Origin: Mucilaginibacter sp. UR6-1
GTDB lineage: Bacteria; Bacteroidota; Bacteroidia; Sphingobacteriales; Sphingobacteriaceae
NCBI RefSeq assembly: GCF_020880975.1
Contig: NZ_JAJIWP010000003.1
Span: 310,001 to 374,000, forward strand
Direction of reading: 5' to 3'
DNA: 64,000 nt
Shown here: piece by piece, positions 1 to 64,000 of the stretch
Numbering within the stretch: the stretch's first letter is position 1
How the letters are laid out: every line of letters starts with the position of its first letter
Notes under the pieces: model-generated
Database searches by the model: none
Told to the model about the DNA's origin: nothing
What the model saw: the letters and a program-made list of their open reading frames with translations, nothing else
Program-made: the position numbers and the translations under genes

Positions 1-822
1 ATTAACCTGTTGTATGAGCGCCTTAACTGGCTGCCAGATTTTTACCTGGTTACTGACGATCTTAAACTAAAAGAGATATATAAAGAAATAGCCGACGAGA
101 TACTGCCGGTTGTTGAATACGCTTTCTTTCCTGATCTTCATCCCTCAAATGTTGATTTTAAAAGCTACCTCCCCGAGTCAGAAAAAATACACTGGCTTTA
201 CATGGATAAGCCCGAATACTCGTTAAACCTGCCTCAGTGTGGTATTAACAAAACCGTAGTTAACGGTGGCTTGCAAATATTGGCTTACCTGGGTTTTGAG
301 GAAATATATATGCTTGGTGTTGATATGACCTTTGCCAAGCGTAGCGTTGAAAAAATAAGCGAGCGCGACTGGGTAGGTAAAAAAGATGACGACCCTAACC
401 ATTTTGACCCGCGTTATGATGGTAAAGGCATGGCCTACCGCAATCCTACGGTTGAGGATATGATTGATAACTTTAAAGCCGGGCGCGAGTTTTTTGATAA
501 GGAAGGTAAGAAAATATACAACGCTTCGTTTGGCGGAGTGATGGAAGAATATCCCCGCGTAAATATGTATGATGTGCTTGGCTTTTCAGAAGAGCAGCAA
601 TTCAAACTATTTGTGGATATGGTGCTTCCGGGCAGTAATTTTACAACCTTTGATGAAGCTTTTGGCAATTATGAGCGGCTTGACAGTGCCGAAGGTTTCA
701 CAACCGAAACGGGTGATTTTATTTGCCCTGCTGACGCTGCTCCGGGAATGATCAATAAGGCAGTATTTACACATATTCCGTTTGGTCCTTACCAAAGTAA
801 ATATGTATTCAAAAAACGATAA
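1..822 (+). CDS. DUF115/MptE-like protein, C-terminal part
   Basis: The reading frame is open from base 1, so the gene begins before the window; only about the last 273 residues are visible. The visible part has the core of the DUF115 (6-hydroxymethylpterin diphosphokinase MptE-like) family: an N-terminal segment around PDFYLVTDD, then a stretch about 85-110 residues in with LAYLGFEEIYMLGVDMTF, which fits the conserved G-x-x-D nucleotide-binding-like loop of these proteins. In bacteria DUF115 proteins are mostly found in surface polysaccharide and flagellin glycosylation loci, where they are proposed to act on nonulosonic or other sugars. The genes that follow (beta-helix protein, gmd, fcl) support such a glycan role. 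The biochemical activity cannot be read from this fragment. No terminator or clear promoter separates it from the next gene, about 100 bases on. Confidence 0.7.
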   Translation: MNLLYERLNWLPDFYLVTDDLKLKEIYKEIADEILPVVEYAFFPDLHPSNVDFKSYLPESEKIHWLYMDKPEYSLNLPQCGINKTVVNGGLQILAYLGFEEIYMLGVDMTFAKRSVEKISERDWVGKKDDDPNHFDPRYDGKGMAYRNPTVEDMIDNFKAGREFFDKEGKKIYNASFGGVMEEYPRVNMYDVLGFSEEQQFKLFVDMVLPGSNFTTFDEAFGNYERLDSAEGFTTETGDFICPADAAPGMINKAVFTHIPFGPYQSKYVFKKR

Positions 823-928
823 ACCAATATAGCAACAGATGACGATATTACACGTTAGTTTAAGGTGATCAGTAAACAATAATAAACTTACGCAGTTAAA
901 CATTGTCTGACTATAAAAACGTATCGTG

Positions 929-2731
929 ATGAAGCAAAATTTTTTTTTAATAAAATATCTGTTCATGTTGGTTGCAAGCACACCCGTGTTTGCACAGTCA
1001 ACCTATTACGTATCTGCTGATGGCAATGATAGCAATGCCGGTACATCAGCAAGCGCGCCAATCAAATCAATAGCAAAGGCTAATCAACTGGTGCTTAATC
1101 CCGGCGATGTATTGTCATTTAAAAAAGGTGATACTTTTAACGGCCAGCTCAACATAAGGCAATCAGGTACGAGTGGTGCCCCCATAACCATCAGTGCTTA
1201 TGGCACAGGCAATAAGCCGGTTATAAATGGCACGGTACCACTTACCGGCTGGAAACGTTCATCAGGCAATATATGGGTTGCTGATTGTGCCGGATACACT
1301 GGTTCGGCTATCAACCTTTTTGCCAATAATCAGCCATTGCCATTGGGCAGGTATCCTAACAAAGGTTTTCTTACCATCCGTTCGCACATTGGCAAAACCC
1401 AGTTAACAGGCAAGGAGCCGCTAACTACCGATTGGACAGGTGGGGATGTAGTGATACGTAAAAACCTTTGGCAGATAGATAGTGACAGAATTATCAGTCA
1501 GCAGGGTAACACACTTATATTTAAAGGTACACAAACACCTATGAATGATAACTGGGGGTACTTTATCCAGGATAACCCTAAAACCCTTGATCAGGATGGC
1601 GAATGGTATTTTAACCCGTCAACCAAGCAGGTAATGCTGTATTCTGTTAGTGATCCGGGCGGGAGAGGCATAGAGGCATCTATTTATACAGCCGGTGTTA
1701 ATGTTGTGGGGCAATCAAACATCGTAATACAAAATATAGCTATTGCACAGCAACGCCAGTTTGGTATAAATGGTAAAAACCTCAAGGCTTTTACCGTGCG
1801 TAATGTTACCATCAGCGATGTTGGGCAGGATGGTATATCCATTTTGGGGAAAGGTAACAATGTGGTTGTTGACGGATGTACTATAAATGACGTGTATAAT
1901 AACGCGGTTGTGGTGTATGATCATTCGGGTTTTAAGTTGCTTAACAATACCATAAAAAATATTGGTTTGGTAGCAGGCCGGGGTACCAATAGCTCGGGCA
2001 GTTTTGTAGGTGTGAGATATAATGCTAAAGCAGGCAGTGCCTTAATTCAAAATAACACTATTGACGGTGTTGGATACAGTGGTATTGATTTTCGATCAGC
2101 CAATGTCACTATCAAAAATAATCTTGTAAAAAATATAAACCTAACCAAAAGTGATGGCGGCGGTATATATACTTTTAGCGGTAAACAAGCCAATAACTTT
2201 ACCAATCAAAAAATTGTATCAAATATTATCCTTAACTCAGTAGGTTCATATGATGGATCCTACAATGCCAACCCTAATGCGCATGGTATTTATATGGATG
2301 AGCGCTCACATGATGTTGATATAAAAAATAACACGATAGCTAATTGTACTGGTTCGGGCATATTTTTAAACGGTGCGCGTAATATCAATATTGATGGTAA
2401 CACCTGTTATAACAATTCCAACCAAATTTTGGTTAGTTATGCAAAGGATGCCGACTCACAAAACAACACCATATTAGGTAATATTTTGGTCGGCAAAAAA
2501 AAGCAAACCATGTCATTAAACCGTACAAGGTTACTTCGCTCCGCACTATCATTGGCAAATACCAACAAGCAACTTCAGGATATGAGTGATGATGCTTCGC
2601 GCTTTGAGTATAATGCCAGTGCATTGCCAAAAACGGTTACACTTAACGGTACTTACCGTGATGCAAATAACAAAACTTACACAGGCAAGGTTACATTACA
2701 GCCTTATTCGTCTGTTGTGTTAATGAAATAA
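929..2731 (+). CDS. Secreted right-handed beta-helix repeat protein
   Basis: About 600 residues. I chose the ATG at 929; a GTG sits directly before it. A signal peptide of about 23 residues ends in VFAQ, so the protein is exported. The mature N terminus (TYYVSADGNDSNAG) is the typical opening of DUF1565/pectate-lyase-like beta-helix proteins. It is followed by roughly 300 residues rich in short repeats of the type IxNNTI (for example residues around 325-500), which build the rungs of a parallel beta-helix. The last 30 residues (ending KVTLQPYSSVVLMK) look like the small beta-sandwich that closes many polysaccharide-active enzymes. No type 9 secretion C-terminal domain is evident. Known relatives are polysaccharide lyases, C5-epimerases and glycan-binding proteins; its place beside gmd/fcl suggests work on a fucose-containing glycan, but the substrate is not known. 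Confidence 0.8.
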   Translation: MKQNFFLIKYLFMLVASTPVFAQSTYYVSADGNDSNAGTSASAPIKSIAKANQLVLNPGDVLSFKKGDTFNGQLNIRQSGTSGAPITISAYGTGNKPVINGTVPLTGWKRSSGNIWVADCAGYTGSAINLFANNQPLPLGRYPNKGFLTIRSHIGKTQLTGKEPLTTDWTGGDVVIRKNLWQIDSDRIISQQGNTLIFKGTQTPMNDNWGYFIQDNPKTLDQDGEWYFNPSTKQVMLYSVSDPGGRGIEASIYTAGVNVVGQSNIVIQNIAIAQQRQFGINGKNLKAFTVRNVTISDVGQDGISILGKGNNVVVDGCTINDVYNNAVVVYDHSGFKLLNNTIKNIGLVAGRGTNSSGSFVGVRYNAKAGSALIQNNTIDGVGYSGIDFRSANVTIKNNLVKNINLTKSDGGGIYTFSGKQANNFTNQKIVSNIILNSVGSYDGSYNANPNAHGIYMDERSHDVDIKNNTIANCTGSGIFLNGARNINIDGNTCYNNSNQILVSYAKDADSQNNTILGNILVGKKKQTMSLNRTRLLRSALSLANTNKQLQDMSDDASRFEYNASALPKTVTLNGTYRDANNKTYTGKVTLQPYSSVVLMK

Positions 2732-2776
2732 GTATTTAATAATTACATTTAAGCAAATAACAGTATTTAATAAGCA

Positions 2777-3994
2777 ATGGGTAACGATTATGACCTGATA
2801 TTGATTGGCGGAGGTATAGTAGGCCTTGCCACAGCATATAAAATAAACTCACGTAACCCTGATCTTAAAATACTGTTGCTTGAAAAGGAAGATCATGTAG
2901 CCGCACATCAAACTGGGCATAACTCGGGTGTTATTCACTCCGGTATATATTATAAGCCAAACTCATACAAAGCCCGCCTTTGTATTTCGGGCCGTAGGGA
3001 GTTGGTTGATTTTGCCAAAGAGCACCGCATTCCGCATGATATATGCGGTAAGGTGATCGTGGCTACCGACCCATCTGAGCTGCAGCACATGAACCGCGTG
3101 TTTAACAACGGTTTGGCCAACGGGGTTGAAGGCATTGAAAAAATAGGTATTGACCGTATAAAGGAGATCGAGCCGTACTGTAGCGGTATTGAAGGTATAT
3201 GGGTGCCGTGTACCGGTATTATTGATTTTGCCAGCGTTGCCGCTAAGTACAAAGAAATTATTGAAGCGAAATTTCCGCAAAGCAAAGTGCTCACCGGTTA
3301 TGAAGTTACCGGCTTTGAAAGGCAGGGCGACATAACCACAGTGGCTACACCAAGAGGCGTGTTTAGGGCAAAAAATATTGTAGCCTGTGCCGGTTTGCAA
3401 GCCGATCGTATTGCCCAGAAAACAGGCATCGATACAGATGCCCGCATCATTGGTTTCCGTGGCGATTATTATGACCTGTCAGAAAAAGGGATGAGCAAGG
3501 TGCGTAACCTGATCTACCCCGTGCCTGATCCTAAATTCCCGTTCCTGGGTGTACACTTTACCCGCATGATACAGGGCGGTGTGGAATGCGGCCCTAACGC
3601 TGTATTTGTATTTAAGCGTGAAGGCTACGGTAAAACCGATTTTTCGCTGCGTGATACTGCCGCTGCTTTCGGCTTTAAAGGCACCTGGAAGTTTTTTGCC
3701 AAACACTGGAAATTTGGTATTGACGAGTATCAGCGCGCCTTCTCAAAACGCTTGTTTTTAGACAGGCTTCAAAAACTGATCCCCAGTCTGCAAATGGATG
3801 ATATTGTACCCGGCCGTGCAGGCGTTCGTGCTATGGCGGTGAGCAGCAATGGCGAAATGATAGATGATTTTAAGATAGAGCAGCAGGGCAACATGATACA
3901 CGTACTTAACGCGCCATCACCTGCGGCAACAGCATCATTGGCAATAGGTAATGAGATAGCCGGAATGGCGGCCAAACAATTTGGATATAATTAA
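2777..3994 (+). CDS. lhgO: L-2-hydroxyglutarate oxidase family FAD protein
   Basis: 405 residues, the usual length for LhgO. The N terminus has the FAD-binding Rossmann motif (IGGGIVGLATA, residues 10-20), followed by the family signature around HNSGVIHSGIYY (about 48-60) and a C-terminal GRAGVRAM segment. In Escherichia coli LhgO oxidises L-2-hydroxyglutarate to 2-oxoglutarate and passes electrons to the quinone pool. The gene starts 45 bases after the beta-helix gene and is followed by a 145-base AT-rich gap before gmd. A central-metabolism oxidase between two glycan genes is unusual; either it has simply been inserted there, or it acts on another 2-hydroxy acid made in the locus. Family assignment is firm; the in vivo substrate is inferred. 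Confidence 0.85.
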   Translation: MGNDYDLILIGGGIVGLATAYKINSRNPDLKILLLEKEDHVAAHQTGHNSGVIHSGIYYKPNSYKARLCISGRRELVDFAKEHRIPHDICGKVIVATDPSELQHMNRVFNNGLANGVEGIEKIGIDRIKEIEPYCSGIEGIWVPCTGIIDFASVAAKYKEIIEAKFPQSKVLTGYEVTGFERQGDITTVATPRGVFRAKNIVACAGLQADRIAQKTGIDTDARIIGFRGDYYDLSEKGMSKVRNLIYPVPDPKFPFLGVHFTRMIQGGVECGPNAVFVFKREGYGKTDFSLRDTAAAFGFKGTWKFFAKHWKFGIDEYQRAFSKRLFLDRLQKLIPSLQMDDIVPGRAGVRAMAVSSNGEMIDDFKIEQQGNMIHVLNAPSPAATASLAIGNEIAGMAAKQFGYN

Positions 3995-4139
3995 TATATT
4001 AATTTTATAATATTGGCAATAAAAAGCAATTTTATTATTATCTTCACATGATTTTTTATCGAATTATGTAAATAATAAAATAAATCATCTAAATAACATA
4101 TCCTATACGAAATAAGTTATCACTCTACTAAACAAAAAT

Positions 4140-5255
4140 ATGGGCAAAAAAGCATTAATTACAGGCATAACAGGACAGGACGGCGCTTATTTAACCGAAT
4201 TGTTGCTGAGCAAAGGTTATGAGGTTCACGGTATTAAACGCCGCAGTTCATTATTTAATACTGACAGGATCGACCACCTTTACCAGGATCCGCATGAACT
4301 TAACCCTAAACTGGTTTTGCACTACGGCGACCTGAGCGACTCAACCAACCTGATACGCATTGTACAGGATGTACAGCCCGATGAAATATATAACCTGGGT
4401 GCTATGAGCCACGTAAAGGTGAGCTTTGATACCCCTGAGTATACCGCGAATGCCGATGGTATCGGTACCCTGCGTATATTAGAGGCTGTACGCATATTAG
4501 GCTTAACTCAAAAAACAAAGATATACCAGGCATCAACTTCTGAGCTTTATGGTTTGGTACAGGCTGTACCACAATCAGAAACTACGCCTTTCTACCCACG
4601 CTCGCCTTACGCTGTGGCTAAACTGTATGGTTACTGGATCACTGTTAACTATCGCGAAGCTTACGGTATGTATGCCTGCAACGGCATCCTGTTTAACCAC
4701 GAAAGCCCGCTGCGCGGCGAAACCTTTGTAACCCGCAAAATTACCCGCGGTACCGCTAAAATTGCGATGGGTTTGCAGGATAAACTTTACCTGGGTAACC
4801 TTGACGCGCAACGCGATTGGGGCCACGCTAAAGATTATGTTGAGGCCATGTACCTGATACTGCAACAGGAAACTCCTGAAGATTACGTAATCGCTACTGG
4901 TGTAACCACACGTGTACGTGAGTTCGTTCGTATGTCATTTGCTGAAACCGGTATCGAAATTGAATTTAAAGGCGAAGGCGCTGACGAAAAAGCATATGTT
5001 GTAAGCTGCAGCAACCCGCTGTACCAATTACCTGTTGGCAAAGAAGTGGTAGCGGTTGATCCAAAATATTTCCGCCCTACTGAGGTTGAGTTGCTGATAG
5101 GTGATCCTACCAAATCAAACCAAAAACTGGGCTGGAAACCTAAATATGACCTGCAAGGCCTTGTTAAGGAAATGATGGCTGCCGACCTTGAACTGTTTGA
5201 GCGCGAAAAACTGCTTAAAGATTCGGGCTATGCTATTAAAAACCAGTTTGAATAA
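4140..5255 (+). CDS. gmd: GDP-mannose 4,6-dehydratase
   Basis: 371 residues, matching the family length. It converts GDP-D-mannose to GDP-4-keto-6-deoxy-D-mannose, the first step to GDP-L-fucose, in the cytoplasm. It is an extended short-chain dehydrogenase: the NADP-binding glycine motif TGITGQDG lies at residues 8-15, the catalytic Thr/Ser-Glu region STSELYG near 132-138, and the Tyr-Lys pair at Y157 and K161 (YAVAK). The RR in GIKRRSS (about 31-37) is the usual NADP phosphate contact. It stands 39 bases before fcl, the enzyme for the next step, so the two are almost certainly one operon. The 145-base AT-rich gap before it probably carries the promoter, though I see no clear TAnnTTTG box there. 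Confidence 0.97.
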
Positions 5256-5294
5256 GCTGTAGCTTATTTTATTAAACATTCTGTATAATTTTAA

Positions 5295-6221
5295 ATGGAT
5301 AAGAATTCCAAGATATATATAGCAGGCCATCGCGGCATGGTTGGTTCGGCCATTTACCGCAAACTGCAAAAAGAAGGTTATACTAATATTATAACCCGTA
5401 CATCAGCAGAGCTTGACCTGCGCGATCAGAAACAGGTAACTGATTTTTTCGCTGCCGAAAAACCTGATTATGTGTTTTTGGCCGCGGCTAAGGTAGGCGG
5501 TATTGTTGCTAACAATACCTACCGCGCCGAGTTTTTGTATGATAACCTGCAGATTCAAAACAACATCATCCATAACGCTCATTTAAATGGTGTTACCAAG
5601 CTGATGTTTTTGGGTTCAAGCTGTATCTACCCTAAAATGGCTCCGCAGCCCTTAGAGGAAGATTACTTGCTTACCGGTCCGCTTGAGCCTACCAATGAGC
5701 CTTATGCTATTGCCAAGATAGCCGGTATAAAAATGTGCGATGCTTACCGCGATCAGTATGGTTGTAACTACATATCGGTAATGCCTACCAACCTGTATGG
5801 CTATAACGATAACTATCACCCGCAAAACTCGCACGTGCTGCCTGCCTTGATCCGTCGTTTTCACGAGGCTAAGGAGTCGGGCGCGGCTACTGTTACCATA
5901 TGGGGTACAGGCTCGCCAAAACGTGAGTTTTTGTTTGCTGATGATTTGGCCGAGGCTTGCTATTACCTGATGGAGCATTACAATGAGCCCGGTTTGGTAA
6001 ACATAGGTACAGGCGAAGATATCGCTATAAAAGACCTTGCTTACCTCGTAAAAGATATAGTTGGCTTTGAAGGCGATATTGATTTTGACACCACCAAGCC
6101 TGATGGCACGCCACGTAAGCTGATGGATGTTGGCAAGCTGCACGGTTACGGCTGGAAACATACCATTGATTTGCCCGAAGGCATTAAACTTGCTTACGAA
6201 GATTTTAAGAGCAAACTTTAA
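5295..6221 (+). CDS. fcl: GDP-L-fucose synthase
   Basis: 308 residues, close to the usual 310-320. It epimerises and reduces GDP-4-keto-6-deoxy-mannose to GDP-L-fucose with NADPH, completing the path begun by gmd. The cofactor motif [10 protein letters not shown] lies at residues 11-20, the serine in LGSSCIYP near 108-109, and the catalytic YAIAK (Y137, K141) follows; the conserved GTGSPKREF segment is near residue 200. It is followed by a strong hairpin terminator, so the gmd-fcl unit ends here. GDP-fucose made by this pair would feed the surface glycan expected from the upstream genes. Confidence 0.97.
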
Positions 6222-6240
6222 GCGTTTTAAACAATTAATT

Positions 6241-6276
6241 AATAGCCTTGCCTGCATACAGGTAAGGCTATTTTGT
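6241..6276 (+). terminator. Terminator after gmd-fcl
   Basis: Fourteen-base arms (starting AATAGCC and ending GGCTATT) around a CATA loop, one G-T pair, followed by a T-rich run TTGTTTAT. It starts 20 bases after the fcl stop. Confidence 0.85.
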
Positions 6277-6283
6277 TTATTAC

Positions 6284-6314
6284 TTGCCTGTTTTAACCCT
6301 GCTTAGTACTTTAG
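6284..6314 (+). promoter_or_regulatory. Bacteroidota promoter of the DUF3467 gene
   Basis: TTG at 6284-6286, a 20-base spacer, then TACTTTAG at 6307-6314, a one-base variant of the -7 consensus TAnnTTTG. The box ends only four bases before the ATG at 6319, so transcription is expected to start on or beside the start codon. Confidence 0.6.
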
Positions 6315-6318
6315 TGTT

Positions 6319-6630
6319 ATGGAAGAACAAAACGACAATCAACTGAATATAGAGCTGTCTGAAGAGATGGCCGAGGGCATATACTCAAACCTGGCCATCA
6401 TTACACACTCAACCTCTGAGTTTGTGCTCGATTTTATACGCATTATGCCGGGCGTGCCCAAGGCAAAAGTAAAATCGCGCATTATACTTACCCCCGAACA
6501 CGCCAAGCGGCTCTTAAGCGCTATTGAAGAGAATGTAGCCAAATTTGAAGCCGCGAACGGCCGCATACGCATACCCGATGATAACGGCGGTTTCCCCATG
6601 AACTTTGGCGGGCCGGTAGGGCAGGCTTGA
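6319..6630 (+). CDS. DUF3467 domain protein
   Basis: 103 residues, essentially all of it one DUF3467 domain, a small protein family common in Bacteroidota with no established function. It has an acidic N terminus, a core with YSNLAIITHSTSEFVLDF (about residues 22-39) and a glycine/proline-rich tail ending GGPVGQA. There is no signal peptide or membrane segment, so it should be cytoplasmic. It has its own promoter just before the ATG and a strong terminator 70 bases after the stop, so it is a single-gene unit. The start is well fixed, because the promoter box lies only four bases before it. Function unknown. Confidence 0.9.
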   Translation: MEEQNDNQLNIELSEEMAEGIYSNLAIITHSTSEFVLDFIRIMPGVPKAKVKSRIILTPEHAKRLLSAIEENVAKFEAANGRIRIPDDNGGFPMNFGGPVGQA

Positions 6631-6699
6631 TAGGGAGTTGTCATTGGTCAATAGTCTTTTTACATTGATGGATATGGCAACAGGAAGTTTTCGGCATAA

Positions 6700-6730
6700 A
6701 AAAGGCTCACTGTTTAGGTGAGCCTTTTCT
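6700..6730. terminator. Bidirectional terminator
   Basis: Eleven-base perfect arms, AAAAGGCTCAC at 6700-6710 and GTGAGCCTTTT at 6718-6728, with a 7-base loop. The A and T runs at the two ends let it work in both directions, between the convergent DUF3467 and nucleotidyltransferase genes. Confidence 0.9.
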
Positions 6731-6749
6731 GTATCTGTTTATCGGATGC

Positions 6750-7649
6750 TTATTCCCAAAGGTTAGCGGGGTAGGTGCCGTTCTCAACAAGTTCAGAGAT
6801 GCTTTTCTGAACAATTGGTTTATCTTCTTTATATGTAACACCAAACCATTTGTTGGCGGTAGGGATCACTTTAAATGATGCTGTACCTGATTTGATCAGT
6901 TCGTCAGCTACCAGCGGAATAAAGAATTCTGATTTAGGATTGCCCTCATTGGCATGAGCAAATTTCACAAACATTGGCTCGCTTTGTTTAAATACAGCCG
7001 GAGTAAAGCCCCAGAAGTTCATAGAAACACGGGTATCATTAGGTAGCGGATACTCAACACCGCCATCCTCGTAAACCACGCTGCCATCTTCTTTAAAGTA
7101 TACTTGGGTACGCTCGTTGATCTCAACCATGTTGCCATCCTCTACCTTGCATACACCGCGCGATACCGAACCGTGCTCTGAAAGGGTTTTGTCTATCTGG
7201 TAACCTATCAGCGAGTAAGTATCGTCGCTAACCTCGGTGGTTAAAAACTTCGCCATTTTTTCAAAGGCATCATAACCATAAAAGTCATCAGCATTAATTA
7301 CGCAAAATGGCTCGTTCACCTGGTTACGGGCAGCTAATACCGCGTGGGCGGTACCCCATGGCTTAGCACGCTCAATTTCTTTATCAATACCGTATTGTTT
7401 CAGGTCGAAGTTTTGAAAAACGTAATCCGTTTCAACACGGCCTTTTAATTTAGGCTCAAATATGGCTTTAAATGGCTCAGCAAATTCTTCACGAATGATG
7501 AAGCTTATTTTACCGAAACCTGCTTTGATGGCATCGTATATAGAGTAATCAATAATAGTTTCGCCGTTGGGGCCAAAGCCGTCAATTTGCTTCATGCTGC
7601 CATAGCGGCTGGCCATGCCCGCTGCAAGTATCAGTAAAGTTGGTTTCAT
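6750..7649 (-). CDS. Sugar-phosphate nucleotidyltransferase
   Basis: 299 residues. The N terminus carries the nucleotidyltransferase signature in a variant form, LAAGMASRYGSMKQ (residues 8-21), followed by GPNGETIIDYSIYD, and a metal-binding D near INADDFYGYDAF (about 118-129). Such enzymes join a sugar-1-phosphate to an NTP to make NDP-sugars for cell envelope glycans. Bacteroidota homologues of this length are often next to a sugar kinase of the aminoglycoside phosphotransferase type, but none is present here, so the exact sugar is open. It is cytoplasmic and monocistronic, ending at a bidirectional terminator. Position near gmd/fcl fits a glycan role but the gene is on the opposite strand and separately transcribed. 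Confidence 0.8.
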   Translation of the reverse strand: MKPTLLILAAGMASRYGSMKQIDGFGPNGETIIDYSIYDAIKAGFGKISFIIREEFAEPFKAIFEPKLKGRVETDYVFQNFDLKQYGIDKEIERAKPWGTAHAVLAARNQVNEPFCVINADDFYGYDAFEKMAKFLTTEVSDDTYSLIGYQIDKTLSEHGSVSRGVCKVEDGNMVEINERTQVYFKEDGSVVYEDGGVEYPLPNDTRVSMNFWGFTPAVFKQSEPMFVKFAHANEGNPKSEFFIPLVADELIKSGTASFKVIPTANKWFGVTYKEDKPIVQKSISELVENGTYPANLWE

Positions 7650-7947
7650 TGTGTTTTATGTTATTGGAGTATGTTAATTATTGTTGAATGCGATTTTTAG
7701 CATTTGGTTTTAAAAAAGTGAAGATGTAATATTTTTAAGTGATATTGTTAACAATAATAACCAGTAATATCCGGAATTATATGCGATAGCAGGTTTTATT
7801 GAAAATTTAACACTCTTAACGCAATAATAAAAAGTATTTAATAATAATCTCATCATTATTTCAAAATAATGCCCGGATGTGTTGCTTTTTAACGCCTTTA
7901 GCTATTCGGTATCCCTTAATGATATTTTTGTACGTAATTTAGCCGCA
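7650..7947. other. AT-rich divergent promoter region
   Basis: About 300 bases between the divergent nucleotidyltransferase and ubiD genes. I see no gene in it. It contains a perfect 14-base palindrome, TATTGTTAACAATA, at 7743-7756 and the -7 box of ubiD at 7923-7930. Confidence 0.5.
7923..7930 (+). promoter_or_regulatory. -7 box of the ubiD gene
   Basis: TATTTTTG matches TAnnTTTG exactly and lies 17 bases before the ATG at 7948. It lies inside the longer open frame that begins at a GTG at 7879, which argues that the GTG is not the real start. No clear -33 TTTG is seen. Confidence 0.55.
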
Positions 7948-9789
7948 ATGGGTTATTCAAGTTTACAAGCCTGCGTTGCCGACCTTGAGCGCAACGGCCA
8001 CCTGATACGTATTAAGGAAGAAGTTGATCCGTACCTGCAAATGGCAGCCATACACCTGCGCGTTTTTGAGCACCAGGGACCGGCTATATTGTTTGAGAAT
8101 GTTAAGGGCAGCAAGTTCCCGGCGGTATCAAACCTGTTTGGTACGCTTGACAGGTCGAAATTTATTTTCAGAGATACGCTGGATAAGGTAAAAACTTTGG
8201 TCGATATAAAGAATGATCCAATAAAGGCTATTAAAAATCCGTTTAAATACGCTAATGTTGGTCTTACCGCACTTTCAGCCCTGCCTATGAAGGTAGGCAG
8301 GCGTTCGGCACCTATCAGCTTTGGGCGTACCCGCATAAGTGAACTGCCACAGGTAGTAAACTGGCCTATGGATGGCGGCCCCTTTGTTACCATGCCCCAG
8401 GTGTATACCGAAGATATGGACAAGCCCGGCATTATGAATGCCAACCTGGGCATGTACCGCATCCAGCTTGCCGGTAACGAGTATGTGCTTAACAATGAGA
8501 TAGGCCTGCACTACCAGTTGCACCGTGGTATAGGTGTGCATCAAACCAAGGCCAATGCTAAAGGCCAGCCGTTAAAGGTGAGCATATTTGTAGGTGGCCC
8601 GCCATCGCACCCGGTTGCTGCGGTAATGCCACTGCCCGAGGGCCTGTCTGAAATGACGTTTGGCGGCGCGTTGGGTAACCGCCGTTTCCGTTATTTTTAT
8701 GATGATGAAGGTTTTTGTATTTCGGCGGAAGCGGATTTTGTGATAACCGGTACCGTAATGCCGCATGAGAATAAGCCCGAAGGCCCCTTTGGTGATCACC
8801 TCGGTTATTATAGCTTAACGCATCCCTTCCCGCTGATGAAGGTGCACAATGTTTATCACCGTAAGGATGCCATATGGTCGTTCACGGTAGTAGGGCGCCC
8901 GCCGCAGGAGGATACCAGCTTTGGCGCGCTGATCCATGAGATAGCCGGATCTGCCCTGCCACAGGAAATTCCGGGCCTTGTAGCCGTTAACGCTGTTGAC
9001 GCCGCAGGCGTGCATCCGCTGTTATTTGCTATCGGCAGTGAGCGTTATACGCCTTATCTGAATGAGCGCCGTCCGCAGGAGATACTCACTATAGCCAACC
9101 ATATTTTAGGCAAAAACCAGCTAAGCCTGGCCAAATACCTGTTTATTGCCGCTAAGGAGGATGACCCGGAGCTGGACATACATGATATAGGCGGTTTTCT
9201 GAAACACATACTGCAGCGTGTTGACCTTACCCGCGACCTGCACTTTTATACCAAAACCACCATTGATACCCTTGACTACAGTGGCAGCGGACTAAACAGT
9301 GGCAGTAAAGTGGCCATTACGGTAGCTGGTAGCATTAAGCGTGAACTTTGGAATGAACTGCCAGCCTGGTTCAGCTTACCGAGGCCTTTCAGCGGCTTTA
9401 AAATGGCTATGCCGGGTGTGCTTGCTGTTGAGGTGCCCAAAAATATTACCACCAGCGATATGCCCCTGATGCTGGAGATACTTGAAGAAGCATTAAGTGA
9501 TAAGGAACTGAATGGCCTGCCCCTGGTAGTGCTTTGTGATGATGCCGCCTTTACCGCGCAAAACATCAATAACCTGGTGTGGGTAACCTTTACCCGCAGC
9601 AATCCATCGCATGATATATATGGCATTGGCAGCTTTACCGAGCATAAACATTGGGGATGTACGGGGCCGCTGATTATTGACGCGCGTATAAAACCACACC
9701 ATGCGCCCGTGCTGGAAAAAGACCCGGCTACCGAAAAGTTGGTTGATAAAATGGGTGAAAAGGGCGGAGCGCTTTACGGAATAATTTAA
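7948..9789 (+). CDS. UbiD-family decarboxylase
   Basis: 613 residues from the ATG at 7948. I rejected the GTG 69 bases upstream because a promoter box lies between them. UbiD enzymes decarboxylate aromatic or conjugated acids with prenylated FMN made by UbiX. The conserved block EGPFGDHLGYYS (about residue 280) carries the glutamate that sits beside the cofactor, and GNRRFRYF lies shortly before it. The length of just over 600 fits the subgroup usually annotated as menaquinone biosynthesis decarboxylase rather than the roughly 490-residue E. coli UbiD. Sphingobacteria use menaquinone, so a role in quinone synthesis is the best guess. No UbiX or other men/mqn gene is in the window. Downstream comes a repeat element rather than another + strand gene. 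Confidence 0.85.
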   Translation: MGYSSLQACVADLERNGHLIRIKEEVDPYLQMAAIHLRVFEHQGPAILFENVKGSKFPAVSNLFGTLDRSKFIFRDTLDKVKTLVDIKNDPIKAIKNPFKYANVGLTALSALPMKVGRRSAPISFGRTRISELPQVVNWPMDGGPFVTMPQVYTEDMDKPGIMNANLGMYRIQLAGNEYVLNNEIGLHYQLHRGIGVHQTKANAKGQPLKVSIFVGGPPSHPVAAVMPLPEGLSEMTFGGALGNRRFRYFYDDEGFCISAEADFVITGTVMPHENKPEGPFGDHLGYYSLTHPFPLMKVHNVYHRKDAIWSFTVVGRPPQEDTSFGALIHEIAGSALPQEIPGLVAVNAVDAAGVHPLLFAIGSERYTPYLNERRPQEILTIANHILGKNQLSLAKYLFIAAKEDDPELDIHDIGGFLKHILQRVDLTRDLHFYTKTTIDTLDYSGSGLNSGSKVAITVAGSIKRELWNELPAWFSLPRPFSGFKMAMPGVLAVEVPKNITTSDMPLMLEILEEALSDKELNGLPLVVLCDDAAFTAQNINNLVWVTFTRSNPSHDIYGIGSFTEHKHWGCTGPLIIDARIKPHHAPVLEKDPATEKLVDKMGEKGGALYGII

Positions 9790-9810
9790 TAGCGATATTA
9801 ACACGCATTG

Positions 9811-9930
9811 TCATTTAGAACGAGGTACGAGGAGAAATCTGTCGCTTAGCTAACCTCACCCCAGCCCTCTTCTAAAGGAGAGGGCGTTTAAAAATTATCA
9901 CTTTAACAAACAGATTTCTCAAAATGGCAG
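9811..9930. repeat. Nested palindromic intergenic repeat
   Basis: Outer arms GAGAAATCTGT (9832-9842) and ACAGATTTCTC (9910-9920) match the element at 51412-51494. Inside lies a C-rich hairpin (CCCTCT at 9865, AGAGGG at 9879) related to those at 51330, 50413 and 63279. It fills the gap between the convergent ubiD and lipoprotein genes. Confidence 0.65.
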
Positions 9931-9947
9931 GATAATGAACAGGAAAC

Positions 9948-10343
9948 TTACTGCTGCACAAAATTGGCCAGCTCAACAGATGTTTTGTAGCTGGCATTTT
10001 TATACCGGGTGATCTTATCATCAAGGCAAACGGTATCGGCAGTGCCGCTGGTATTGGTAAGTAAAAGTTTTACCCGTACATCAGGCTCATAAGCGTTATC
10101 CGTTTTGCGCAGGCTTTGAAGCAAGCCATTTAGTTTATCAAGTGATGCTTTGTCGGTTATGGTTTTGCTGCGCCACTTATCAGCGTAATAAGTATCAAAC
10201 TTTTCGCAGCTTATTTTAAACATGGTTTCGGTTTGAAAGGAAATGGCCTCAACCGTAACTGTTTTAAAATTGTTTTCGGGCTTTGAATTTTGGCATGCGC
10301 TTAATAATACGGCACAAGTAATACTGAAGTAAGCACTTTTCAT
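9948..10343 (-). CDS. Small lipoprotein of unknown function
   Basis: 131 residues. A short hydrophobic leader ends in the lipobox LLSAC, so the mature protein should be lipid-anchored at Cys17. I recognise no domain in the rest, which is mostly charged and has two further cysteines (in ISCEKF and TVCLDD) that could pair. It stands alone: the gene upstream on the same strand ends at a terminator before it, and a repeat element lies downstream. Prediction of a real gene rests on the clear lipoprotein signal and normal codon use. Confidence 0.7.
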   Translation of the reverse strand: MKSAYFSITCAVLLSACQNSKPENNFKTVTVEAISFQTETMFKISCEKFDTYYADKWRSKTITDKASLDKLNGLLQSLRKTDNAYEPDVRVKLLLTNTSGTADTVCLDDKITRYKNASYKTSVELANFVQQ

Positions 10344-10422
10344 AAACAGGTATATTAGTAATACAAGGTACGTGAAATACGGAAAATTAAGCCCGGTGTT
10401 TTTTACTTTTGATGATCACATA

Positions 10423-10458
10423 CCAAAAAGAAACGGCGGATATAAATACCCGCCGTTT
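10423..10458 (-). terminator. Terminator of the PKD lipoprotein gene
   Basis: Nine-base arms AAACGGCGG (10431-10439) and CCGCCGTTT (10450-10458). Read on the minus strand, the hairpin is followed by CTTTTTGG. It lies 33 bases after the stop of the PKD gene. Confidence 0.8.
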
Positions 10459-10490
10459 CAAAAAATCACTATTTAGGTTCACACATTAAA

Positions 10491-11171
10491 TTACTTTGCT
10501 GACCGGAGGTAGATCATCGGCCTGACATTAGTTTTTTTAGCCATAAGGCCTTTGTACGATGCTTTACCACGTGTTATTGCCGGGATTGAATTGCTGTTAA
10601 CGCCCGTACCATCGCCAAAGAAAACTTGCGTATTATCGTTTATAACAAGATCGTTGTTTTGAAACTTAGTAATGCTATAGCCATTTACAACAATAAATAT
10701 CTGGTTGTTTACCATACCGCCCAGGTGGATGGCATTGCGTGAAGTAAAAACCGTATCGGTACTGCGTGATATGGCCAAAGCACCATGCTCAATAAAGTCA
10801 AACAGGTCATTATTGGCATCAACGTAATAGGATACCGCCTCAAAAGCCAGTGATGAATTGTTTTTCACAACATAACTGGCCGTGCCATTGCCCACTTTTA
10901 TAGCATGTGTACTAACTGAGCCACCGGCGGTAAGCTTAACAGTGTAACTGCCTGCTTTAGTGTAAGCGTGGGTGGGGTTTGCATCGGTTGATGTGCTGCC
11001 GTCGCCAAAGTCCCAACTGTAGCTGCTGCCATTTTTAGAGGTGTTGTTAAACGCTACCGATTCTGTTAAATAAAATATTGTTCTTTCGGTTGAAAAGCCC
11101 GCAACCGGGTCTTTTTTACATGATGATGCCGCGATAAGCACTACGGCCATCAAAGAGTAGATCTTTTTCAT
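10491..11171 (-). CDS. PKD-domain lipoprotein
   Basis: 226 residues. The N terminus is a signal peptide with a lipobox ending ASSC (Cys18), followed by KKDP, typical of Bacteroidota surface lipoproteins. Residues about 20-95 form one PKD domain, recognised by the WDFGDGS motif (residues 49-55) and the HAYTKAGSYTVKL strand. PKD domains are beta-sandwich modules for binding of glycans or proteins outside the cell. The remaining 130 residues have no domain I can name. It is a single-gene unit with its own terminator. Nothing nearby tells what it binds. Confidence 0.8.
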   Translation of the reverse strand: MKKIYSLMAVVLIAASSCKKDPVAGFSTERTIFYLTESVAFNNTSKNGSSYSWDFGDGSTSTDANPTHAYTKAGSYTVKLTAGGSVSTHAIKVGNGTASYVVKNNSSLAFEAVSYYVDANNDLFDFIEHGALAISRSTDTVFTSRNAIHLGGMVNNQIFIVVNGYSITKFQNNDLVINDNTQVFFGDGTGVNSNSIPAITRGKASYKGLMAKKTNVRPMIYLRSAK

Positions 11172-11269
11172 ACTTGTGATAAGGGATAAATTTTATGACC
11201 ACAAGATATGATAATTAAGTTCAAGTTGAATTTTATTTTTCAAGTAAATTTATAGCCGGAATATCAATA

Positions 11270-11301
11270 AAAAACGCTGCCCTTTTTGAGGCGGCGTTTT
11301 T
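11270..11301 (-). terminator. Terminator of the barrel-type lipoprotein gene
   Basis: Twelve-base arms (AAAAACGCTGCC at 11270-11281, GGCGGCGTTTTT at 11290-11301), with one G-T pair and T runs on both sides. It lies directly after the stop at 11307 on the minus strand. Confidence 0.85.
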
Positions 11302-11306
11302 GTTGA

Positions 11307-12353
11307 TTATTGATATTGTATGTAAACCGGTATCGGCTTATACTTCATCAGTTCGGCGGGAGTAAGCATACGCTTAGGCTCTTTCTTAATGTCGTTTTTG
11401 TAGAACAATTTAAAACCGGTAAACTGTACCGGCTCCGGATAGATCCAGTGGCGGTATGTGCCCAGCTTTAATGATGGTTCGCCCCAGCCATCCATATCCA
11501 TTACCACCTGTACCTCGGGGCGGGTTTTAATGTCTTTAGTGTTGGTAACCATTTTACGGGTAAAGCGGTGTACCACTAATATTTTAGGCGGCAGGTTATT
11601 CTTTTTAACCAAATCAGCCAGGTAGTTGCTAACGTAGTTAATATCGGCAGCATCATAGGTGCCTATACGCTTACCCGGTTTGCTGCCATCCTTCATGGAG
11701 AATTCAGGGTCCATACCAAAATGCACATTAGGCATGGACAGGTACTTTTCTAACAGCGGCAGTTCAGTTTTAATATCACTTAAAGCCACCTGCACATCTA
11801 AAAATACTAAAGCATCTACCTTTTTAGCCAGGTAAAGCACAGTATCAATTTGCTTAAATGGCATGCGGTAGCGGTACTTGCCATCCTTACCACCATCTCC
11901 CTGGGCAACTACGGCAATATAATGCAGTGCAGGTACAACCGGGGTTGTAGGATCGGCTTTCTCCCAGTTTTTAACCTCGGTTTTTAGTTTGGCCAGCATC
12001 TCGTTGGGCGGAAGCTCGCCCAGTATGCCCATTTTTTTTGAGAACAGGTTGCCATAAAAGGCAACCACGCGTTTAAACGGTAGTATAGCACCCGGTAGGG
12101 GGTAAGCAGCTTTTTTTACAGGCCAGTAACCATTGGTATCGCCATTGGCCAGTTTGCGGTTCAATGAATCATAAAGCGCTGTATCCAACGGTGGATAGGT
12201 TGACTTGTTGATCGTGTCGCCACTTTGATCATCGCCTTTTGCGGCTGTTACACTGCTTTTTGAGGCCGACTTACCGTTGCCGGTACAGTTTGAAAATAGG
12301 GTTAAAGTTGATAAACTGAGTAACAACAGTAAAAATAGATGCTTTGCTCTCAT
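11307..12353 (-). CDS. Lipoprotein with TIM-barrel-like fold, unknown function
   Basis: 348 residues. A leucine-rich signal peptide ends in a lipobox around LFSNC (Cys23), then comes a Ser/Ala/Lys-rich linker to about residue 50. The globular part shows alternating strands and helices: VVAFYGN, HYIAVVAQGD, ALVFLDVQ, NVHFGMDPEFSM, ILVVHRFT and VQVVMDMDGWG, which reads like a beta/alpha barrel of the glycoside-hydrolase type. Acidic residues at strand ends (DVQ, MDPEF, MDMDG) could be catalytic. I cannot place it in a named family. It would sit on a membrane facing outward. It has its own terminator and no obvious partner. Confidence 0.7.
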   Translation of the reverse strand: MRAKHLFLLLLLSLSTLTLFSNCTGNGKSASKSSVTAAKGDDQSGDTINKSTYPPLDTALYDSLNRKLANGDTNGYWPVKKAAYPLPGAILPFKRVVAFYGNLFSKKMGILGELPPNEMLAKLKTEVKNWEKADPTTPVVPALHYIAVVAQGDGGKDGKYRYRMPFKQIDTVLYLAKKVDALVFLDVQVALSDIKTELPLLEKYLSMPNVHFGMDPEFSMKDGSKPGKRIGTYDAADINYVSNYLADLVKKNNLPPKILVVHRFTRKMVTNTKDIKTRPEVQVVMDMDGWGEPSLKLGTYRHWIYPEPVQFTGFKLFYKNDIKKEPKRMLTPAELMKYKPIPVYIQYQ

Positions 12354-12414
12354 GGCAGGTAAAAACAGTTTTATAGTTAGTATTTGTTGTAAATATAATT
12401 GAATGGTTAGCCTG

Positions 12415-13302
12415 TTAAGCTTTTATTTTGCAAAACTTACCAAATACACCAAGCGGCAGTTTAGGCCCGGCAGTGGCTTGCAAATACAGCTCGCCGGTTT
12501 CAAAGTTTTGCACCTGCGGATAGGCGCTCTTTACCAGGTTTTCAATAATTACTGATGAAAAACCTAATGAGTAGGTGTTCAGTATCAGGAAGTGTTCTTC
12601 CGGGTCAAGCAGTTGTACCACATCGCGCATCATCTCTTTTATGTGGTCTTCCAGCTTCCACTTTTCGCCATTGGGGCCGTGGCCGTAAGCCGGCGGATCA
12701 AGTATAATGCCATTGTACTTTTTGCCGCGTTTAAGCTCACGCTTTACAAACTTCAAGGCATCCTCAACCACCCAGCGTATGTTAGTTAAGCCTGATAGTT
12801 CCTGGTTTTCATTGGCCCAGGTAACCACTTGTTTAATAGAGTCAACGTGTGTGGTTTCGGCACCGGCAGCATTAGCAATCAATGATGCACCGCCAGTGTA
12901 TGCAAACAGGTTAAGCACCTTTGGTGTAGATGTTTTAAATTTTTTGATGTTACTGCTGATGTAATCCCAATTTACGGCCTGCTCCGGGAATATGCCCACG
13001 TGTTTAAATGAGGTTAAGCCTAAACGGAATTTAATTGCAGCATCCGGGTTTTTATATTCAATGTGCCAGCGGTCAGCCGTTTTAGGATTTTTCTTGACCC
13101 ATTCACCTGTAGTTGCCGAACGGCCTTTGAATTTTATATGGTGCAGCTTTTGCCATTCACTTTCGGGCAGGGCTTTGTCCCACACGGCCTGCGGCTCGGG
13201 GCGGATGAGTATGGTATCGCCAAAACGTTCCAGCTTCTCAAAGTCGCCGCAATCAATCAGTTCGTAATCTTTCCAGTGCGTAGGCGTAAGTAGTTGGATC
13301 AT
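12415..13302 (-). CDS. RlmI-like class I SAM-dependent methyltransferase
   Basis: 295 residues. The central Rossmann domain has the SAM-binding motif VLNLFAYTGGASLIA (about 127-141) and the catalytic DPPAYG motif (about 201-206), which is the RlmI/RlmKL type used for methylation of rRNA bases. It lacks an N-terminal PUA domain of normal size, having instead about 100 residues of a short beta-rich region as in the PF10672 group (YccW/RlmI-related, often labelled oxidoreductase in error). The target is probably rRNA but is not shown. A repeat-filled gap of 190 bases separates it from the upstream ABC transporter genes. Confidence 0.8.
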   Translation of the reverse strand: MIQLLTPTHWKDYELIDCGDFEKLERFGDTILIRPEPQAVWDKALPESEWQKLHHIKFKGRSATTGEWVKKNPKTADRWHIEYKNPDAAIKFRLGLTSFKHVGIFPEQAVNWDYISSNIKKFKTSTPKVLNLFAYTGGASLIANAAGAETTHVDSIKQVVTWANENQELSGLTNIRWVVEDALKFVKRELKRGKKYNGIILDPPAYGHGPNGEKWKLEDHIKEMMRDVVQLLDPEEHFLILNTYSLGFSSVIIENLVKSAYPQVQNFETGELYLQATAGPKLPLGVFGKFCKIKA

Positions 13303-13312
13303 TGTTGTTGTT

Positions 13313-13487
13313 GAAGTCCGGAAGTCGGTAAAGACCGAAAGTCCGGAAGTTTTGTTAGTCCGAAAGTCAGTGTTGACCTAAAGTCCGGAAGTTGTTTTAC
13401 CGCAAAGTTAATGATATTTCTGTCTTTCGAATTATGAACTTTCGAACTACTTTCTTTCGGTCTTCCCGACTTCTGTCTTTCGGACTT
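13313..13487. repeat. Cluster of direct and inverted AGTCCGGAAGT repeats
   Basis: Copies of AAGTCCGGAAGT or close variants begin at 13314, 13338, 13355 and 13380. Inverted versions (CTTTCGGTCTTCC, CTTTCGGACTT) run from 13439 to 13487. The two halves can pair into a long imperfect stem. The cluster fills the gap between the methyltransferase start and the mlaF-type stop. Confidence 0.7.
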
Positions 13488-13492
13488 AAAAA

Positions 13493-14245
13493 CTACAGCT
13501 TCTCTTTCGCCGCTTCCATAAATTTGCTGGCGAATACAAAATCGTTAAGTTCCTGGTTGTCGGTATGGGCAATTTCCTTGTTTGAGCCTTCCCACCATTT
13601 TTGGCCCTGGTGTAAAAAGATGATATGGTCGCCTATACCCATTACCGAGTTCATATCATGGGTTACTATAACAGTGGTAATTTCGTATTCCTTGGTAAGC
13701 TCGGCAATCAGTTCATCTATCAGGATGGATGTTTTAGGGTCGAGGCCTGAATTGGGTTCATCCACAAACAAATATTTGGGCTGCATGGATATGGCGCGGG
13801 CAATACCCACACGCTTTTTCATACCACCTGAAAGCTCGGCCGGGAAAAGTTTATTCTTACCCTTCAGGTTAACCCGTTCAAGGCAAAAGTTAGCACGGTC
13901 AAGCTTTTCGCTTTTTGATTGGTTGGTGAACAGGTTAAGCGGGAACATAATATTCTCCTCAACTGTCATGCTGTCAAACAAAGCCGAATTTTGAAATAGC
14001 ATACCTATTTCGGTACGTATGGGCACACGCTCCTCAAAGCTCATCTCGGTAAAATTCTGCTCATTAAAAAATACCTGGCCCTTGGTAGGCTCGTGCAGGC
14101 CCACTATACATTTAAGTAAGGTGGTTTTACCTGAGCCTGACCCACCGATGATCAAATTATTTTTACCGGGTAAAAATTTAGCGCTGATGCCTTTAAGCAC
14201 CTCGTTATCGCCGAATGTTTTAAAAATATCCTTTATCTCGATCAT
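13493..14245 (-). CDS. MlaF-type ABC transporter ATP-binding protein
   Basis: 250 residues. Walker A is GGSGSGKTT (residues 34-42), the ABC signature is ELSGGMKKR, and Walker B is YLFVDEPNSGLD. The spacing and the MKKRVGIARAI sequence are those of MlaF/Ttg2A proteins, which power lipid movement between the inner and outer membranes. Its start overlaps the stop of the permease gene by four bases (ATGA), so the two are translated together. A membrane-anchored MlaD/MCE protein would be expected to follow, but downstream there is a repeat cluster and then a methyltransferase gene, so the substrate-binding partner must lie elsewhere. Confidence 0.88.
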   Translation of the reverse strand: MIEIKDIFKTFGDNEVLKGISAKFLPGKNNLIIGGSGSGKTTLLKCIVGLHEPTKGQVFFNEQNFTEMSFEERVPIRTEIGMLFQNSALFDSMTVEENIMFPLNLFTNQSKSEKLDRANFCLERVNLKGKNKLFPAELSGGMKKRVGIARAISMQPKYLFVDEPNSGLDPKTSILIDELIAELTKEYEITTVIVTHDMNSVMGIGDHIIFLHQGQKWWEGSNKEIAHTDNQELNDFVFASKFMEAAKEKL

Positions 14246-14973
14246 AACATTACGCGGGATATAATTAGGTCAGCAAAAAGGATCATGATACAGCTCCAAA
14301 CCACACCCTGGGTGGCTGATTGGCCTACCTCCAAAGCACCGCCCGAAGTATAAAAACCCTGGTAAGCGCAAACCGAAGTGATGATGAAACCGAATGTGAA
14401 TGATTTTACCAGCGATGCCTGTAAGGTGATGGGCAAAAAGCCATCGCGCAGGCCGAGGATATAATCAGCAGGAGAAATATCGCCCGAAGCGGCACAAGCT
14501 ATATAACCGCCGGCCAGGCCAAGGCATATTGACAGTATATTAAGCATGGGCACCATAGTAATACCGGCCAGTATTTTTGGCGATATAAGGTATCCCGGAG
14601 CGTTAACGCCCATAATTTCGAGCGCGTCTATCTGCTCGGTTACGCGCATGGTGCCTATTTGAGAGGCGATGCTTGAACCAACACGGCCGGCTAACACCAG
14701 TGCCGATATGGTGGGACTGAATTCAAGAATGGTTGAATCGCGAGAGATGCTGCCTGCAATAGTGGCCGGTACCAGCGGACTGGTAAGCTGAAAAGCCACC
14801 TGGATAACCGCTACTGCGCCAATAAACAGGGATATGATGCTGATGATACCCAACGACCCTATGCCGATGGACACCATTTCGCGCATAATCTCGGCCCAGT
14901 AAACACTGAATTTCTCGGGCCTTTTAAAACTTAATCGTAATAAAAGTATATATCTGCCTAAACTGGTAAACAT
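14242..14973 (-). CDS. MlaE-type ABC transporter permease
   Basis: 243 residues with about five or six membrane segments. The family hallmark is near the middle: LVLAGRVGSSIASQIGTM and then EQIDALEIMGVNAP (about 95-130), the cytoplasmic coupling region of MlaE/TrgB permeases. It is an inner-membrane lipid transporter working with the adjacent MlaF-like ATPase, probably to keep outer-membrane lipid asymmetry. It is the first gene of the pair. A box TACTTTTA, one base off TAnnTTTG, lies about 25 bases before the start, but no good -33 element goes with it. Confidence 0.88.
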   Translation of the reverse strand: MFTSLGRYILLLRLSFKRPEKFSVYWAEIMREMVSIGIGSLGIISIISLFIGAVAVIQVAFQLTSPLVPATIAGSISRDSTILEFSPTISALVLAGRVGSSIASQIGTMRVTEQIDALEIMGVNAPGYLISPKILAGITMVPMLNILSICLGLAGGYIACAASGDISPADYILGLRDGFLPITLQASLVKSFTFGFIITSVCAYQGFYTSGGALEVGQSATQGVVWSCIMILFADLIISRVML

Positions 14974-15147
14974 TTGTTGCTATATAAATCGGGTTAAAAG
15001 TACATTTTTAATATCAAACTGTTTTTTGAAACCCGCATGGTAACGTGAATTTAGCAGTTGTACTAAAATTATGTATTAAAGAGTAAGAAGGGAAAAATTG
15101 TTTGGTAAGGAGTATAAATTATCCCGGCCACTAATTTTTACTGTATA

Positions 15148-15330
15148 TTACTCCATACGTTTAATGATCGCGTTATCTCCCTCTTCGGGTATTTCACCGG
15201 CCTGGCTATCGCCCGCGAGTTGTTTGGCGGTCATCAGTTGGTTTTTAATTATTTCCAGTTCAGGGTTGCCTTCAGTTAAGGCGATCAATGTGTTCAGTTG
15301 CTTCCAGCTTGCTTCAATTTCTACTCTCAT
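15148..15330 (-). CDS. Small acidic protein, unknown
   Basis: 60 residues, strongly acidic, helical and without signal peptide or membrane segment. Two likely helices (about residues 2-18 and 23-42) are joined at a GNPELE turn. I do not recognise a family. I prefer it over the overlapping + strand frame of 79 codons because its composition is that of a soluble protein, while the other reads as a typical Ser/Leu-rich shadow. It stands alone between the MlaE gene and the Usp gene, with no clear promoter. Confidence 0.45.
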   Translation of the reverse strand: MRVEIEASWKQLNTLIALTEGNPELEIIKNQLMTAKQLAGDSQAGEIPEEGDNAIIKRME

Positions 15331-15606
15331 ATATTAGCATCAGCAAAGGCTGCGCCACAATTATTAAGGTTGTAAGGCATTGCCGGGAGAAGGGTATTGT
15401 AACCTGAATTTAATTTTTAATTATTTTTTTAATCCTGATTAAAACCATTTAAAACACGCCTTGTTTCTTTTTTTAGAATAGCGAACCCACCACTACGCTA
15501 AACAACCTGACAAATTAATTTTTAGAAGTTCCCGTTTAGAATTTTGCTGATGCACCCTGTTGGCGTGTAATGTTTTGTTTGTGTTTTTTTACTACAACTA
15601 CCGTAT

Positions 15607-16365
15607 ATGAAAGAAGTATTGTTATTAAGTGATGGCTCGATACACAGTGACCGGGCTATGCGCATGGCTGCCGAACTTGCACGGCTTGCCGGAGTGCCTT
15701 TAGTGGTGGCCAATGTGGCCGATGTTAAGGCAAGTGTTAAAGTTTTGGTTTCAGGCGAGTTTGATGAAACAGAATCGCGGGGGCCTGAAACTACTGCTTA
15801 TGGCGAGCAGATAGAGGCCTGCGGTCTTAAAGAAGCCGAGCTTGCGCAGCTTATCAATCAGCGCAATTCATCATTGCTTATAAGCGGTTTGAGTAACAAT
15901 ACTACCATTTGTTTGCATAGTATATTAAGCAGGGTTACCTGCCCGGTGCTGGTACTGCCCGAGTATTACACCTTCAGCAGCCTTAAACGCATTACATACA
16001 TGGCCGATTTGCGTTATTGCCAGTTGCCTATTGTAAGGTATCTGGCTAATTTAGGCAAAGGCAGCAATGCCAGTGTGCACGTGGCCCACTTACCGGCCAG
16101 CGGTTTGCCCCGTATGGATGAAAGCTACGCCCTCGACGTTTTTAACGATGGCATACGCCGTTTTGTTAATTATGATAACCTGAAATTTAGTAATACCACC
16201 GAGCGCAATGTGCAGAAAGCTACGGACGTTATTATCAATACCATGAAAACCGACCTGCTGGCACTGGCCAACCACCAGTACCATTTTAGGGAAGTGCTGC
16301 AAGGCAAACTCACCGCCGACGCGCTGAACAGCTTGCATGTGCCTGTGCTTGTATTCCCGGGATAG
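15607..16365 (+). CDS. Universal stress protein family, tandem domain
   Basis: 252 residues, the size of two UspA domains in tandem. The first half opens with KEVLLLSDGSIHSDRAMRMA, the usual first strand and helix of UspA, and ends in the strand CPVLVLPE (about residue 115-122). The second half repeats the fold and ends with VPVLVFPG. The ATP-binding G-x2-G-x9-G-S/T motif is not evident in either half, so it may belong to the non-nucleotide-binding type. Usp proteins act in the cytoplasm during stress and growth arrest. The gene is transcribed alone, convergent with the PfkB kinase gene, which ends 4 bases away. Confidence 0.8.
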   Translation: MKEVLLLSDGSIHSDRAMRMAAELARLAGVPLVVANVADVKASVKVLVSGEFDETESRGPETTAYGEQIEACGLKEAELAQLINQRNSSLLISGLSNNTTICLHSILSRVTCPVLVLPEYYTFSSLKRITYMADLRYCQLPIVRYLANLGKGSNASVHVAHLPASGLPRMDESYALDVFNDGIRRFVNYDNLKFSNTTERNVQKATDVIINTMKTDLLALANHQYHFREVLQGKLTADALNSLHVPVLVFPG

Positions 16366-16368
16366 ATT

Positions 16369-17253
16369 TTAATGATTCATAAAGCCAAGTATATCCGCCT
16401 CATTGCCCCTGAATGCGCCGGATATACCTGCCTTTAACCCGGCCATAGCCGAAGCGAAATGTCCGGCTTCATCAACAGTTGAGCCCGTAGCGCGTTTGTA
16501 CAAGTAGCCTGCCATGTAGGTATCCCCGCAACCTGTGGCATCCTTAAATTCAGTGGGTTTATAAACGGGGATATTGTAAAATTCACCATCGGCATAAATT
16601 AATGAACCCTGTGTACCCAAGGTTATCACCACCTCTTTAACACCCATAGCGGTTAACAACTTTGCACCCTCATGTATATTTTCGGTACCTGTAAGTACGG
16701 TTATTTCATGTTCATTAACCTTGAGTATGTGCACATAAGGTAGAAGTGCCGCCTTGTCCGCCCAGTCGATAGCCATAACTTCAGTCCCCACAACCTCGCG
16801 CAGTAAACCCTGCGCATCAAGCGATAGGGTTCCTTTTAATGATAGCGCCTTAAATATCTCCGCGTCAATATCATCAGCTAATAAAGGGCCTAAATGATAA
16901 AAACGGGCCGAGGTACCGGCAACATCAGCAGTTGTAAAGGCATCTGCCTTTTGCAATACGCGCTGGGTACGGTGGTCGGAATTTTCGGCGTAGCTGTTCT
17001 CAAAGTAAACGGTATGCCTGCTGGGCAGCGCGGTAAGCTCAATACCTGCTTGCTGTAAGCCCTCAGCATAAGCCATTTGCTCCTGCGCCAGGGCGGTTAT
17101 CAGCTTATAGCTAACCGGCATTTGCCTTACGGCGTGCGAAAAGTAAAAGGCTGTACCGCCGGGCATATAAACCTCGTGCTGCGGAGTGACAACCTTATCG
17201 TGCGTAATGTGGCCAATGCAGCATATATCGTAAATGGTAGTATTTGTACTCAT
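16369..17253 (-). CDS. PfkB-family carbohydrate kinase
   Basis: 294 residues from the ATG at 17253; a TTG one codon earlier is less likely. The PfkB fold is shown by the N-terminal glycine region PGGTAFYFSHAV (about 31-42) and by the C-terminal catalytic motif DATGCGDTYMAGYLY (about 238-252), where the aspartate is the base and the glycines hold the phosphates of ATP. The more common form is DTTGAGD, so this is a slight variant. Substrates in this family range from ribose and fructose to adenosine; the sequence does not decide. It is cytoplasmic and divergent from the SDR gene. Confidence 0.85.
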   Translation of the reverse strand: MSTNTTIYDICCIGHITHDKVVTPQHEVYMPGGTAFYFSHAVRQMPVSYKLITALAQEQMAYAEGLQQAGIELTALPSRHTVYFENSYAENSDHRTQRVLQKADAFTTADVAGTSARFYHLGPLLADDIDAEIFKALSLKGTLSLDAQGLLREVVGTEVMAIDWADKAALLPYVHILKVNEHEITVLTGTENIHEGAKLLTAMGVKEVVITLGTQGSLIYADGEFYNIPVYKPTEFKDATGCGDTYMAGYLYKRATGSTVDEAGHFASAMAGLKAGISGAFRGNEADILGFMNH

Positions 17254-17341
17254 CAAAATAAAGGGTGAAAAAGTAAAGGTAAAATTTGTATTAACTTTAA
17301 GCTATATCTTAGCCAAAAATCAACCACAAACACACGATAAT

Positions 17342-18046
17342 ATGAAGAACGCCATCATCACCGGCGGCACCAAGGGTATGGGCCGCGCCATTACTATAGC
17401 ATTGGTTAAACAGGGTATCAATGTATCCATCTGCTCGCGTAATGCTGCCGAGCTGGATGCTTTTAAGGCCGAATTGATCGCCATTAATCCAGAAATAAAG
17501 GTATTTACCACCGTTGCTGACTGCAGCATCCTCACAGAGCTGAAAAATTTTGCCGAATTCACCGAGAAAAACATGGGCTTCGTCGATATTTTGGTGAATA
17601 ATGTGGGTATGTTCAAGCCTGCGGCTATACTTGATGATGATGAAGGATCATACCAAAAACAGATGGATACCAACCTGCGCCCGGCCTATGAGTTGTACCG
17701 TTTCTTCGGTAAAAGCATGGTTTCTGTCGGTAAAGGGCATATCTTCAATATATGCTCGGTAGCGGGGCTTGATCCTATAGCTGAGGCAGGTGTGTATAGC
17801 GTAACAAAGTATGCTTTGGTAGGTCTTAATAAGGTAATGAAGCTCGAAATGCAGCCACACGGTGTAAAGGTCACCGCGATAATTCCGGGGTCAACGTATA
17901 CCGACTCATGGAAAGGCGCACAGGTTGATACCAACCGGATGGTTTTACCCGAAGATGTTGCATCGGCCATTACAACTATATTAAACATGAGTAATGGCGC
18001 TAACGTTGACGAGATCATCATCAAACCAACCTACGGCCAGATTTAG
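17342..18046 (+). CDS. SDR-family oxidoreductase
   Basis: 234 residues from the ATG at 17342. The open frame extends upstream to 17234, but that part overlaps the divergent kinase start, and the Rossmann motif TGGTKGMGRA begins only seven residues after this ATG. The NNVG motif and the catalytic Ser...YSVTK are present (about residues 140-160). It is a classical short-chain dehydrogenase of the 3-ketoacyl-ACP reductase type; NADP(H) and the substrate are not determined. It is followed 18 bases later by the PspC gene and may share its transcript. Confidence 0.85.
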   Translation: MKNAIITGGTKGMGRAITIALVKQGINVSICSRNAAELDAFKAELIAINPEIKVFTTVADCSILTELKNFAEFTEKNMGFVDILVNNVGMFKPAAILDDDEGSYQKQMDTNLRPAYELYRFFGKSMVSVGKGHIFNICSVAGLDPIAEAGVYSVTKYALVGLNKVMKLEMQPHGVKVTAIIPGSTYTDSWKGAQVDTNRMVLPEDVASAITTILNMSNGANVDEIIIKPTYGQI

Positions 18047-18064
18047 AAACAAACTGACAAAGCA

Positions 18065-18664
18065 ATGGAAAAGAAACTTTATCGCGACGAACTCCGCAAA
18101 AAGGTAGGTGGTGTTTGCGCTGGCTTAGCCGACTACTTCGGTGTTGATGTATCAATCATCAGGGTTATATTTTTGGTAACCTTTATTGTAAAAGGCTTTG
18201 GCGGCCTTATATATGTTATCCTGTGGATTGTATTGCCAAAACGTAACGTATATTTTGACCCTAACGTTGGCTATACCGTTCCGCCGCCGCAGGAGCCATA
18301 CAATCCGTTTAAAAGCAGCAGCGAGCCAAACTTTACCATGCCCAACTATGAAGCAGGCAAGCCTTTTGGCAGTGTGCCTCCGGTAAAGAAAACCTCAAGC
18401 GTAGGTGTTATAATGGGTGCTATCCTGATAATCATCGGCGGTGCTTTTTTGCTTGATGAGTTTAACCTGATACCTGATGTTGATTTTGATGTGCTTTGGC
18501 CATTACTTTTGGTTGGCGCGGGTATAGCCTTTATATTATCGGGCGCTAAATCGCAGCCCTGGGAGCGTAAGGATTGGAACCAGCCCGCCCCTGAGCAGCC
18601 TGCCGCAACCGAGCCTGAGAAAAAGGAAGAGCAAACTTTTAATGATAACCCTCCAACTGTATAA
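18065..18664 (+). CDS. PspC-domain membrane protein
   Basis: 199 residues. Residues 1-60 form a PspC domain (KVGGVCAGLADYFGVDVSIIRV then a membrane helix and WIVLPKRN), named after the phage-shock membrane-stress protein. A proline-rich linker leads to two more membrane helices (about 118-137 and 142-160) of the LiaI/DUF5668 type, and an acidic C-terminal tail. It starts 18 bases after the SDR gene and ends 3 bases before the LiaF-like gene, so the last two genes are one unit. A role in sensing or buffering inner-membrane stress is likely by family. Confidence 0.85.
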   Translation: MEKKLYRDELRKKVGGVCAGLADYFGVDVSIIRVIFLVTFIVKGFGGLIYVILWIVLPKRNVYFDPNVGYTVPPPQEPYNPFKSSSEPNFTMPNYEAGKPFGSVPPVKKTSSVGVIMGAILIIIGGAFLLDEFNLIPDVDFDVLWPLLLVGAGIAFILSGAKSQPWERKDWNQPAPEQPAATEPEKKEEQTFNDNPPTV

Positions 18665-18667
18665 GCC

Positions 18668-19675
18668 ATGAGAAACGATAAACTGATGACAGGCTTAGTG
18701 CTTGTTTTAATAGGCGTAGCGTACTTATTGTCGCACTTTGGATATGTTCACATACACTGGATGAACTTTTGGCGCCTGTGGCCTATATTCCTGGTAATAG
18801 CGGGTGTTAACTTAATATTCGCCAACAATAAGTCGGGCACGGCAACGGCTATCAGAGCCATTGTTTTAGTAGGTGGTTTAGCGGTGATATTGTTTGCCGA
18901 TACCGGTGGTCGTTATTTTTGGGAGCCACGCAACTTTCGTTACCACCTGGATGATAAAGGCTGGCACCGTAACAATCGTGATGACGACAATGATGATAAT
19001 GACGATGATGATAACGACCGCGATATTGTTAAGGTTGAAGGCAACAGCAATTTTAAGTATGCCTACTCGCCCGATATTAAGGTAGCCGAATTGAACATTA
19101 GCGGTGGCGGTGCAACATACAAGTTAAGCGATACTACCTCATCGCAACTATTCAGCGCTTCAACCAAAGAGTTTTTGAACCGTTATGAATTCACTAACAG
19201 TAAAACCGACTCGCTGGCTGTATTGAACTTCAAGATGCGCGATAATGGTAAAAGCCATAATTTTAAATGGGACAGTGACCATGCCAATGAAGCGGATTTT
19301 AAGTTGAATACCCTTCCGGTTTGGGATATCAACGTAAAAACAGGTGCGGCCGAGATCGATTTTGACCTGTCGAAATTCAAGGTGCGTAAGCTTAACATCA
19401 GTGGCGGCGCGGCATCATTTGATGTTAAAATGGGCCAGCCGCTGGCTACTACCATGGTTGAGGTATCAACAGGTGTATCCGAGATCAAATTGCAGGTACC
19501 TGAGGGGGCCGCTTGCAGCATAACTACCGATTCGGGCTTATCATCAACCAACATCAACGGTTTTACCAAGGTAGATGATAACCGTTATGAAACCCCGGGC
19601 TTTGCATCAGCCAAAAACAAAATGTACATCAAAATGAAAGGCGGCATATCCGACTTTAACGTAAGCAAATATTAA
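18668..19675 (+). CDS. LiaF-like membrane stress protein with Asp-rich linker
   Basis: 335 residues. The N terminus has membrane helices of the LiaI/DUF5668 type (about residues 6-22, 29-47 and 56-75). Then comes a strikingly acidic low-complexity linker of Asp and Asn at about residues 97-118, and a C-terminal beta-rich domain of about 200 residues that resembles the DUF2154/LiaF C-terminal beta-helix, with repeats such as LNISGGGATYKL and LNISGGAASFDV. In Firmicutes LiaF restrains the LiaS/LiaR system; in Bacteroidota these proteins are uncharacterised. It is cotranscribed with the PspC gene and followed by a strong terminator. Confidence 0.8.
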   Translation: MRNDKLMTGLVLVLIGVAYLLSHFGYVHIHWMNFWRLWPIFLVIAGVNLIFANNKSGTATAIRAIVLVGGLAVILFADTGGRYFWEPRNFRYHLDDKGWHRNNRDDDNDDNDDDDNDRDIVKVEGNSNFKYAYSPDIKVAELNISGGGATYKLSDTTSSQLFSASTKEFLNRYEFTNSKTDSLAVLNFKMRDNGKSHNFKWDSDHANEADFKLNTLPVWDINVKTGAAEIDFDLSKFKVRKLNISGGAASFDVKMGQPLATTMVEVSTGVSEIKLQVPEGAACSITTDSGLSSTNINGFTKVDDNRYETPGFASAKNKMYIKMKGGISDFNVSKY

Positions 19676-19707
19676 AACCCTTTTCACAATTGCTATATAC
19701 AATCACG

Positions 19708-19737
19708 AAGCCGACCTTGATAGGTCGGCTTTTTTTG
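19708..19737 (+). terminator. Terminator after the PspC/LiaF-like genes
   Basis: Arms AAGCCGACC (19708-19716) and GGTCGGCTT (19723-19731) with a six-base loop, followed by an unbroken T run. Textbook intrinsic terminator. Confidence 0.95.
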
Positions 19738-19770
19738 TGTGGTAACCGCTGTGTTTAATTGCAGATAAAC

Positions 19771-19778
19771 TATTTTTG
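19771..19778 (+). promoter_or_regulatory. -7 box of the acylphosphatase gene
   Basis: TATTTTTG matches TAnnTTTG and lies 21 bases before the ATG at 19800. It follows the preceding terminator by about 35 bases. No clear -33 TTTG. Confidence 0.5.
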
Positions 19779-19799
19779 CCGTGTAATTTATCCTAATCA

Positions 19800-20093
19800 A
19801 TGAAAAAACACCTCGATATAACCGTTACCGGCAAAGTGCAGCATGTTTTTTACCGGGCATCAACCAAGGCCGTGGCCGATCAGTTAGGCGTTAAGGGTTT
19901 GGTACGTAACGAGGCCGATGGTAGTGTTTTTATTGAGGCCGAAGCCGATGCCGGCACCATGAGCATGTTTTTAGATTGGTGCCACGAAGGCCCCGAGGAT
20001 GCCGAGGTTGCCGCCGTTGAAACCCATGAGGGCGAATTAAAAAACTATCGTAATTTTGAGGTTGTAAAAATAAACCGCACGCTTGGGGCGTAG
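19800..20093 (+). CDS. acyP: Acylphosphatase
   Basis: 97 residues, the standard length. Acylphosphatase hydrolyses carboxyl-phosphate bonds such as those of acetyl phosphate. The catalytic Arg is at position 19 and the catalytic Asn at 37 (GLVRNEADGSV). The phosphate-binding loop reads GKVQHVFYRAST, where most homologues have GVQGVFFR, so the second glycine is a histidine; the fold should tolerate this but it is unusual. The enzyme is soluble and cytoplasmic. It lies just before the flippase gene, 21 bases apart, and may be the first gene of that transcript. Confidence 0.93.
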   Translation: MKKHLDITVTGKVQHVFYRASTKAVADQLGVKGLVRNEADGSVFIEAEADAGTMSMFLDWCHEGPEDAEVAAVETHEGELKNYRNFEVVKINRTLGA

Positions 20094-20114
20094 GGGTTAA
20101 AAACTCATAGTCAT

Positions 20115-21617
20115 TTGTCAACTGCTAAAAAATTTGCCGGGCAAACCGCTGTTTATGGTTTAACTACCATCTTACCACGAATACTCACGTTTTTTTTAAC
20201 GCCTGTATATGTAAAAACCTTCACTACCAATACCTACGGTATTTTAAATACCATGTATAGTTGGACCACGCTGCTAAACCCGCTGCTGGCTTTTGGTATG
20301 GAAACTACCTATTTCAGGTACCTGAATAAGCATCCCGAAAAAAAGCAGCATGTGTATGATAACTCCTTTGGGGTTATTTTGCTGATGATAGGCATATTGC
20401 TGTTCATAACATTGCCCTGGGTTAATCATTTGGCCGCGTGGATAGCTATTGATGATAAAACCCCGGTATCTGAGTACGCGCTTTATATAAAATTATTTAT
20501 CAGCGTAATGGCGCTTGATGCCATTTGCGTGGTGCCCTTTGCCAAGATACGGGGCGAAGGCCGGCCGGGCAGATATGGCTTTATTAAAGTAGCCAACATA
20601 CTGATTTTTGTGGGGCTTAACCTGTTCCTGATATTCGGTGTGCCCTTTATTATTGATAATGGCTTACCCGGCGCAAATTGGATAGCGGGTTGGTATCGCC
20701 CGCATTGGTTGGGTTATGTATTTATCTCAAATCTGGTAGCCAGCGCTATAACTGTGTTAATGGTACTACCCGAATTGCTTAGCTTTAAACTGCGTTTTGA
20801 TAAGCAGATGTTGGGCGAAATGTTAAGTTATAGCTGGCCTGTATTGATTGCCAACTTTTCGTTTATTATTAACGAAAATCTTGATAAATTACTTTTAGGG
20901 CAATTGTTGTCCATTGATACAGCCGGTGAGCAGGTAGGTATTTATACAGCTTGCGCCAAAATATCGGTGTTCCTGAATATTTTTATACAGGCGTTCCGGC
21001 TGGGTGCCGAGCCATTTTTTTTCAGCAGTGCAAAAAACAAAAATTCTGGGCAGATATATGCCCGCATCATGAATTATTTTGTGATCGCGATTTGTGTCAT
21101 CTTTATTGGCATAGTAGCTAATATTGAACTGCTTAAATATTTTATTAAAGCCAAAGGCGCTATACAGCGCGACTTATACTGGTCGGGTTTGCGGGTGGTG
21201 CCTATTTTGCTTTTTGGTTACCTTAGTTTGGGTATCTACATGAACCTTTCTGTTTGGTATAAACTGTCCGATCAAACTAAGTATGGCCTGTACATATCAG
21301 GCCTTGGGGCATTGTTTACCATTGTTTTTAACCTGATGTTCATCCCATCATACGGTTATATGGCATCAGCCTGGATATCCTTAGGGGCGTATACCCTGAT
21401 GTCGGTACTATCATACGTGTGGGGGCAGCGCAATTATCCTATCCCGTATAACCTTAAAAAAAATCTGGCTTATATATTGAGTTCGGCAGTAATTGTTTAC
21501 CTGTCGTTTGTGGTGTTTAGCCGTAACATTTTTGTGGGTAACGCCCTTTTGGTTGCTTATACGGCAACCGCCTTTTATTTTGAACGTAAACAATTATTGA
21601 GCATATTTAAGAGATGA
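20115..21617 (+). CDS. Polysaccharide/lipid flippase (Wzx/MATE-like)
   Basis: 500 residues with 12-14 predicted membrane helices spread over the full length. The opening [22 protein letters not shown] is typical of the polysaccharide biosynthesis (PST/Wzx) branch of the MOP flippase superfamily, which turns lipid-linked oligosaccharides across the inner membrane. The start is a TTG at 20115; no ATG is available near it, and the first residues already belong to the conserved region. Its stop overlaps the dut start (ATGA), so it is translated with dut and the genes after it. The cargo is unknown; no glycosyltransferase is next to it. Confidence 0.85.
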
Positions 21618-22048
21618 TCGTACGAGTAATAAACAAGTCGGCTAACGCGTTGCCGGCTTATGAAACTTTGCATGCCGCCGGTATGGACCTCCGTGCCGAC
21701 CTGCAAGAACCCGTGACCCTGAAACCACTGGAGCGCCAGTTGATACCTACCGGCCTGCACATTGAGCTGCCCGAGGGTTTTGAGGCGCAGATCCGCCCGC
21801 GTAGCGGCCTGGCCTTTAAGCATGGCATCAGTATAGTAAACTCGCCGGGTACGGTTGATGCCGATTACCGCGGCGAGATCAAGGTACTGCTGGTCAACCT
21901 GTCAAACCAGGATTTTGTGGTGAACGCTGGTGAGCGCATAGCCCAAATGGTGGTGGCCCGTCATGAAAAGGTAGAATGGCAGGAAGTTGAACTGCTGAAC
22001 GAAACAAGCCGCGGCACAGGCGGTTATGGTCATACCGGTATCGGTTAA
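21614..22048 (+). CDS. dut: Deoxyuridine triphosphatase
   Basis: 144 residues, the length of the trimeric dUTPases. It splits dUTP to dUMP, keeping uracil out of DNA. All five motifs are present in order: AGMDLRA (about 22-28), [10 protein letters not shown] (about 60-70), [10 protein letters not shown] (about 78-88), ERIAQMVV (about 108-115) and [10 protein letters not shown] at the C terminus. It overlaps the flippase stop and is followed 10 bases later by the TPR gene. The order dut, TPR, DUF4292, envC is common in Bacteroidota. Confidence 0.97.
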
Positions 22049-22057
22049 TAAACATTA

Positions 22058-23788
22058 ATGAAAAAGCTTTTCATCATTATACTGTTGCTGCCCGTGGCGG
22101 CCATTGCCCAAAATAAAAAAGGGGCAAAGGGCGGCGGCGTGGTAATGGTTGTGGGTAAACCCATGACCTCGTTAGACAGTATTATGGTAAAGCAGCTTTT
22201 CTTTTCGGCCATAAGGGAGAAAACCATCGAGAACTTTACCCTGGCTGCCGATCTGTTTAACCGTTGCCTGCAGATTGACCCAGCCAATGATGCCGCCATG
22301 TATGAGCTTGCCGCGCTGCGGAAAACGCAAAATCGTGAGGCTGATGCACAGATACTGCTTGAACGTGCCGTTACTGTAAACCGCGATAACGAGTGGTATT
22401 GGGTGGCACTTGCTGATAGCTATCAAAAAACCAATGACCTTGACAAGCTGGAATATGTGTATGATGAATTAACGCGCATCAACCCAAAGCCCGACTATTA
22501 TTTTGATAAGGCCAATGCCTATTTTTTGCTGAAAAAGTATGATGATGCCCTGGCTGTTTACAATAAACTGGAAGGCATAACCGGTTTAACTGACGATCTG
22601 CTGATCAATCGCCAAAAGGTTTATCTTAAACAAAATAAGCTCGACAAGGCAACGGCTGAGCTCGATACCATGATAGCCGCCAACCCCGGTGAGTTGCGTT
22701 ATTATTTGCTCAAGGCAGAGCTGTATAACTCAAACGGGTTTAGCGATAAGGCATTGATAGTGCTTGAACAGGCCGCCAAAATTAACCCGGATAACGGTAT
22801 GCTGCATTTGGCACTGGCGGATATTTACCGGGATAAAAAGGATATGGAAGGTAGTTTTAAGCAACTTTCCATCGCTTTTGCCAGTCCGGATATTGATGTT
22901 AACCAAAAGATCAAGATCATATTAGGTTACTTGCCCAAACTGCAGGACCCCGCCGCACGTACCAGCGCATTGGAGCTAAGCCGTATACTGGCCACCACGC
23001 ATCCCGATGATGCCAAGGCGCAGGCACTGTATGCCGATATGCTGGTGCAGAATGAAAAGTATGCTGATGCCAAGCCGCTTTTTAAAAAAGCTATTTTGCT
23101 GAGTAAGGATAATTATGCAGCTTTTGAGCAGCTTGTACGCATTGAACTATCTGAAAACAAGGTAGACGATGCCATACGTGACGGTGAGGAGGCCATGACC
23201 TACTTCCCGAACCAGGCCTGGATGAATTATTTGCTGGGTACGGCCTACTATCAAAAAAAGAATTTTTCTAAGGCTTTAAGCTATCTTAAAACTGCTGCCG
23301 CGCTTAATAGTGATGATAATAACCTGGGCGGCTATATTTACTCAATATTGGGCGATTGCTTTCATGAGTTGAAGAATGACAAGGCATCTGACGATGCTTA
23401 TACAAAATCGCTTACCTATAATCCGGATAATGCGTATACGCTGAACAATTATGCGTACTATTTATCGTTAAGAGGAGAACTGCTTGATAAAGCCGCGCAG
23501 ATGGCTAAGCGTGCCAATGAGCTTCAGCCCAACACCGCTTCGTTTGAAGATACCTACGCCTGGATACTGTTTAAACAAAAAAAGTATGCCGAGGCAAAAG
23601 TGTGGATGGAGAAGGCCCTGGTGCACGATAAAAATAATAGTGCGGTACAAACAGAACATTATGGCGATATAATGTTTTACTTAGGCGATACCGAGGCTGC
23701 CATGCAAAACTGGAAGAAAGCGAAGTTAAATGGTAGCAAATCGGCAGTGTTAGAGCGAAAGATCAATGAAAAAAAATACGTGGAATAA
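22058..23788 (+). CDS. Exported tetratricopeptide repeat protein
   Basis: 576 residues with an N-terminal signal peptide of about 17 residues (ending AIAQ) and at least ten tetratricopeptide repeats through the rest, recognisable by units such as DAAMYELAALR, YYFDKANAYFLLKKYDDAL and AYTLNNYAYYLSLRGE. TPR arrays are protein-binding scaffolds; the protein would act in the periplasm. It lies between dut and a DUF4292 lipoprotein gene, with a 23-base overlap to the latter, so the two are translationally coupled and probably work together in envelope assembly, though the process is not established. Confidence 0.88.
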   Translation: MKKLFIIILLLPVAAIAQNKKGAKGGGVVMVVGKPMTSLDSIMVKQLFFSAIREKTIENFTLAADLFNRCLQIDPANDAAMYELAALRKTQNREADAQILLERAVTVNRDNEWYWVALADSYQKTNDLDKLEYVYDELTRINPKPDYYFDKANAYFLLKKYDDALAVYNKLEGITGLTDDLLINRQKVYLKQNKLDKATAELDTMIAANPGELRYYLLKAELYNSNGFSDKALIVLEQAAKINPDNGMLHLALADIYRDKKDMEGSFKQLSIAFASPDIDVNQKIKIILGYLPKLQDPAARTSALELSRILATTHPDDAKAQALYADMLVQNEKYADAKPLFKKAILLSKDNYAAFEQLVRIELSENKVDDAIRDGEEAMTYFPNQAWMNYLLGTAYYQKKNFSKALSYLKTAAALNSDDNNLGGYIYSILGDCFHELKNDKASDDAYTKSLTYNPDNAYTLNNYAYYLSLRGELLDKAAQMAKRANELQPNTASFEDTYAWILFKQKKYAEAKVWMEKALVHDKNNSAVQTEHYGDIMFYLGDTEAAMQNWKKAKLNGSKSAVLERKINEKKYVE

Positions 23789-24560
23789 AATTCTGATAAT
23801 AATTTTCGGCCTGCTTGTTTTTGCAAGCTGTAAGTCGAAAAAGCAGGTGGTGGTTAACCGTAATGCAACAACGGCAAAGCCTGTAAACGATGTAGAAACA
23901 CGGTTGGCAGCCATCCGTTCAAAGCAGCTTACCTTCAATACATTTTCGGCCAAGGCAAAAACAAAGCTTAACATCAATGGCAACGATCAGGATGTTACGC
24001 TAAATTTTCGCATCAACCGCGATAAAAAGATATGGGTATCGGTAACGGCCTTATTAGGCGTTGAGGTGGCCCGCGCGCTGATAACGCCCGATAGCATACA
24101 GGTTATTAATAAATTCCAGGGCGTATACCTTAAAAAGCCGTTCAGCTACATTCATAAATTTGCCAGCAGGCAAATAGATTATATTACCCTGCAATCGTTA
24201 CTGGTGGGTAATGCCATCCCTAAACTGCTTAATGAGGATATAATATTTGAGCCCGGCGCTGCTAACCTAACCGGTTCGGGCAAGCTGGATGAGCTGGTGT
24301 ATAAGCTTGTTTTGGGTGCCGATATGCGGGTTACACAAACCAGTTTGGCTAATGAGCAATTGCAGCAATCCTTACAGGTAACTAACAACGTATTTATACA
24401 AACGGCAGATAACAAAGTGGTGCCATCGCAAATTGATATCGCTTCTGTTGTGAAAAAACAAAAAATACAGGTTAATTTGCGTTACAATAAAGTTGAGTTT
24501 GATCAGCCGTTAGATTATCCGTTCAGTATTCCTGATAAGTATTCGCCCGCGGCAGATTGA
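23766..24560 (+). CDS. DUF4292 lipoprotein
   Basis: 264 residues. The signal peptide ends in the lipobox VFASC (Cys20), so this is a lipid-anchored envelope protein. The mature part is a DUF4292 domain, a Bacteroidota family whose beta-rich fold is thought to resemble LolA/LolB lipoprotein carriers. Evidence for that fold here is the repeated amphipathic strand pattern around FRINRDKKIWVSVTALLGVEVARALIT. It overlaps the TPR gene by 23 bases and is followed 17 bases later by the EnvC-like gene. Confidence 0.85.
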   Translation: MKKNTWNKILIIIFGLLVFASCKSKKQVVVNRNATTAKPVNDVETRLAAIRSKQLTFNTFSAKAKTKLNINGNDQDVTLNFRINRDKKIWVSVTALLGVEVARALITPDSIQVINKFQGVYLKKPFSYIHKFASRQIDYITLQSLLVGNAIPKLLNEDIIFEPGAANLTGSGKLDELVYKLVLGADMRVTQTSLANEQLQQSLQVTNNVFIQTADNKVVPSQIDIASVVKKQKIQVNLRYNKVEFDQPLDYPFSIPDKYSPAAD

Positions 24561-24577
24561 CCCCTTAAATAAGCTTA

Positions 24578-25885
24578 ATGAAATTTTTTAGACTGTTACT
24601 GATCTTTATTTGCACCTGCGTAGCCGTAAACTCGTTTGCGCAAAGCAGTGCCGAATTAAAGCGCCGCCGCGAAAAGCTTAATGATGAGCTTGATGAGCTT
24701 AACCGCGAGTATGATAAGGTAAGAAAAGATAAAAGCGTTTCGTTAAAACAGCTTAATATCCTGAAGGCGCAAATAAACCTGCGGGAGGATAAGATCAGTA
24801 CCATTAACAGCGAGGTGCGCAACCTTGATAACCAGATCTCGGAAAATACCAATACTGTACATACCCTGCAAGGCCAGTTAGATCAGCTTAAAAAGGATTA
24901 TGCCGGTATGGTACTTTTTGCCTACCATAACAAAAGCGCCTATAATAAACTGATGTTTATTTTTGCCGCCAGTGATTTTAACCAGGCATATAAAAGGCTT
25001 AAATATTTGCAGCAATTTGGTAACTATCGCCAGCGCCAGGCCGAGTCAATACAAGGCACACAAAAAGATCTGGGTATAAAGATCAACGTGCTCGATCGTA
25101 CCAAGAAGGAAAAGCGTACGCTGTTAGAGGATCAGGAGAAAGAAAAACGAAACCTTGACAAGCAACGGTCAGACCAGGTAGTGGTAGTAAGCAAGCTATC
25201 AAAGCAACAAGGTTATCTTAAACAGCAGCAGCGTACAAAGTCAAAACAAATCAGCGCTATTAACAGGCAGATCTCATCGGCTATCCGTAAAGAAATTGCC
25301 GAGGCAAGGCGTAAAGCGGAGGCCGAAGCCCGTGAACGTGCTGCGGCCGAGCGTGCAAGGATAGCGGCAGCGGAAAGGGACAACAAACCGGCGCCTGTTG
25401 CATCAAACAAACCGAAAGAAATTACCAAAAGCTCAAGTAATAGTGATGTGTTGAACGCCACGCCGGAAGCGGCCCGTTTATCAAACGATTTTTTGGGTAA
25501 CCGCGGCAGTTTGCCATGGCCGGTAACCAACGGCACAATAACACAGGGCTTTGGTACGTATTATATAGAGGGTATAAAAACCGAAAATACCGGGGTTGAT
25601 ATACGCACCAGCAGCGGTGCTACCGTACGCGCCGTATTTAATGGCGAGGTAAGTAATGTGGTTAACGTAAGCGGTACTTACCTGGTGGTAATAAGGCATG
25701 GCGAGTACTTTACAGCATACTCAAACCTGCGCTCGGCAAGTGTGGCGCGCGGGCAAAAGGTAAGTACCAAGCAGGCGGTAGGAGTTGTAGCTACTGATGG
25801 GGCCACGGGCGAAACCGAGGTGCACTTTGACCTTTACAAAGGCCAAACACCGGTTAACCCCAAAATATGGCTTGCGCCTGATTAA
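24578..25885 (+). CDS. EnvC-like murein hydrolase activator (degenerate M23)
   Basis: 435 residues. A signal peptide (to about residue 22) is followed by two long coiled-coil blocks (about 24-110 and 150-270, rich in Lys/Glu/Gln and Ala/Glu/Arg) and a C-terminal LytM/M23 domain (about 307-433). The zinc-binding motifs are broken: the H of HxGxD is replaced (NTGVD) and the HxH motif reads EVH. That matches E. coli EnvC, whose inactive LytM domain activates the amidases AmiA/AmiB at the division site. So it most likely activates a cell-wall amidase and does not cut peptidoglycan itself. It is the last gene of the operon; a new promoter box lies 30 bases downstream. Confidence 0.88.
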   Translation: MKFFRLLLIFICTCVAVNSFAQSSAELKRRREKLNDELDELNREYDKVRKDKSVSLKQLNILKAQINLREDKISTINSEVRNLDNQISENTNTVHTLQGQLDQLKKDYAGMVLFAYHNKSAYNKLMFIFAASDFNQAYKRLKYLQQFGNYRQRQAESIQGTQKDLGIKINVLDRTKKEKRTLLEDQEKEKRNLDKQRSDQVVVVSKLSKQQGYLKQQQRTKSKQISAINRQISSAIRKEIAEARRKAEAEARERAAAERARIAAAERDNKPAPVASNKPKEITKSSSNSDVLNATPEAARLSNDFLGNRGSLPWPVTNGTITQGFGTYYIEGIKTENTGVDIRTSSGATVRAVFNGEVSNVVNVSGTYLVVIRHGEYFTAYSNLRSASVARGQKVSTKQAVGVVATDGATGETEVHFDLYKGQTPVNPKIWLAPD

Positions 25886-25914
25886 TTGAGAAACTATATA
25901 AGATAGTAATTGTA

Positions 25915-25922
25915 TATATTTG
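25915..25922 (+). promoter_or_regulatory. -7 box before the Tat genes
   Basis: TATATTTG matches TAnnTTTG, 17 bases before the ATG at 25940. A TTG lies further upstream at 25886, but its 26-base spacer is too long to count. Confidence 0.5.
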
Positions 25923-25939
25923 TAAGCTAATTGAATATC

Positions 25940-26365
25940 ATGCACAATTCAGTTTTTTTGTTTTTAAATATTGGTACGGGCGAACTGATGCTGATATTTT
26001 TTGTTGCGCTGCTTTTGTTTGGCGGTGATAAGTTGCCGGGCCTGGCCAAAAGCCTGGGCAGAGGCATACGTGATTTTAAGGATGCATCAGAAGATGTGAA
26101 GCGCGAGATCAATAAACAGATCAATAACTTTGACGACGAAAAGCCAGCTAAGCCAAAACAGCTTGCAAGCACTGAGCCTGTTGAAGAAAATACTACAGTT
26201 GCCGAAATAACTGAAACTAATAACAACCACGAGCCTGAAAATAACGTAGATACTGAAACAGAGGTTGCTGTTAACCATGCTGATGATAACAGCGCGGACG
26301 AACAGCCCGAAGTTAAATCGCCTGATTTTAGCAGGCCGGCCAATACGTTTGAGTACAAAGGTTAA
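25940..26365 (+). CDS. TatA/TatB-family twin-arginine translocase subunit
   Basis: 141 residues from the ATG at 25940; a TTG three codons upstream is less likely. The N terminus has a short membrane helix (GELMLIFFVALLLFGGDKLP) then the amphipathic helix GLAKSLGRGIRDFKDA, the TatA/B pattern. The long acidic tail (about residues 60-141) is more like TatB than TatA. It belongs to the inner-membrane complex that exports folded proteins. A second TatA-like gene follows 41 bases later. No tatC is in the window, so the pore partner is elsewhere in the genome. Confidence 0.85.
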   Translation: MHNSVFLFLNIGTGELMLIFFVALLLFGGDKLPGLAKSLGRGIRDFKDASEDVKREINKQINNFDDEKPAKPKQLASTEPVEENTTVAEITETNNNHEPENNVDTETEVAVNHADDNSADEQPEVKSPDFSRPANTFEYKG

Positions 26366-26405
26366 TTGAACAGAATTATTTATCATACTATAAAAATTAA
26401 AGATC

Positions 26406-26606
26406 ATGGGATTAGGAACACCGGAAATTATTGTAATCGTTGTGGTGATCTTGTTGCTGTTTGGGGGTAAAAAAATCCCTGAGCTTATGCGAGGTTTAGG
26501 CAAGGGTGTTAAGGAGTTTAAAGATGCGAGCAACAATCCATCTGATGACAATGTTACAACCACGCATACCAACGAGCATACAAACACTACAAAAGCCAAT
26601 TCATAA
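26406..26606 (+). CDS. tatA: TatA-family twin-arginine translocase subunit
   Basis: 66 residues, the usual length of TatA. A membrane helix (about 7-22: [14 protein letters not shown]) leads into the [20 protein letters not shown] amphipathic helix, the TatA signature, and a short Asn/Thr-rich tail. TatA forms the transport channel of the Tat system. It is the second gene of the Tat pair and ends at a terminator before gatA. Confidence 0.9.
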
Positions 26607-26642
26607 GGTTTCGTAAGTTCGCTATCTGCGAAAAAGGTATTT

Positions 26643-26687
26643 AAAACTTATCTGTTGATAATTGTACATTCAACGGATAAGTTTTTT
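26643..26687 (+). terminator. Terminator after tatA
   Basis: Sixteen-base arms (AAAACTTATC.. at 26643-26658, ..GATAAGTTTT at 26670-26685), one G-T pair, and a T run running straight into the next promoter. The right arm overlaps the promoter of gatA. Confidence 0.8.
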
Positions 26688-26694
26688 ATTTTAG
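26662..26694 (+). promoter_or_regulatory. Promoter of gatA
   Basis: TTG at 26662-26664, 22-base spacer, TATTTTAG at 26687-26694. The box ends four bases before the ATG at 26699. It is embedded in the terminator hairpin of the tat genes. Confidence 0.5.
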
Positions 26695-26698
26695 CCCC

Positions 26699-28120
26699 AT
26701 GGCTAAATTTTATTCCTCTTTAACTGAAATTAAAAGTAAGTTGCAAAGCGGAGAGGTAACGGTTGCAAAGCTTGTTACCGGTTATCTTGAACAGATCAGT
26801 ACCTACGCTCACCTGAATGCCTTTAACGAGGTTTTTGCTGATGAAGCCGCCGCGCAGGCCAAACAGGTTGATGCCCGTTTAAAGCAAGGCACCGCAGGCA
26901 GGCTTGCAGGTATGGTTATCGCCATAAAAGATAACATCTGTTACGAAGGCCATAAGGTATCGGCCTCTTCAAAAATCCTTTCAAATTTTACTTCCATATT
27001 CTCATCAACCATAGTTAAGCGTTTGCTTGCCGAGGATGCAGTGATCATTGGTCGTTGTAATTGCGACGAATTTGCCATGGGCGCCGCTAACGAGAATTCA
27101 TATTATGGTGCGGTACGTAACTTTGCTGATAATAACCGTGTTTCTGGTGGCTCGTCAGGCGGGTCGGCGGTAGCTGTGCAGGCCAACATGTGCCATGCCG
27201 CTATCGGTACAGATACCGGCGGCTCAGTAAGGCAGCCCGCGTCATTTTGCGGAATGATTGGTTTTAAACCTACCTATGGCCGTATATCCCGTCATGGTAT
27301 TATAGCGTACGCTTCATCGTTTGATCAGGTTGGGCCTATTACACGTTCGGTTGAGGATGCCGCCCTGTTGTACGAGATCATGGCCGGTGCTGATGATTAT
27401 GACAGCACCTTGTCGCGCAAGGCGGTTAATGCCGCGCCGGTAGTTGCCGATCCATCAAAAAAACGCATTGCATATTTACAGGAAGCCGTATCAAGCAGGG
27501 GCGTAGATAATGATGTTAAAACGGCAATGGTAAATACTATTGATAAACTACGTGCCGAAGGCCATACCGTTGAGCCCATCAGCTTTGAATATCTGGATTA
27601 CCTGGTGCCTACTTATTATATACTGGCCACAGCCGAGGCATCATCAAACCTGGCACGTTATGATGGTGTGCACTACGGCTACCGCAGCCCGGAAGCTACC
27701 GATCTGCAATCAACATACAAAAGATCACGGTCTGAGGGTTTTGGCAAGGAGGTTAAGCGCCGCATTATGCTGGGAACCTTTGTGTTGAGTGCCGGTTACT
27801 ATGATGCCTATTACGCCAAGGCGCAAAAGGTACGTAGGCTGATCCGTACAAAAACCGAGGAGATACTTAACCAGTACGATTTTTTATTAGTACCAACGGC
27901 TCCTGAACCTGCCTTTGAGATAGGTAAAGGTGAAACTGACCCGGTGCGCTCATACCTTGCCGATATATTTACCGTACAGGCATCATTAGCCGGTGTGCCG
28001 GCAATATCATTACCCGTGGGCAATAATAGTAAGGGATTGCCGTTAGGGTTACAATTGTTAGCCAAACACTTTGCAGAGCAGGAGCTATTCAACTTCGCTG
28101 AATATTTCCTCAAACTATAA
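26699..28120 (+). CDS. gatA: Aspartyl/glutamyl-tRNA amidotransferase subunit A
   Basis: 473 residues, typical for GatA. It releases ammonia from glutamine, which GatB uses to turn Glu-tRNA(Gln) or Asp-tRNA(Asn) into the amidated form. The Ser-cisSer-Lys triad is present: Lys77 in AIKDNI, the cis-Ser152 in GGSSGGSA, and the nucleophile Ser176 in TDTGGSVRQP. The start codon follows a promoter box by only four bases. gatB and gatC are not in the window. Confidence 0.96.
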   Translation: MAKFYSSLTEIKSKLQSGEVTVAKLVTGYLEQISTYAHLNAFNEVFADEAAAQAKQVDARLKQGTAGRLAGMVIAIKDNICYEGHKVSASSKILSNFTSIFSSTIVKRLLAEDAVIIGRCNCDEFAMGAANENSYYGAVRNFADNNRVSGGSSGGSAVAVQANMCHAAIGTDTGGSVRQPASFCGMIGFKPTYGRISRHGIIAYASSFDQVGPITRSVEDAALLYEIMAGADDYDSTLSRKAVNAAPVVADPSKKRIAYLQEAVSSRGVDNDVKTAMVNTIDKLRAEGHTVEPISFEYLDYLVPTYYILATAEASSNLARYDGVHYGYRSPEATDLQSTYKRSRSEGFGKEVKRRIMLGTFVLSAGYYDAYYAKAQKVRRLIRTKTEEILNQYDFLLVPTAPEPAFEIGKGETDPVRSYLADIFTVQASLAGVPAISLPVGNNSKGLPLGLQLLAKHFAEQELFNFAEYFLKL

Positions 28121-28186
28121 AAAATTAATACCTTAGTAATTTGCGCAACCATGCGCTTTTATTAGCCGTATAAAAATCCCTAACGA

Positions 28187-29602
28187 ATGAAGAGATTATT
28201 TACGTTTTTTATCTGCTTTTTATCCATACAGCTTGTTAAAGCTAATTCTATCGACTCCGGCAGGTATAAATTATTAAGAATAGCCCCTACAGCAGGTTAT
28301 CAGCAACAAAAAGATACCATTATTGTGCCCATTGCGGCACAGGTAATTCCGCCGGCTAACCAGGAGTACAGCATATTTAAGCGCCGCCTGGATTCGGTAC
28401 AAAAAGATATACAGCTTGATTATAACGAGTACGTACAAAGTTATATTGATGCTTACACCCGCCGCAGGGGTGGCATGGCCGATGTTATCGGTAAATCGCA
28501 ATACTATTTCCCCATCTACGAAAAGGCTTTTCGTGACATGGGTGTTCCCGAAGAAATAAAATTCCTTTCTATTGTCGAATCAGAACTTAACCCTAACGCC
28601 GTATCGCGTGTAGGCGCTACCGGTCCGTGGCAATTCATGTTCGCTACGGCACGCCTTTACGGTTTATCAATGGATAATTATGTTGACGACCGTAAGGACC
28701 CTATACAGGCAAGTTATGCCGCCGCTGCCTATCTGCGCGATGCTTACCAGGAATTTGGCGACTGGCTGCTGGCCATTGCCTCATACAATTGCGGTAAGGG
28801 CGCGGTAACCCGTGCCATTGAAAAGGCGGGCGCTAATGATTTTTGGTCGATACGCCCGTACCTGCCTGCCGAAACCCGTGGCTATGTGCCCGCGTTTATA
28901 GCCATGGCATATGTAATGAATTATTATAAGCACCATAATATAACACCGCAAGCCTGCAACTTCTCGGTAAAAACCGATACCGTTATGGTAAATAAGTTTG
29001 TACCGCTGCAAGGCATAGCTAAAGTGCTTGATGTGGATATGAAGGAGCTTTGCCTGCTTAACCCGGCATATAAAAAGCAAATTGTTAATGGTACGGCACA
29101 ACTGCCACGCCGCTTAGTAATACCGCAGGCCGCTAAAGAAAATTATGCCGCATTATACGAGGCATTGAACGGCCCGGGCTTTGTAGTGCCCGATGCTAAG
29201 GTTCGGTTTGCCTCAAATACAGGCAATAATGATGGGGGTGAGGATGCCGATGCGCCAACCGCTAAAGCTACACGCCATAAAGTACGCCGTGGTGAAACCC
29301 TTAGCGCTATTGCCAACCGCTATGGCGTAGAAGTGCAGGACTTAAAGGTATGGAACAACCTGCGCGGCAACAAAGCAGTTGTTGGCAAGGTGCTGCGTTT
29401 AAGCGCGCCGCAGGATGTTACCCCGGCAAAATCAGCCAAAAAATTAAAGGAGTTTGTTACTTACAAAGTAAAGCGCGGCGATACGCTTAGCGAAATAGCC
29501 GCCAAGTTTGAAGGTGCCTCGGTTGAAAAAATAAAAGAGCTTAACGGTTTAAACAAAGGCCGTATACAACCCGGAATGATGCTTAAAATAAGCGGCGTTT
29601 AA
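28187..29602 (+). CDS. mltD: Membrane-bound lytic murein transglycosylase with LysM
   Basis: 471 residues. A signal peptide (to about residue 19) is followed by a GH23 lytic transglycosylase domain; the catalytic Glu131 stands in SIVESELNPNAVS, and the GATGPWQFM block follows. Two LysM domains lie at about residues 350-404 and 426-470, binding peptidoglycan glycan strands. The enzyme cuts between MurNAc and GlcNAc in the periplasm, giving the 1,6-anhydro product. It is an MltD-type protein, though the anchoring lipobox of E. coli MltD is not clear here. It is transcribed alone or with gatA, 66 bases upstream. Confidence 0.92.
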   Translation: MKRLFTFFICFLSIQLVKANSIDSGRYKLLRIAPTAGYQQQKDTIIVPIAAQVIPPANQEYSIFKRRLDSVQKDIQLDYNEYVQSYIDAYTRRRGGMADVIGKSQYYFPIYEKAFRDMGVPEEIKFLSIVESELNPNAVSRVGATGPWQFMFATARLYGLSMDNYVDDRKDPIQASYAAAAYLRDAYQEFGDWLLAIASYNCGKGAVTRAIEKAGANDFWSIRPYLPAETRGYVPAFIAMAYVMNYYKHHNITPQACNFSVKTDTVMVNKFVPLQGIAKVLDVDMKELCLLNPAYKKQIVNGTAQLPRRLVIPQAAKENYAALYEALNGPGFVVPDAKVRFASNTGNNDGGEDADAPTAKATRHKVRRGETLSAIANRYGVEVQDLKVWNNLRGNKAVVGKVLRLSAPQDVTPAKSAKKLKEFVTYKVKRGDTLSEIAAKFEGASVEKIKELNGLNKGRIQPGMMLKISGV

Positions 29603-29638
29603 GTGTAATTATCTCATTATCAACAGGTCAAAATTAAA

Positions 29639-29670
29639 TTGCATCGCTTGCTAAAAGTATTGTAATTTTG
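29639..29670 (+). promoter_or_regulatory. Promoter of maeB
   Basis: TTG at 29639-29641, 21-base spacer, TAATTTTG at 29663-29670, a full match to TAnnTTTG. The ATG lies 22 bases on. One of the best promoters in the window. Confidence 0.75.
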
Positions 29671-29692
29671 ACCCGTTGACCTTCAATTTGAG

Positions 29693-31999
29693 ATGATGAA
29701 TAAACCCAACCGTAAACAGGATGCCCTTGATTATCATGCCAAGGGCCGTCCCGGTAAAATACAGGTAGTACCAACCAAGCCTACCAATTCTCAGCGCGAT
29801 CTTACCATGGCTTACTCGCCCGGCGTTGCCGAGCCTTGTTTGCGTATAGCCGATAATACCGATGATGTTTATAAATATACCGCCAAGGGTAACCTTGTAG
29901 CGGTGATAAGCAACGGTACCGCCGTTTTAGGTTTGGGTAATATTGGTCCGGAGGCCAGCAAGCCTGTTATGGAGGGTAAGGGCTTGTTATTTAAAATATA
30001 CGCTGACATTGATGTGTTTGACCTGGAGTTGAACGCCAAATCAGTTGATGACTTTGTAAATATAGTTAAGGCGCTTGAGCCAACCTTTGGCGGCGTTAAC
30101 CTCGAGGATATATCGGCTCCAACGTGTTTTGAGATAGAACGCAGGCTAAAGGCCGAGATGAACATCCCGGTAATGCACGATGATCAGCACGGTACGGCTA
30201 TCATATCCGGTGCGGCGCTGATGAATGCCTGTGAGATACAGGGTAAAAAGCTCGACAAGATAAAAATGGTGGTAAACGGCGCGGGTGCCGCCGCCATTTC
30301 CTGCTCTAAAATGTACCTGTCACTGGGGGTTAAAAAAGAGAACTTGGTGATGTTTGATATAAATGGTGTACTAACGCCTGACCGTACTGATCTGGACGAG
30401 ATCCGCCTTGAATTTGCTACCGACCGTAAGGATATAAAAACACTGGCTGATGCCATGAAGGGTGCCGATGTATTTGTCGGCCTATCGGCAGGTAATGTGG
30501 TTACGCCCGACATGCTGAAAGCGATGGCCAAAAACCCCGTAGTATTCGCCATGGCCAACCCCGAGCCCGAGATAAATTACGACCTGGCGGTTGCTGCCCG
30601 TAAGGATATTATTATGGCCACCGGCCGCAGCGATTTTCCTAACCAGGTAAACAACGTATTGGGCTTTCCATACATTTTTCGTGGTGCGCTTGATGTACGT
30701 GCAACCGCCATTAACGAGGAGATGAAGATAGCCGCGGTACACGCCATTGCCGAAATGGCTAAGAAGCCGGTACCGGAAGAGGTTAACCTGGCTTATAATC
30801 TTACCAACCTTAAATTTGGCAGGGATTATATCATCCCTAAGCCGATGGATCAGCGGCTGATTACCGAGGTATCGGCAGCGGTGGCCAGGGCAGCCATTGA
30901 TTCAGGCGTAGCCCGTTCGGTAATAACCGATTGGGATGCATATGCCGAGGAATTGCGCAATCGTTTAGGCGGTACCGATAAGTTATTACGCAACCTTACC
31001 AGCAAGGCTAAACAAAACTCAAAAAAGGTAGTATTTGCCGAGGCCGACACTTATAAGATATTGCGTGCCGCGCAAATTGTAAAAGATGACGGTATTGCCC
31101 AGCCTATCTTACTGGGTAATATTGATAAGATAAAAAAGATTATCCGCGATAACGACCTTGACCTGGATGATGTGCAGATCATTGATCCGCGCGAAGGTAA
31201 ATGTGAGCGTTTTGAAGAATACGCGCAGTACCTCTATAAAAAACGCCAGCGCCGCGGGGTTACCTTGTTAGAGGCTCGCAAGATGATAACCGATCGTAAT
31301 TACTACGGTGCCTGCATGGTTCAGTTTGGCGAAGCCGACGCGCTTATCTCCGGCCTTACTAAAAATTACGCGACAACCATAAAACCTGCTTTACAGATCA
31401 TCGGTATTGAGGATGGAGTTAACCGTGTGGCAGGTATGTACCTGATGATAACGCCCAAAGGGCCGGTATTTTTTGGGGATACAACTGTAAACGTTGACCC
31501 TACCGTTGAAGAACTTGTTGATATTACCGTACTTATTGAGCGTACTGTACGCCAGTTTAGTGTTGATCCGAGGATAGCGGTTCTGTCTTACTCAAACTTT
31601 GGATCAAACGATGGCGATGTGCCTGAAAAAAGCCGCAAGGCAGTAAAAATACTGCACCAAAAATACCCGCAAATGGTTGTTGACGGTGATATGCAGGCCA
31701 ACTTTGCCTTAAATGCCGACCTGCTTGCGGATAACTTTCCGTTTTCAACCCTTAATGGCAAACCGGCTAATACGCTGATCTTCCCTAACCTTGAATCGGG
31801 CAATATTGCTTACAAGCTATTGCAGGAGCTGGGGGGGGCCGAGGCGGTTGGGCCAATACTGTTAGGCATGAAAAAGCCGGTGCATGTATTGCAGTTAGGC
31901 AGCTCGGTACGGGAAATTGTTAATATGGTAACCATTGCCGTTGTTGACGCGCAGGAAAAAGAAAAGGCAGCAACCCAAACCTCATCAAAACGCAGATAG
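29693..31999 (+). CDS. maeB: NADP-dependent malic enzyme fused to phosphotransacetylase-like domain
   Basis: 768 residues in two parts. The first ~430 residues are the malic enzyme (SPGVAEPC, then a metal site around DDQHGTA, then the nucleotide motif GAGAAAISC), which decarboxylates malate to pyruvate. The C-terminal ~330 residues are a phosphotransacetylase-like domain, which in MaeB controls the enzyme allosterically through acetyl-CoA and does not act as a transferase. The start has two ATGs in tandem; the first is given. ruvA begins at the very next base, so the two are translated together. The good promoter upstream serves maeB, ruvA and perhaps sprA. Confidence 0.95.
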
Positions 32000-32581
32000 A
32001 TGTACGCCTACATTAGTGGTAAACTTACTTTTAAAAACCCTGCTTACGTAGTGGTTGAAACCGGTGGTGTGGGTTATCATATCCATATTTCGCTCAATAC
32101 TTTTTCACAACTCAATGATGAAAGCGTTAAACTTTTTACGTGGCTCCACGTAAAAGAGGATGCCCATACATTGTATGGTTTTGCTGAAGAGGGAGAAAGG
32201 CGTTTGTTTCTGCATTTAATTTCCATATCGGGCATAGGGCCCAACACCGCGCGTACAATGCTGTCATCCATCACCCCTGATGAGATACAGGCGGCTATTG
32301 TTAACGGTAACGTTTCACTCATCCAACGTATCAAGGGCATCGGCCCAAAATCTGCGCAGCGCATTATATTGGAGCTGCAGGATAAGCTGCGTAAAGAGGG
32401 CCCGGATACCCTGACCAGAGTGGTTGTAAATAAAACCGTTAAGGACGAAGCGCTTACAGCCTTGGTTACCCTTGGCTTTACACGCAACGTTGCCGAAAAG
32501 GTGATAGATCAGGAAATTAAGCGCAGCAGCGATGAACTTACGGTTGAGCAACTGATAAAGTTTGCGTTAAAAAGTTTATAA
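32000..32581 (+). CDS. ruvA: Holliday junction DNA helicase subunit RuvA
   Basis: 193 residues, the usual length. It opens with MYAYISGKLTFKNPAYVVVETGGVGY, the OB-fold of domain I, then two helix-hairpin-helix motifs (ISGIGPNTA about 73-81, IKGIGPKSAQ about 109-118) of domain II, and the small domain III that contacts RuvB. RuvA binds four-way junctions and loads the RuvB motor. It starts directly after maeB and precedes sprA, an order seen widely in Bacteroidota. Confidence 0.97.
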   Translation: MYAYISGKLTFKNPAYVVVETGGVGYHIHISLNTFSQLNDESVKLFTWLHVKEDAHTLYGFAEEGERRLFLHLISISGIGPNTARTMLSSITPDEIQAAIVNGNVSLIQRIKGIGPKSAQRIILELQDKLRKEGPDTLTRVVVNKTVKDEALTALVTLGFTRNVAEKVIDQEIKRSSDELTVEQLIKFALKSL

Positions 32582-32728
32582 AGGCTGAGCAGGCTTAACC
32601 AATGTCTGCTTGGTTTTATATATGTTTCTCTCCCCCTTATAAGTTAAACCCCCGACAACTTTTTTATGGGCATTACTGTTTTTGAATTTTAAAAAGTACA
32701 TAAATTACCCATTATTTAAATTTTACTT

Positions 32729-35700
32729 TTGAAAGGGACTTTTACCGGGAAAATTTTTGTTTGCGTTGCTTTGTGCTGCCTTTTAGGGGGCCTTGGTAAT
32801 GTATTTGCCCAGCAAAAACCGGTAAAGCGGGATAGCGCTAAAGTGCGTGTTCCAATTAAAGCGCCGCAATCCCGTAGTCAGCGTTCGCGTGAGGGGTATT
32901 TTCTGCCCGATCCTCCGAACCTTGACCGCAGTGTGGAGTACGATCCGGTAACTAACCAATACATGCTGGTTGAGCGTGTTGGCAATTTGCTGCTGCGCCC
33001 GCCGCGTTACATCAGCTTTGCCGAATATCTGCGCCTTTCTCAAAAGGAATCTATCCGTCAAAATTTTCGTTCCTCTGCAGATCAGTATGCTTATGATTCG
33101 CAGCAGGAAGGCTTTGTGCCGCGTATACAGGTGCGGGGTCGAACCTTCGAAAAGATATTTGGCAGTAATGATATTACTATCAAACCACAGGGATCGGCGG
33201 AGATGATCCTGGCCGGGCAGATCAACAAGAACCAAAACCCGCTGTTTAATTCGCGCCAGCGCAGCCAGTTCAATTTTAATTTTGATCAGCGTATACAATT
33301 AAACGTAACCGGTAATATTGGAGACAGGCTGAAGATCACGACAAATTATAATACCGATGCCCAGTTCCAGTTTGATAACCAGTTTAAGCTGGATTATACC
33401 GGCCGGGAGGATGATATTATTCAAAAGATAGAGGCCGGTAACGTAAGCATGCCCCTCAATACTTCGTTAATTACCGGTAGCCAGGCTTTGTTCGGTGTAA
33501 AAACCAAGCTGCGTTTTGGCCGGTTGGATGTTACGAGTATATTTTCACAGCAGCGGTCGCAATCGCGTACCATTACCATCACCAACGGGCAGCAACAGGG
33601 CGAATTCAGGGTAACTGCTGCTGATTATGAGGCCAACAAACACTACTTTTTGGCGCAGTATTTCCGTAACAATTATAACAATGCGCTGCGCAACCTGCCG
33701 CTCATTAGTTCAAATATCAACATCACTAAAATTGAGGTTTGGACAACTAACCGTACCAATAATACCACCGACTCGCGCGATATTGTGGCCTTTTTGGATT
33801 TGGGTGAGAGCCGGCCTTATAATACCACCATTGTACAGCCCGGTACGTCAACTTTACCGGCTGCATTTTCGGGGCCGGGCTTTCCGCAGCAATCCAACAA
33901 CCTGCTGAGCCAGTTGCCGGCATCGGCAAGGCAAACTAACTCAAACGATGTGCCCAACCTGTTTCGCAGCACCGGCAATACCGATAACTTTGCCAAGCTC
34001 ACCTACGCCCGTAAATTAACCGACAGGGAGTTTACCCTGCATTCGCAACTGGGTTATATATCGCTTAATTATCCTTTAAATAATGATGAAGTGCTGGCCG
34101 TGGCTTATCAATATACTTACAACGGCCAAACCTACCAGGTAGGGGAGTTTTCCAGTGATGTATCGGTTGATCCGAATACGCCGCGGGTATTATATGTAAA
34201 ACTGTTAAAGAACGAGTTGCTGAAGCCCCGGCTGCCATCGTGGGATTTGATGATGAAGAACATCTACTCGTTGGGGGCGTTCCAGATCAGTCCGACGGAT
34301 TTCAGGCTGCGTATTGCCCGTTTGGATGATAAAAGCAGCGTTGAAGAATATGTGGCCGACGAAGGGCAAAATCTTAACCAAAAGTTGTGGCTCAGCATAA
34401 CCGGCCTCGATAACCTGAACATACAAAACGATCGTGAGCCTGACGGCTATTTCGATTTTATTGAGGGCGTAACCATTGATTCGCAGCAGGGGCGCGTGAT
34501 GTTTCCGCAGGTAGAGCCTTTCGGCAGCGACCTGGCCGCTAAAATATTGCCCGGTGAAACCGACATATCAAGGCGGTATGTTTACCAGCCCCTGTATGAT
34601 TCTACAAGAACCATCGCGCAGCAATACTTTCCGCAGCTTAACCGGTATATCATAAAAGGTACTTATAGTTCGCAGGGCGGGTCAGAGTACCAGTTAAATG
34701 CCACAAATATTCCGCAGGGCTCGGTAGTGGTAACGGCGGGTACGCTGGTACTTACTGAGGGTACTGATTATACGGTTGATTACAGTGCAGGCCGTTTACG
34801 GATGATTAACCAGGCTTTGCTATCATCAGGCCAACCCATCAACATCAAGCTGGAAAACAATGAGCTTTTCGGCGTTCAGCAAAAAACACTGTTCGGTACC
34901 CGTTTAGATTATTTTGCCAGTGAGAAGTTGGTTTTGGGTGCTACCATGATGCACTTAACGGAGCAGCCCATATCGCAAAATGAGGCGGTAGGGTCTGAGT
35001 CCATATCTAACACCATCTGGGGTTTTGATGGTAATTACTCGTCTAAATCGCGCCTGTTAACACGTTGGGTTGATAAGATACCATTCATTAATACCAAAGA
35101 GGAATCATCTTTTAACGTAAGCGGCGAATTCGCGCAGTTACTGCCCGGCGCGCCCGGCGCGCTTACTTATGCGGGTTCAAAAAACGGCACCTCCTACCTG
35201 GATGATTTTGAGAACAGCAAATCAGTTATTGATGTAAAAAGCTATATCAACTGGCAGATATCGGGTACGCCGCAATTGTTTGGCGAGTCGGAATTTAATG
35301 ATGACCTGCGCTATGGTTACAACCGTGCAAGGCTGGCATTCTACAATATCGACCCGATATTTTATAACAGCGCGGGTACGCTTAACGTTTCACGTGCCGA
35401 GCTATCCAACCACTACGTAAGGCAGGTTTTAGAAACCGAGGTGTTTCCGTACCGCCAATCAGTAACCGGGCAGCCTTTGTTGCTGCCAACCTTTAACCTG
35501 GCCTTTTACCCTAACCTGCGCGGACAATATAACTATACCACAACCGGCATTAATAATGATGGTACGTTGCAAAACCCGCGCTCGCGCTGGGGCGGTATAT
35601 TCCGCAAGTTGGAAACCAACGATTTTGAATCGCTCAACGTAGGCTACATTGAATTTTGGATGCTCGATCCGTTCATCTACAAACCAAACTCACCCGGCGG

Positions 35701-38700
35701 CGACCTGTATTTTAACCTGGGCAGTATCTCCGAAGATATATTGAAGGATGGACGCAAAAGCCTGGAAAATGCCCTGCCTGTTGATAATGATTTTACCAAG
35801 GTTGATGAAACTGCATGGGGGCGTGTAACCCGCCTGCAACCGGTAATTAACGCTTTTGATACCGACCCAGCCGCCCGTACCCGCCAGGATGTGGGTTTGG
35901 ATGGCTTGAATGATGGCGATGAACGTAACAAATTCTCAACCGTAGTACAGCAGGTTAACGGCCAGCTTAGCGCTGAGGCGGCCACACAATATGCAGCCGA
36001 CCCATCATCAGATAATTTTCAATACTACCAGGGGGCGGAGCTTAACCAGGCATCAGTGCCTATTATGGACCGTTATATTAAATTCAACGGTACTGAGGGT
36101 AACTCCAAAACTACTGAGCAATCGCAAAGTGAGCTGGGCGTTACCACATCGGCATCAACTCCGCTGCCGGATGGCGAAGACATTAACCGGGATAATAACA
36201 TGAGCCAAACGGATGAGTACTTTCAGTACCGTGTATCTATCCGCCCGGCAGATATGCTGGTTGGCCAGAATTTTATTACGGATAAGGTAACATCGCAGGT
36301 AAAGCTGGTTGACGGCAATACACAGGCGGTAACCTGGTACCAGTTTAGGATACCGATCAATGAATATGAACAGGCTGTAGGTAACATTCAGGATTTTAAG
36401 GCTATCCGCTTTATGCGTATGTTCCTGACCAACTTTGCCGATACCGCGGTGATGCGTTTTGCTACCCTGCAACTGGTGCGCGGCGAGTGGCGTGCCTTTA
36501 ATCGCGAGAATAATCCGCTGAATATTATTGCCGACCCGGGCATTGCTAACCCTACACCGGATAACCGCATTATTGATGTACAGGCCGTAAACCTGGAGGA
36601 GAACGGCAACCGTACGCCGATACCGTATGTAGTACCGCCGGGCATAAACCGTCAGCGTAATTATAATAACTTAAAAACCAATACGCTGCTTAACGAGCAA
36701 TCGCTATCCTTACATGTTGACCGCCTGCGCGATGGTTACTCAAAGGCGGCGTTTAAAACTTTTTATAACGATTTGCGCTCGTACAAAAAACTACAGGCAT
36801 TTGTACATGCCGAGGGTGACCAGTTAAGGGATAATGATATCAGCGCGTTCATTCGTTTAGGGGTTGATTACCAGGATAACTATTATGAGTACGAAGTGCC
36901 GCTAAAAATAACCCTGCCCGGCACGCGTGATCCCGGGGCGATATGGCCCGAGCAAAACCAGATAGACCTGGAGCTGGCTTTGCTTACCCGTGCCAAGCTG
37001 GCGCGTAACAACGCCGGTGTACCCCTTAATACTATTTATGAGTATGTGGAGAATGGTAAAAAAGTGCTCATCAAAGGTCAGCCGGATTTGAGCCGTTTGC
37101 GTACTATTATGCTGGGTATCCGCAACCCGTTAAAAACCAATGATAATGATGACGGCCTTGATAAAACCGCTACCCTGTGGTATGATGAGCTGCGTTTAAC
37201 TGATTTTGACCAGCGTGGGGGATGGGCGGCAGCCGTGCGCTTTAACGCCAAACTCGCCGACTTTGCGGATGTAACTGTATCGGGCAGTAAAAGTACCGTA
37301 GGCTTTGGCGCGCTGGATTCCCGCGTTAGCGAACGCAGCCGCAGCGATAACCAGTTGCTTGATGTTGCCGCCAATGCCGAGCTGGGTAAGTTCTTCCCGG
37401 ACAAAAGCGGCATCCGCATACCGGCCTACATCAACGTATCCACCCAAAAAGGCACACCACAGTTTGACCCCGCCAGCGGTGATATTGAACTTAAAGACAG
37501 GCTGGCCGCCGCCAAAAACGAGCTACAGCGCGACTCGATCCGCAAGGTGTCTGAAAATTATACCGTTCGTAAAAGCTTTAACTTTACTAACGTACACAAG
37601 GCCCGCACCAATCCATCGGCACCGGTACGTATATGGGATGTGGAGAATTTTAGCGTGAGCTATGCCTATACCGAGTATCAACACCATGATTACGTTACCG
37701 AGCTCGATCTGCAAAAAACCTACAGGTTTGGCCTGGCCTATAATTACAGCAATCAGCCTAAATATTACGCGCCTTTTGAGAAGCGTATCAAAAGCAACCT
37801 GCTGGCCCTGTTTCGCGATATTAACTTTAGTTTACTGCCGTCAAGGTTGAACTTTAGTATCAATTTCGACAGGTTTTATTCGGAAAATACCCTGCGCCTG
37901 AATAATGATCCGCTTAACGCTATCGCCATACCGGCAAGCACCATCCCGACTACTTTTAACAAGAATTTTAATATAACCCGCGTTTATGGCATCGGCTGGA
38001 ATATATCCAAATCATTACAGATGGATATTGATGCCACCAACCTGTCTGTAGTGGATGAGCCTGCCGGGCGCATTAACGGCCTGAAACGGGATACCCTGTG
38101 GGAGAACCTGAAAAGCCTGGGCCGTACCACCAATTACAGCCATACGCTTAACTTTAACTATACCACGCCGATAAGTAAGATTCCGGGTTTGAACTGGACA
38201 TCAGCCATATTGCGTTACAGCACGCACTTTAACTGGCAATCGCAGCCGGAGTTTTCCCTGCGCGATCCGCAGTTGGAGGTGGGTAACAGTATACAGAACG
38301 CGCGTACGGTGCAGCTTAACCCTACGCTTAATTTTGTAAGCCTGTATAATAAGTTCCCGTTCATCCGCAAGGCTAATAACCCCAACAACAAAGGCAACTT
38401 TTGGATAGGGCTGCTTACCAGTTTAAAGAATTTGAGCGGCACGTTAACCCGAACGGAGGGAACCTTTTTGCCGGGCTATCTCCCTATAACTGACGTTTTC
38501 GGGCAAGATCTGGGTTATGGCGCGCCCGGCCTGGCCTTTGTGCTCGGCAGTCAGGCGGATATCCGGGCCAAGGCAGTAGCTAATGGTTGGCTCTCTACCG
38601 ACTCGCTGCAAAATCAGCTTTACGTAAAAACCTATAATGAGGACATCAGGCTGAAGGGTACCATTGAGCCTATCAAGGATCTGCGTATCGAGCTGATCGC

Positions 38701-39748
38701 TTTCCGTACCAAGGATCGAAATTTTCAAACAAATTATAAATTCCAGCAATCCTCCAACCAGTTTGAAGAGTTGAGTCCGGTTACTACGGGTAGCTATAGC
38801 GTATCATTCCTGTCGCTGGCAACCGCTTTTAAGGGAACCAGTGGTATTGATAACATATCAAGCGTATTCCAGCAGTTTTTGCAAAACAGGTCGGTAGTGT
38901 CACAGCGCTTGGGCAGGGCAAACCCTAACTCGGCAGGGGTAAGCGGCGGTTATGCTGATGGCTACGGGCCAAACTCGCAGGATGTACTGGTCACCTCGTT
39001 CCTGGCAGCTTATACGGGCAAAAATGCGTCGAGCTATAACCTTAATCCATTCCCGTCAACCCCGATACCTAACTGGCAGATCAATTACAGCGGATTAAGC
39101 CGTATGCCGCTGCTTTCGGATGTATTCGACTCGTTCGACCTGCGGCATGGTTACCGTTCGTCATACAACGTAAATGGCTACACTACGCTGCTGCAATACC
39201 AGGAGCAGAACGGCGCGGTAGCTTCGCGTGATATTGATGCCGACTTTTTGCCGTTTTACCAGTTTTCGCAGGTTACCATATTTGAGCAGTTTGTGCCGCT
39301 GGTGGGTATGGATGTTCGCTTTAAAAATAAAATGACGGCCAATTTTGAATACCGTAAAAGCCGCACGCTAAGCCTCAGTTTGCTCAACAGCCAGTTGGCG
39401 CAGTTAAACGAGAGTATTGTGGTGCTGGGCTTTGGTTATCGTACCACTAAATTTAAATTTCCATTTGGGTTGTTCGGTAATTCGCGTAATAACAATGATG
39501 TGAATTTTAAGCTTGATGTGGCACTTCGTGATAACAAAACGCTGATCTACCGTGCCGATGTGCAGGCTGCCGAGGTATCATCGGGCGCGCAAAATATTAC
39601 GCTGCGCCCGGCTATTGATTATGTGATAAACCAGCGCTTTAACCTGAACATTTTTTACGACTCGAACATTACCCGCCCTTACACATCGCAAAGCTTTAAT
39701 ACCTCGTTCACCAACTTTGGTATTAACCTGAAGCTGTTGCTGCAATAA
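32729..39748 (+). CDS. sprA: Type 9 secretion system outer-membrane protein SprA
   Basis: 2339 residues, the length expected of SprA. SprA is the very large beta-barrel pore of the type 9 secretion system (also called Sov in Porphyromonas), needed for gliding and for export of cell-surface enzymes. A signal peptide of about 28 residues ends VFAQ. The rest is a giant beta-barrel with large loops: many short amphipathic strands ending in aromatic residues and a typical outer-membrane end (last residues NFGINLKLLLQ). The start is a TTG at 32729; no other start keeps the signal peptide intact. A TAnnTTTG octamer ends on that codon, which is odd. No other T9SS gene is in the window. Confidence 0.93.
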   Translation: MKGTFTGKIFVCVALCCLLGGLGNVFAQQKPVKRDSAKVRVPIKAPQSRSQRSREGYFLPDPPNLDRSVEYDPVTNQYMLVERVGNLLLRPPRYISFAEYLRLSQKESIRQNFRSSADQYAYDSQQEGFVPRIQVRGRTFEKIFGSNDITIKPQGSAEMILAGQINKNQNPLFNSRQRSQFNFNFDQRIQLNVTGNIGDRLKITTNYNTDAQFQFDNQFKLDYTGREDDIIQKIEAGNVSMPLNTSLITGSQALFGVKTKLRFGRLDVTSIFSQQRSQSRTITITNGQQQGEFRVTAADYEANKHYFLAQYFRNNYNNALRNLPLISSNINITKIEVWTTNRTNNTTDSRDIVAFLDLGESRPYNTTIVQPGTSTLPAAFSGPGFPQQSNNLLSQLPASARQTNSNDVPNLFRSTGNTDNFAKLTYARKLTDREFTLHSQLGYISLNYPLNNDEVLAVAYQYTYNGQTYQVGEFSSDVSVDPNTPRVLYVKLLKNELLKPRLPSWDLMMKNIYSLGAFQISPTDFRLRIARLDDKSSVEEYVADEGQNLNQKLWLSITGLDNLNIQNDREPDGYFDFIEGVTIDSQQGRVMFPQVEPFGSDLAAKILPGETDISRRYVYQPLYDSTRTIAQQYFPQLNRYIIKGTYSSQGGSEYQLNATNIPQGSVVVTAGTLVLTEGTDYTVDYSAGRLRMINQALLSSGQPINIKLENNELFGVQQKTLFGTRLDYFASEKLVLGATMMHLTEQPISQNEAVGSESISNTIWGFDGNYSSKSRLLTRWVDKIPFINTKEESSFNVSGEFAQLLPGAPGALTYAGSKNGTSYLDDFENSKSVIDVKSYINWQISGTPQLFGESEFNDDLRYGYNRARLAFYNIDPIFYNSAGTLNVSRAELSNHYVRQVLETEVFPYRQSVTGQPLLLPTFNLAFYPNLRGQYNYTTTGINNDGTLQNPRSRWGGIFRKLETNDFESLNVGYIEFWMLDPFIYKPNSPGGDLYFNLGSISEDILKDGRKSLENALPVDNDFTKVDETAWGRVTRLQPVINAFDTDPAARTRQDVGLDGLNDGDERNKFSTVVQQVNGQLSAEAATQYAADPSSDNFQYYQGAELNQASVPIMDRYIKFNGTEGNSKTTEQSQSELGVTTSASTPLPDGEDINRDNNMSQTDEYFQYRVSIRPADMLVGQNFITDKVTSQVKLVDGNTQAVTWYQFRIPINEYEQAVGNIQDFKAIRFMRMFLTNFADTAVMRFATLQLVRGEWRAFNRENNPLNIIADPGIANPTPDNRIIDVQAVNLEENGNRTPIPYVVPPGINRQRNYNNLKTNTLLNEQSLSLHVDRLRDGYSKAAFKTFYNDLRSYKKLQAFVHAEGDQLRDNDISAFIRLGVDYQDNYYEYEVPLKITLPGTRDPGAIWPEQNQIDLELALLTRAKLARNNAGVPLNTIYEYVENGKKVLIKGQPDLSRLRTIMLGIRNPLKTNDNDDGLDKTATLWYDELRLTDFDQRGGWAAAVRFNAKLADFADVTVSGSKSTVGFGALDSRVSERSRSDNQLLDVAANAELGKFFPDKSGIRIPAYINVSTQKGTPQFDPASGDIELKDRLAAAKNELQRDSIRKVSENYTVRKSFNFTNVHKARTNPSAPVRIWDVENFSVSYAYTEYQHHDYVTELDLQKTYRFGLAYNYSNQPKYYAPFEKRIKSNLLALFRDINFSLLPSRLNFSINFDRFYSENTLRLNNDPLNAIAIPASTIPTTFNKNFNITRVYGIGWNISKSLQMDIDATNLSVVDEPAGRINGLKRDTLWENLKSLGRTTNYSHTLNFNYTTPISKIPGLNWTSAILRYSTHFNWQSQPEFSLRDPQLEVGNSIQNARTVQLNPTLNFVSLYNKFPFIRKANNPNNKGNFWIGLLTSLKNLSGTLTRTEGTFLPGYLPITDVFGQDLGYGAPGLAFVLGSQADIRAKAVANGWLSTDSLQNQLYVKTYNEDIRLKGTIEPIKDLRIELIAFRTKDRNFQTNYKFQQSSNQFEELSPVTTGSYSVSFLSLATAFKGTSGIDNISSVFQQFLQNRSVVSQRLGRANPNSAGVSGGYADGYGPNSQDVLVTSFLAAYTGKNASSYNLNPFPSTPIPNWQINYSGLSRMPLLSDVFDSFDLRHGYRSSYNVNGYTTLLQYQEQNGAVASRDIDADFLPFYQFSQVTIFEQFVPLVGMDVRFKNKMTANFEYRKSRTLSLSLLNSQLAQLNESIVVLGFGYRTTKFKFPFGLFGNSRNNNDVNFKLDVALRDNKTLIYRADVQAAEVSSGAQNITLRPAIDYVINQRFNLNIFYDSNITRPYTSQSFNTSFTNFGINLKLLLQ

Positions 39749-39814
39749 CAAGGTTTAATTAATATTTTACCGAACACAGTGGCCCTTGTTTTGTTATCAC
39801 CCAAAACATACCGC

Positions 39815-40420
39815 ATGGAGGCTACCGCTAAATTTATTCCCGAACAAACAGAAGGCGAGCATAACGATATTGTTGAGTACATCGGGCAAAGCTCGTACGC
39901 TGAGGCGCACAAGCATTTTATGCTGGTTAAAAACCGGCTTAGGGATGTGGGCAACTGGCACCAGTTTGTAGGGCAGGCGGGTTCAACCTTTGCTATTACC
40001 GATGCGCAGGGCAATGTAGCCTATAAGGCAGCCGAAAAGGGGGATATATTTTACATAGATATGCCCGGCCCCGGTCCGGCAGGTGGCGATGGGTATGATT
40101 GGGTACGCATTGAGGAAGTGCACGAGCACGAGGATGAAAATGGCGACAGCGAATACTATGTAATGATTGTACGGCCGGTAGCCAATCCGCATACGCAGGG
40201 GGAAGTGGCGCACTTTTTTGGTCATGGTTCAACCAATACCTTTATTGTGGAGCGCAGTGGTAACAAGCTCAGTGCCGAGGTGCATGGCCGTAACGAAAAG
40301 CCCAATACTGATGGTAACCTTTTAGATAAGGCCCGCAATTTTGTGGTAGGACTGACCGCCCGTCATGGCCTGTCAGCCCCGCACTGGCATACGTTTGCCG
40401 GGAATTTATTAAAGGTTTAA
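39815..40420 (+). CDS. Unknown soluble protein
   Basis: 201 residues from the ATG at 39815; a GTG 36 bases earlier opens the frame but lies very close to the sprA end. No signal peptide or membrane segment. I do not recognise a family. It is rich in Asp, Glu and His in the middle (EEVHEHEDENGDSEYY, about residues 107-122), and His and Trp recur near the C terminus (SAPHWHTF), which could be a metal site. It follows sprA by 66 bases on the same strand, at the place where many Bacteroidota carry gcvH, and ends 10 bases before the convergent M56 gene. Confidence 0.7.
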   Translation: MEATAKFIPEQTEGEHNDIVEYIGQSSYAEAHKHFMLVKNRLRDVGNWHQFVGQAGSTFAITDAQGNVAYKAAEKGDIFYIDMPGPGPAGGDGYDWVRIEEVHEHEDENGDSEYYVMIVRPVANPHTQGEVAHFFGHGSTNTFIVERSGNKLSAEVHGRNEKPNTDGNLLDKARNFVVGLTARHGLSAPHWHTFAGNLLKV

Positions 40421-40430
40421 TAGTATGTTC

Positions 40431-42140
40431 TTAACGTTTTACTGCAGGTTTTTTGGTTTGCACTAATATAACGCCATTTGCTGCGCGAGAGCCATATATA
40501 GCGGTAGCTGAAGCATCTTTTAGTAATGTGAACGAAGTGATGCTCTTTTCATCGATACTTTGCAAGTCCTCAATCGGTCGTTCAACCCCGTTAATAAAAA
40601 TGAGCGCGCTGGTCCAGCCAAGCCAGGTACTTTGTGGTATAGTTATTTTGCTGGAGGTAATAGTTTTGTCGCCATCCTGAACCTTTACTTTGCCATAAAA
40701 GGTCATCATCTTTTTAGAGGTATCTATCACCAGCGAGTCATGCGCGCTGATGGATGTTACAGGTTTGCCTTTTTCGATAATAGAAATGGATACGGCTGAT
40801 ATTTTCCCGGTTTTAGGTTTTGAAGCCACAGACTGCTTCTTTTTTCTTAATGTAGCAGACCTGCTTTTTGAAACTAAATTGTAAAAATCATCAGCATCCT
40901 GTTTTAAAGCCGTACCTGTGTTTGCTGCTGGCTTCATGGTTGCCAAAAATTTAAGGCATTCCTTACAATTAGCATTCTTGCTTTTACTCAATCCTATCAA
41001 TTCAATAACTGATCTTTCCTGTGTTCTGTAAACAGGGTATTGAAAGCGGCGTTCGGCTTTCAGGTAGCCATTTCTCCTGATATTCATGCTGATGTGAAGC
41101 GCTTTATCCTTCTGGATTTTAACAGGAATGGTTACATAACCGTTAGCATCAGCTTTATAACTTTTGGTACCATGAATTTCGCTAACCTCCACATTGGCTA
41201 CGCGTTGATAGGTATCCAGATCATAAAATATAACGGCATAGGTTAACTCACCCTTTTGCTGTGGCATAAGCTGGTTACGGAAAGCTACCAGGGTAACCGC
41301 CAGCAGGGGCAGTATAAACATGAATTTAAGCAGGTTAATTTTTGCGGAGCGTACTTTATTCATCATGATGATACGGTTTTTTAGGGATGAAAAATTAAAT
41401 TGGTTAGCTATACGGTATTGCGGTATGCCTATCACTTTAAGCAGGTGGTATTGATAAGCCTTTTTATCGATACCGGTATTAACCACATTATCATCTGCAA
41501 TGTATTCAAGGTTTTGGCGGATGCTATGCCTCATGAGCCAGGCAAACGGGTTATACCAGTTAACGATGCACAGCAGTTCAGCTAAAATAATATCAAAGGT
41601 ATGCACTTGCTTTACGTGCACATATTCATGCAGAATGATCTCTTCCAGTTCGGCCCCAGTATGCAGGTTTTTATTCAGGTAGATGCTGTTACCGAACGAG
41701 AAGGGTGTAACTTCGCTATCGGTATGATAAATGGCCGTGTCGCCTTCACTTATAGGCACAGCCGTTTGTTTTATTTTGCGCAATGCAAATAACTGTGTAA
41801 GCAATCTTACCAGCATAACGGCGGAGCCCATGGCCAATATCAATGCCATTATTTGCCACCAGTTTGTAGATTCTGCCGGTTGAGCTATCGGCCTGGCTAT
41901 TGTTGCTGAAGTGATTGCCTGCACCGTAGGTACATAATGCACGATCGATCGCTCATTGGCCACTGCTGTGATGCCTGATACATCCACAAATGGTATTACA
42001 AAGCATAGCAGGGTATAACCCGCCAGGTACCAGCGGTTAAGGTTATAAAAAGTTAGCCTGCGTAATACCAGCAGGTAAAATGTATAAATAAGGGCTATGC
42101 TTAACGATAGCTTTAGCAGGTATTCAAATATGGCCGGCAT
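40431..42140 (-). CDS. M56 family (BlaR1/MecR1-type) membrane protease with TonB-plug tail
   Basis: 569 residues. The first ~280 residues are the M56 module: membrane helices (about 5-24, 38-55, 96-119, 270-290) and the zinc-protease motif HEYVH at 171-175 with a conserved NP.....EYIADDNV further on. In BlaR1/MecR1 this domain is activated by a signal outside the cell and destroys or inactivates the paired repressor. Instead of a penicillin-sensing domain, this protein ends in a beta-rich carboxypeptidase-regulatory-like region and a segment (DASATAIYGSRAANGVI) typical of the plug of SusC/TonB-dependent receptors. The gene lies 11 bases after blaI, so the two form one unit. The signal it senses is unknown. 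Confidence 0.88.
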   Translation of the reverse strand: MPAIFEYLLKLSLSIALIYTFYLLVLRRLTFYNLNRWYLAGYTLLCFVIPFVDVSGITAVANERSIVHYVPTVQAITSATIARPIAQPAESTNWWQIMALILAMGSAVMLVRLLTQLFALRKIKQTAVPISEGDTAIYHTDSEVTPFSFGNSIYLNKNLHTGAELEEIILHEYVHVKQVHTFDIILAELLCIVNWYNPFAWLMRHSIRQNLEYIADDNVVNTGIDKKAYQYHLLKVIGIPQYRIANQFNFSSLKNRIIMMNKVRSAKINLLKFMFILPLLAVTLVAFRNQLMPQQKGELTYAVIFYDLDTYQRVANVEVSEIHGTKSYKADANGYVTIPVKIQKDKALHISMNIRRNGYLKAERRFQYPVYRTQERSVIELIGLSKSKNANCKECLKFLATMKPAANTGTALKQDADDFYNLVSKSRSATLRKKKQSVASKPKTGKISAVSISIIEKGKPVTSISAHDSLVIDTSKKMMTFYGKVKVQDGDKTITSSKITIPQSTWLGWTSALIFINGVERPIEDLQSIDEKSITSFTLLKDASATAIYGSRAANGVILVQTKKPAVKR

Positions 42141-42151
42141 AAGGGTTTTAA

Positions 42152-42517
42152 TTATTTGTGGTCGCCTTTTTCAATCATGCTGATGATCTCTTTCAGCTCA
42201 TCTGCGCTAATCTTTTCTTCCTTCGCAAAAAACGCAATCAGTTCTTTGTACGAGCTTTTAAAGTAATCCTGCACAAAGCCTTTCATAAACCTGCGCTTGT
42301 ATTCCTCAGCCTTTATAAGCGGGGAGTAGCGGTAGGAGTTGGCCAGCTTTTCGCTTTGCACATAACCCTTTTTCTCCAGATTCTTTATTGTTGACGCCAG
42401 GGTGGTGTAAGGTGGTTTAGGTTCGGGCATGGCATCTAAAAAATCTTTAACAAATCCTTGCCGGGCTTGCCATACAATTTGCATCACTTCTTCTTCCTGT
42501 TGTGTAAGTTTTTCCAT
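42152..42517 (-). CDS. blaI: BlaI/MecI/CopY-family transcriptional repressor
   Basis: 121 residues, the standard length. The N-terminal half is the winged helix (TQQEEEVMQIVW, then TTLASTIKNLEKKGYV as the recognition helix and wing); the C-terminal helices form the dimer. In this family a signal relayed by the M56 protease removes the repressor from DNA. Its own promoter has a 15-base palindrome between -33 and -7, the expected place for self-repression. It is the first gene of the blaI-M56 pair. Its targets other than this pair cannot be told from the window. Confidence 0.93.
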   Translation of the reverse strand: MEKLTQQEEEVMQIVWQARQGFVKDFLDAMPEPKPPYTTLASTIKNLEKKGYVQSEKLANSYRYSPLIKAEEYKRRFMKGFVQDYFKSSYKELIAFFAKEEKISADELKEIISMIEKGDHK

Positions 42518-42537
42518 TACAGATTACTATTATATCG

Positions 42538-42567
42538 TAAATCTACGAAAGTTTCGTAATAATACAA
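42538..42567 (-). promoter_or_regulatory. Promoter of blaI with operator palindrome
   Basis: Minus strand: TTG at 42567-42565, 19-base spacer, TAGATTTA at 42545-42538. The palindrome TACGAAA-g-TTTCGTA (42544-42558) sits in the spacer and touches the -7 box, so a bound repressor would block RNA polymerase. The ATG is 20 bases further on. Confidence 0.7.
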
Positions 42568-42616
42568 GTGTCAGTTTGATTTTCAATAAAATATTTGCCG
42601 CCCGAAAACTTATGTC

Positions 42617-42648
42617 AACAAAAAAAGGCCTGCCATTTGGCAAGCCTT
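42617..42648 (-). terminator. Terminator of the rimP-nusA-infB operon
   Basis: Minus strand hairpin AAGGCTTGCC / GGCAGGCCTT with one mismatch and an ATTT-type loop, followed by seven T. It lies 23 bases after the infB stop. Confidence 0.9.
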
Positions 42649-42670
42649 AAATATATCAGTGTTTTAAACT

Positions 42671-45652
42671 TTATGACAGTTTACGTTTTACTTCAACATT
42701 TTCGTAAGCTTCAACAATGTCGCCTACTTCAATATTGTTAAAGTTTTGGATGTTCAAACCGCACTCGTAGCCGGCATTTACCTCTTTTACGTCATCTTTA
42801 TAACGTTTAAGTGATGCAAGCTCGCCGGTATAAATTACCACACCTTCGCGGATGATACGAATTTTACTATTACGGGTGATCTTGCCATCCAGCACCATAC
42901 AACCCGCGATGGTACCCACCTTACTGATCTTAAAGGTTTCACGTATCTCAACGTTAGCCACGATCTTCTCTTCAAAGGTTGGCGCAAGCATACCTTCCAT
43001 CGCCGCCTTGATCTCATTGATCGCGTCGTAGATGATAGAGTACAGCCTGATATCGATCTGCTCCTGCTCGGCCAGTTTACGGGCGCCGCCTGATGGGCGT
43101 ACCTGGAAACCGATGATGATCGCATCAGATGCCGAAGCCAGCAATACGTCAGACTCGGAGATCTGACCAACAGCTTTTGAGATGATGTTAACCTGTATCT
43201 GCTCGGTAGACAGTTTCAGCAACGAGTCAGACAATGCTTCGATCGAGCCATCCACGTCACCCTTAACAATAATGTTAAGCTCCTTAAAGTTACCCACTGC
43301 CAAACGGCGGCCGATCTCATCAAGCGTGATGTGTTTTTGAGTACGTAAGCCTTGCTCACGTTGCAATTGCAGGCGTTTGTTGGCTATCTCACGTGCTTCA
43401 GGCTCGCTGTCCATCGCGTTAAACTTATCACCCGCGGTAGGGGCGCCCTGCATACCCAGCACCTGTACAGGTGTAGATGGGCCTGCTGATTCAACACGCA
43501 TACCACGTTCATTGGTGAGTGCCTTAACACGACCGCTGTAGCAACCTGCCAGTATCGGATCGCCCACTTTAAGGCGACCGGCCTGTACAAGCACCGTAGT
43601 AACAATACCACGGCCTTTATCAAGGGCTGCCTCAATAACAGTACCTACGGCACGTTTGTTAGGGTTGGCTTTAAGTTCAAGCAATTCGGCCTCAAGTAAT
43701 ATCTTCTCCAGAAGTTTATCAACGTTAAGACCTGATTTGGCTGAAATTTCCTGCGACTGGTATTTACCGCCCCATTCTTCAACCAATATGTTCATGGTAG
43801 CCAGTTGCTCACGTACCTTATCGGCATTGGCACCCGGCTTATCAATTTTGTTGAAAGCGAAGATGATTGGTGCACCGGCAGCCTGCGCGTGGTTTATGGC
43901 CTCACGGGTTTGCGGCATCACGCTATCGTCAGCAGCTATCACAATAATTACAATATCTGTTACCTGGGCACCACGTGCACGCATGGCCGTAAAGGCTTCG
44001 TGACCCGGCGTATCCAGAAAGGTTATCTTGCCTTTATTTTCAGGCAAAGTTACCTCGTAAGCACCAATGTGCTGGGTTATACCACCCGCCTCACCGCCAA
44101 TTACGTTGGTATTGCGGATAAAATCGAGCAATGATGTTTTACCGTGGTCAACGTGGCCCATGATGGTAACGATAGGCGCACGCGGGATCAGGTCTGCCGG
44201 ATCGTCAACCTCTTCAAGGTTGGCTTCCTCGTCCTCCGGTTTAACAAACTCAATCTGGTAACCAAATTCGTCGGCAACAATGGTCAGTGTTTCCGCATCC
44301 AGCCTTTGGTTGATGGATACAAACATGCCCAAACTCATACATGTTGAGATGATCTGTGTTACAGGTACATCCATCATTGATGCAAGCTCGTTAGCGGTTA
44401 CAAACTCGGTTACTTTAAGTACCCTTGATTGTGCTTCCTGCTCCATTGCCAGTTCTTCGGCATTGGCGGCTACGTCATCACGTTTTTGGCGACGGAATTT
44501 TGCACGCTGTGCAAACTTGCCTGATTTACCCGCACCGCTTAAACGTGCAAGTGTTGCCTTAATTTGATCTTGTATATCTTTTTCAGACGGTTCCTCTTTC
44601 GGGGTGTTCGGCTGAGCGTTACGATTACGGTTATCCGGCCTGTTACCACCGGTATTGTTGTTATTACGGTTCCTGAAATCAGGACGACCACCAGGGCCAT
44701 TGTTTTGCCCCGGGCCTTGACCTTGTCCCTGGCCTTGTTGCTGACCGCCGGGTTGGTTAGGGCCACCGCCTTCTTTACGCTTTCTTTTGCGTTTATGGTC
44801 GGCTGAGTTAGGGTTTGATGATGATGCTACCGGGTTACGCTTCGGCTCATTAACCGGAAGCTGAATTTTACCTATGATGTTCGGGCCGGTCAGGCGCTCG
44901 GCCTTGGCACGTATCACATGGTTGGGGTCATTTACCGGTGTTTCAGGCGCTGCTGGCTGTTGCGGTTGTGGTGCAGGTTTGCTTTCAGCAACTACAGGTG
45001 CCGCTTTTGGCGGTTCAGGTGCTTTGGCAACCGGCGCTTCTTCCTTAACAGGTGGGGCAGCAACAGGTGGTTCCGGTTTAACTTCGGGCTTAACCTCTGC
45101 TTTTACCACTTCAGGTGCTGGGGCAGGGGTTGGTGCCGGTGCCGGTGCTGCCGGAGCAGGTTCCGGTTTTGGCTGTTCAGCAGGTTTTTGCGCAGCAGGC
45201 TGCGGCCTTGCATTCAGGTTGTCAAGGTCAATTTTACCTACTACTTTTACACCCGGCAGGTTATCCCCGCGATCGTCTGTTTTAGCAGGCGCGGCAGGTT
45301 CGGCCGTTTTTGGCTTCTCCGGTTGTTGTGCGGCAAAGTTACCCGCGTTCTTTATCAGTATCTCCTCGTTCTCAAAATCCTTTGAACGGCGTGGCTCAGC
45401 AGGTTTTTCGGCGGTGGCAGGCACTTCCTCTTTCCTGATCTTGCCGATGCTGATCTGCTTGGCTTCTTCCTTAATGATCTTGTCAGCAGCAAACTCCTTC
45501 AACAAGGTGGTATACATGTCGCTATCAAGCTTCGCCATAGGTTGTTTTTCAACTTTAAACCCTTTTGAAGCAAGAAAATCGACAATGGTACCCATACCAA
45601 TGTTCAGTTCCTTTACCGCTTTTATTAATTTTATGCTTTTGTCTTCTGACAT
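42671..45652 (-). CDS. infB: Translation initiation factor IF-2
   Basis: 993 residues. IF-2 brings initiator tRNA to the 30S subunit and drives subunit joining with GTP. The N-terminal ~400 residues are low in complexity: Pro/Ala/Glu-rich repeats ([15 protein letters not shown] and so on) and a Gly/Gln/Asn-rich stretch, both longer than in E. coli. The G domain starts near residue 490 with GHVDHGKT (G1), then DTPGHEAF (G3), NKID (G4) and SAK (G5), followed by domains II-IV. It is the last gene of rimP-nusA-infB and has its own strong terminator. Confidence 0.97.
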
Positions 45653-45714
45653 TTATTATACTTTCTCTGCTTATATATTTGCAAAAATACGATTTTATAT
45701 CGGCTTAATTGATT

Positions 45715-46950
45715 TTATTCAAATTCAGCTTGCAAAATTGACAGAACCTCTTTTATGGTTTCCTCTTCAAGGTCAGTACGTTTAACCAGTTCATCAACGC
45801 TAAGGGCTAAAACCGATTTCGCGGTATCTAAACCAACGCGTTTAAACTCGTCAAGTATCCAACTGTCAATCTCGTCTGAGAATTCTTCAATATCAACGTC
45901 TTCCTCCAATTCATCCGCTTCACGGTATACATCAATTTCGTAGCCGGTTAATTTACCTGCAAGCTTGATGTTGTGGCCGCCGCGGCCAATTGCTAATGAT
46001 ACCTGATCAGGTTTCAGGTAAACAGCGGCTGTTTTCTTCTCGTCGTCAAGTTTTATTGAAGTTATCTTGGCCGGCGATAAAGCACGCTGAATGTATAACT
46101 GAACGTTGTTGGTAAAGTTGATCACGTCAATGTTCTCATTCTTCAACTCCCTAACGATACCGTGTATACGTGAACCCTTCATACCAACGCAGGCACCTAC
46201 AGGGTCAATGCGGTCGTCGTATGATTCAACCGCTACTTTGGCCCTTTCGCCCGGTTCGCGAACGATCTTTTTGATGGTGATCAAACCGTCAAATATCTCC
46301 GGTACTTCCTGTTCAAACAAACGTTGCAAAAATTCGGGCGCGGTGCGTGATATGATGATCTTTGGGTTGCTGTTCATCATATCAACCTTTGATACCACGG
46401 CTTTTACGCTGTCGCCTTTTTTAAAGTAGTCGGCAGGTATCTGCTCGGTTTTTGGTAATAAAAGCTCGTTGCCTTCATCATCAAGCACCAGGGTTTCTTT
46501 TTTCCAAACCTGGTAAACCTCACCGGTAACAATTTCGCCTACACGGTCTTTATATTTCTTGAATATCTCGTCCTTCTCAAGCTCCAGTATTTTTGATACC
46601 AGTGTTTGGCGTGCGGCCAGTATAGCGCGGCGGCCAAAGCTTTCAAGCGTTATCTGCTCAACATGCTCGTCGCCAACTTCATAATCCTCATCAATCAGTT
46701 TCGCTTCGGCCAATTCAATTTCCAGATCGTCGTCCTCGCTAAAGCCGTCTTCAACAATCTGGCGTGTGCGCCATATTTCCAGGTCACCATTGTCGGTGTT
46801 AACAATTACGTCGCAATTTTCGTCGGTACCATATTTCTTTTTGATCATGCTTCTGAAAACATCTTCCAGAACGCTCATCATGGTAGGGCGGTCAATGTTC
46901 TTAAAATCTTTGAATTCCTGAAAGGAATCAATTAAATTAATATTGCTCAT
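45715..46950 (-). CDS. nusA: Transcription termination/antitermination protein NusA
   Basis: 411 residues, near the usual Bacteroidota size and shorter than E. coli NusA (495) because the C-terminal acidic repeats are reduced. In order: an RNAP-binding N-terminal domain (to about 130), an S1 domain, two KH domains (VGACVGMKGSRIHGIV, then SLAIGRGGHNIKLAGKL), and a single acidic C-terminal helix-hairpin-helix-like repeat. NusA works in pausing, termination and antitermination. It begins 4 bases after the rimP stop and precedes infB by 62 bases. Confidence 0.97.
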   Translation of the reverse strand: MSNINLIDSFQEFKDFKNIDRPTMMSVLEDVFRSMIKKKYGTDENCDVIVNTDNGDLEIWRTRQIVEDGFSEDDDLEIELAEAKLIDEDYEVGDEHVEQITLESFGRRAILAARQTLVSKILELEKDEIFKKYKDRVGEIVTGEVYQVWKKETLVLDDEGNELLLPKTEQIPADYFKKGDSVKAVVSKVDMMNSNPKIIISRTAPEFLQRLFEQEVPEIFDGLITIKKIVREPGERAKVAVESYDDRIDPVGACVGMKGSRIHGIVRELKNENIDVINFTNNVQLYIQRALSPAKITSIKLDDEKKTAAVYLKPDQVSLAIGRGGHNIKLAGKLTGYEIDVYREADELEEDVDIEEFSDEIDSWILDEFKRVGLDTAKSVLALSVDELVKRTDLEEETIKEVLSILQAEFE

Positions 46951-46954
46951 TTAC

Positions 46955-47419
46955 TTATTTGAATGATATTAAAACCTTGGTTTCACTTATTTCATTTATC
47001 GGGATAACGCTTTCAACAAGTTCAGCCTTTTTCCCTTTTTCTTTTACTTTTTCTTCAATGGTCACTGTGTTCTCGTCAGCAGCCAGCAGTTTGCCTTCGC
47101 GTTTGGTACCCGCTGTTGTTTTAACCGATAATTCCCTGCCAATGTTTTTACTGTATTGCCTTGGCAAGGTAAGCGGCATATCAATACCCGGTGATGATAC
47201 TTCAAGGTTGTAGGCGGTGTCTATCGTGTTTTCCTCTTCGAGGTGAAAGCCTACATGGCGGCTTATCTTCACGCAATCGTCAATACCTATACCATTATCA
47301 CCATCAACCAGTATCATCAGTTTCCCGTTCGAGTGAAACTTAATGCTCACAATGAACAGGTCCGGCCGGTCGGCTAATTTTTCCTCAACCAGTTCGGTAA
47401 CCCTTTGCTCAATATTCAT
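46955..47419 (-). CDS. rimP: Ribosome maturation factor RimP
   Basis: 154 residues from the ATG at 47419; an open frame continues 69 bases upstream but includes the region of the preceding terminator. RimP assists assembly of the 30S subunit. The N-terminal alpha/beta domain contains DGDNGIGIDDCVKISRH and the family motif YNLEVSSPGIDMPL (about 69-82); the C-terminal beta-barrel is Lys-rich. It leads the rimP-nusA-infB operon, conserved in most bacteria. Confidence 0.95.
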   Translation of the reverse strand: MNIEQRVTELVEEKLADRPDLFIVSIKFHSNGKLMILVDGDNGIGIDDCVKISRHVGFHLEEENTIDTAYNLEVSSPGIDMPLTLPRQYSKNIGRELSVKTTAGTKREGKLLAADENTVTIEEKVKEKGKKAELVESVIPINEISETKVLISFK

Positions 47420-47442
47420 GTATCCGTTTTCCGTTTGATTGG

Positions 47443-47474
47443 TAAAATAAAAGAGGGGGCTACCCAGCCCCCTC
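47443..47474 (-). terminator. Terminator of the 137-aa lipoprotein gene
   Basis: Nine-base perfect arms GAGGGGGCT (47453-47461) and AGCCCCCTC (47466-47474) with an ACCC loop, then on the minus strand TTTTATTTT. It separates the lipoprotein gene from rimP. Confidence 0.8.
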
Positions 47475-47523
47475 CGTATTTTATGCAAATATAAATATTT
47501 TTATTTGTTATTCAAGTACTTTG

Positions 47524-47937
47524 TTATAGTTTGAAGGGCAGATCCGTGTGTGGATGATCGCCGGGTTTATTCTTTTTACGGATGATATCCCACAGGCTGC
47601 CGCCCTCGGCATAGCGGTAATAACGCACAAAATATGACTGCCCTTTGGCAAAAGCCGTATCGGGTGTAAAGCATATGTTGTTATTAACTATTTTATACCT
47701 TCCCGGCTGCTCCGGCTGATAGTCTTTCAGCTCATCATCGGCAGGCAAACGGTATACCGGCAGCAGGCTTAACCATTTTGCATTCGATGTATCGTGGGCT
47801 AATTTGCTCAGCGCTTCGGCAGGCAGGCCATGTATCCTGATCTCATTTTTACCGCTTATCTTTACCGTGATCTCATCCTTATTCGCGGATGAACAGGCTG
47901 CGAATAATACCAACAGTATGCACCATGCTTTTTTCAT
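47524..47937 (-). CDS. Small lipoprotein of unknown function
   Basis: 137 residues. A leader ending LFAAC (Cys15) marks it as a lipoprotein. The mature part has a beta-sandwich-like pattern (ITVKISGKNEIRIHG; RYKIVNNNICFTPD; SYFVRYYRY) but I can name no family. It starts 5 bases after the FAD oxidoreductase gene stop, so the two are cotranscribed; it may assist that exported enzyme. Its terminator lies about 50 bases downstream. Confidence 0.7.
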   Translation of the reverse strand: MKKAWCILLVLFAACSSANKDEITVKISGKNEIRIHGLPAEALSKLAHDTSNAKWLSLLPVYRLPADDELKDYQPEQPGRYKIVNNNICFTPDTAFAKGQSYFVRYYRYAEGGSLWDIIRKKNKPGDHPHTDLPFKL

Positions 47938-47942
47938 GCCGA

Positions 47943-49757
47943 TCAGTTAATTACGCGGCCGGTTAGGTCAACCCTGCGGGCAAACGGGTTAATGAATTTA
48001 TTGGCCAGCGCGGCAAACTCATAACGGGTTACCGGGCGGTTCATATCAAACGTGGTTTTAAACTTATAGGTTGTTTGCCAGTTCTTCTGCATAATTTTTT
48101 TCAGCGTTTCAGGGTCGGTAAGGGTAACATCGCTGATGAACGACATGAGGTTGCCAACCGTAAATTTCTCTCCCGGTTTATTTTGGTTGAACCAGATAAA
48201 CGCGCGGGTATAGTATTCATTTAATAAGGGCTTGATGTCGGCTGTATTAATGGTTGAATCAGGTTGAAATATCACGGCTACACGATCTCCTTCCGGCTTA
48301 AATTCGGCTTGCAGCAAACCCGTAGCGCAAATCTGCTGAACGGCGCGAAAGTACGGATCGCTGAAAGGAATATCGCTTATCGGGAATATGTACCCTCTAT
48401 GATCCAGCACCTCGCCTTGTATAATGCGTACATGCAGGTTTTTAGTGGTGGTTTTGTAAAATGCGAGGAATGCCGCCGTAGCCCCGGCGCTTTGGCCCAG
48501 GGTTATTTGTACGGCCGGATCGGCTGTTGTTGCATTGGCGAGGTGGCTTACTGATAGGGCTTTTTCGGTAATCACCAGGTTCTCGGCATCACGCGCTACA
48601 AAAGCGGTAAGCGGAATGCCATATGCCGGGAAAGGTGGATATTTCACCTTGTTCTTATCATCGCTATAGGCCTGTACGGGTAAGGCATCGCCAACCGTTA
48701 TGTAGGTACGATATAGCTTATTTGGCCGCGAATACGGTTGATAAATATCATCTACCGTAAATTTCAGGATGCCGTTTGCCCGCTGGTATTCACGTATCAA
48801 GGGGATGTACGGCAGTTTATCGGGTGTAGGGTATTCCTCTAAACTAAAGCTTTTGTAACCCAGCACCGTTTGCAGGTAATAGATCAGTCCGAGGGTATGC
48901 AATCTTGCCTTTTTAAATGTTTGGGCGCGGTTTTCGGGCGTTAGCTGCTCTACCGAAACGGTGTACTGGTTAGCGCACCAGTTGATGAGGTATTTATCAT
49001 TAGGCAATTTGCTATCGGCTAATAGTTTTTTTACGTCGGCACCTTTCAGGCAACTATATGCTGCCGCGTTATAACCATCGGGTTTTTTGATGGTACGGTC
49101 AGCCGCCCGGCCGTTATCCTTTACAATGGCGGCAAAACTGATATCCTGAATTTCGGATGTGGCATTAGCAGGAGCCAGCGCCTCGCCGGTTTGCGCGCGG
49201 CTATCGGTACCGGCATCGAATTTAACGCCTACGGCAGTAGCGGCATCGGCCAGTTCGGTAGCATCTATCAATACACGGGCCTTAATGGTGATGGGTTCAT
49301 TTTTCTCGGTAATGGTAACCTCCCAGCCGGTACCATCCTTTTTAAGGTTAGTATAAGGTGTGTTGAGTTTATAGGTAAGGTTTTTAACCGTATCTGCTAT
49401 CTTTTTCAGTATGGCTGCGCCGGTGTAAGGTTCGTAACGCAGTATGGCGTTTAGCGTAGTATCATACCCCGGTGTTTTTTTGTAGAAGGTGGTGATATGC
49501 CTGCGAAACTCGGCCCATATACCCGACTGAAAGTTTCTGTTAGCCGGAAGCACGCAAATGCCACCCGCCGTCATGCTGCCGCCCAGCCAGGGGCCGGTTT
49601 CAATCAGCATGGTTTTTACGTTACTGCGCGCGCATTGTATGGCTGCCGCGGTACCACTGGCACTGCCACCTATAACAAGTACATCGGTTTTAATGGTTTC
49701 GGCAAAACAAACAGAACATTGAAGGATAATACAAAGCAGCAGTAACTTTTTTAACAT
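47943..49757 (-). CDS. Exported FAD-dependent oxidoreductase
   Basis: 604 residues. A signal peptide (ending VCFAE, about residue 20) precedes an FAD-binding Rossmann motif VLVIGGSASGTAAAIQCA (about 26-43) and the family block GGSMTAGGICVLP (about 59-71). This is the FAD_oxidored group, often labelled xanthan lyase in error; members are found in sugar-degradation loci of Bacteroidota and are probably periplasmic oxidases. The last 100 residues carry no domain I recognise. It is cotranscribed with the small lipoprotein gene after it. Confidence 0.82.
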   Translation of the reverse strand: MLKKLLLLCIILQCSVCFAETIKTDVLVIGGSASGTAAAIQCARSNVKTMLIETGPWLGGSMTAGGICVLPANRNFQSGIWAEFRRHITTFYKKTPGYDTTLNAILRYEPYTGAAILKKIADTVKNLTYKLNTPYTNLKKDGTGWEVTITEKNEPITIKARVLIDATELADAATAVGVKFDAGTDSRAQTGEALAPANATSEIQDISFAAIVKDNGRAADRTIKKPDGYNAAAYSCLKGADVKKLLADSKLPNDKYLINWCANQYTVSVEQLTPENRAQTFKKARLHTLGLIYYLQTVLGYKSFSLEEYPTPDKLPYIPLIREYQRANGILKFTVDDIYQPYSRPNKLYRTYITVGDALPVQAYSDDKNKVKYPPFPAYGIPLTAFVARDAENLVITEKALSVSHLANATTADPAVQITLGQSAGATAAFLAFYKTTTKNLHVRIIQGEVLDHRGYIFPISDIPFSDPYFRAVQQICATGLLQAEFKPEGDRVAVIFQPDSTINTADIKPLLNEYYTRAFIWFNQNKPGEKFTVGNLMSFISDVTLTDPETLKKIMQKNWQTTYKFKTTFDMNRPVTRYEFAALANKFINPFARRVDLTGRVIN

Positions 49758-49805
49758 CAGGCTTTAAATAACAAAATACAAAACGCTAATTTGGGCAAAA
49801 CCTTG

Positions 49806-49837
49806 TTGAACTGAAAAATTAATACATAATATATTTA
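49806..49837 (+). promoter_or_regulatory. Promoter of the DinB/YfiT gene
   Basis: TTG at 49806-49808, 21-base spacer, TATATTTA at 49830-49837 (one base off TAnnTTTG). Four bases separate it from the ATG at 49842. Confidence 0.6.
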
Positions 49838-49841
49838 GCTT

Positions 49842-50375
49842 ATGCTTACCGACGAACAAATGCGCTACCCGATAGGTAAATTTCAGCCCCCGGCCTCGTA
49901 CACCGATGATGACCTTTACCGCTGGATGAACGATATACGCATGTTGCCCGGGCAATTGCGGCAAGCGGTTATTGGGTTAAATGATGATGACCTGAACACG
50001 CCATACCGCCAGGGGGGCTGGACGCTGCGGCAGGTGGTACACCACGTAGCCGATAGCCACATGAACTCCATTACCCGCATTAAGCTTGCCCTTACCGAGG
50101 ATAACCCAACCATAAAACCCTACGAAGAGGCCTACTGGGCCCTGCAGGCCGATTACCACCTGCCTGTGGAACCATCATTAAAAATGCTGGAAGGTATCCA
50201 TCAGCGCATGATCGCCCTGTTTGAAAGCTTTACCGAAAATGAGTGGGAACGTACCTTCATCCACCCGGAAACAGGTGCTACAAACTCGCTGAAAAAAACT
50301 TTGGCCACCTACTCATGGCACGGCCGTCATCACCTGGCACATATTACCGAAACAAGGAAGAAGTATGGGTTTTGA
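49842..50375 (+). CDS. YfiT/DinB-family bacillithiol-type transferase
   Basis: 177 residues, a four-helix DinB bundle. Its three metal-binding histidines can be placed in VVHHVADSH (about 67-75) and HGRHHLAHI (about 160-168), the YfiT pattern. YfiT/BstA relatives are zinc-dependent thiol-S-transferases that join bacillithiol to electrophiles; many Bacteroidota make bacillithiol, so that role fits. The opening RYPIGKFQPP is typical of the group. It is a single-gene unit convergent with the outer-membrane protein gene, with a C-rich palindrome between them. Confidence 0.85.
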   Translation: MLTDEQMRYPIGKFQPPASYTDDDLYRWMNDIRMLPGQLRQAVIGLNDDDLNTPYRQGGWTLRQVVHHVADSHMNSITRIKLALTEDNPTIKPYEEAYWALQADYHLPVEPSLKMLEGIHQRMIALFESFTENEWERTFIHPETGATNSLKKTLATYSWHGRHHLAHITETRKKYGF

Positions 50376-50410
50376 TAATCAAGCCCTATTATACAGAGCC
50401 TGATTATTAA

Positions 50411-50437
50411 CTCCCCCTTTAGGGGGCTGGGGGGCTT
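50411..50437. repeat. C-rich palindromic repeat fragment
   Basis: CCCCC-TTTA-GGGGG at 50413-50426, followed by CTGGGGGGCTT. It is related to the C-rich hairpins at 9865, 51330 and 63279. It lies between convergent genes and has no T run. Confidence 0.5.
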
Positions 50438-51238
50438 CTACAGCCCGAAAATATTATACTCAAACCTCAGCAAATACATATTTTTACTATTACGCACCAT
50501 ATCATTATATAAAGGTGTGCGGTAGCTCAGATCTAACCGGCAAACGCTGTTAAATATGAGTTGTACCGCAGGTGCCACATCCAGGTAGCTTTGCGCATGG
50601 CCGGGGTTGGTTTTGCCTAATAATTCAACATATAAGTTGAGGTTTACCTGGTCGTAATTCTCATATTTTTTAGGTAATAACAAGTAACCCGCCGATAGGG
50701 TATAACCGATGCTGTTTTGCGAGTAGCCATCAGCAAAGTTATATCCGCCGCGGTTATCAAAGCCGCGCAGGTAACTTGCCGAACCCGATAATGCCAGCTT
50801 ATGCATTAACTGCGTAAATATCAATCCGCTTTGCAGGCCGGAGTTATCGCCCTCCAATGATATTTCCTGATTGACCAGCGGATTTTTAATGCTGGACGCT
50901 TTAACAAACATCGCTCCCCTGAAATGCCGCTGTACCGTATCAACAGATAAAAAGCGGTACTTGGCATATACGCTGCCACCCTCAAACCGTTGCCCCTCCC
51001 GGTAAAAGTTTGACATGTAGGCCGAGCCATGAAACATAAAGTATTTGCTTGCGCCGTACATCAGCTCAATGGTGCTGCGGTTTTTATATTCAGGCTTAAA
51101 AAAGCCCTGGTTTTCCACCCGTATGCCTAATGACCGCGCCGCCATGTTGCTGGCCGGTTCGGTATTAACGTATAGCTCCTGGGCGTAGGTTGTTATAGTG
51201 ATTGCCATTAGTATGGCGATTAATAGTGTTTTTTTCAT
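50438..51238 (-). CDS. Outer-membrane beta-barrel protein in a metal-linked cluster
   Basis: 266 residues. A signal peptide (about 1-19, ending TYAQ) and alternating amphipathic strands throughout, such as YMSNFYREGQRFEGGSVYAKYRF and RLDSYRTPLYN-type repeats, with an end FEYNIFGL, all fit a small outer-membrane beta-barrel. I do not know a named family for it. It is the last of three minus-strand genes, after an HMA-domain protein and a HYC_CC_PP protein, which suggests metal handling. A 540-base gap full of palindromic repeats separates it from the HMA gene, and one repeat supplies an AGGAGGGG just before its ATG. Confidence 0.7.
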   Translation of the reverse strand: MKKTLLIAILMAITITTYAQELYVNTEPASNMAARSLGIRVENQGFFKPEYKNRSTIELMYGASKYFMFHGSAYMSNFYREGQRFEGGSVYAKYRFLSVDTVQRHFRGAMFVKASSIKNPLVNQEISLEGDNSGLQSGLIFTQLMHKLALSGSASYLRGFDNRGGYNFADGYSQNSIGYTLSAGYLLLPKKYENYDQVNLNLYVELLGKTNPGHAQSYLDVAPAVQLIFNSVCRLDLSYRTPLYNDMVRNSKNMYLLRFEYNIFGL

Positions 51239-51249
51239 AAACCCCTCCT

Positions 51250-51272
51250 AAATCCTCCCGAGGGCAGGATTT
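51250..51272. repeat. Short hairpin repeat beside the barrel gene
   Basis: AAATCCT (51250-51256), CCC-GA-GGG core, AGGATTT (51266-51272). Belongs to the C-rich palindrome family. Read on the minus strand, its edge gives AGGAGGGG before the barrel gene ATG at 51238. Confidence 0.5.
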
Positions 51273-51281
51273 GATTAAAAT

Positions 51282-51396
51282 CACGTCATTGCGAGATACG
51301 AAGCAATCTCTTTAGGATGGATGCTTCGCGAACCCCTCCCTGCCCTCCCCGAGGAGGGAGTTATATATGAGATGATTAGTGCCTCGCAGTGACGTG
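51282..51396. repeat. CGTCATTGCGAG palindromic element with nested C-rich hairpin
   Basis: Outer arms CGTCATTGCGAG (from 51284) and CTCGCAGTGACG (to about 51395), one mismatch. Inside, from 51330 to 51361, lies a C-rich hairpin (CCCTCCC .. GGGAGGG type), as in the elements at 9811 and 63279. Same outer family as 51678-51761. Confidence 0.6.
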
Positions 51397-51411
51397 TGGT
51401 GTTGAATATTT

Positions 51412-51494
51412 TGTCATTTCGACGAAGGACGAAGGAGAAATCTGTCGCATGATTATCAACGCAGACAGATCTCTCACTATCGTTCGAGATGACA
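51412..51494. repeat. TGTCATTTCGA palindromic element
   Basis: Arms beginning TGTCATTTCGA and ending TCGAGATGACA, with inner GAAATCTGTC and GACAGATCTC. It matches half-elements at 9811-9930 and 63357-63390. Confidence 0.6.
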
Positions 51495-51605
51495 TTGGTT
51501 AAAAAATGGGAAAATATAAAAGCAAAAACCGATCATAACCAATCCTCCGGCTTCTTAATTTTCGGGTAGCAGGTTGAAGCACTACCGTAAATAGAAAATT
51601 AAACA

Positions 51606-51658
51606 GCCGGCAATTTTTGTTTCTTTTGAGCGCTCAAAAGAAATTTGGGACAGGTAAT
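51606..51658. repeat. 53-bp repeat with a 24-bp palindrome
   Basis: A perfect palindrome (12-base arms starting TTTCTTTTGAGC) at 51620-51643 inside a 53-base unit. A second copy at 63507-63559 is identical at 49 of 53 positions. Confidence 0.75.
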
Positions 51659-51677
51659 AAAGATGTTTTTAAAATCA

Positions 51678-51761
51678 CGTCATTGCGAGGAACGAAGCAA
51701 TCCCCGAGCGGTTTGTCTAAAAGAATATCCTAAAGAGATTGCTTCGTACCTCGCAATGACG
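51678..51761. repeat. CGTCATTGCGAGG palindromic element, near-perfect arms
   Basis: Arms 51678-51702 and 51737-51761 match at 24 of 25 positions as inverted repeats, with a 34-base centre. It ends 19 bases before the stop of the HMA gene. Same family as 51282-51396. Confidence 0.75.
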
Positions 51762-51780
51762 CGCTTTACAGTAACCTTGC

Positions 51781-52278
51781 TTATATCGCTACACAATAAA
51801 CCTTCCTACCATCAGGCGCGGCGGTTTTTTGCGGGGCGTACTTTTTGTTGGTGGCTACCGGGGCAAAGCCTTTGTCTAAAAAGGTAATGGTTACCGGGCC
51901 ATTAAGGTCTTTGTCGCTGGCGTTTACCAGGTGAAAATGCTTGCCCGAGTACTCGAACATGTTGTTGCTGAGTTTGGTGCCGGCAAAGTTGTAGGTAGCT
52001 TTCAGGTTGTTTACCGAAAAGCCCGCGCTTTGCACCTTGCTGCTTAATTTATCAAAATCAACAGCCGCATCTTTTTTAAAGGTTACGATGAAGATGTTGC
52101 GGTTCAGATCGGGTTTTACATCGCCCACAAAGCTTAACGAGCGGAGTGATTTTTCGGTAGCTTTTGAGCACATGGAGCAGGTGAGGCCGCTTACCTGTAC
52201 TTCGGCTTTGGTGAATTGAGCTTTGGCAATGCTTATAGAGATAGCCATTATGGCTATGAATATTTTTAAGGTTTTCAT
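51781..52278 (-). CDS. Exported heavy-metal-associated (HMA) domain protein
   Basis: 165 residues. A signal peptide (about 1-20, ending AKAQ) precedes one HMA domain (about 25-95) whose metal site is CSMC in SGLTCSMCSKATEKS, where most HMA domains have CxxC of the type CASC. HMA domains carry Cu(I), Zn or Hg. The C-terminal 70 residues are beta-rich and end KVYCVAI; they are not a known domain to me. It lies between the HYC_CC_PP gene (84 bases upstream) and the outer-membrane barrel gene, so it is likely to hand metal on within the envelope. Confidence 0.85.
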   Translation of the reverse strand: MKTLKIFIAIMAISISIAKAQFTKAEVQVSGLTCSMCSKATEKSLRSLSFVGDVKPDLNRNIFIVTFKKDAAVDFDKLSSKVQSAGFSVNNLKATYNFAGTKLSNNMFEYSGKHFHLVNASDKDLNGPVTITFLDKGFAPVATNKKYAPQKTAAPDGRKVYCVAI

Positions 52279-52362
52279 ATCGTTATCAAAAAAATTAATG
52301 TAAAAAACTATATCACGAGCCGTTTAAACAGCATGTGCAATTGATTTAAACTAATTTTTTGA

Positions 52363-52758
52363 TCAGATACGAATATTGCAGTTGATAAGAAAGATGGAGT
52401 TTTTGCCTTTAGGCGCATCAGGTGGTGGGCCACGGTCAAAAATCTTTTCAAACAAAGCCCTTTGTGCCGATAGGAAGAACTCCTCGAACGGCAACGCGGC
52501 AATATCAAATGAAAATACTTTGCTTAAAAGAGATTGTGGTTTTTCTGCCTGGTGGGCATCCTTTACCTTAACATCTACTTTTTTATCCTTACAGCATTTC
52601 ATTTTTGAAGCCGCTGTTTCGGTATGGCATTTTTTGGCAGGCTGCTCAATTTTTACGGATGCTACCGTTTTGCCGCAGTAATGAAAGTTCAGGGCAAACC
52701 CCGATACCGTAGCAAAGTACAGCAGCAGTAAAGTTATAACGCCTGATCTTTTAAGCAT
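52363..52758 (-). CDS. HYC_CC_PP family metal-linked small protein
   Basis: 131 residues. The family is named for its three motifs, all seen here: HYC in LNFHYCGKTV (about 25-34), CC in KMKCCKDKKV (about 53-62), and PP in RGPPPDAP (about 109-116). An N-terminal signal peptide or membrane helix (about 7-22) places it in the envelope. These proteins are found next to HMA and TonB-dependent receptor genes in Bacteroidota, and a role in copper or other metal handling is suggested by the cysteines but unproved. It has a promoter with a dyad over the -33 box. Confidence 0.85.
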   Translation of the reverse strand: MLKRSGVITLLLLYFATVSGFALNFHYCGKTVASVKIEQPAKKCHTETAASKMKCCKDKKVDVKVKDAHQAEKPQSLLSKVFSFDIAALPFEEFFLSAQRALFEKIFDRGPPPDAPKGKNSIFLINCNIRI

Positions 52759-52762
52759 AAAA

Positions 52763-52793
52763 CAAATCTATGTGCTTTTGTAATGATATGCAA
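52763..52793 (-). promoter_or_regulatory. Promoter of the HYC_CC_PP gene
   Basis: Minus strand: TTG at 52793-52791, 20-base spacer, TAGATTTG at 52770-52763, a full match to TAnnTTTG. Four bases (TTTT) separate it from the ATG at 52758. Confidence 0.75.
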
Positions 52794-52821
52794 GTGTTTA
52801 ACAATTTATAACACTTGCATA
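52787..52821. promoter_or_regulatory. 12+12 bp perfect dyad, candidate operator
   Basis: TATGCAAGTGTT at 52787-52798 and AACACTTGCATA at 52810-52821, with an 11-base centre. The arms are fully complementary. The left arm holds the -33 TTG of the HYC_CC_PP promoter. There is no T run, so it is not a normal terminator of prfA, whose stop is at 52842. Confidence 0.6.
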
Positions 52822-52841
52822 CCGGGTATTGGTTGGTGCAA

Positions 52842-53915
52842 TTAAGCTACCGTTCCTTCTTTTAGTTTTTCGGCGTTCTCGGCAAATTGCAGGGCTTCCA
52901 TAATATCCTGTATGCCGCCGTTCATTACCTCGGGCAGGTTGTAAATGGTAAGGCCGATGCGGTGCTCGGTTAAACGACCCTGAGGGAAATTGTAGGTACG
53001 TACTTTAGCCGAACGATCGCCGGTGGCAACCATGGTTTTACGTTTTTTAGAGGTTTCTTCAAGATGCTTTTGCAGCTCCATTTCGTAAACACGTGAGCGC
53101 AGTACCTGTAAGGCCTTATCAAAGTTCTTTAACTGCGATTTTTGATCCTGACACTGGGCAACCAAACCGGTAGGTATGTGCGTTAACCTTACGGCAGAGT
53201 ACGTGGTGTTAACTGATTGACCACCCGGGCCGGACGCGCAGAACAGATCCTTGCGGATATCGCTCATGTTAAGCTCAATATCAAACTCATCAACCTCGGG
53301 CAATACCACTACTGATGCTGCCGAGGTATGTACACGGCCCTGTGTTTCGGTATCGGGTACACGTTGCACGCGGTGTACGCCCGATTCAAATTTTAATGTA
53401 CCGTAGGCATCTTCAGCCAGTACGTTAAATACAATCTCCTTATAACCGCCAGATGTACCCTCGGTATAATCAACCAGTTCGGTACGCCAGCCGCGTTTTT
53501 CGCAAAAGCGCATGTACATGCGGTAAAGGTCGCCTGCAAATAATGAGGCTTCATCACCGCCCGTGCCGCCGCGTATTTCAATAATGGCGTTCTTGGTATC
53601 TTCCGGATCTTTCGGGATCAGCATTAAACGTATCTGCTCCTCTTTTTCCTCTTGTTGAACCAATAATAAATCAAGCTCTTCCTTAGCCATATCACGAAAC
53701 TCGGCATCCTTTTCAGTAGCCAGAATTTCCTTATTAGTATCAATATTACTCATGATGTTGCGGTAGATGAAATACTCGTCAACAATCTTGTTCAAATCCT
53801 TGTATTCTTTATTAAGCTGGGCAAAACGCTTCATGTCAGCCATGGCATCCGGGCTGCTCAGTTCACCTTCAACTGTTTTCCAGCGCTGGTGTATAGCTTC
53901 TAATTTATCTAACAT
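52842..53915 (-). CDS. prfA: Peptide chain release factor 1
   Basis: 357 residues, the usual RF1 length. It recognises UAA and UAG. The GGQ motif that triggers peptide release is at 231-233 ([13 protein letters not shown]). The stop-codon recognition site of RF1 is the P-x-T type, here PDT at about 187-189 (VPDTETQGR), where RF2 has SPF. The N-terminal helical domain and the HRVQR block before the motif are normal. It sits between the metal-linked genes and the lpxH-like gene, with no terminator evident after it. Confidence 0.97.
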
Positions 53916-54010
53916 AAAAGTATCAGTCAGTTAGCATGGCAAAGGGCTATGCTAAAAAGTGCACAAAAGTACAGTTTTTTTACGGGATTTTTTTCAGCGG
54001 AAGGTAAACG

Positions 54011-54775
54011 TTATGGGCGCACAGTTGTATTTTCAAAATACTTTAAGCTGAGGCTTTCACCATCAAAAACAGCGTATGAGTTATAGTTGAACCACTCGCC
54101 AAGGTTAATATAGCGGCTGCCCTTGTTTAGTTGTACATCCATAGGCAGGTGCCTGTGGCCGAAGATAAAATAATCGTAATATTTATTTTCAAGCACCTCG
54201 TTGCTAAAGGTTACCAGCCATTCATGCTCGCCGGGTTTAAGGTCAGGCTGTTTTAAGTTAGTATCGCGGCTGTGTTGCGACCACGAGCCCGCGATGCCTA
54301 TACCCAGGTTAGGGTGCAGCCTGGCAAACAGCCATTGGCATAATTTACTGCGGAATACCTTTTTCAGTATTTTATAACTGCCATCACCGGGGCCAAGGCC
54401 ATCACCGTGGTGAAGGAAGAATTTTTTGCCGCCGCGCTCAATCTCCAGTTCATTACTAATAATGGTAGCGTCAAGTTCCTCGGTAAAATAGCTGAACATC
54501 CACATATCATGGTTGCCTTTAAACAGGTATAGTTTTATACCGGCATCGGCCAATTCGGCCAGCTTACCCAAAAAACGGATATAGCCTTTGGGTACTACGG
54601 TTTTATACTCAAACCAAAACTCAAATACATCGCCCATTAAAAATACTTCGGCAGCATCATGCTTAATACTATCCAGCCAGCGAATGATGCGGGCCTCACG
54701 GTTGCGGCTCGGGCCGTAGCTGTCAGTACCCAAATGAAAATCAGATGCGAAGTATAATTTATTGCGTGTAGCCAT
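54011..54775 (-). CDS. lpxH: UDP-2,3-diacylglucosamine hydrolase-like phosphoesterase
   Basis: 254 residues from the ATG at 54775. A TTG three codons earlier also opens the frame, but it forms the end of the promoter box TACTTTTG and cannot be the start. The metallophosphoesterase motifs are complete: ASDFHLG (about 9-15), MGDVFEFW (about 42-49), KGNHDMW (about 76-82), HHGDGL and FGHRH near the end. LpxH removes UMP from UDP-diacylglucosamine in lipid A synthesis; the DVFEFWFEY and HRHLP surroundings fit the LpxH group. Bacteroidota make lipid A, so this function is likely, though other UDP-sugar phosphoesterases share the fold. Confidence 0.85.
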   Translation of the reverse strand: MATRNKLYFASDFHLGTDSYGPSRNREARIIRWLDSIKHDAAEVFLMGDVFEFWFEYKTVVPKGYIRFLGKLAELADAGIKLYLFKGNHDMWMFSYFTEELDATIISNELEIERGGKKFFLHHGDGLGPGDGSYKILKKVFRSKLCQWLFARLHPNLGIGIAGSWSQHSRDTNLKQPDLKPGEHEWLVTFSNEVLENKYYDYFIFGHRHLPMDVQLNKGSRYINLGEWFNYNSYAVFDGESLSLKYFENTTVRP

Positions 54776-54781
54776 GCCTGG

Positions 54782-54789
54782 CAAAAGTA
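54782..54789 (-). promoter_or_regulatory. -7 box of the lpxH-like gene
   Basis: Minus strand TACTTTTG matches TAnnTTTG, six bases before the ATG at 54775. No -33 element at the right distance. Confidence 0.45.
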
Positions 54790-54937
54790 AACTATTACAA
54801 GCATTTTTTTAGCGGCACATTGATAGGGCACTAACTGATTTTAATGGTGAAACTGACATTTCATTTTAATTTCATGTAGCGACTTTACTTTAGCTTTCGT
54901 ATTGGCATAAAAAAGTTTCATTTAAAACAACAAAACT

Positions 54938-55816
54938 ATGCTGGCTGTAAAGAATTTAGTAAGCAGATCAACCATATATAGGCATTCAACCATGTTGATG
55001 GGTACCCGTTTCGAGATCACCGTTGTTGGTGAAAACCCGGGCTGGGCTACTGAGCGCATTAACATTGCCATTGCCGAAATTAATCGTGTTGATAAGCTGT
55101 TAAGCACTTTTGGTGATGATAGCGCCATTAACCGGGTAAACGGCAACGCGGGCATAGCCCCGGTTAAGGTTAACAGCGAACTATTCAGGCTGGTAAACCG
55201 CTCATTGCAAATTGCCGAGCTTACTTACGGCACGTTTGATATTACTTACAGCACCGCGCCAAAAACGGTTGCCGGCATTAGTTATAAGGATGTTGTGCTT
55301 GATGAAAAAGCCCAAACTGTGTTTTTAACACAAAAGGGTATGCGCATCAGCTTTGCCGCCAACGGTAAAGGTTATGCTGCCGACAGGGCAAAATATATTT
55401 TGCAAATGAGTGGTGTAAGCAGCGGTGTTATTAACGCGGGTGGCGATATGGTAGCCTGGGGTACACAACCCGACAGCGAGCCATGGACAGTTGCCGCCGC
55501 CGACCCGGAACAAGCTGATAAGCCTTATGCGCAGCTAAACATCAGTAACCTGGCTTTGGCTACATCAGTAAATGTTGACGCGGTTAACGTTAAAAAGAAT
55601 GTTACTGCCATCAGCAACAAAGGCTTTGAAGTTAGTACTATAAAAAGTGTTACCATTTTAAGTCCTACCGCCGAAATGGCCGATGCTATGGCCGCCCCGG
55701 TGATAAGTATTGGTATTAATGCCGGCTTGTACCTTATTAACAGGCTTAACCAGGTGGCTTGCGTTATTGTTGATGATCATGACAGGGTTTACCCATCAAA
55801 GGGCATCGCGCTTTAA
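54938..55816 (+). CDS. apbE: FAD:protein FMN transferase-like protein (ApbE)
   Basis: 292 residues. ApbE joins FMN to threonine residues of exported flavoproteins such as NqrC and RnfG. The N-terminal GTRFEITV, the central ANGKGYAADRAK (about 145-157) and INAGGDMVAWG (about 170-180) are family blocks, and the magnesium-binding end (SPTAEMADAMA) is recognisable. Two things are odd: there is no signal peptide or lipobox, although ApbE normally works in the periplasm, and the usual ATSG block reads ATSVNV. Its own terminator follows. No Nqr or Rnf genes are near. Confidence 0.82.
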   Translation: MLAVKNLVSRSTIYRHSTMLMGTRFEITVVGENPGWATERINIAIAEINRVDKLLSTFGDDSAINRVNGNAGIAPVKVNSELFRLVNRSLQIAELTYGTFDITYSTAPKTVAGISYKDVVLDEKAQTVFLTQKGMRISFAANGKGYAADRAKYILQMSGVSSGVINAGGDMVAWGTQPDSEPWTVAAADPEQADKPYAQLNISNLALATSVNVDAVNVKKNVTAISNKGFEVSTIKSVTILSPTAEMADAMAAPVISIGINAGLYLINRLNQVACVIVDDHDRVYPSKGIAL

Positions 55817-55859
55817 AAAGTATTTTCAACCAAACAATTTATATACAATTAAATTAATT

Positions 55860-55893
55860 AACCGCTGTATTAATTATAGCGGTTTTATGTTTT
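55860..55893 (+). terminator. Terminator after apbE
   Basis: AACCGCT (55860-55866) and AGCGGTT (55878-55884) with an 11-base AT-rich loop, followed by TTATGTTTTTT. Confidence 0.75.
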
Positions 55894-55955
55894 TTATGCG
55901 ATAGTATTATTGTTATTTGTGTGATATTGAGAATATTTTTACTTTCCTCCGTTAA

Positions 55956-56291
55956 ATGATAAAGTGGTTTTACATAATACTGTTGCTTTTGGCAGTGCCG
56001 CTATTATCATCTGCTGCAAAAAAAAATAGCTATACTACATCTCATTCAGTTAGTTTTGCAGCTTATTCTTCCTCGTTTTACCAAACCCGAAAGGATACAA
56101 TTATCAACAAGCAGTCAAAAAAACAACAAGACGAGGACGAAAAGAATAAAATAAAGGAAATTGCACGAGCAAAAAAACAATACAAGCCCGAAAAGGTAGG
56201 CGAGGAAGACGATCAAACCAAAAAGCGTAAACAACGCAGGCCGGAGGGTATGGAGCGTCCTCCCGAGATCATCAGGCGTAATGGCGGTTAA
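55956..56291 (+). CDS. Small exported basic/acidic protein, unknown
   Basis: 111 residues. The first ~20 are a signal peptide (IILLLLAVPLLSSAA). The rest is disordered and highly charged: a Lys/Glu/Asp/Gln-rich block (about 52-95) that ends in an arginine-rich tail (KKRKQRRPEG, RPPEIIRRNGG). I know no family. It begins the four-gene series with the outer-membrane-like protein, response regulator and histidine kinase, each 5-16 bases apart. The tail could bind lipopolysaccharide or nucleic acid, but this is only a guess. Confidence 0.65.
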   Translation: MIKWFYIILLLLAVPLLSSAAKKNSYTTSHSVSFAAYSSSFYQTRKDTIINKQSKKQQDEDEKNKIKEIARAKKQYKPEKVGEEDDQTKKRKQRRPEGMERPPEIIRRNGG

Positions 56292-56307
56292 TTTATTAAA
56301 GCGGTAA

Positions 56308-57183
56308 ATGAAGTATTTAGGCTTATTTATTATTTCGTTTTTATATACTGTGGCTGATGCCGCCGCTATTGAGCCGCGCTATTTTTTAACCGCTGCCAAA
56401 ACCGCCGTAGCCGATACTGACAGTGTACAACTGCGTAAACGCTCGGTATCTGTAGGTATAAATTATGGTAACGATGCCATATTTTTTGGCCGGGTTGGGC
56501 CGGTAAAGTATCCTTATGTAGCAACGGATGTGGTGTATAATGATAAGTCGGGCTTTTTTATATATGGCTCGGCGTTAAAGGTTTTAGGTTACGATCCGGT
56601 TTTTGACGAGGTTGACCTGGGTGCGGGATACTACTTCAAATCAAAAAATAAAAAGTACTCAAGCAACATCAGCTACACCCGTTTTATTTTTAATAATGAT
56701 GCCCGTATCATCAAATCGGCATCATCAAATGATATCAACTTCAAGAACTCATACGACTGGAAGATACTTAAATCAAGCGTTACGGCCGATTTTCTGTTTG
56801 GCAAATCGAACGATTTTTTCCTGACCGTAAGCCAGTCCAAATACTTTGAACCCAACTGGAGCATTTTTACCGATAACGATTACCTGACCTTTAACCCATC
56901 AGTAAACGTTATACTGGGTACGCAAAATTTTGTTAACCGGTACTCTGAAGACCGGTTTTACCTGCATAACCGCGATAAGATATTCAGTTCGGCTATGCTA
57001 AGCCGTAATAACGGGCGCTTTACCGTATTAAATTATTACCTGAAAGTGCCGGTGGCTTACAACACGCCGCACTATACCCTTGAGGCGGCCTACCGTTACT
57101 CTATCCCTGTAAATGTTGAAAACGCGTTGCAAAACAGGCACGCATCTTTTTTCAATTTAACGTTTTATTACCTGTTTTATTAA
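56308..57183 (+). CDS. Exported beta-rich protein (outer-membrane barrel type)
   Basis: 291 residues with a signal peptide (about 1-19). The remainder is a run of amphipathic beta-strands with aromatic residues at their ends (SVGINYGNDAIFFGRVG, IYGSALKVLGYD, LGAGYYFKSKNKKYSSNISY), ending FNLTFYYLFY, which fits an outer-membrane beta-barrel. It lies 16 bases after the small charged protein gene and 5 bases before the response regulator gene, so it is cotranscribed with the two-component system. It could be the sensor's target or its accessory. I recognise no family. Confidence 0.7.
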   Translation: MKYLGLFIISFLYTVADAAAIEPRYFLTAAKTAVADTDSVQLRKRSVSVGINYGNDAIFFGRVGPVKYPYVATDVVYNDKSGFFIYGSALKVLGYDPVFDEVDLGAGYYFKSKNKKYSSNISYTRFIFNNDARIIKSASSNDINFKNSYDWKILKSSVTADFLFGKSNDFFLTVSQSKYFEPNWSIFTDNDYLTFNPSVNVILGTQNFVNRYSEDRFYLHNRDKIFSSAMLSRNNGRFTVLNYYLKVPVAYNTPHYTLEAAYRYSIPVNVENALQNRHASFFNLTFYYLFY

Positions 57184-57188
57184 AACTG

Positions 57189-57872
57189 ATGAATGTACTC
57201 ATTATAGAGGATGAACGCTCACTGGCCCGGGAAGTAGATATTTTTCTGACCAACAACAACTACGTTTGTGAGGTAGCCTACAACGGGCGCACGGCTTCCG
57301 AAAAAATATCGGTAAACCTGTACGATTTTATACTGATAGACCTGGGTTTGCCTGATTATGAGGGGCTTGATCTGCTTAAAGAAGCCAAGGCCAGTAACCC
57401 CGAAGCTGCCTGTATTATCCTTACCGCCCGTGCCGAGGTTAATGACCGTATAACAGGGCTTGATTTGGGTGCGGATGATTACGTACCCAAGCCCTTTTCG
57501 CTGCTTGAGCTGCAAAGCCGTATGCAGGCTATAACCCGCCGCAAATTTGGCCTCAAGCACAATACCGTTGCCCTTGGCGATTTCCAGATCAACCTTACCG
57601 AGCGTATTATCAGTTATGAAGGGAATGTGGTTACCACCATCACCAAAAAGGAGTTTGACCTGATAGCCTATATGCTGTTGCATAAAAACCGTACCCTTAC
57701 CCGCACACAGTTAAGCGAACATATTTGGGGCAGCGTGGTTAATGATGATTACGACTCGAACTATATTGACGCGCATATTAAAAATATACGCAAAAAGCTG
57801 AACGCCTTTGCGCCCCCTAACTGGCTCGAAACCGTGCGCGGGCTTGGTTATAAAATTGTAGCAAACAATTAA
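57189..57872 (+). CDS. OmpR-family response regulator
   Basis: 227 residues. The receiver domain (to about 120) has the acidic pair in IIEDER, the phosphoacceptor Asp51 in LIDLGLPDYEG, the Thr of ILTAR and the Lys of DYVPKPF. The C-terminal OmpR-type winged helix (about 128-225) ends YIDAHIKNIRKKLNA...VRGLGYKIV. It binds DNA as a dimer when phosphorylated, most likely by the kinase encoded next, 11 bases on. Its targets may include the beta-barrel protein gene upstream in the same unit. Confidence 0.93.
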   Translation: MNVLIIEDERSLAREVDIFLTNNNYVCEVAYNGRTASEKISVNLYDFILIDLGLPDYEGLDLLKEAKASNPEAACIILTARAEVNDRITGLDLGADDYVPKPFSLLELQSRMQAITRRKFGLKHNTVALGDFQINLTERIISYEGNVVTTITKKEFDLIAYMLLHKNRTLTRTQLSEHIWGSVVNDDYDSNYIDAHIKNIRKKLNAFAPPNWLETVRGLGYKIVANN

Positions 57873-57883
57873 CAGGTAAATAT

Positions 57884-59212
57884 TTGAAGCTCAATACTAA
57901 ACTCACCCTGTTCAATACCATTTCAAAACTGGTAATTGTGGTGCTTTTTGTGTTGTTACTGCCCCTGCTTATCACCAAAATAAATTTAGGCTACACCGAT
58001 AGCAAGCTGATAGAGCAAAAAGAAAAGGTACTGCAAATTGTGAAGACCCTCGGCATTGGCAACTACATTACCGATGGCGAAAGTTACGGCAGCTACACCT
58101 TGCTAAAGGAAGAATACATCAGTTTGGATGAAGTGGCAGCGGATGAGTACCTGGATACCATTTTAAATGAGCGCCGTATTGTAGAGGGTGATACCATTGA
58201 GTACCGCATATTGAGCCATACGTTCAAGGTAAATAAAAAGAATTACCTGTTAGAGGTTGGCAAAAGCGTATCAACCCTTGATGATACCAGCGGCCCGCTG
58301 CAAAACATAGCTTTCCAGGTACTGGTGAGCATGATATTGCTTACCATTTTGGCCGATCAGGTGTACTCTAATTACGTATTGCGCCCGCTGCGGCAAATTA
58401 TCCGTACAAAGCTTAACAGCAGCCGTTTTCCGTATACGGATAGTTATCGTAAGGTGCGCACAAGTACTGCCGATTTTCAATATCTCGATATCAGTATCCA
58501 TCGTATGATGGAAACCATAACCGATAAATTTCAAAAGGAACGCGAGTTTATATCCAATGCTTCGCACGAGTTGATGACCCCGATATCCATACTGCAAACA
58601 AAAATTGAGAATATGTTTGTAGAGGAGGACATTGCCGACGACCTGAAAGTTAGGCTGCTGGAAATGCAGCGCATCCTCAACCGGTTAAAAAGTATTACCA
58701 AAACGCTGCTGCTTATATCGCAAATTGAGAATGAGCAGTTTTTGAAAGAGGACGAAGTAAACCTGAACGAGATGCTGCACGATGTGCAGGACGAAATATC
58801 CATTCGCCTTGAACAAAAGGAGATCACCTGTAATATTAATGTACCTGCTGATGTAGCGCTGCAAAAGGTGAATAAGTTTTTGCTGTTTAATTTGCTGTTT
58901 AACCTGATCAACAATGCTATAAAATACAACCACGAGGGGGGCAGCATAAATATTACCGCGCAAAAAAATACTGCTAACCTGATATTAAATATTGCCGACA
59001 CCGGTATAGGTATAGCCGCTGATGAATTGCCCTATATATTTAACAGGTTTAAAAAGCTCAAACGCTCGTTACAGCAGGATAGCTTTGGTTTGGGCTTGCC
59101 TATAGTAAAATCCATTGCTGATTTTCACCGGATACAGATCGAAGTATCGTCAGAAAAGGATAAGGGAAGTGTTTTCAGCCTGATTATCCCTGCGGCAATA
59201 TTGAAGGGTTGA
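57884..59212 (+). CDS. Sensor histidine kinase
   Basis: 442 residues, starting at a TTG (57884). Two membrane helices (about 13-31 and 141-160) enclose a periplasmic sensor domain of about 110 residues with no known fold by eye. The phosphoacceptor His228 is in SNASHELMTP, the N box in LINNAIKYN, the G1 box in DTGIGIAADELPYIF and G2 in GLGLPIVKS. It lacks a clear HAMP domain. It is the partner of the adjacent OmpR-type regulator. The signal is unknown; the pair comes with exported proteins, so an envelope condition is likely. Confidence 0.92.
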   Translation: MKLNTKLTLFNTISKLVIVVLFVLLLPLLITKINLGYTDSKLIEQKEKVLQIVKTLGIGNYITDGESYGSYTLLKEEYISLDEVAADEYLDTILNERRIVEGDTIEYRILSHTFKVNKKNYLLEVGKSVSTLDDTSGPLQNIAFQVLVSMILLTILADQVYSNYVLRPLRQIIRTKLNSSRFPYTDSYRKVRTSTADFQYLDISIHRMMETITDKFQKEREFISNASHELMTPISILQTKIENMFVEEDIADDLKVRLLEMQRILNRLKSITKTLLLISQIENEQFLKEDEVNLNEMLHDVQDEISIRLEQKEITCNINVPADVALQKVNKFLLFNLLFNLINNAIKYNHEGGSINITAQKNTANLILNIADTGIGIAADELPYIFNRFKKLKRSLQQDSFGLGLPIVKSIADFHRIQIEVSSEKDKGSVFSLIIPAAILKG

Positions 59213-59383
59213 TTCTGATTGTCAGGTTAAGCAATGCCAGGTTGTACTAAAAAGTGTGCATTGGTGTAATAATGGCATAATGCATAATTGCAATGATGAT
59301 GTTTTGTTTTCCTAAATATTAAAAAATTATTGTTCAGGTATTCATTAAGGTGTAATAACTGCAATAAATATTATTAAACCTTT

Positions 59384-59399
59384 TTGGCACTGCCTTTGT
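59384..59399 (+). promoter_or_regulatory. Sigma-54-type (-24/-12) promoter before the OmpA gene
   Basis: TTGGCAC at 59384-59390, then TTGT at 59396-59399. The GG and GT are exactly ten bases apart, as required for sigma-54. The -12 element has T where C is usual. The expected start site, about 59411, is 23 bases before the ATG at 59434. No TAnnTTTG box is present in this gap. Confidence 0.6.
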
Positions 59400-59433
59400 C
59401 CTACAGGTATAATCAAGATCATATACACAAAAA

Positions 59434-60114
59434 ATGGAAACGTTAAAATTAAGAATAGCTAAGTTGAGTATTGCTGTAGCTACTGTAGGCATCATAGCAT
59501 CGGGTTGCGACTCGTTGACCAAAACACAAAAAGGTGCCGCTATAGGTGCCGGTGCCGGTGGTACTATAGGTGCATTTATAGGTAAAGCAGCCGGTAACAC
59601 CGCTTTAGGCGCTGTAATTGGTGGTGCTGTTGGTGGTACCGCGGGTGCTTTCATCGGCCGTAAAATGGACCGTCAGGCAGCCGAAATTAAACAAACTGTA
59701 CCTGGTGCAACCGTAACCCGCGAAGGTGAAGGTATCATTGTTAAGTTCGACTCGGGTATATTGTTCGATGTTGATAAAACCGACCTTAAATCAGCAGCCC
59801 GTACTAACCTTGAAAACTTAGCTACATCGCTAAAAAATAATCCGCAAACCAATATTTCTATTATTGGCCATACCGATAGCACCGGTACTGCAAGTTATAA
59901 CCAAACACTATCTGAACGCCGTGCAGCATCAGTAAAAAGCTATTTGGTTGATAATGGCGTTACCGGTTCACGTTTAAGCACTACAGGTAAAGGTAAGAAC
60001 GAACCGATTGCATCAAACGCAACTGCTGATGGCCGTGCGCAAAACCGCCGTGTAGAGATAGTAATTGTTGCTAATGATGCTATGAAACAAGAAGCTAAGC
60101 AAGCGAGCAACTAA
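59434..60114 (+). CDS. OmpA-family lipoprotein with glycine-zipper
   Basis: 226 residues. The leader ends IIASGC (Cys25), a lipobox, so it is anchored in the outer membrane. A glycine zipper follows (about 33-77: repeated AxGAGAGGTIGAFIG), then an OmpA C-terminal domain (about 100-215) with the peptidoglycan-binding residues in IIGHTDSTG and LSERRAASVKSYL...GSRLSTTGKGKNEPI. It resembles the YfiB/Pal-type proteins and probably ties the outer membrane to peptidoglycan. Transcription appears to be sigma-54-type, unlike its neighbours. Confidence 0.9.
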   Translation: METLKLRIAKLSIAVATVGIIASGCDSLTKTQKGAAIGAGAGGTIGAFIGKAAGNTALGAVIGGAVGGTAGAFIGRKMDRQAAEIKQTVPGATVTREGEGIIVKFDSGILFDVDKTDLKSAARTNLENLATSLKNNPQTNISIIGHTDSTGTASYNQTLSERRAASVKSYLVDNGVTGSRLSTTGKGKNEPIASNATADGRAQNRRVEIVIVANDAMKQEAKQASN

Positions 60115-60142
60115 GCCCGATACAATATAGTATTAATAGTGT

Positions 60143-60178
60143 ACGCGCCCCTGGCCAAAAGGCAGGGGCGCGTTTTTT
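60143..60178 (+). terminator. Terminator after the OmpA gene
   Basis: ACGCGCCCCTG (60143-60153) and CAGGGGCGCGT (60163-60173), short loop, six T. Very strong. Confidence 0.95.
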
Positions 60179-60248
60179 ATTGTCACGTGTAACTTTTATT
60201 TCAATAAATATTAAATTAGTATAATAGCAATTACATAGCTTGCTGCTA

Positions 60249-60271
60249 TAAAAAAGCCCCGGGATGGGGCT
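60249..60271 (-). terminator. Terminator on the minus strand after the 27-aa ORF
   Basis: AGCCCC-ATCCC-GGGGCT (60271-60255, minus strand), then six T. It follows the stop of the 27-aa frame by about six bases. Confidence 0.8.
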
Positions 60272-60277
60272 ATAAAC

Positions 60278-60361
60278 TTAAAGTTTTTCAATCACCGCTT
60301 TTATCAGGCGGGTCTGTTGATATATTATCAACAGAGCTAAAGTAATCACCAATATTTCCAT
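60278..60361 (-). CDS. Candidate 27-aa membrane peptide
   Basis: ATG at 60361 to TAA at 60278. The peptide starts with a hydrophobic helix (MEILVITLALLIIY, about 1-14), then a basic amphipathic end (QQTRLIKAVIEKL). This is the make-up of a small membrane peptide or a type I toxin. It lies in a long gap, between an OmpA gene and pdeM, and the stop is directly followed by a strong terminator, which argues that transcripts really end here. No Shine-Dalgarno or clear promoter. A chance ORF of this length is also possible. Confidence 0.45.
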   Translation of the reverse strand: MEILVITLALLIIYQQTRLIKAVIEKL

Positions 60362-60445
60362 GGCTTACAGTCTGATTTTTATGCGTCGTTCTTGAATTGT
60401 TGAAAAAATAAATTAAATTGTGTAATTTAATTATTCCTTTTGATC

Positions 60446-60453
60446 TACATTTG
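60446..60453 (+). promoter_or_regulatory. -7 box of a possible plus-strand small RNA
   Basis: TACATTTG, a full match to TAnnTTTG. The nearest TTG (60418) gives a 25-base spacer, longer than usual. Confidence 0.35.
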
Positions 60454-60458
60454 TTTTA

Positions 60459-60533
60459 AATATTTATAAAGCGTAGTTCAACAAATAACTCGCAGTAAGA
60501 CCGATTGCTTCCAACAGTCGGTCTTACCTTTTA
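60459..60533 (+). ncRNA. Candidate small RNA
   Basis: If the box at 60446 is used, a transcript of about 75 bases would start near 60459 and end at the hairpin GTAAGACCGA (60495-60504) / TCGGTCTTAC (60518-60527) followed by CTTTT. There is no reading frame of note in it. It would lie antisense to any long leader of the minus-strand peptide gene. The evidence is only the box and hairpin. Confidence 0.3.
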
Positions 60534-60642
60534 TATCGCCTACCAGAATGATGTAAAGATACAAAGCGAAAGATTTCAGAGGTAATGATAGTTTTTAACA
60601 TCGGGGATAGCTTTTAAACATTCGTACATGTCTGTTTTTAAG

Positions 60643-60722
60643 TTAATTAGCTTATTTTCATAGTTTTAGTAGTGTTAATAAGTTAATTTATTACAGTAGT
60701 TATACTCTTATAAGCTAATTAA
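60643..60722. repeat. 13-base inverted repeat after pdeM
   Basis: TTAATTAGCTTAT (60643-60655) and its exact complement at 60710-60722, with a 54-base AT-rich centre. It lies just past the pdeM stop at 60725. Confidence 0.6.
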
Positions 60723-60724
60723 GA

Positions 60725-61390
60725 CTACGCTATCGCTATCACCTTATCTTTCAGTACCCCGAATATCCTGTCCGTTTTTTGGTTGCGGATGGCTACCCGG
60801 CCGGTAAACCTGCCGAACGAGGGCAAGATGCCTTGTTTAGCGCCGAAGGCGAAGCAGGGCAGGGTGATATGTTGCCTGCCGCGCCCGCTTAAGGATACCC
60901 CGGGGTGTATGTGCCCGCAAAAGGTGTAAGCCGTAGCTTGTTCCATTTGCCTGGCGGTAAGCGGGTGGTGCAGCATCAGGAAAGGCCCAACCTGTAGTTC
61001 ATCGTGTAGTTCAACATTCAGTTCGGTGTAATGCCGGTCGTGAATAATGTCGTGATTACCGCGGATCAGTATGATCTCAATTTTGGCATGGCGGTGTCGC
61101 CATAGGGCAAACCAATCCCAGTCGGCATTCATGTCGCTATGAAAAAGGTCGCCTAAAAACAGGATTTTTTCCGGGCGATATTCTTCTATCAGGTCTGACA
61201 GGATGGCCAGGTCATCCTGCTCCATATCTCTTGGTACGGCAATGCCCGCCTTACGGAAATGGCCTACCTTGCCCAAATGCACATCGGCAGCTATTAAAGT
61301 TTTTTGCTGTTGCCAGTATATGGCACGCTGAGGTAATAAAATCAGATCTTCGCCTAAGAGGTTAAAAGGCAATCCCGCACAAATCGTCAT
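60725..61390 (-). CDS. pdeM: Ligase-associated DNA-damage-response endonuclease PdeM
   Basis: 221 residues. It is a metallophosphoesterase: ADVHLGK (about 35-41), LGDLFHSD (about 79-86), RGNHD (about 109-113), LHHPL and CGHIHPGV. The HFRKAGIAVP segment after the first motif and the C-terminal LPCFAFGAKQGILPSFGRFTG are typical of PdeM, which usually sits with an Lhr-like helicase, an exonuclease and an ATP-dependent ligase. None of these is next to it here. A TAnnTTTG box lies seven bases before its ATG. The poxB gene precedes it, with a terminator between. Confidence 0.9.
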   Translation of the reverse strand: MTICAGLPFNLLGEDLILLPQRAIYWQQQKTLIAADVHLGKVGHFRKAGIAVPRDMEQDDLAILSDLIEEYRPEKILFLGDLFHSDMNADWDWFALWRHRHAKIEIILIRGNHDIIHDRHYTELNVELHDELQVGPFLMLHHPLTARQMEQATAYTFCGHIHPGVSLSGRGRQHITLPCFAFGAKQGILPSFGRFTGRVAIRNQKTDRIFGVLKDKVIAIA

Positions 61391-61397
61391 AGATGTA

Positions 61398-61405
61398 CAA
61401 AGATA
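61398..61405 (-). promoter_or_regulatory. -7 box of pdeM
   Basis: Minus strand TATCTTTG matches TAnnTTTG, seven bases before the ATG. It follows the poxB terminator. Confidence 0.5.
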
Positions 61406-61421
61406 AGCAAATACCTAAATG

Positions 61422-61446
61422 CAAAAAGCCGGACTAATGCCCGGCT
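61422..61446 (-). terminator. Terminator of poxB
   Basis: AGCCGG (minus, 61446-61441) and CCGGCT (61432-61427), followed by five T on the minus strand. It is 22 bases past the poxB stop. Confidence 0.75.
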
Positions 61447-61467
61447 CTTCAATCACAAAATTATTCT

Positions 61468-63204
61468 TTACAGGATATCCTTAATGTGTTTGTAGTTGGC
61501 TTTTACGGTATCCAGCACTTCATTCATTTCGCCGTTAAGTATCAGCTTGCTCATTGAAAGCGCCATACCTTTAACCTGCTTAAACTCAATTTTTGGCGGC
61601 ATGGCCAGCGCGTTAGGGTCTGTCATGATGTTTACCAACGCAGGGCCGTCATGCTGAAAGGCAGCTTGTATTGCCGCTTTTACGCCCGTTGGCTCATTAA
61701 CAGTGAAGCCTTTCATGCCCATGGCCTGTGCTACCAGCATAAAATCGGGATTGTGCATATCGGTTTGCCAGTCGGGCAGGCCGGCTACTTCCATTTCCAG
61801 TTTTACCATACCCAGCGAGCGGTTATTGAACACGATGATTTTTACCGGTAGCTTATACTGCGTAATAGTAGCCAGATCGCCCAATAACATGGACAGACCG
61901 CCATCACCGCAAAAGGCAACTACCTGCCTGCCCGGAAATGCCAGCGACGCGCCAATGGCCTGCGGCATGGCATTAGCCATGGAGCCATGATTGAACGAGC
62001 CCAGCATTTTACGCTTGCCGGTAGCGTTAATGTAGCGCGCACCCCATACGCACGACATGCCGGTATCCACCGTAAAAATGGTATCGTCATCAGCCAGTTC
62101 ATCAATGCAGTGCGATACATATTCCGGGTGAATTTTGTCGGTATCACCGGTATCCTCTACATAGGTGTGCATTTTCTTTTTTACTTCGGCGTAAAACTCC
62201 AGTTGCTCGCGCAAAAATTTATCGTTGGTACTTTGATTAACCAGCGGCAGCAAGGCTTGCAGCGTATCTTTTACTGACCCGCACAGGCCAATATCCACAT
62301 TGGCACGGCGGCCAATACGCTCCGGCTTGGTATCTACCTGTGCAATGGTACAATCAGTAGGTATAAAATTAGCATAAGGAAAATCAGTGCCTAATAATAA
62401 TATCAGGTCCGAATGATGCATGCTTTGGTAGGCGGATGGAATACCCAATAAACCTGTCATGCCCACCTCGTTGGGGTTATGGTGCTGTATATCCATTTTT
62501 GCCCTGAAGGAGTAAGCTACCGTAGCATGTAATTTTTGCGAAAGCGCAACCACCTCATCATGCGCGTCGGCAGCACCTATGCCACAAAAAATGGTAATCT
62601 TTTTATGCTGGCCAAGCACTGATGCCAGGTTACTCAAATCAGCATCTGATGGTTTAATAACCGGAATCGGGTTGAAATTTTGGGTTGCGGTGGTTATCTC
62701 TTCTGCATCCATCCCGGTAATATCTCCGGGTAAGCCTACAACGGCTACGCCTTTTTTATGCAGGGCTGCCTGTATGGCACCTTGCAGCATACGCGGTAGT
62801 TGTTTTGGCGTAGTAGCTATCTGGTTGTAATGGCTGCAATCGGCAAATAGTTTCAGCGTATTGGTTTCCTGGAAATACTCAGTGCCAAACTCGGTAGTGG
62901 CTATGGTTGACGCGATAGCGATAACCGGCGCACCTGATCGGTGGGCATCATACAAGCCGTTAATTAAATGCACGTGCCCTGGTCCGCTGCTGCCCGCGCA
63001 ACAGGCAATGCCTGTAAGTTCCGCCTCGGCGGCGGCGGCATAGGCGCCAGCTTCCTCATGGCGCACGTGTATCCATTGTATTTTTCCCGATCGCCTTACG
63101 GAATCGTTTACCTCGTTCAAACTATCGCCGGTAACGGCGTATATGCGTTTTATGCCCGCGTTAACAAGCATTTCAACCAACTGGTCGGCCACTGTTTTTG
63201 CCAT
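61468..63204 (-). CDS. poxB: Thiamine-pyrophosphate-dependent pyruvate oxidase/dehydrogenase
   Basis: 578 residues, length as in PoxB. It decarboxylates pyruvate with ThDP and FAD, giving acetate and reducing quinone (E. coli type) or making acetyl phosphate (Lactobacillus type). The catalytic Glu is in RHEEAGAYAAAAEA (about 47-60), the ThDP metal site is GDGGLSMLLGDLATI followed by NN (about 430-455), and the PVIAIAS and FRAK segments are of the PoxB group. The last 25 residues form a basic amphipathic end (LDTVKANYKHIKDIL), as in the membrane-binding tail of E. coli PoxB. It is followed by a terminator and pdeM. Confidence 0.9.
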   Translation of the reverse strand: MAKTVADQLVEMLVNAGIKRIYAVTGDSLNEVNDSVRRSGKIQWIHVRHEEAGAYAAAAEAELTGIACCAGSSGPGHVHLINGLYDAHRSGAPVIAIASTIATTEFGTEYFQETNTLKLFADCSHYNQIATTPKQLPRMLQGAIQAALHKKGVAVVGLPGDITGMDAEEITTATQNFNPIPVIKPSDADLSNLASVLGQHKKITIFCGIGAADAHDEVVALSQKLHATVAYSFRAKMDIQHHNPNEVGMTGLLGIPSAYQSMHHSDLILLLGTDFPYANFIPTDCTIAQVDTKPERIGRRANVDIGLCGSVKDTLQALLPLVNQSTNDKFLREQLEFYAEVKKKMHTYVEDTGDTDKIHPEYVSHCIDELADDDTIFTVDTGMSCVWGARYINATGKRKMLGSFNHGSMANAMPQAIGASLAFPGRQVVAFCGDGGLSMLLGDLATITQYKLPVKIIVFNNRSLGMVKLEMEVAGLPDWQTDMHNPDFMLVAQAMGMKGFTVNEPTGVKAAIQAAFQHDGPALVNIMTDPNALAMPPKIEFKQVKGMALSMSKLILNGEMNEVLDTVKANYKHIKDIL

Positions 63205-63278
63205 AATTGTATTTGTTTATGTTTAAACACTTATGTAGCAACCAACGGGGGATGTATCGGTTTTAAAAAAGGTGAAAA

Positions 63279-63390
63279 GCCCACCCTGACCCTGCCCAAG
63301 GGAGTGGAGATTTTGAATAGTATGATTTTGAATATGTCGCTTTACTATGAACGTATACAGATTTCTCGCTATCGCCTCGAAATGACAATG
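63279..63390. repeat. Remnant palindromic element with C-rich hairpin
   Basis: C-rich core at 63279-63310 (CCACCCTGACCCTGCCC, GGGAGTGG) and, at 63357-63390, the right arm ACAGATTTCTC...GAAATGACA of the family at 51412. The left arm is lost. Confidence 0.5.
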
Positions 63391-63506
63391 TTAAAAATGA
63401 GATAAAACAGAAGCACAACCATAAATAAGCCCCCATTACCGGCATCAGAAATGCCCGGAGTAGCACAAGTCTTGCCAAAGCACACCCTTTCACCGGGCAG
63501 GGCGTA

Positions 63507-63559
63507 GCCGGCGATTTTTGTTTCTTTTGATCGTTCAAAAGAAATTTAGGACAGGTAAT
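63507..63559. repeat. Second copy of the 53-bp palindrome repeat
   Basis: 49 of 53 bases match 51606-51658. The central palindrome (63521-63544) has one mismatch between the arms. Confidence 0.75.
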
Positions 63560-63660
63560 TAACAGTTCATTATTTATGAGTTTACAATCTTTCTTATAAA
63601 TTGCTTTTTACCACCTAAACCCTTATATTGTATCCCCCTTAACCATAAGGGCATCTGCTA

Positions 63661-64000
63661 ATGACCGACAGACAAATAAATATAGCTTTTAAAGAATATA
63701 CATCCGTTGATGAATTGCCCGAAGCCGACAAGGCGTTATGCCTTGAAGCGGTAAAAGCTTTGGATACTTCGCACTCGCCATACTCGCATTTTAAAGTAGG
63801 CGCGGCTTTGCAACTAAAAAGTGGTGCGGTATTGCGTGCCAGTAATCAGGAAAATGTAGCCTATCCATCAGGACTTTGTGCCGAGCGTGTGGCTTTGTTT
63901 AACTGGGGTGCCAACCATGCCGATGATGCTATTGTTACGATGGCGGTTACCGCGCAAACTAATGATTTTGATTTACTGAAACCCATTACCTCATGCGGGG
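63661..64000 (+). CDS. cdd: Cytidine deaminase, N-terminal part
   Basis: The frame runs from the ATG at 63661 to the end of the window, so the C terminus is missing (113 residues seen of about 160). It turns cytidine or deoxycytidine into uridine, in pyrimidine salvage. The signs are SPYSHFKVGAAL (about 39-50), the substrate Asn-Glu in NQENVAYPSG (about 62-71) and the zinc/catalytic CAERVALF (Cys73, Glu75). The second zinc motif PxxxCG.C is just beginning (PITSCG) at the edge. No clear promoter box. Confidence 0.93.
   Translation, partial: MTDRQINIAFKEYTSVDELPEADKALCLEAVKALDTSHSPYSHFKVGAALQLKSGAVLRASNQENVAYPSGLCAERVALFNWGANHADDAIVTMAVTAQTNDFDLLKPITSCG

Follow-up and report, generated by a model that had tools for sequence, protein, structure and literature searches.

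A class of leaderless promoters in Mucilaginibacter and other Bacteroidia, predicted from a fixed spacing between the -7 box and the start codon

A minority of genes in Mucilaginibacter sp. UR6-1 and other Bacteroidia carry the -7 box of the primary sigma factor sigma-ABfr exactly four bases before an ATG start codon, and these boxes are very likely promoters from which transcription would begin on the ATG itself, producing an mRNA without a leader. The first-pass annotation of a 64,000-nucleotide stretch of this genome (the window) had named four boxes that each end four bases before an ATG and had proposed leaderless mRNAs as a regular class. All four positions agree with the sequence (table 1), and the peak at this spacing is found not just in the genome itself but also among other Sphingobacteriaceae, among other Bacteroidota and across 37 Bacteroidia genomes, as expected of a regular, if minor, class of putatively leaderless genes.

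Table 1. Features discussed in the text (window coordinates except for the divergent pairs in genome G100).
Feature	Position	Strand	Sequence context	Basis or remark
-7 box of DUF3467 gene	6307-6314	+	TACTTTAG, then TGTT, ATG 6319	read directly
-7 box of gatA	26687-26694	+	TATTTTAG, then CCCC, ATG 26699	read directly
Candidate -7 box of DinB/YfiT gene	49830-49837	+	TATATTTA, then GCTT, ATG 49842	
-7 box of HYC_CC_PP gene	52770-52763	-	TAGATTTG, then TTTT, ATG 52758(-)	
TTG, proposed -33 element of DUF3467 gene	6284-6286	+		present; spacing not enriched at leaderless boxes
DUF3467 gene, predicted leaderless	6319-6630	+		Pfam (PF11950)
gatA, predicted leaderless	26699-28120	+		TIGR00132
YfiT family bacillithiol transferase gene, DinB superfamily	49842-50375	+		NF009807, PF12867
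HYC_CC_PP family gene, predicted leaderless	52363-52758	-		NF047658
LpxH-like phosphoesterase gene	54011-54775	-		below LpxH cut-off; Metallophos PF00149
Terminator-like stem-loop after upstream GDP-L-fucose synthase gene	6243-6275	+		fold -22.8 kcal/mol
Terminator-like stem-loop (16 bp) before gatA	26643-26685	+		fold -18.4 kcal/mol; sequence
Divergent d=4 gene pairs in G100	C16:39734-39772; C17:29925-29965; C2:124313-124372 (L325/L327); C11:566-627			

The distance from the end of the box to the ATG (d) was determined in a sample that combines the window with 60 spaced stretches of 20 kb each, amounting to 1.26 Mb of the genome, in which genes were called by a home-made hexamer model that is blind to promoters (some calls took late starts). 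The 611 ATG genes that have 40 nt or more of space upstream were treated as first genes. Among them the strict box TAHHTTTG occurs 0, 0, 1, 5, 10, 3, 3, 4 and 4 times at d=0 to 8, and the 10 occurrences at d=4 compare with a mean of 2.54 at d=8-33 (p=3e-4), while at the same spacing the reversed motif is absent and the complemented one occurs once. The peak at four, which the first-pass annotation had named as its test, is present in this sample of the genome. The relaxed box TAnnTT[TA][GA] behaves in the same way, with 21 occurrences at d=4 where d=8-33 average 7.0 (p=1.4e-5), and its excess persists when the window is left out (18 against 6.7, p=2e-4). Overall, 25 of the 143 strict boxes within 120 nt of an ATG lie at d=3-7. 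Within the window, 43 called ATG genes have the relaxed box at d=4 in three cases, compared with 12 for all other distances from 0 to 40 taken together; the HYC_CC_PP gene is absent from these calls and adds a fourth case at d=4.

The four boxes of the window are mostly one base off the TAnnTTTG consensus, which is matched by TAGATTTG alone, with one mismatch each in TACTTTAG, TATTTTAG and TATATTTA. The box TAGATTTG contains the G that the mapped promoters of Flavobacterium johnsoniae almost never have (PMC6847099). A strict box missing from the earlier list of four, TACTTTTG at 54789-54782(-), ends six bases before the ATG (54775, minus strand) of the LpxH-like phosphoesterase gene. The TTG that had been placed 20-22 bases upstream of each box is indeed present, at 20, 22, 21 and 20 bases, but as a general element it did not hold up: among strict boxes, a -33 TTG at 19-22 bp upstream accompanies 9% of the 64 leaderless ones and 18% of the 208 leadered ones, so that no enrichment is seen at the leaderless boxes. 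The -33 element is weak in F. johnsoniae as well (PMC6847099). A combined pattern (TTTG-N17-21-TAnnTTTG-N4-ATG) was searched in the whole genome and discarded as too strict for use, giving 10 matches against 4 controls. The enriched element corresponds to the -7 box of the sigma-ABfr promoter (TTTG / TAnnTTTG) and differs from that promoter in the lack of enrichment at -33.

The same spacing recurs in related genomes. Four relatives were sampled at 200 kb each, which yields too few genes singly, and were used only as pools. Among 530 first genes of other Sphingobacteriaceae, from which DUF3467-like starts had been removed, d=4 is occupied 8 times against 1.19, and among 235 genes of other Bacteroidota 6 times against 1.08. 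Counts of the raw pattern TAHHTTTG-Nx-ATG in whole genomes, which are independent of gene calling and were controlled with the reversed pattern, gave 2927 matches at N4, 1459 at N10 and 2375 at N20 in 37 Bacteroidia genomes, corresponding to excesses over the control of 1278, -117 and 655; N4 exceeds N10 in 37 out of 37 genomes. An excess at N4 and N20 together with a background level at N10 indicates that promoters placed for no leader and promoters placed for a leader of ~16 nt are two separate classes, a leader of ~6 nt not being in excess. In an extended set of 119 Bacteroidia genomes the ATG pattern at d=4 was found 9277 times against 4344 controls and was the more frequent in 115 out of 119 genomes; related genomes are not independent trials, although 81 genera were sampled. 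GTG at the same spacing was found 2840 times against 2813 in these genomes, a comparison for which the reversed pattern, an imperfect null throughout, is least suited, and is in excess in families f66 and f69 only. The class therefore depends on AUG, ATG being enriched and GTG not. Mycobacteria differ in this respect, having many leaderless genes that start with GTG, whereas in the Bacteroidia GTG shows no excess outside these two families.

The excess is unevenly distributed among lineages. Outside the class Bacteroidia, most of the tallied families of the phylum have a d4/d10 ratio of ~1 to 1.5 (1.06 in f14, 1.28 in f21), the exceptions being f22 (202 against 35) and, more weakly, f10 (116 against 61) and f18 (7 against 3). 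Three f66 genomes contain 234-317 TAHHTTTG-N4-ATG sites each against ~50 controls (up to 317 against 47), and three f69 genomes 137-190 sites against 6-14 controls in ~2.2 Mb (up to 190 against 10), with GTG starts of f69 also in excess at N4 (64 against 7). The f22 excess is seen in genome G199 and in seven other f22 genomes. Families f66, f69 and f22 are possibly leaderless-rich lineages. Among the matches listed first for G100 and G199, most N4 sites open a reading frame of at least 100 codons at the ATG. In G100, divergent gene pairs were observed in which both genes have d=4 and the two -7 boxes lie ~10-30 nt apart (table 1).

The proposed explanation is a sigma-ABfr promoter without a leader. 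RNA polymerase carrying sigma-ABfr would recognise a -7 box whose end lies 4 nt ahead of the start codon and would start at the fifth base after the box, the A of the ATG, and the ribosome would then begin on the 5'-terminal AUG without leader contacts. Such a start fits the ribosomes of this phylum, which do not rely on Shine-Dalgarno pairing. The predicted start of the mRNA on the ATG is deduced from the position of the box, given that the mapped starts of F. johnsoniae lie 4-5 nt downstream of it (PMC6847099). The leadered boxes of the Mucilaginibacter genome show no clear purine peak at this distance, and the assumed start position thus rests on the Flavobacterium data.

The T-rich stretch might alternatively be an A/T-rich translation-initiation context, of low structure or in contact with ribosomal protein S1, with transcripts starting further upstream. 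An A/T-rich bias near start codons that lack Shine-Dalgarno sites is known in Bacteroidota (PMC5397173, PMC3160421), and leaderless mRNA or S1 signals, not distinguished from one another, were suspected in the phylum by Nakagawa et al. (PMC5397173). A translation context would be needed by genes inside operons as well as by first genes. However, the strict box at d=3-7 precedes only 4 out of 487 operon-internal genes (same strand, gap <20 nt) compared with 67 out of 1521 genes preceded by 40 nt of space or more (Fisher p=5e-5), so the signal behaves as a promoter. Since, moreover, the sigma-factor box is enriched and its reversed and complemented forms are not, a purely translational role appears very unlikely. 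Another possibility is that the annotated ATGs are wrong and that the true starts lie downstream, behind ordinary short leaders, given that start calling is uncertain where Shine-Dalgarno sites are absent and that late starts occur among the gene calls. This is extremely improbable in view of the enrichment at an exact spacing for ATG and not for GTG, of the N-terminus of DUF3467, which is conserved from M1 (MEEQN..), and of the reading frames of the four genes, which are closed 4 codons upstream of the ATG in DUF3467 (open frame of 107 compared with 103 aa), 6 in gatA (479 and 473), 1 in DinB/YfiT (178 and 177) and 3 in HYC_CC_PP (134 and 131). No start codon was seen in these 1-6 codons in any of the four genes, which leaves no room for an earlier start.

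The class may be real and the four picks nevertheless partly due to chance, as degenerate boxes in AT-rich upstream DNA. With relaxed boxes occurring 7 times per position in 611 genes, about one-third of those at d=4 is background, and both the poor conservation of the DinB/YfiT box and the location of the gatA box inside the U-tract of a terminator would fit such an origin. Conservation at DUF3467 and HYC_CC_PP, and in part at gatA, speaks against this reading, which is less likely than not. At 80 named Bacteroidota DUF3467 loci, TAnnTTN[GA] is found at d=4 in 22, at d=5 in one, at d=6 in three and at d=7 in five, and at d=0-3 or 8-12 in none; the loci with a box belong nearly all to Mucilaginibacter, Pedobacter and relatives, nearly all orthologues of Mucilaginibacter and Pedobacter have it at d=4-7, and loci outside the Sphingobacteriaceae mostly have no box. 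By the DUF3467 protein, species of Mucilaginibacter are the closest named relatives of the source of the window. TAnnTTTG or a near form lies at d=3-6 in most of 30 loci homologous to HYC_CC_PP, whose proteins are mostly 25-47% identical and yet retain the spacing, several with GTG in place of ATG. At both genes the spacing is kept within the family while the flanking sequence varies. The gatA box is present at d=4-5 in three congeners, and in several more genera the d=4 position is occupied by TACCTTCA or TATTTTCA, so that the spacing is kept there with another box; others have TTG starts or longer leaders. The DinB/YfiT spacing of four recurs at a single locus (L095; d=3 in L105), which makes this gene a weak example. 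Leaderless promoters are graded gene by gene: predicted with the greatest confidence for HYC_CC_PP, very probable for DUF3467, probable for gatA and doubtful for DinB/YfiT.

At gatA the promoter appears to be fused to a terminator. The U-tract TTTTTTATTTT of the stem-loop upstream of gatA runs into the -7 box, placing terminator, promoter and ATG within ~50 nt (26643-26699), downstream of a small tatA-like ORF (~26407-26606). An Rfam search before gatA gave no match, and no tRNAs were found in the window. The DUF3467 gene of the window itself has its stem-loop separate from the promoter, while among the 27 named Sphingobacteriaceae DUF3467 loci at which a box was detected, 12 have a strong hairpin that adjoins or overlaps it. 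Judging from fold and position, the U-tract that would end the upstream transcript may also be the -7 box of the next gene at gatA and at such DUF3467 loci. A hairpin U-tract running into or adjoining the DUF3467 -7 box was noted at seven loci, and two further genes of the Mucilaginibacter genome (L017:18437-18820, minus strand, and L023:11489-12259, plus strand) show a strong hairpin followed directly by TATTTTTGCCGC-ATG. As a general rule the fusion was rejected: hairpins adjoin 4 out of 25 relaxed codirectional boxes and 42 out of 306 pseudo-boxes, and this lack of genome-wide enrichment indicates a feature of particular genes. A literature search of partial coverage found no report of such an overlap, which is weak evidence of novelty.

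Leaderless or near-leaderless mRNAs are already known at 4-13% in Flavobacterium and Bacteroides: 5.5% of mRNAs are leaderless in F. psychrophilum (PMC9723704), 13% of leaders are 10 nt or shorter in F. johnsoniae (PMC6847099) and ~3.7% of 5' UTRs are shorter than 10 nt in B. thetaiotaomicron (PMC7366714), most leaders exceeding 10 nt in all three. The class described here resembles these in phylum, in the -7 box and in being a minority that starts at or near the start codon. It differs in that the Flavobacterium and Bacteroides mRNAs were mapped by RNA-seq, whereas the present class is predicted from sequence through an exact spacing peak, a deficit of ~6-nt leaders and conservation at the gene level; no study of transcription start sites in Sphingobacteriaceae was found in a literature search of partial coverage. 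A survey based on Pribnow-type boxes, which Bacteroidota do not use, for this reason scored leaderless genes in only 1 out of 37 Bacteroidetes/Chlorobi genomes (PMC3160421). The leaderless genes of Actinobacteria and Deinococcus-Thermus, whose TA-like signal lies ~10 nt upstream of the start (PMC3160421), likewise have the box adjoining the start codon but use another sigma box than Bacteroidota. Recurring across Bacteroidia, the predicted leaderless class is real and under-counted, comprises a minority of genes and is not an unknown way of starting them. New are the sharp spacing throughout the class, the lack of ~6-nt leaders, the gene-level conservation, the few possibly leaderless-rich families and the terminators whose U-tract appears to double as a promoter box. 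A broader reading, held only tentatively, is that some Bacteroidota families rely heavily on leaderless starts (f66, f69 with GTG too, and f22), that class-wide avoidance of ~6-nt leaders reflects two discrete translation modes, and that the upstream terminator lends its U-tract as the -7 box in DUF3467 and gatA, so that terminator, promoter and start codon form a single compact element.

In Bacteroidota, which manage without Shine-Dalgarno starts, a conserved leaderless class that can be recognised in the sequence would provide a start-site rule for gene annotation, DUF3467 and HYC_CC_PP are suitable genes for testing leaderless initiation on Bacteroidota ribosomes, and the class points to families in which such initiation is perhaps common. 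In many Sphingobacteriaceae the DinB/YfiT and HYC_CC_PP genes are separated by no more than a few kb; homologues of the two were seen near one another in eight of the genomes compared. In the window an HMA-domain gene (51781-52278) is located near both, which suggests a neighbourhood related to metals or thiols.

Follow-up and report, generated by a model that had tools for sequence, protein, structure and literature searches.

A copy of the nrdB-type promoter upstream of a putative small membrane-peptide gene in Mucilaginibacter sp. UR6-1

Background

Between pdeM and ompA of Mucilaginibacter sp. UR6-1 lies a 27-codon open reading frame (ORF) that is followed by a terminator-like hairpin. Is this ORF a gene in its own right, and if so, what is it likely to do? 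The locus is part of a stretch of 64,000 nucleotides (contig NZ_JAJIWP010000003.1, positions 310,001 to 374,000; hereafter "the window"), in whose coordinates all positions are given. A preliminary description had proposed a real small gene for a membrane peptide with a strong terminator that fits this gene alone. Here we evaluate this proposal by means of the promoter, the leader and the related loci within the genome and the genus. The features of the region are listed in Table 1.

Results

Table 1. Features of the small ORF locus and its flanking genes (window coordinates)
Feature	Position	Strand	Remarks
OmpA-family protein with glycine zipper	59434-60114	plus	neighbouring gene
Intrinsic-terminator-like hairpin (60271-60255) and T-run	60249-60271	minus	may also terminate pdeM
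27-codon ORF	60278-60361	minus	MEILVITLALLIIYQQTRLIKAVIEKL; one hydrophobic segment, basic C-terminus
Perfect inverted repeat	60313-60335		10-bp arms, 3-nt loop; within the ORF; RNA hairpin
Small-mRNA leader, ~190 nt	60362-60550	minus	predicted from promoter and ORF positions
TACATTTG	60446-60453	plus	match to the -7 consensus TAnnTTTG; may serve as promoter for an antisense RNA (about 60460-60533)
Strong leader hairpin	60495-60527	plus	terminator-like on the antisense strand, then CTTTTAT; including flanks -25 kcal/mol (z -5.9)
Genus nrdB promoter copy	60554-60620	minus	TGTTTAAAAGCT / TGTTAAAAACTATCATTACC as direct repeats, followed by the -7 sequence TATCTTTA (60561-60554)
Calcineurin-like phosphoesterase, probably PdeM	61390-60725	minus	neighbouring gene

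The minus-strand frame reads from ATG to TAA as had been described, and translates into 27 amino acids plus stop. Its predicted product is indeed hydrophobic and then basic, with a Kyte-Doolittle mean of 2.14 over the best 15 residues and with R18, K21 and K26 towards the C-terminus. As a predicted peptide it falls among the small (under ~60 aa) hydrophobic peptides typical of type I toxins, and its size and charge fit such toxins (compared with PMC8309996). The ORF on its own nevertheless says little and is near chance, because in dinucleotide shuffles of the 610-nt intergenic region an ATG ORF of 27 aa or more turns up in 77%, a TM-like ORF in 29%, and an equally hydrophobic one in 6.7%. TM-like ORFs ending at most 30 nt from a terminator are rarer (0.9% of the shuffles for the window), a frequency that refers to criteria picked after the window ORF had been seen.

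The hairpin AGCCCC-ATCCC-GGGGCT begins 6 nt past the stop and closes in a T-run, which agrees with the preliminary description; the hairpin region folds with -11.9 kcal/mol and a z of -1.8, which is moderate only. The claim that this terminator fits the small ORF alone could not be established. The gene pdeM shares this strand, and from its stop (60725) to 60271 no further minus-strand terminator was found, so that the hairpin, the only one found 3' of pdeM, could serve both. Directly past pdeM, at 60643-60722, we also observed a 13-bp perfect inverted repeat (TTAATTAGCTTAT / ATAAGCTAATTAA, 54 nt apart), which belongs to a 78-nt imperfect palindrome; a second copy of this palindrome was not found in the genome.

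The new observation is a copy of the nrdB promoter upstream of the small ORF, ~200 nt before its ATG. In a DNA search, window positions 60620-60567 recur at two further sites of the genome, and the 23-bp promoter core has exactly three full exact copies: at nrdB (identified by Pfam, with a cobalamin riboswitch in its leader), in the window and at C7:244.6k. This exactness was judged without any model. The two nearest relatives tested possess the exact 23-bp core once each, plus one site with three mismatches. The alignment across species results in the consensus TGTTnATAACT-N8/9-TGTTAAAAACTATCnnTAnC-N19/20-TATCTTTG; the promoter model matches 128 of 150 genomes, and strong matches sit upstream of nrdB in nearly all inspected genomes. 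The window copy displays the direct repeats and the -7 TATCTTTG in register that distinguish nrdB-type promoters, and gives E=5.8e-12 (R1) and E=4.1e-10 (R2), having itself been part of the training set. It is degraded in the first repeat and at the -7 end, and its spacer measures 19 nt, compared to the 20 nt usual for its promoter subtype. With 78% its identity to the nrdB promoter of its own genome is, like that of the C7 copy (74%), lower than for the second promoters of other genomes.

The first repeat corresponds to a DnaA box (TGTGGATAA) in some congeners and reads TGTGGATAAC in L187; the second repeat (TGTTAAAAACT) does not conform to a canonical DnaA box. Because the first repeat is a DnaA box in some species, and nrdAB of E. 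coli is under DnaA control (PMC8203912), we may reasonably infer DnaA or replication-linked control of the nrdB-type promoter. An independent transcript at the window locus is probable.

The parallel locus C7 provides insight into the layout of such a unit. At C7:244592 the promoter copy is followed by a leader of ~200 nt, the ORF MLAVTRKEAPQVEKFEVIAALLVAYKALAVLSNGKGKKDK (or a 29-aa version with GTG start) and a strong terminator. This locus was picked up by its promoter alone, with no ORF criterion, and the position of its ORF is consequently a fair test: a TM-like ATG ORF ends 14 nt before the terminator, with a shuffle frequency of 0.8%. The C7 unit is separate from the upstream lepB, as lepB has its own terminator. 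A paralogous origin of the window and C7 peptides is suggested. In a start-anchored alignment, with the GTG start in C7, they share E, A, L, L and Y (p=0.002, residue shuffling), and four of the five codons at these residues differ synonymously. BLASTP fails to pick up this likeness, and the two leaders show no significant resemblance (z<3). The proposed real small gene is accordingly retained in part: an autonomous small transcription unit is likely, as it has its own nrdB-type promoter and a layout repeated at C7, and what is not established is the exclusive terminator. Translation of the 27-aa peptide appears slightly more likely than not.

In the leaders of both the window and the C7 unit, a hairpin near the transcript start forms a terminator on the opposite strand. 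As counted on the sequences, TAnnTTTG, the -7 consensus of Bacteroidota (PMC7366714), precedes this antisense terminator by 41 nt in window and C7 alike, and the chance that both regions hold the motif is 2.6%. We saw no -33 TTTG at normal spacing before it, and no clear -33 box; a -33 box is likewise not identifiable in Flavobacterium johnsoniae (PMC7366714). In the ORF-less loci described below, TAnnTTTG is missing from the antisense strand save for a single match at the distal end of the G045 sequence. An antisense RNA in the leader may exist, with a likelihood that we place just short of even.

At the gathering level Rfam gave no match in the window; matches at the permissive level were far under the gathering scores and mostly situated over strong terminators, and the window leader holds no riboswitch. 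Among the related loci, the cobalamin riboswitch at nrdB alone passed the threshold. A leader match in G022 (L002) does not mark a locus of the same kind and was dismissed; it is a brief run of identity in front of a probable esterase.

The three genomes closest by PdeM identity (G083 with 97%, G152 with 93% and G108 with 92%) retain pdeM beside ompA, but the intervening DNA is unrelated and contains neither the ORF nor the hairpin. In G108 and G152 the syntenic gap likewise lacks the C7 unit. Searches of 150 congeneric genomes gave no convincing homologue for either the window or the C7 peptide, which does not indicate a conserved family. Pfam and NCBIfam returned no match to the window peptide up to E=10, and thus no assignment to the curated TisB family. 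Plasmid and phage searches found no homologue and PHROG no match, and an origin of the locus from known phages, plasmids or PHROG families was rejected. Weak peptide matches in other genomes (E 0.1-3) were set aside; they lie mostly within longer frames. The only relative found for the peptide is the weakly similar one at C7, within the same genome.

Second nrdB-type promoters are not confined to this genome. In eight others, such a promoter is followed by an ORF-less RNA. The RNAs of a first group (G045, G062, G115, G080 and G096; L128, L172, L174, L176 and L177) are ~150-170 nt long, with a 5' hairpin, a strong 3' terminator, no credible ORF and no match in Rfam; the RNA bodies of G062 and G080 are clearly homologous. 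A second family (L169, L211 and L212 in G064, G120 and G129) shares GAAGTCTGA...CAGAC and the arms CCAGG...CCTGG, and each of its members lies upstream of a different uncharacterised protein gene. Homology of the window transcript to these families was not detected (z<3 for every pair). The second promoters of G062, G115, G080, G045 and G064 share 85-97% identity with the nrdB promoter of their own genome and no more than 81% with promoters of other species. In at least two genomes (G115, G045) the likeness of the copies breaks off abruptly where the promoter ends. This pattern suggests recent copying or gene conversion of the second promoters.

The neighbourhoods of three second-promoter RNAs contain similar-looking proteins of ~160 aa without Pfam family (L214:3806-4294, L216:5826-6323, L218:4495-4953). 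L218 additionally possesses a tyrosine recombinase (integrase) and a BT4734-like/AAA_25 protein, and for this reason probably represents an integrative element. A retron or another reverse-transcriptase-linked non-coding RNA was considered for the second-promoter loci and rejected, as no reverse transcriptase was identified among the neighbours scanned.

Discussion

The explanation that we tentatively prefer, with less than even confidence, is a lineage-specific small membrane peptide that is co-regulated with nrd and probably resembles a type I toxin with a nested antisense RNA. The second copy of the nrdB-type promoter (about 60620-60554) would drive an mRNA of ~300 nt, composed of the ~190-nt leader, the ORF for the 27-aa membrane peptide and its own terminator. 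A short RNA from the opposite strand, driven by TACATTTG (60446) and terminated at the hairpin (60527), would base-pair with the leader and repress translation. Whenever nrd transcription rises under replication or dNTP stress, the mRNA might exceed the antisense RNA, and the freed peptide could insert into the inner membrane and slow down growth, as the SOS-induced TisB does. The sequence itself shows the promoter copy, the ORF, the terminators and the parallel C7 locus, from which translation, the antisense RNA and its pairing, stress induction and toxicity are inferred. A toxin function of the peptide, taken by itself, appears rather unlikely. Our likelihoods for transcript, translation, antisense RNA and toxin are rough and made by judgement. 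If the proposal holds true, a toxin-type peptide is wired to the control of ribonucleotide reductase and not to LexA, in a phylum from which few type I systems have been described.

The peptide reading is supported by the three exact core copies, the C7 layout, the similarity of the two peptides, the antisense terminators, the spacing of TAnnTTTG and the toxin-like size and charge. It is weakened by the lack of homologues, an ORF near chance, the negative BLASTP result, the degraded promoter, the ORF-less RNAs of the congeners and the post hoc criteria. The ORF-less RNAs lead to its strongest rival, in which the second nrdB-type promoter drives a structured non-coding RNA and the 27-codon ORF is incidental; this RNA would be expressed together with ribonucleotide reductase and function as a regulator or decoy. 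The second-promoter pattern, with its five RNAs of the first group and the second family in three more genomes, is the best argument for such an RNA; further points in its favour are the perfect 23-bp palindrome within the ORF and the folding of the ORF-plus-terminator stretch, which beats shuffles with z -2.5. However, the window and C7 transcripts are longer than the RNAs of the congeners and not homologous to them, and a membrane-type ORF abuts the terminator at both loci, with a chance of about 1% each; we consider the non-coding RNA a serious but doubtful alternative.

The absence of a further terminator behind pdeM instead recalls a chance ORF in the 3' region of this gene, in which case the hairpin would terminate pdeM transcription and the promoter copy would be a relic in decay. 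The frequency of ATG ORFs of such length in shuffles, the departures of the promoter copy from the consensus (-7 end, spacer), and the lack of the locus in the closest relatives all agree with this scenario. It is nevertheless improbable in our view, as the 23-bp core is preserved exactly and in full, and the gene in front of the parallel C7 unit carries a terminator of its own. A single-helix peptide under a shared promoter could also be a real small membrane protein other than a toxin, for instance one regulating a membrane enzyme co-expressed with nrdB, but the locus has no adjacent partner gene, the peptide has no family match, and the leader shows antisense signals of the kind typical for toxin control, which renders this option very improbable.

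Under the preferred peptide reading, the closest parallel is TisB/IstR-1 of E. coli, a type I toxin-antitoxin system with a 29-aa single-helix membrane peptide, a structured 5' leader, a stress-linked promoter and a short RNA that pairs with the leader (PMC8309996). The window unit likewise combines a predicted small single-helix membrane peptide with a structured leader, a putative stress-linked promoter and a candidate leader-pairing RNA. In contrast, no sequence homology to the window peptide was detected, the TisB promoter is of LexA type and the window promoter of nrd type, and IstR-1 acts in trans with limited complementarity, whereas the candidate antisense RNA of the window unit lies nested within its leader. 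We therefore favour a unit that may work like TisB/IstR-1 and is not a member of the TisB family. In the same phylum, seven putative cis-antisense type I pairs are known from Bacteroides thetaiotaomicron (PMC7366714), which similarly combine a small ORF with an antisense RNA (a candidate in our case); those pairs are divergent genes, each with a candidate sORF and backed by RNA-seq, whereas the window locus has another layout and is known from its sequence.

The window promoter shares its tandem repeats and TATCTTTG with the Mucilaginibacter nrdB promoters that precede cobalamin riboswitch leaders, but drives a small ORF instead of nrdB, through a riboswitch-free leader. Tandem repeats upstream of nrd also recall the DnaA-controlled nrdAB promoter of E. 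coli, with a first repeat that is a DnaA box in some congeners; in Mucilaginibacter, however, DnaA binding is suggested by the motif only, and the second repeat is non-canonical.

The second-promoter pattern in other genomes supports regarding the window locus as one instance of nrdB-promoter capture. Small genes of Mucilaginibacter may repeatedly own a private copy of their host's nrdB promoter, kept similar to it by recent copying or gene conversion, which would couple them to dNTP supply throughout the genus; we regard this as nearly as probable as not. Such a genus-wide reading, with the same reserve, would cover the membrane peptides of the present genome, the structured RNAs of other species and at least one case in an integrative element, and would imply that small RNAs controlled by copied nrdB promoters occur throughout the genus. 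As a separate observation, a weaker nrdB-type promoter in G022 (L178, G022:C1:853130) is followed by a 42-aa ORF, MSVVRKVGRDSGNGQFVPIKETVKHPRTTEVEKIKYPSPKKK, and then by a terminator-like hairpin.
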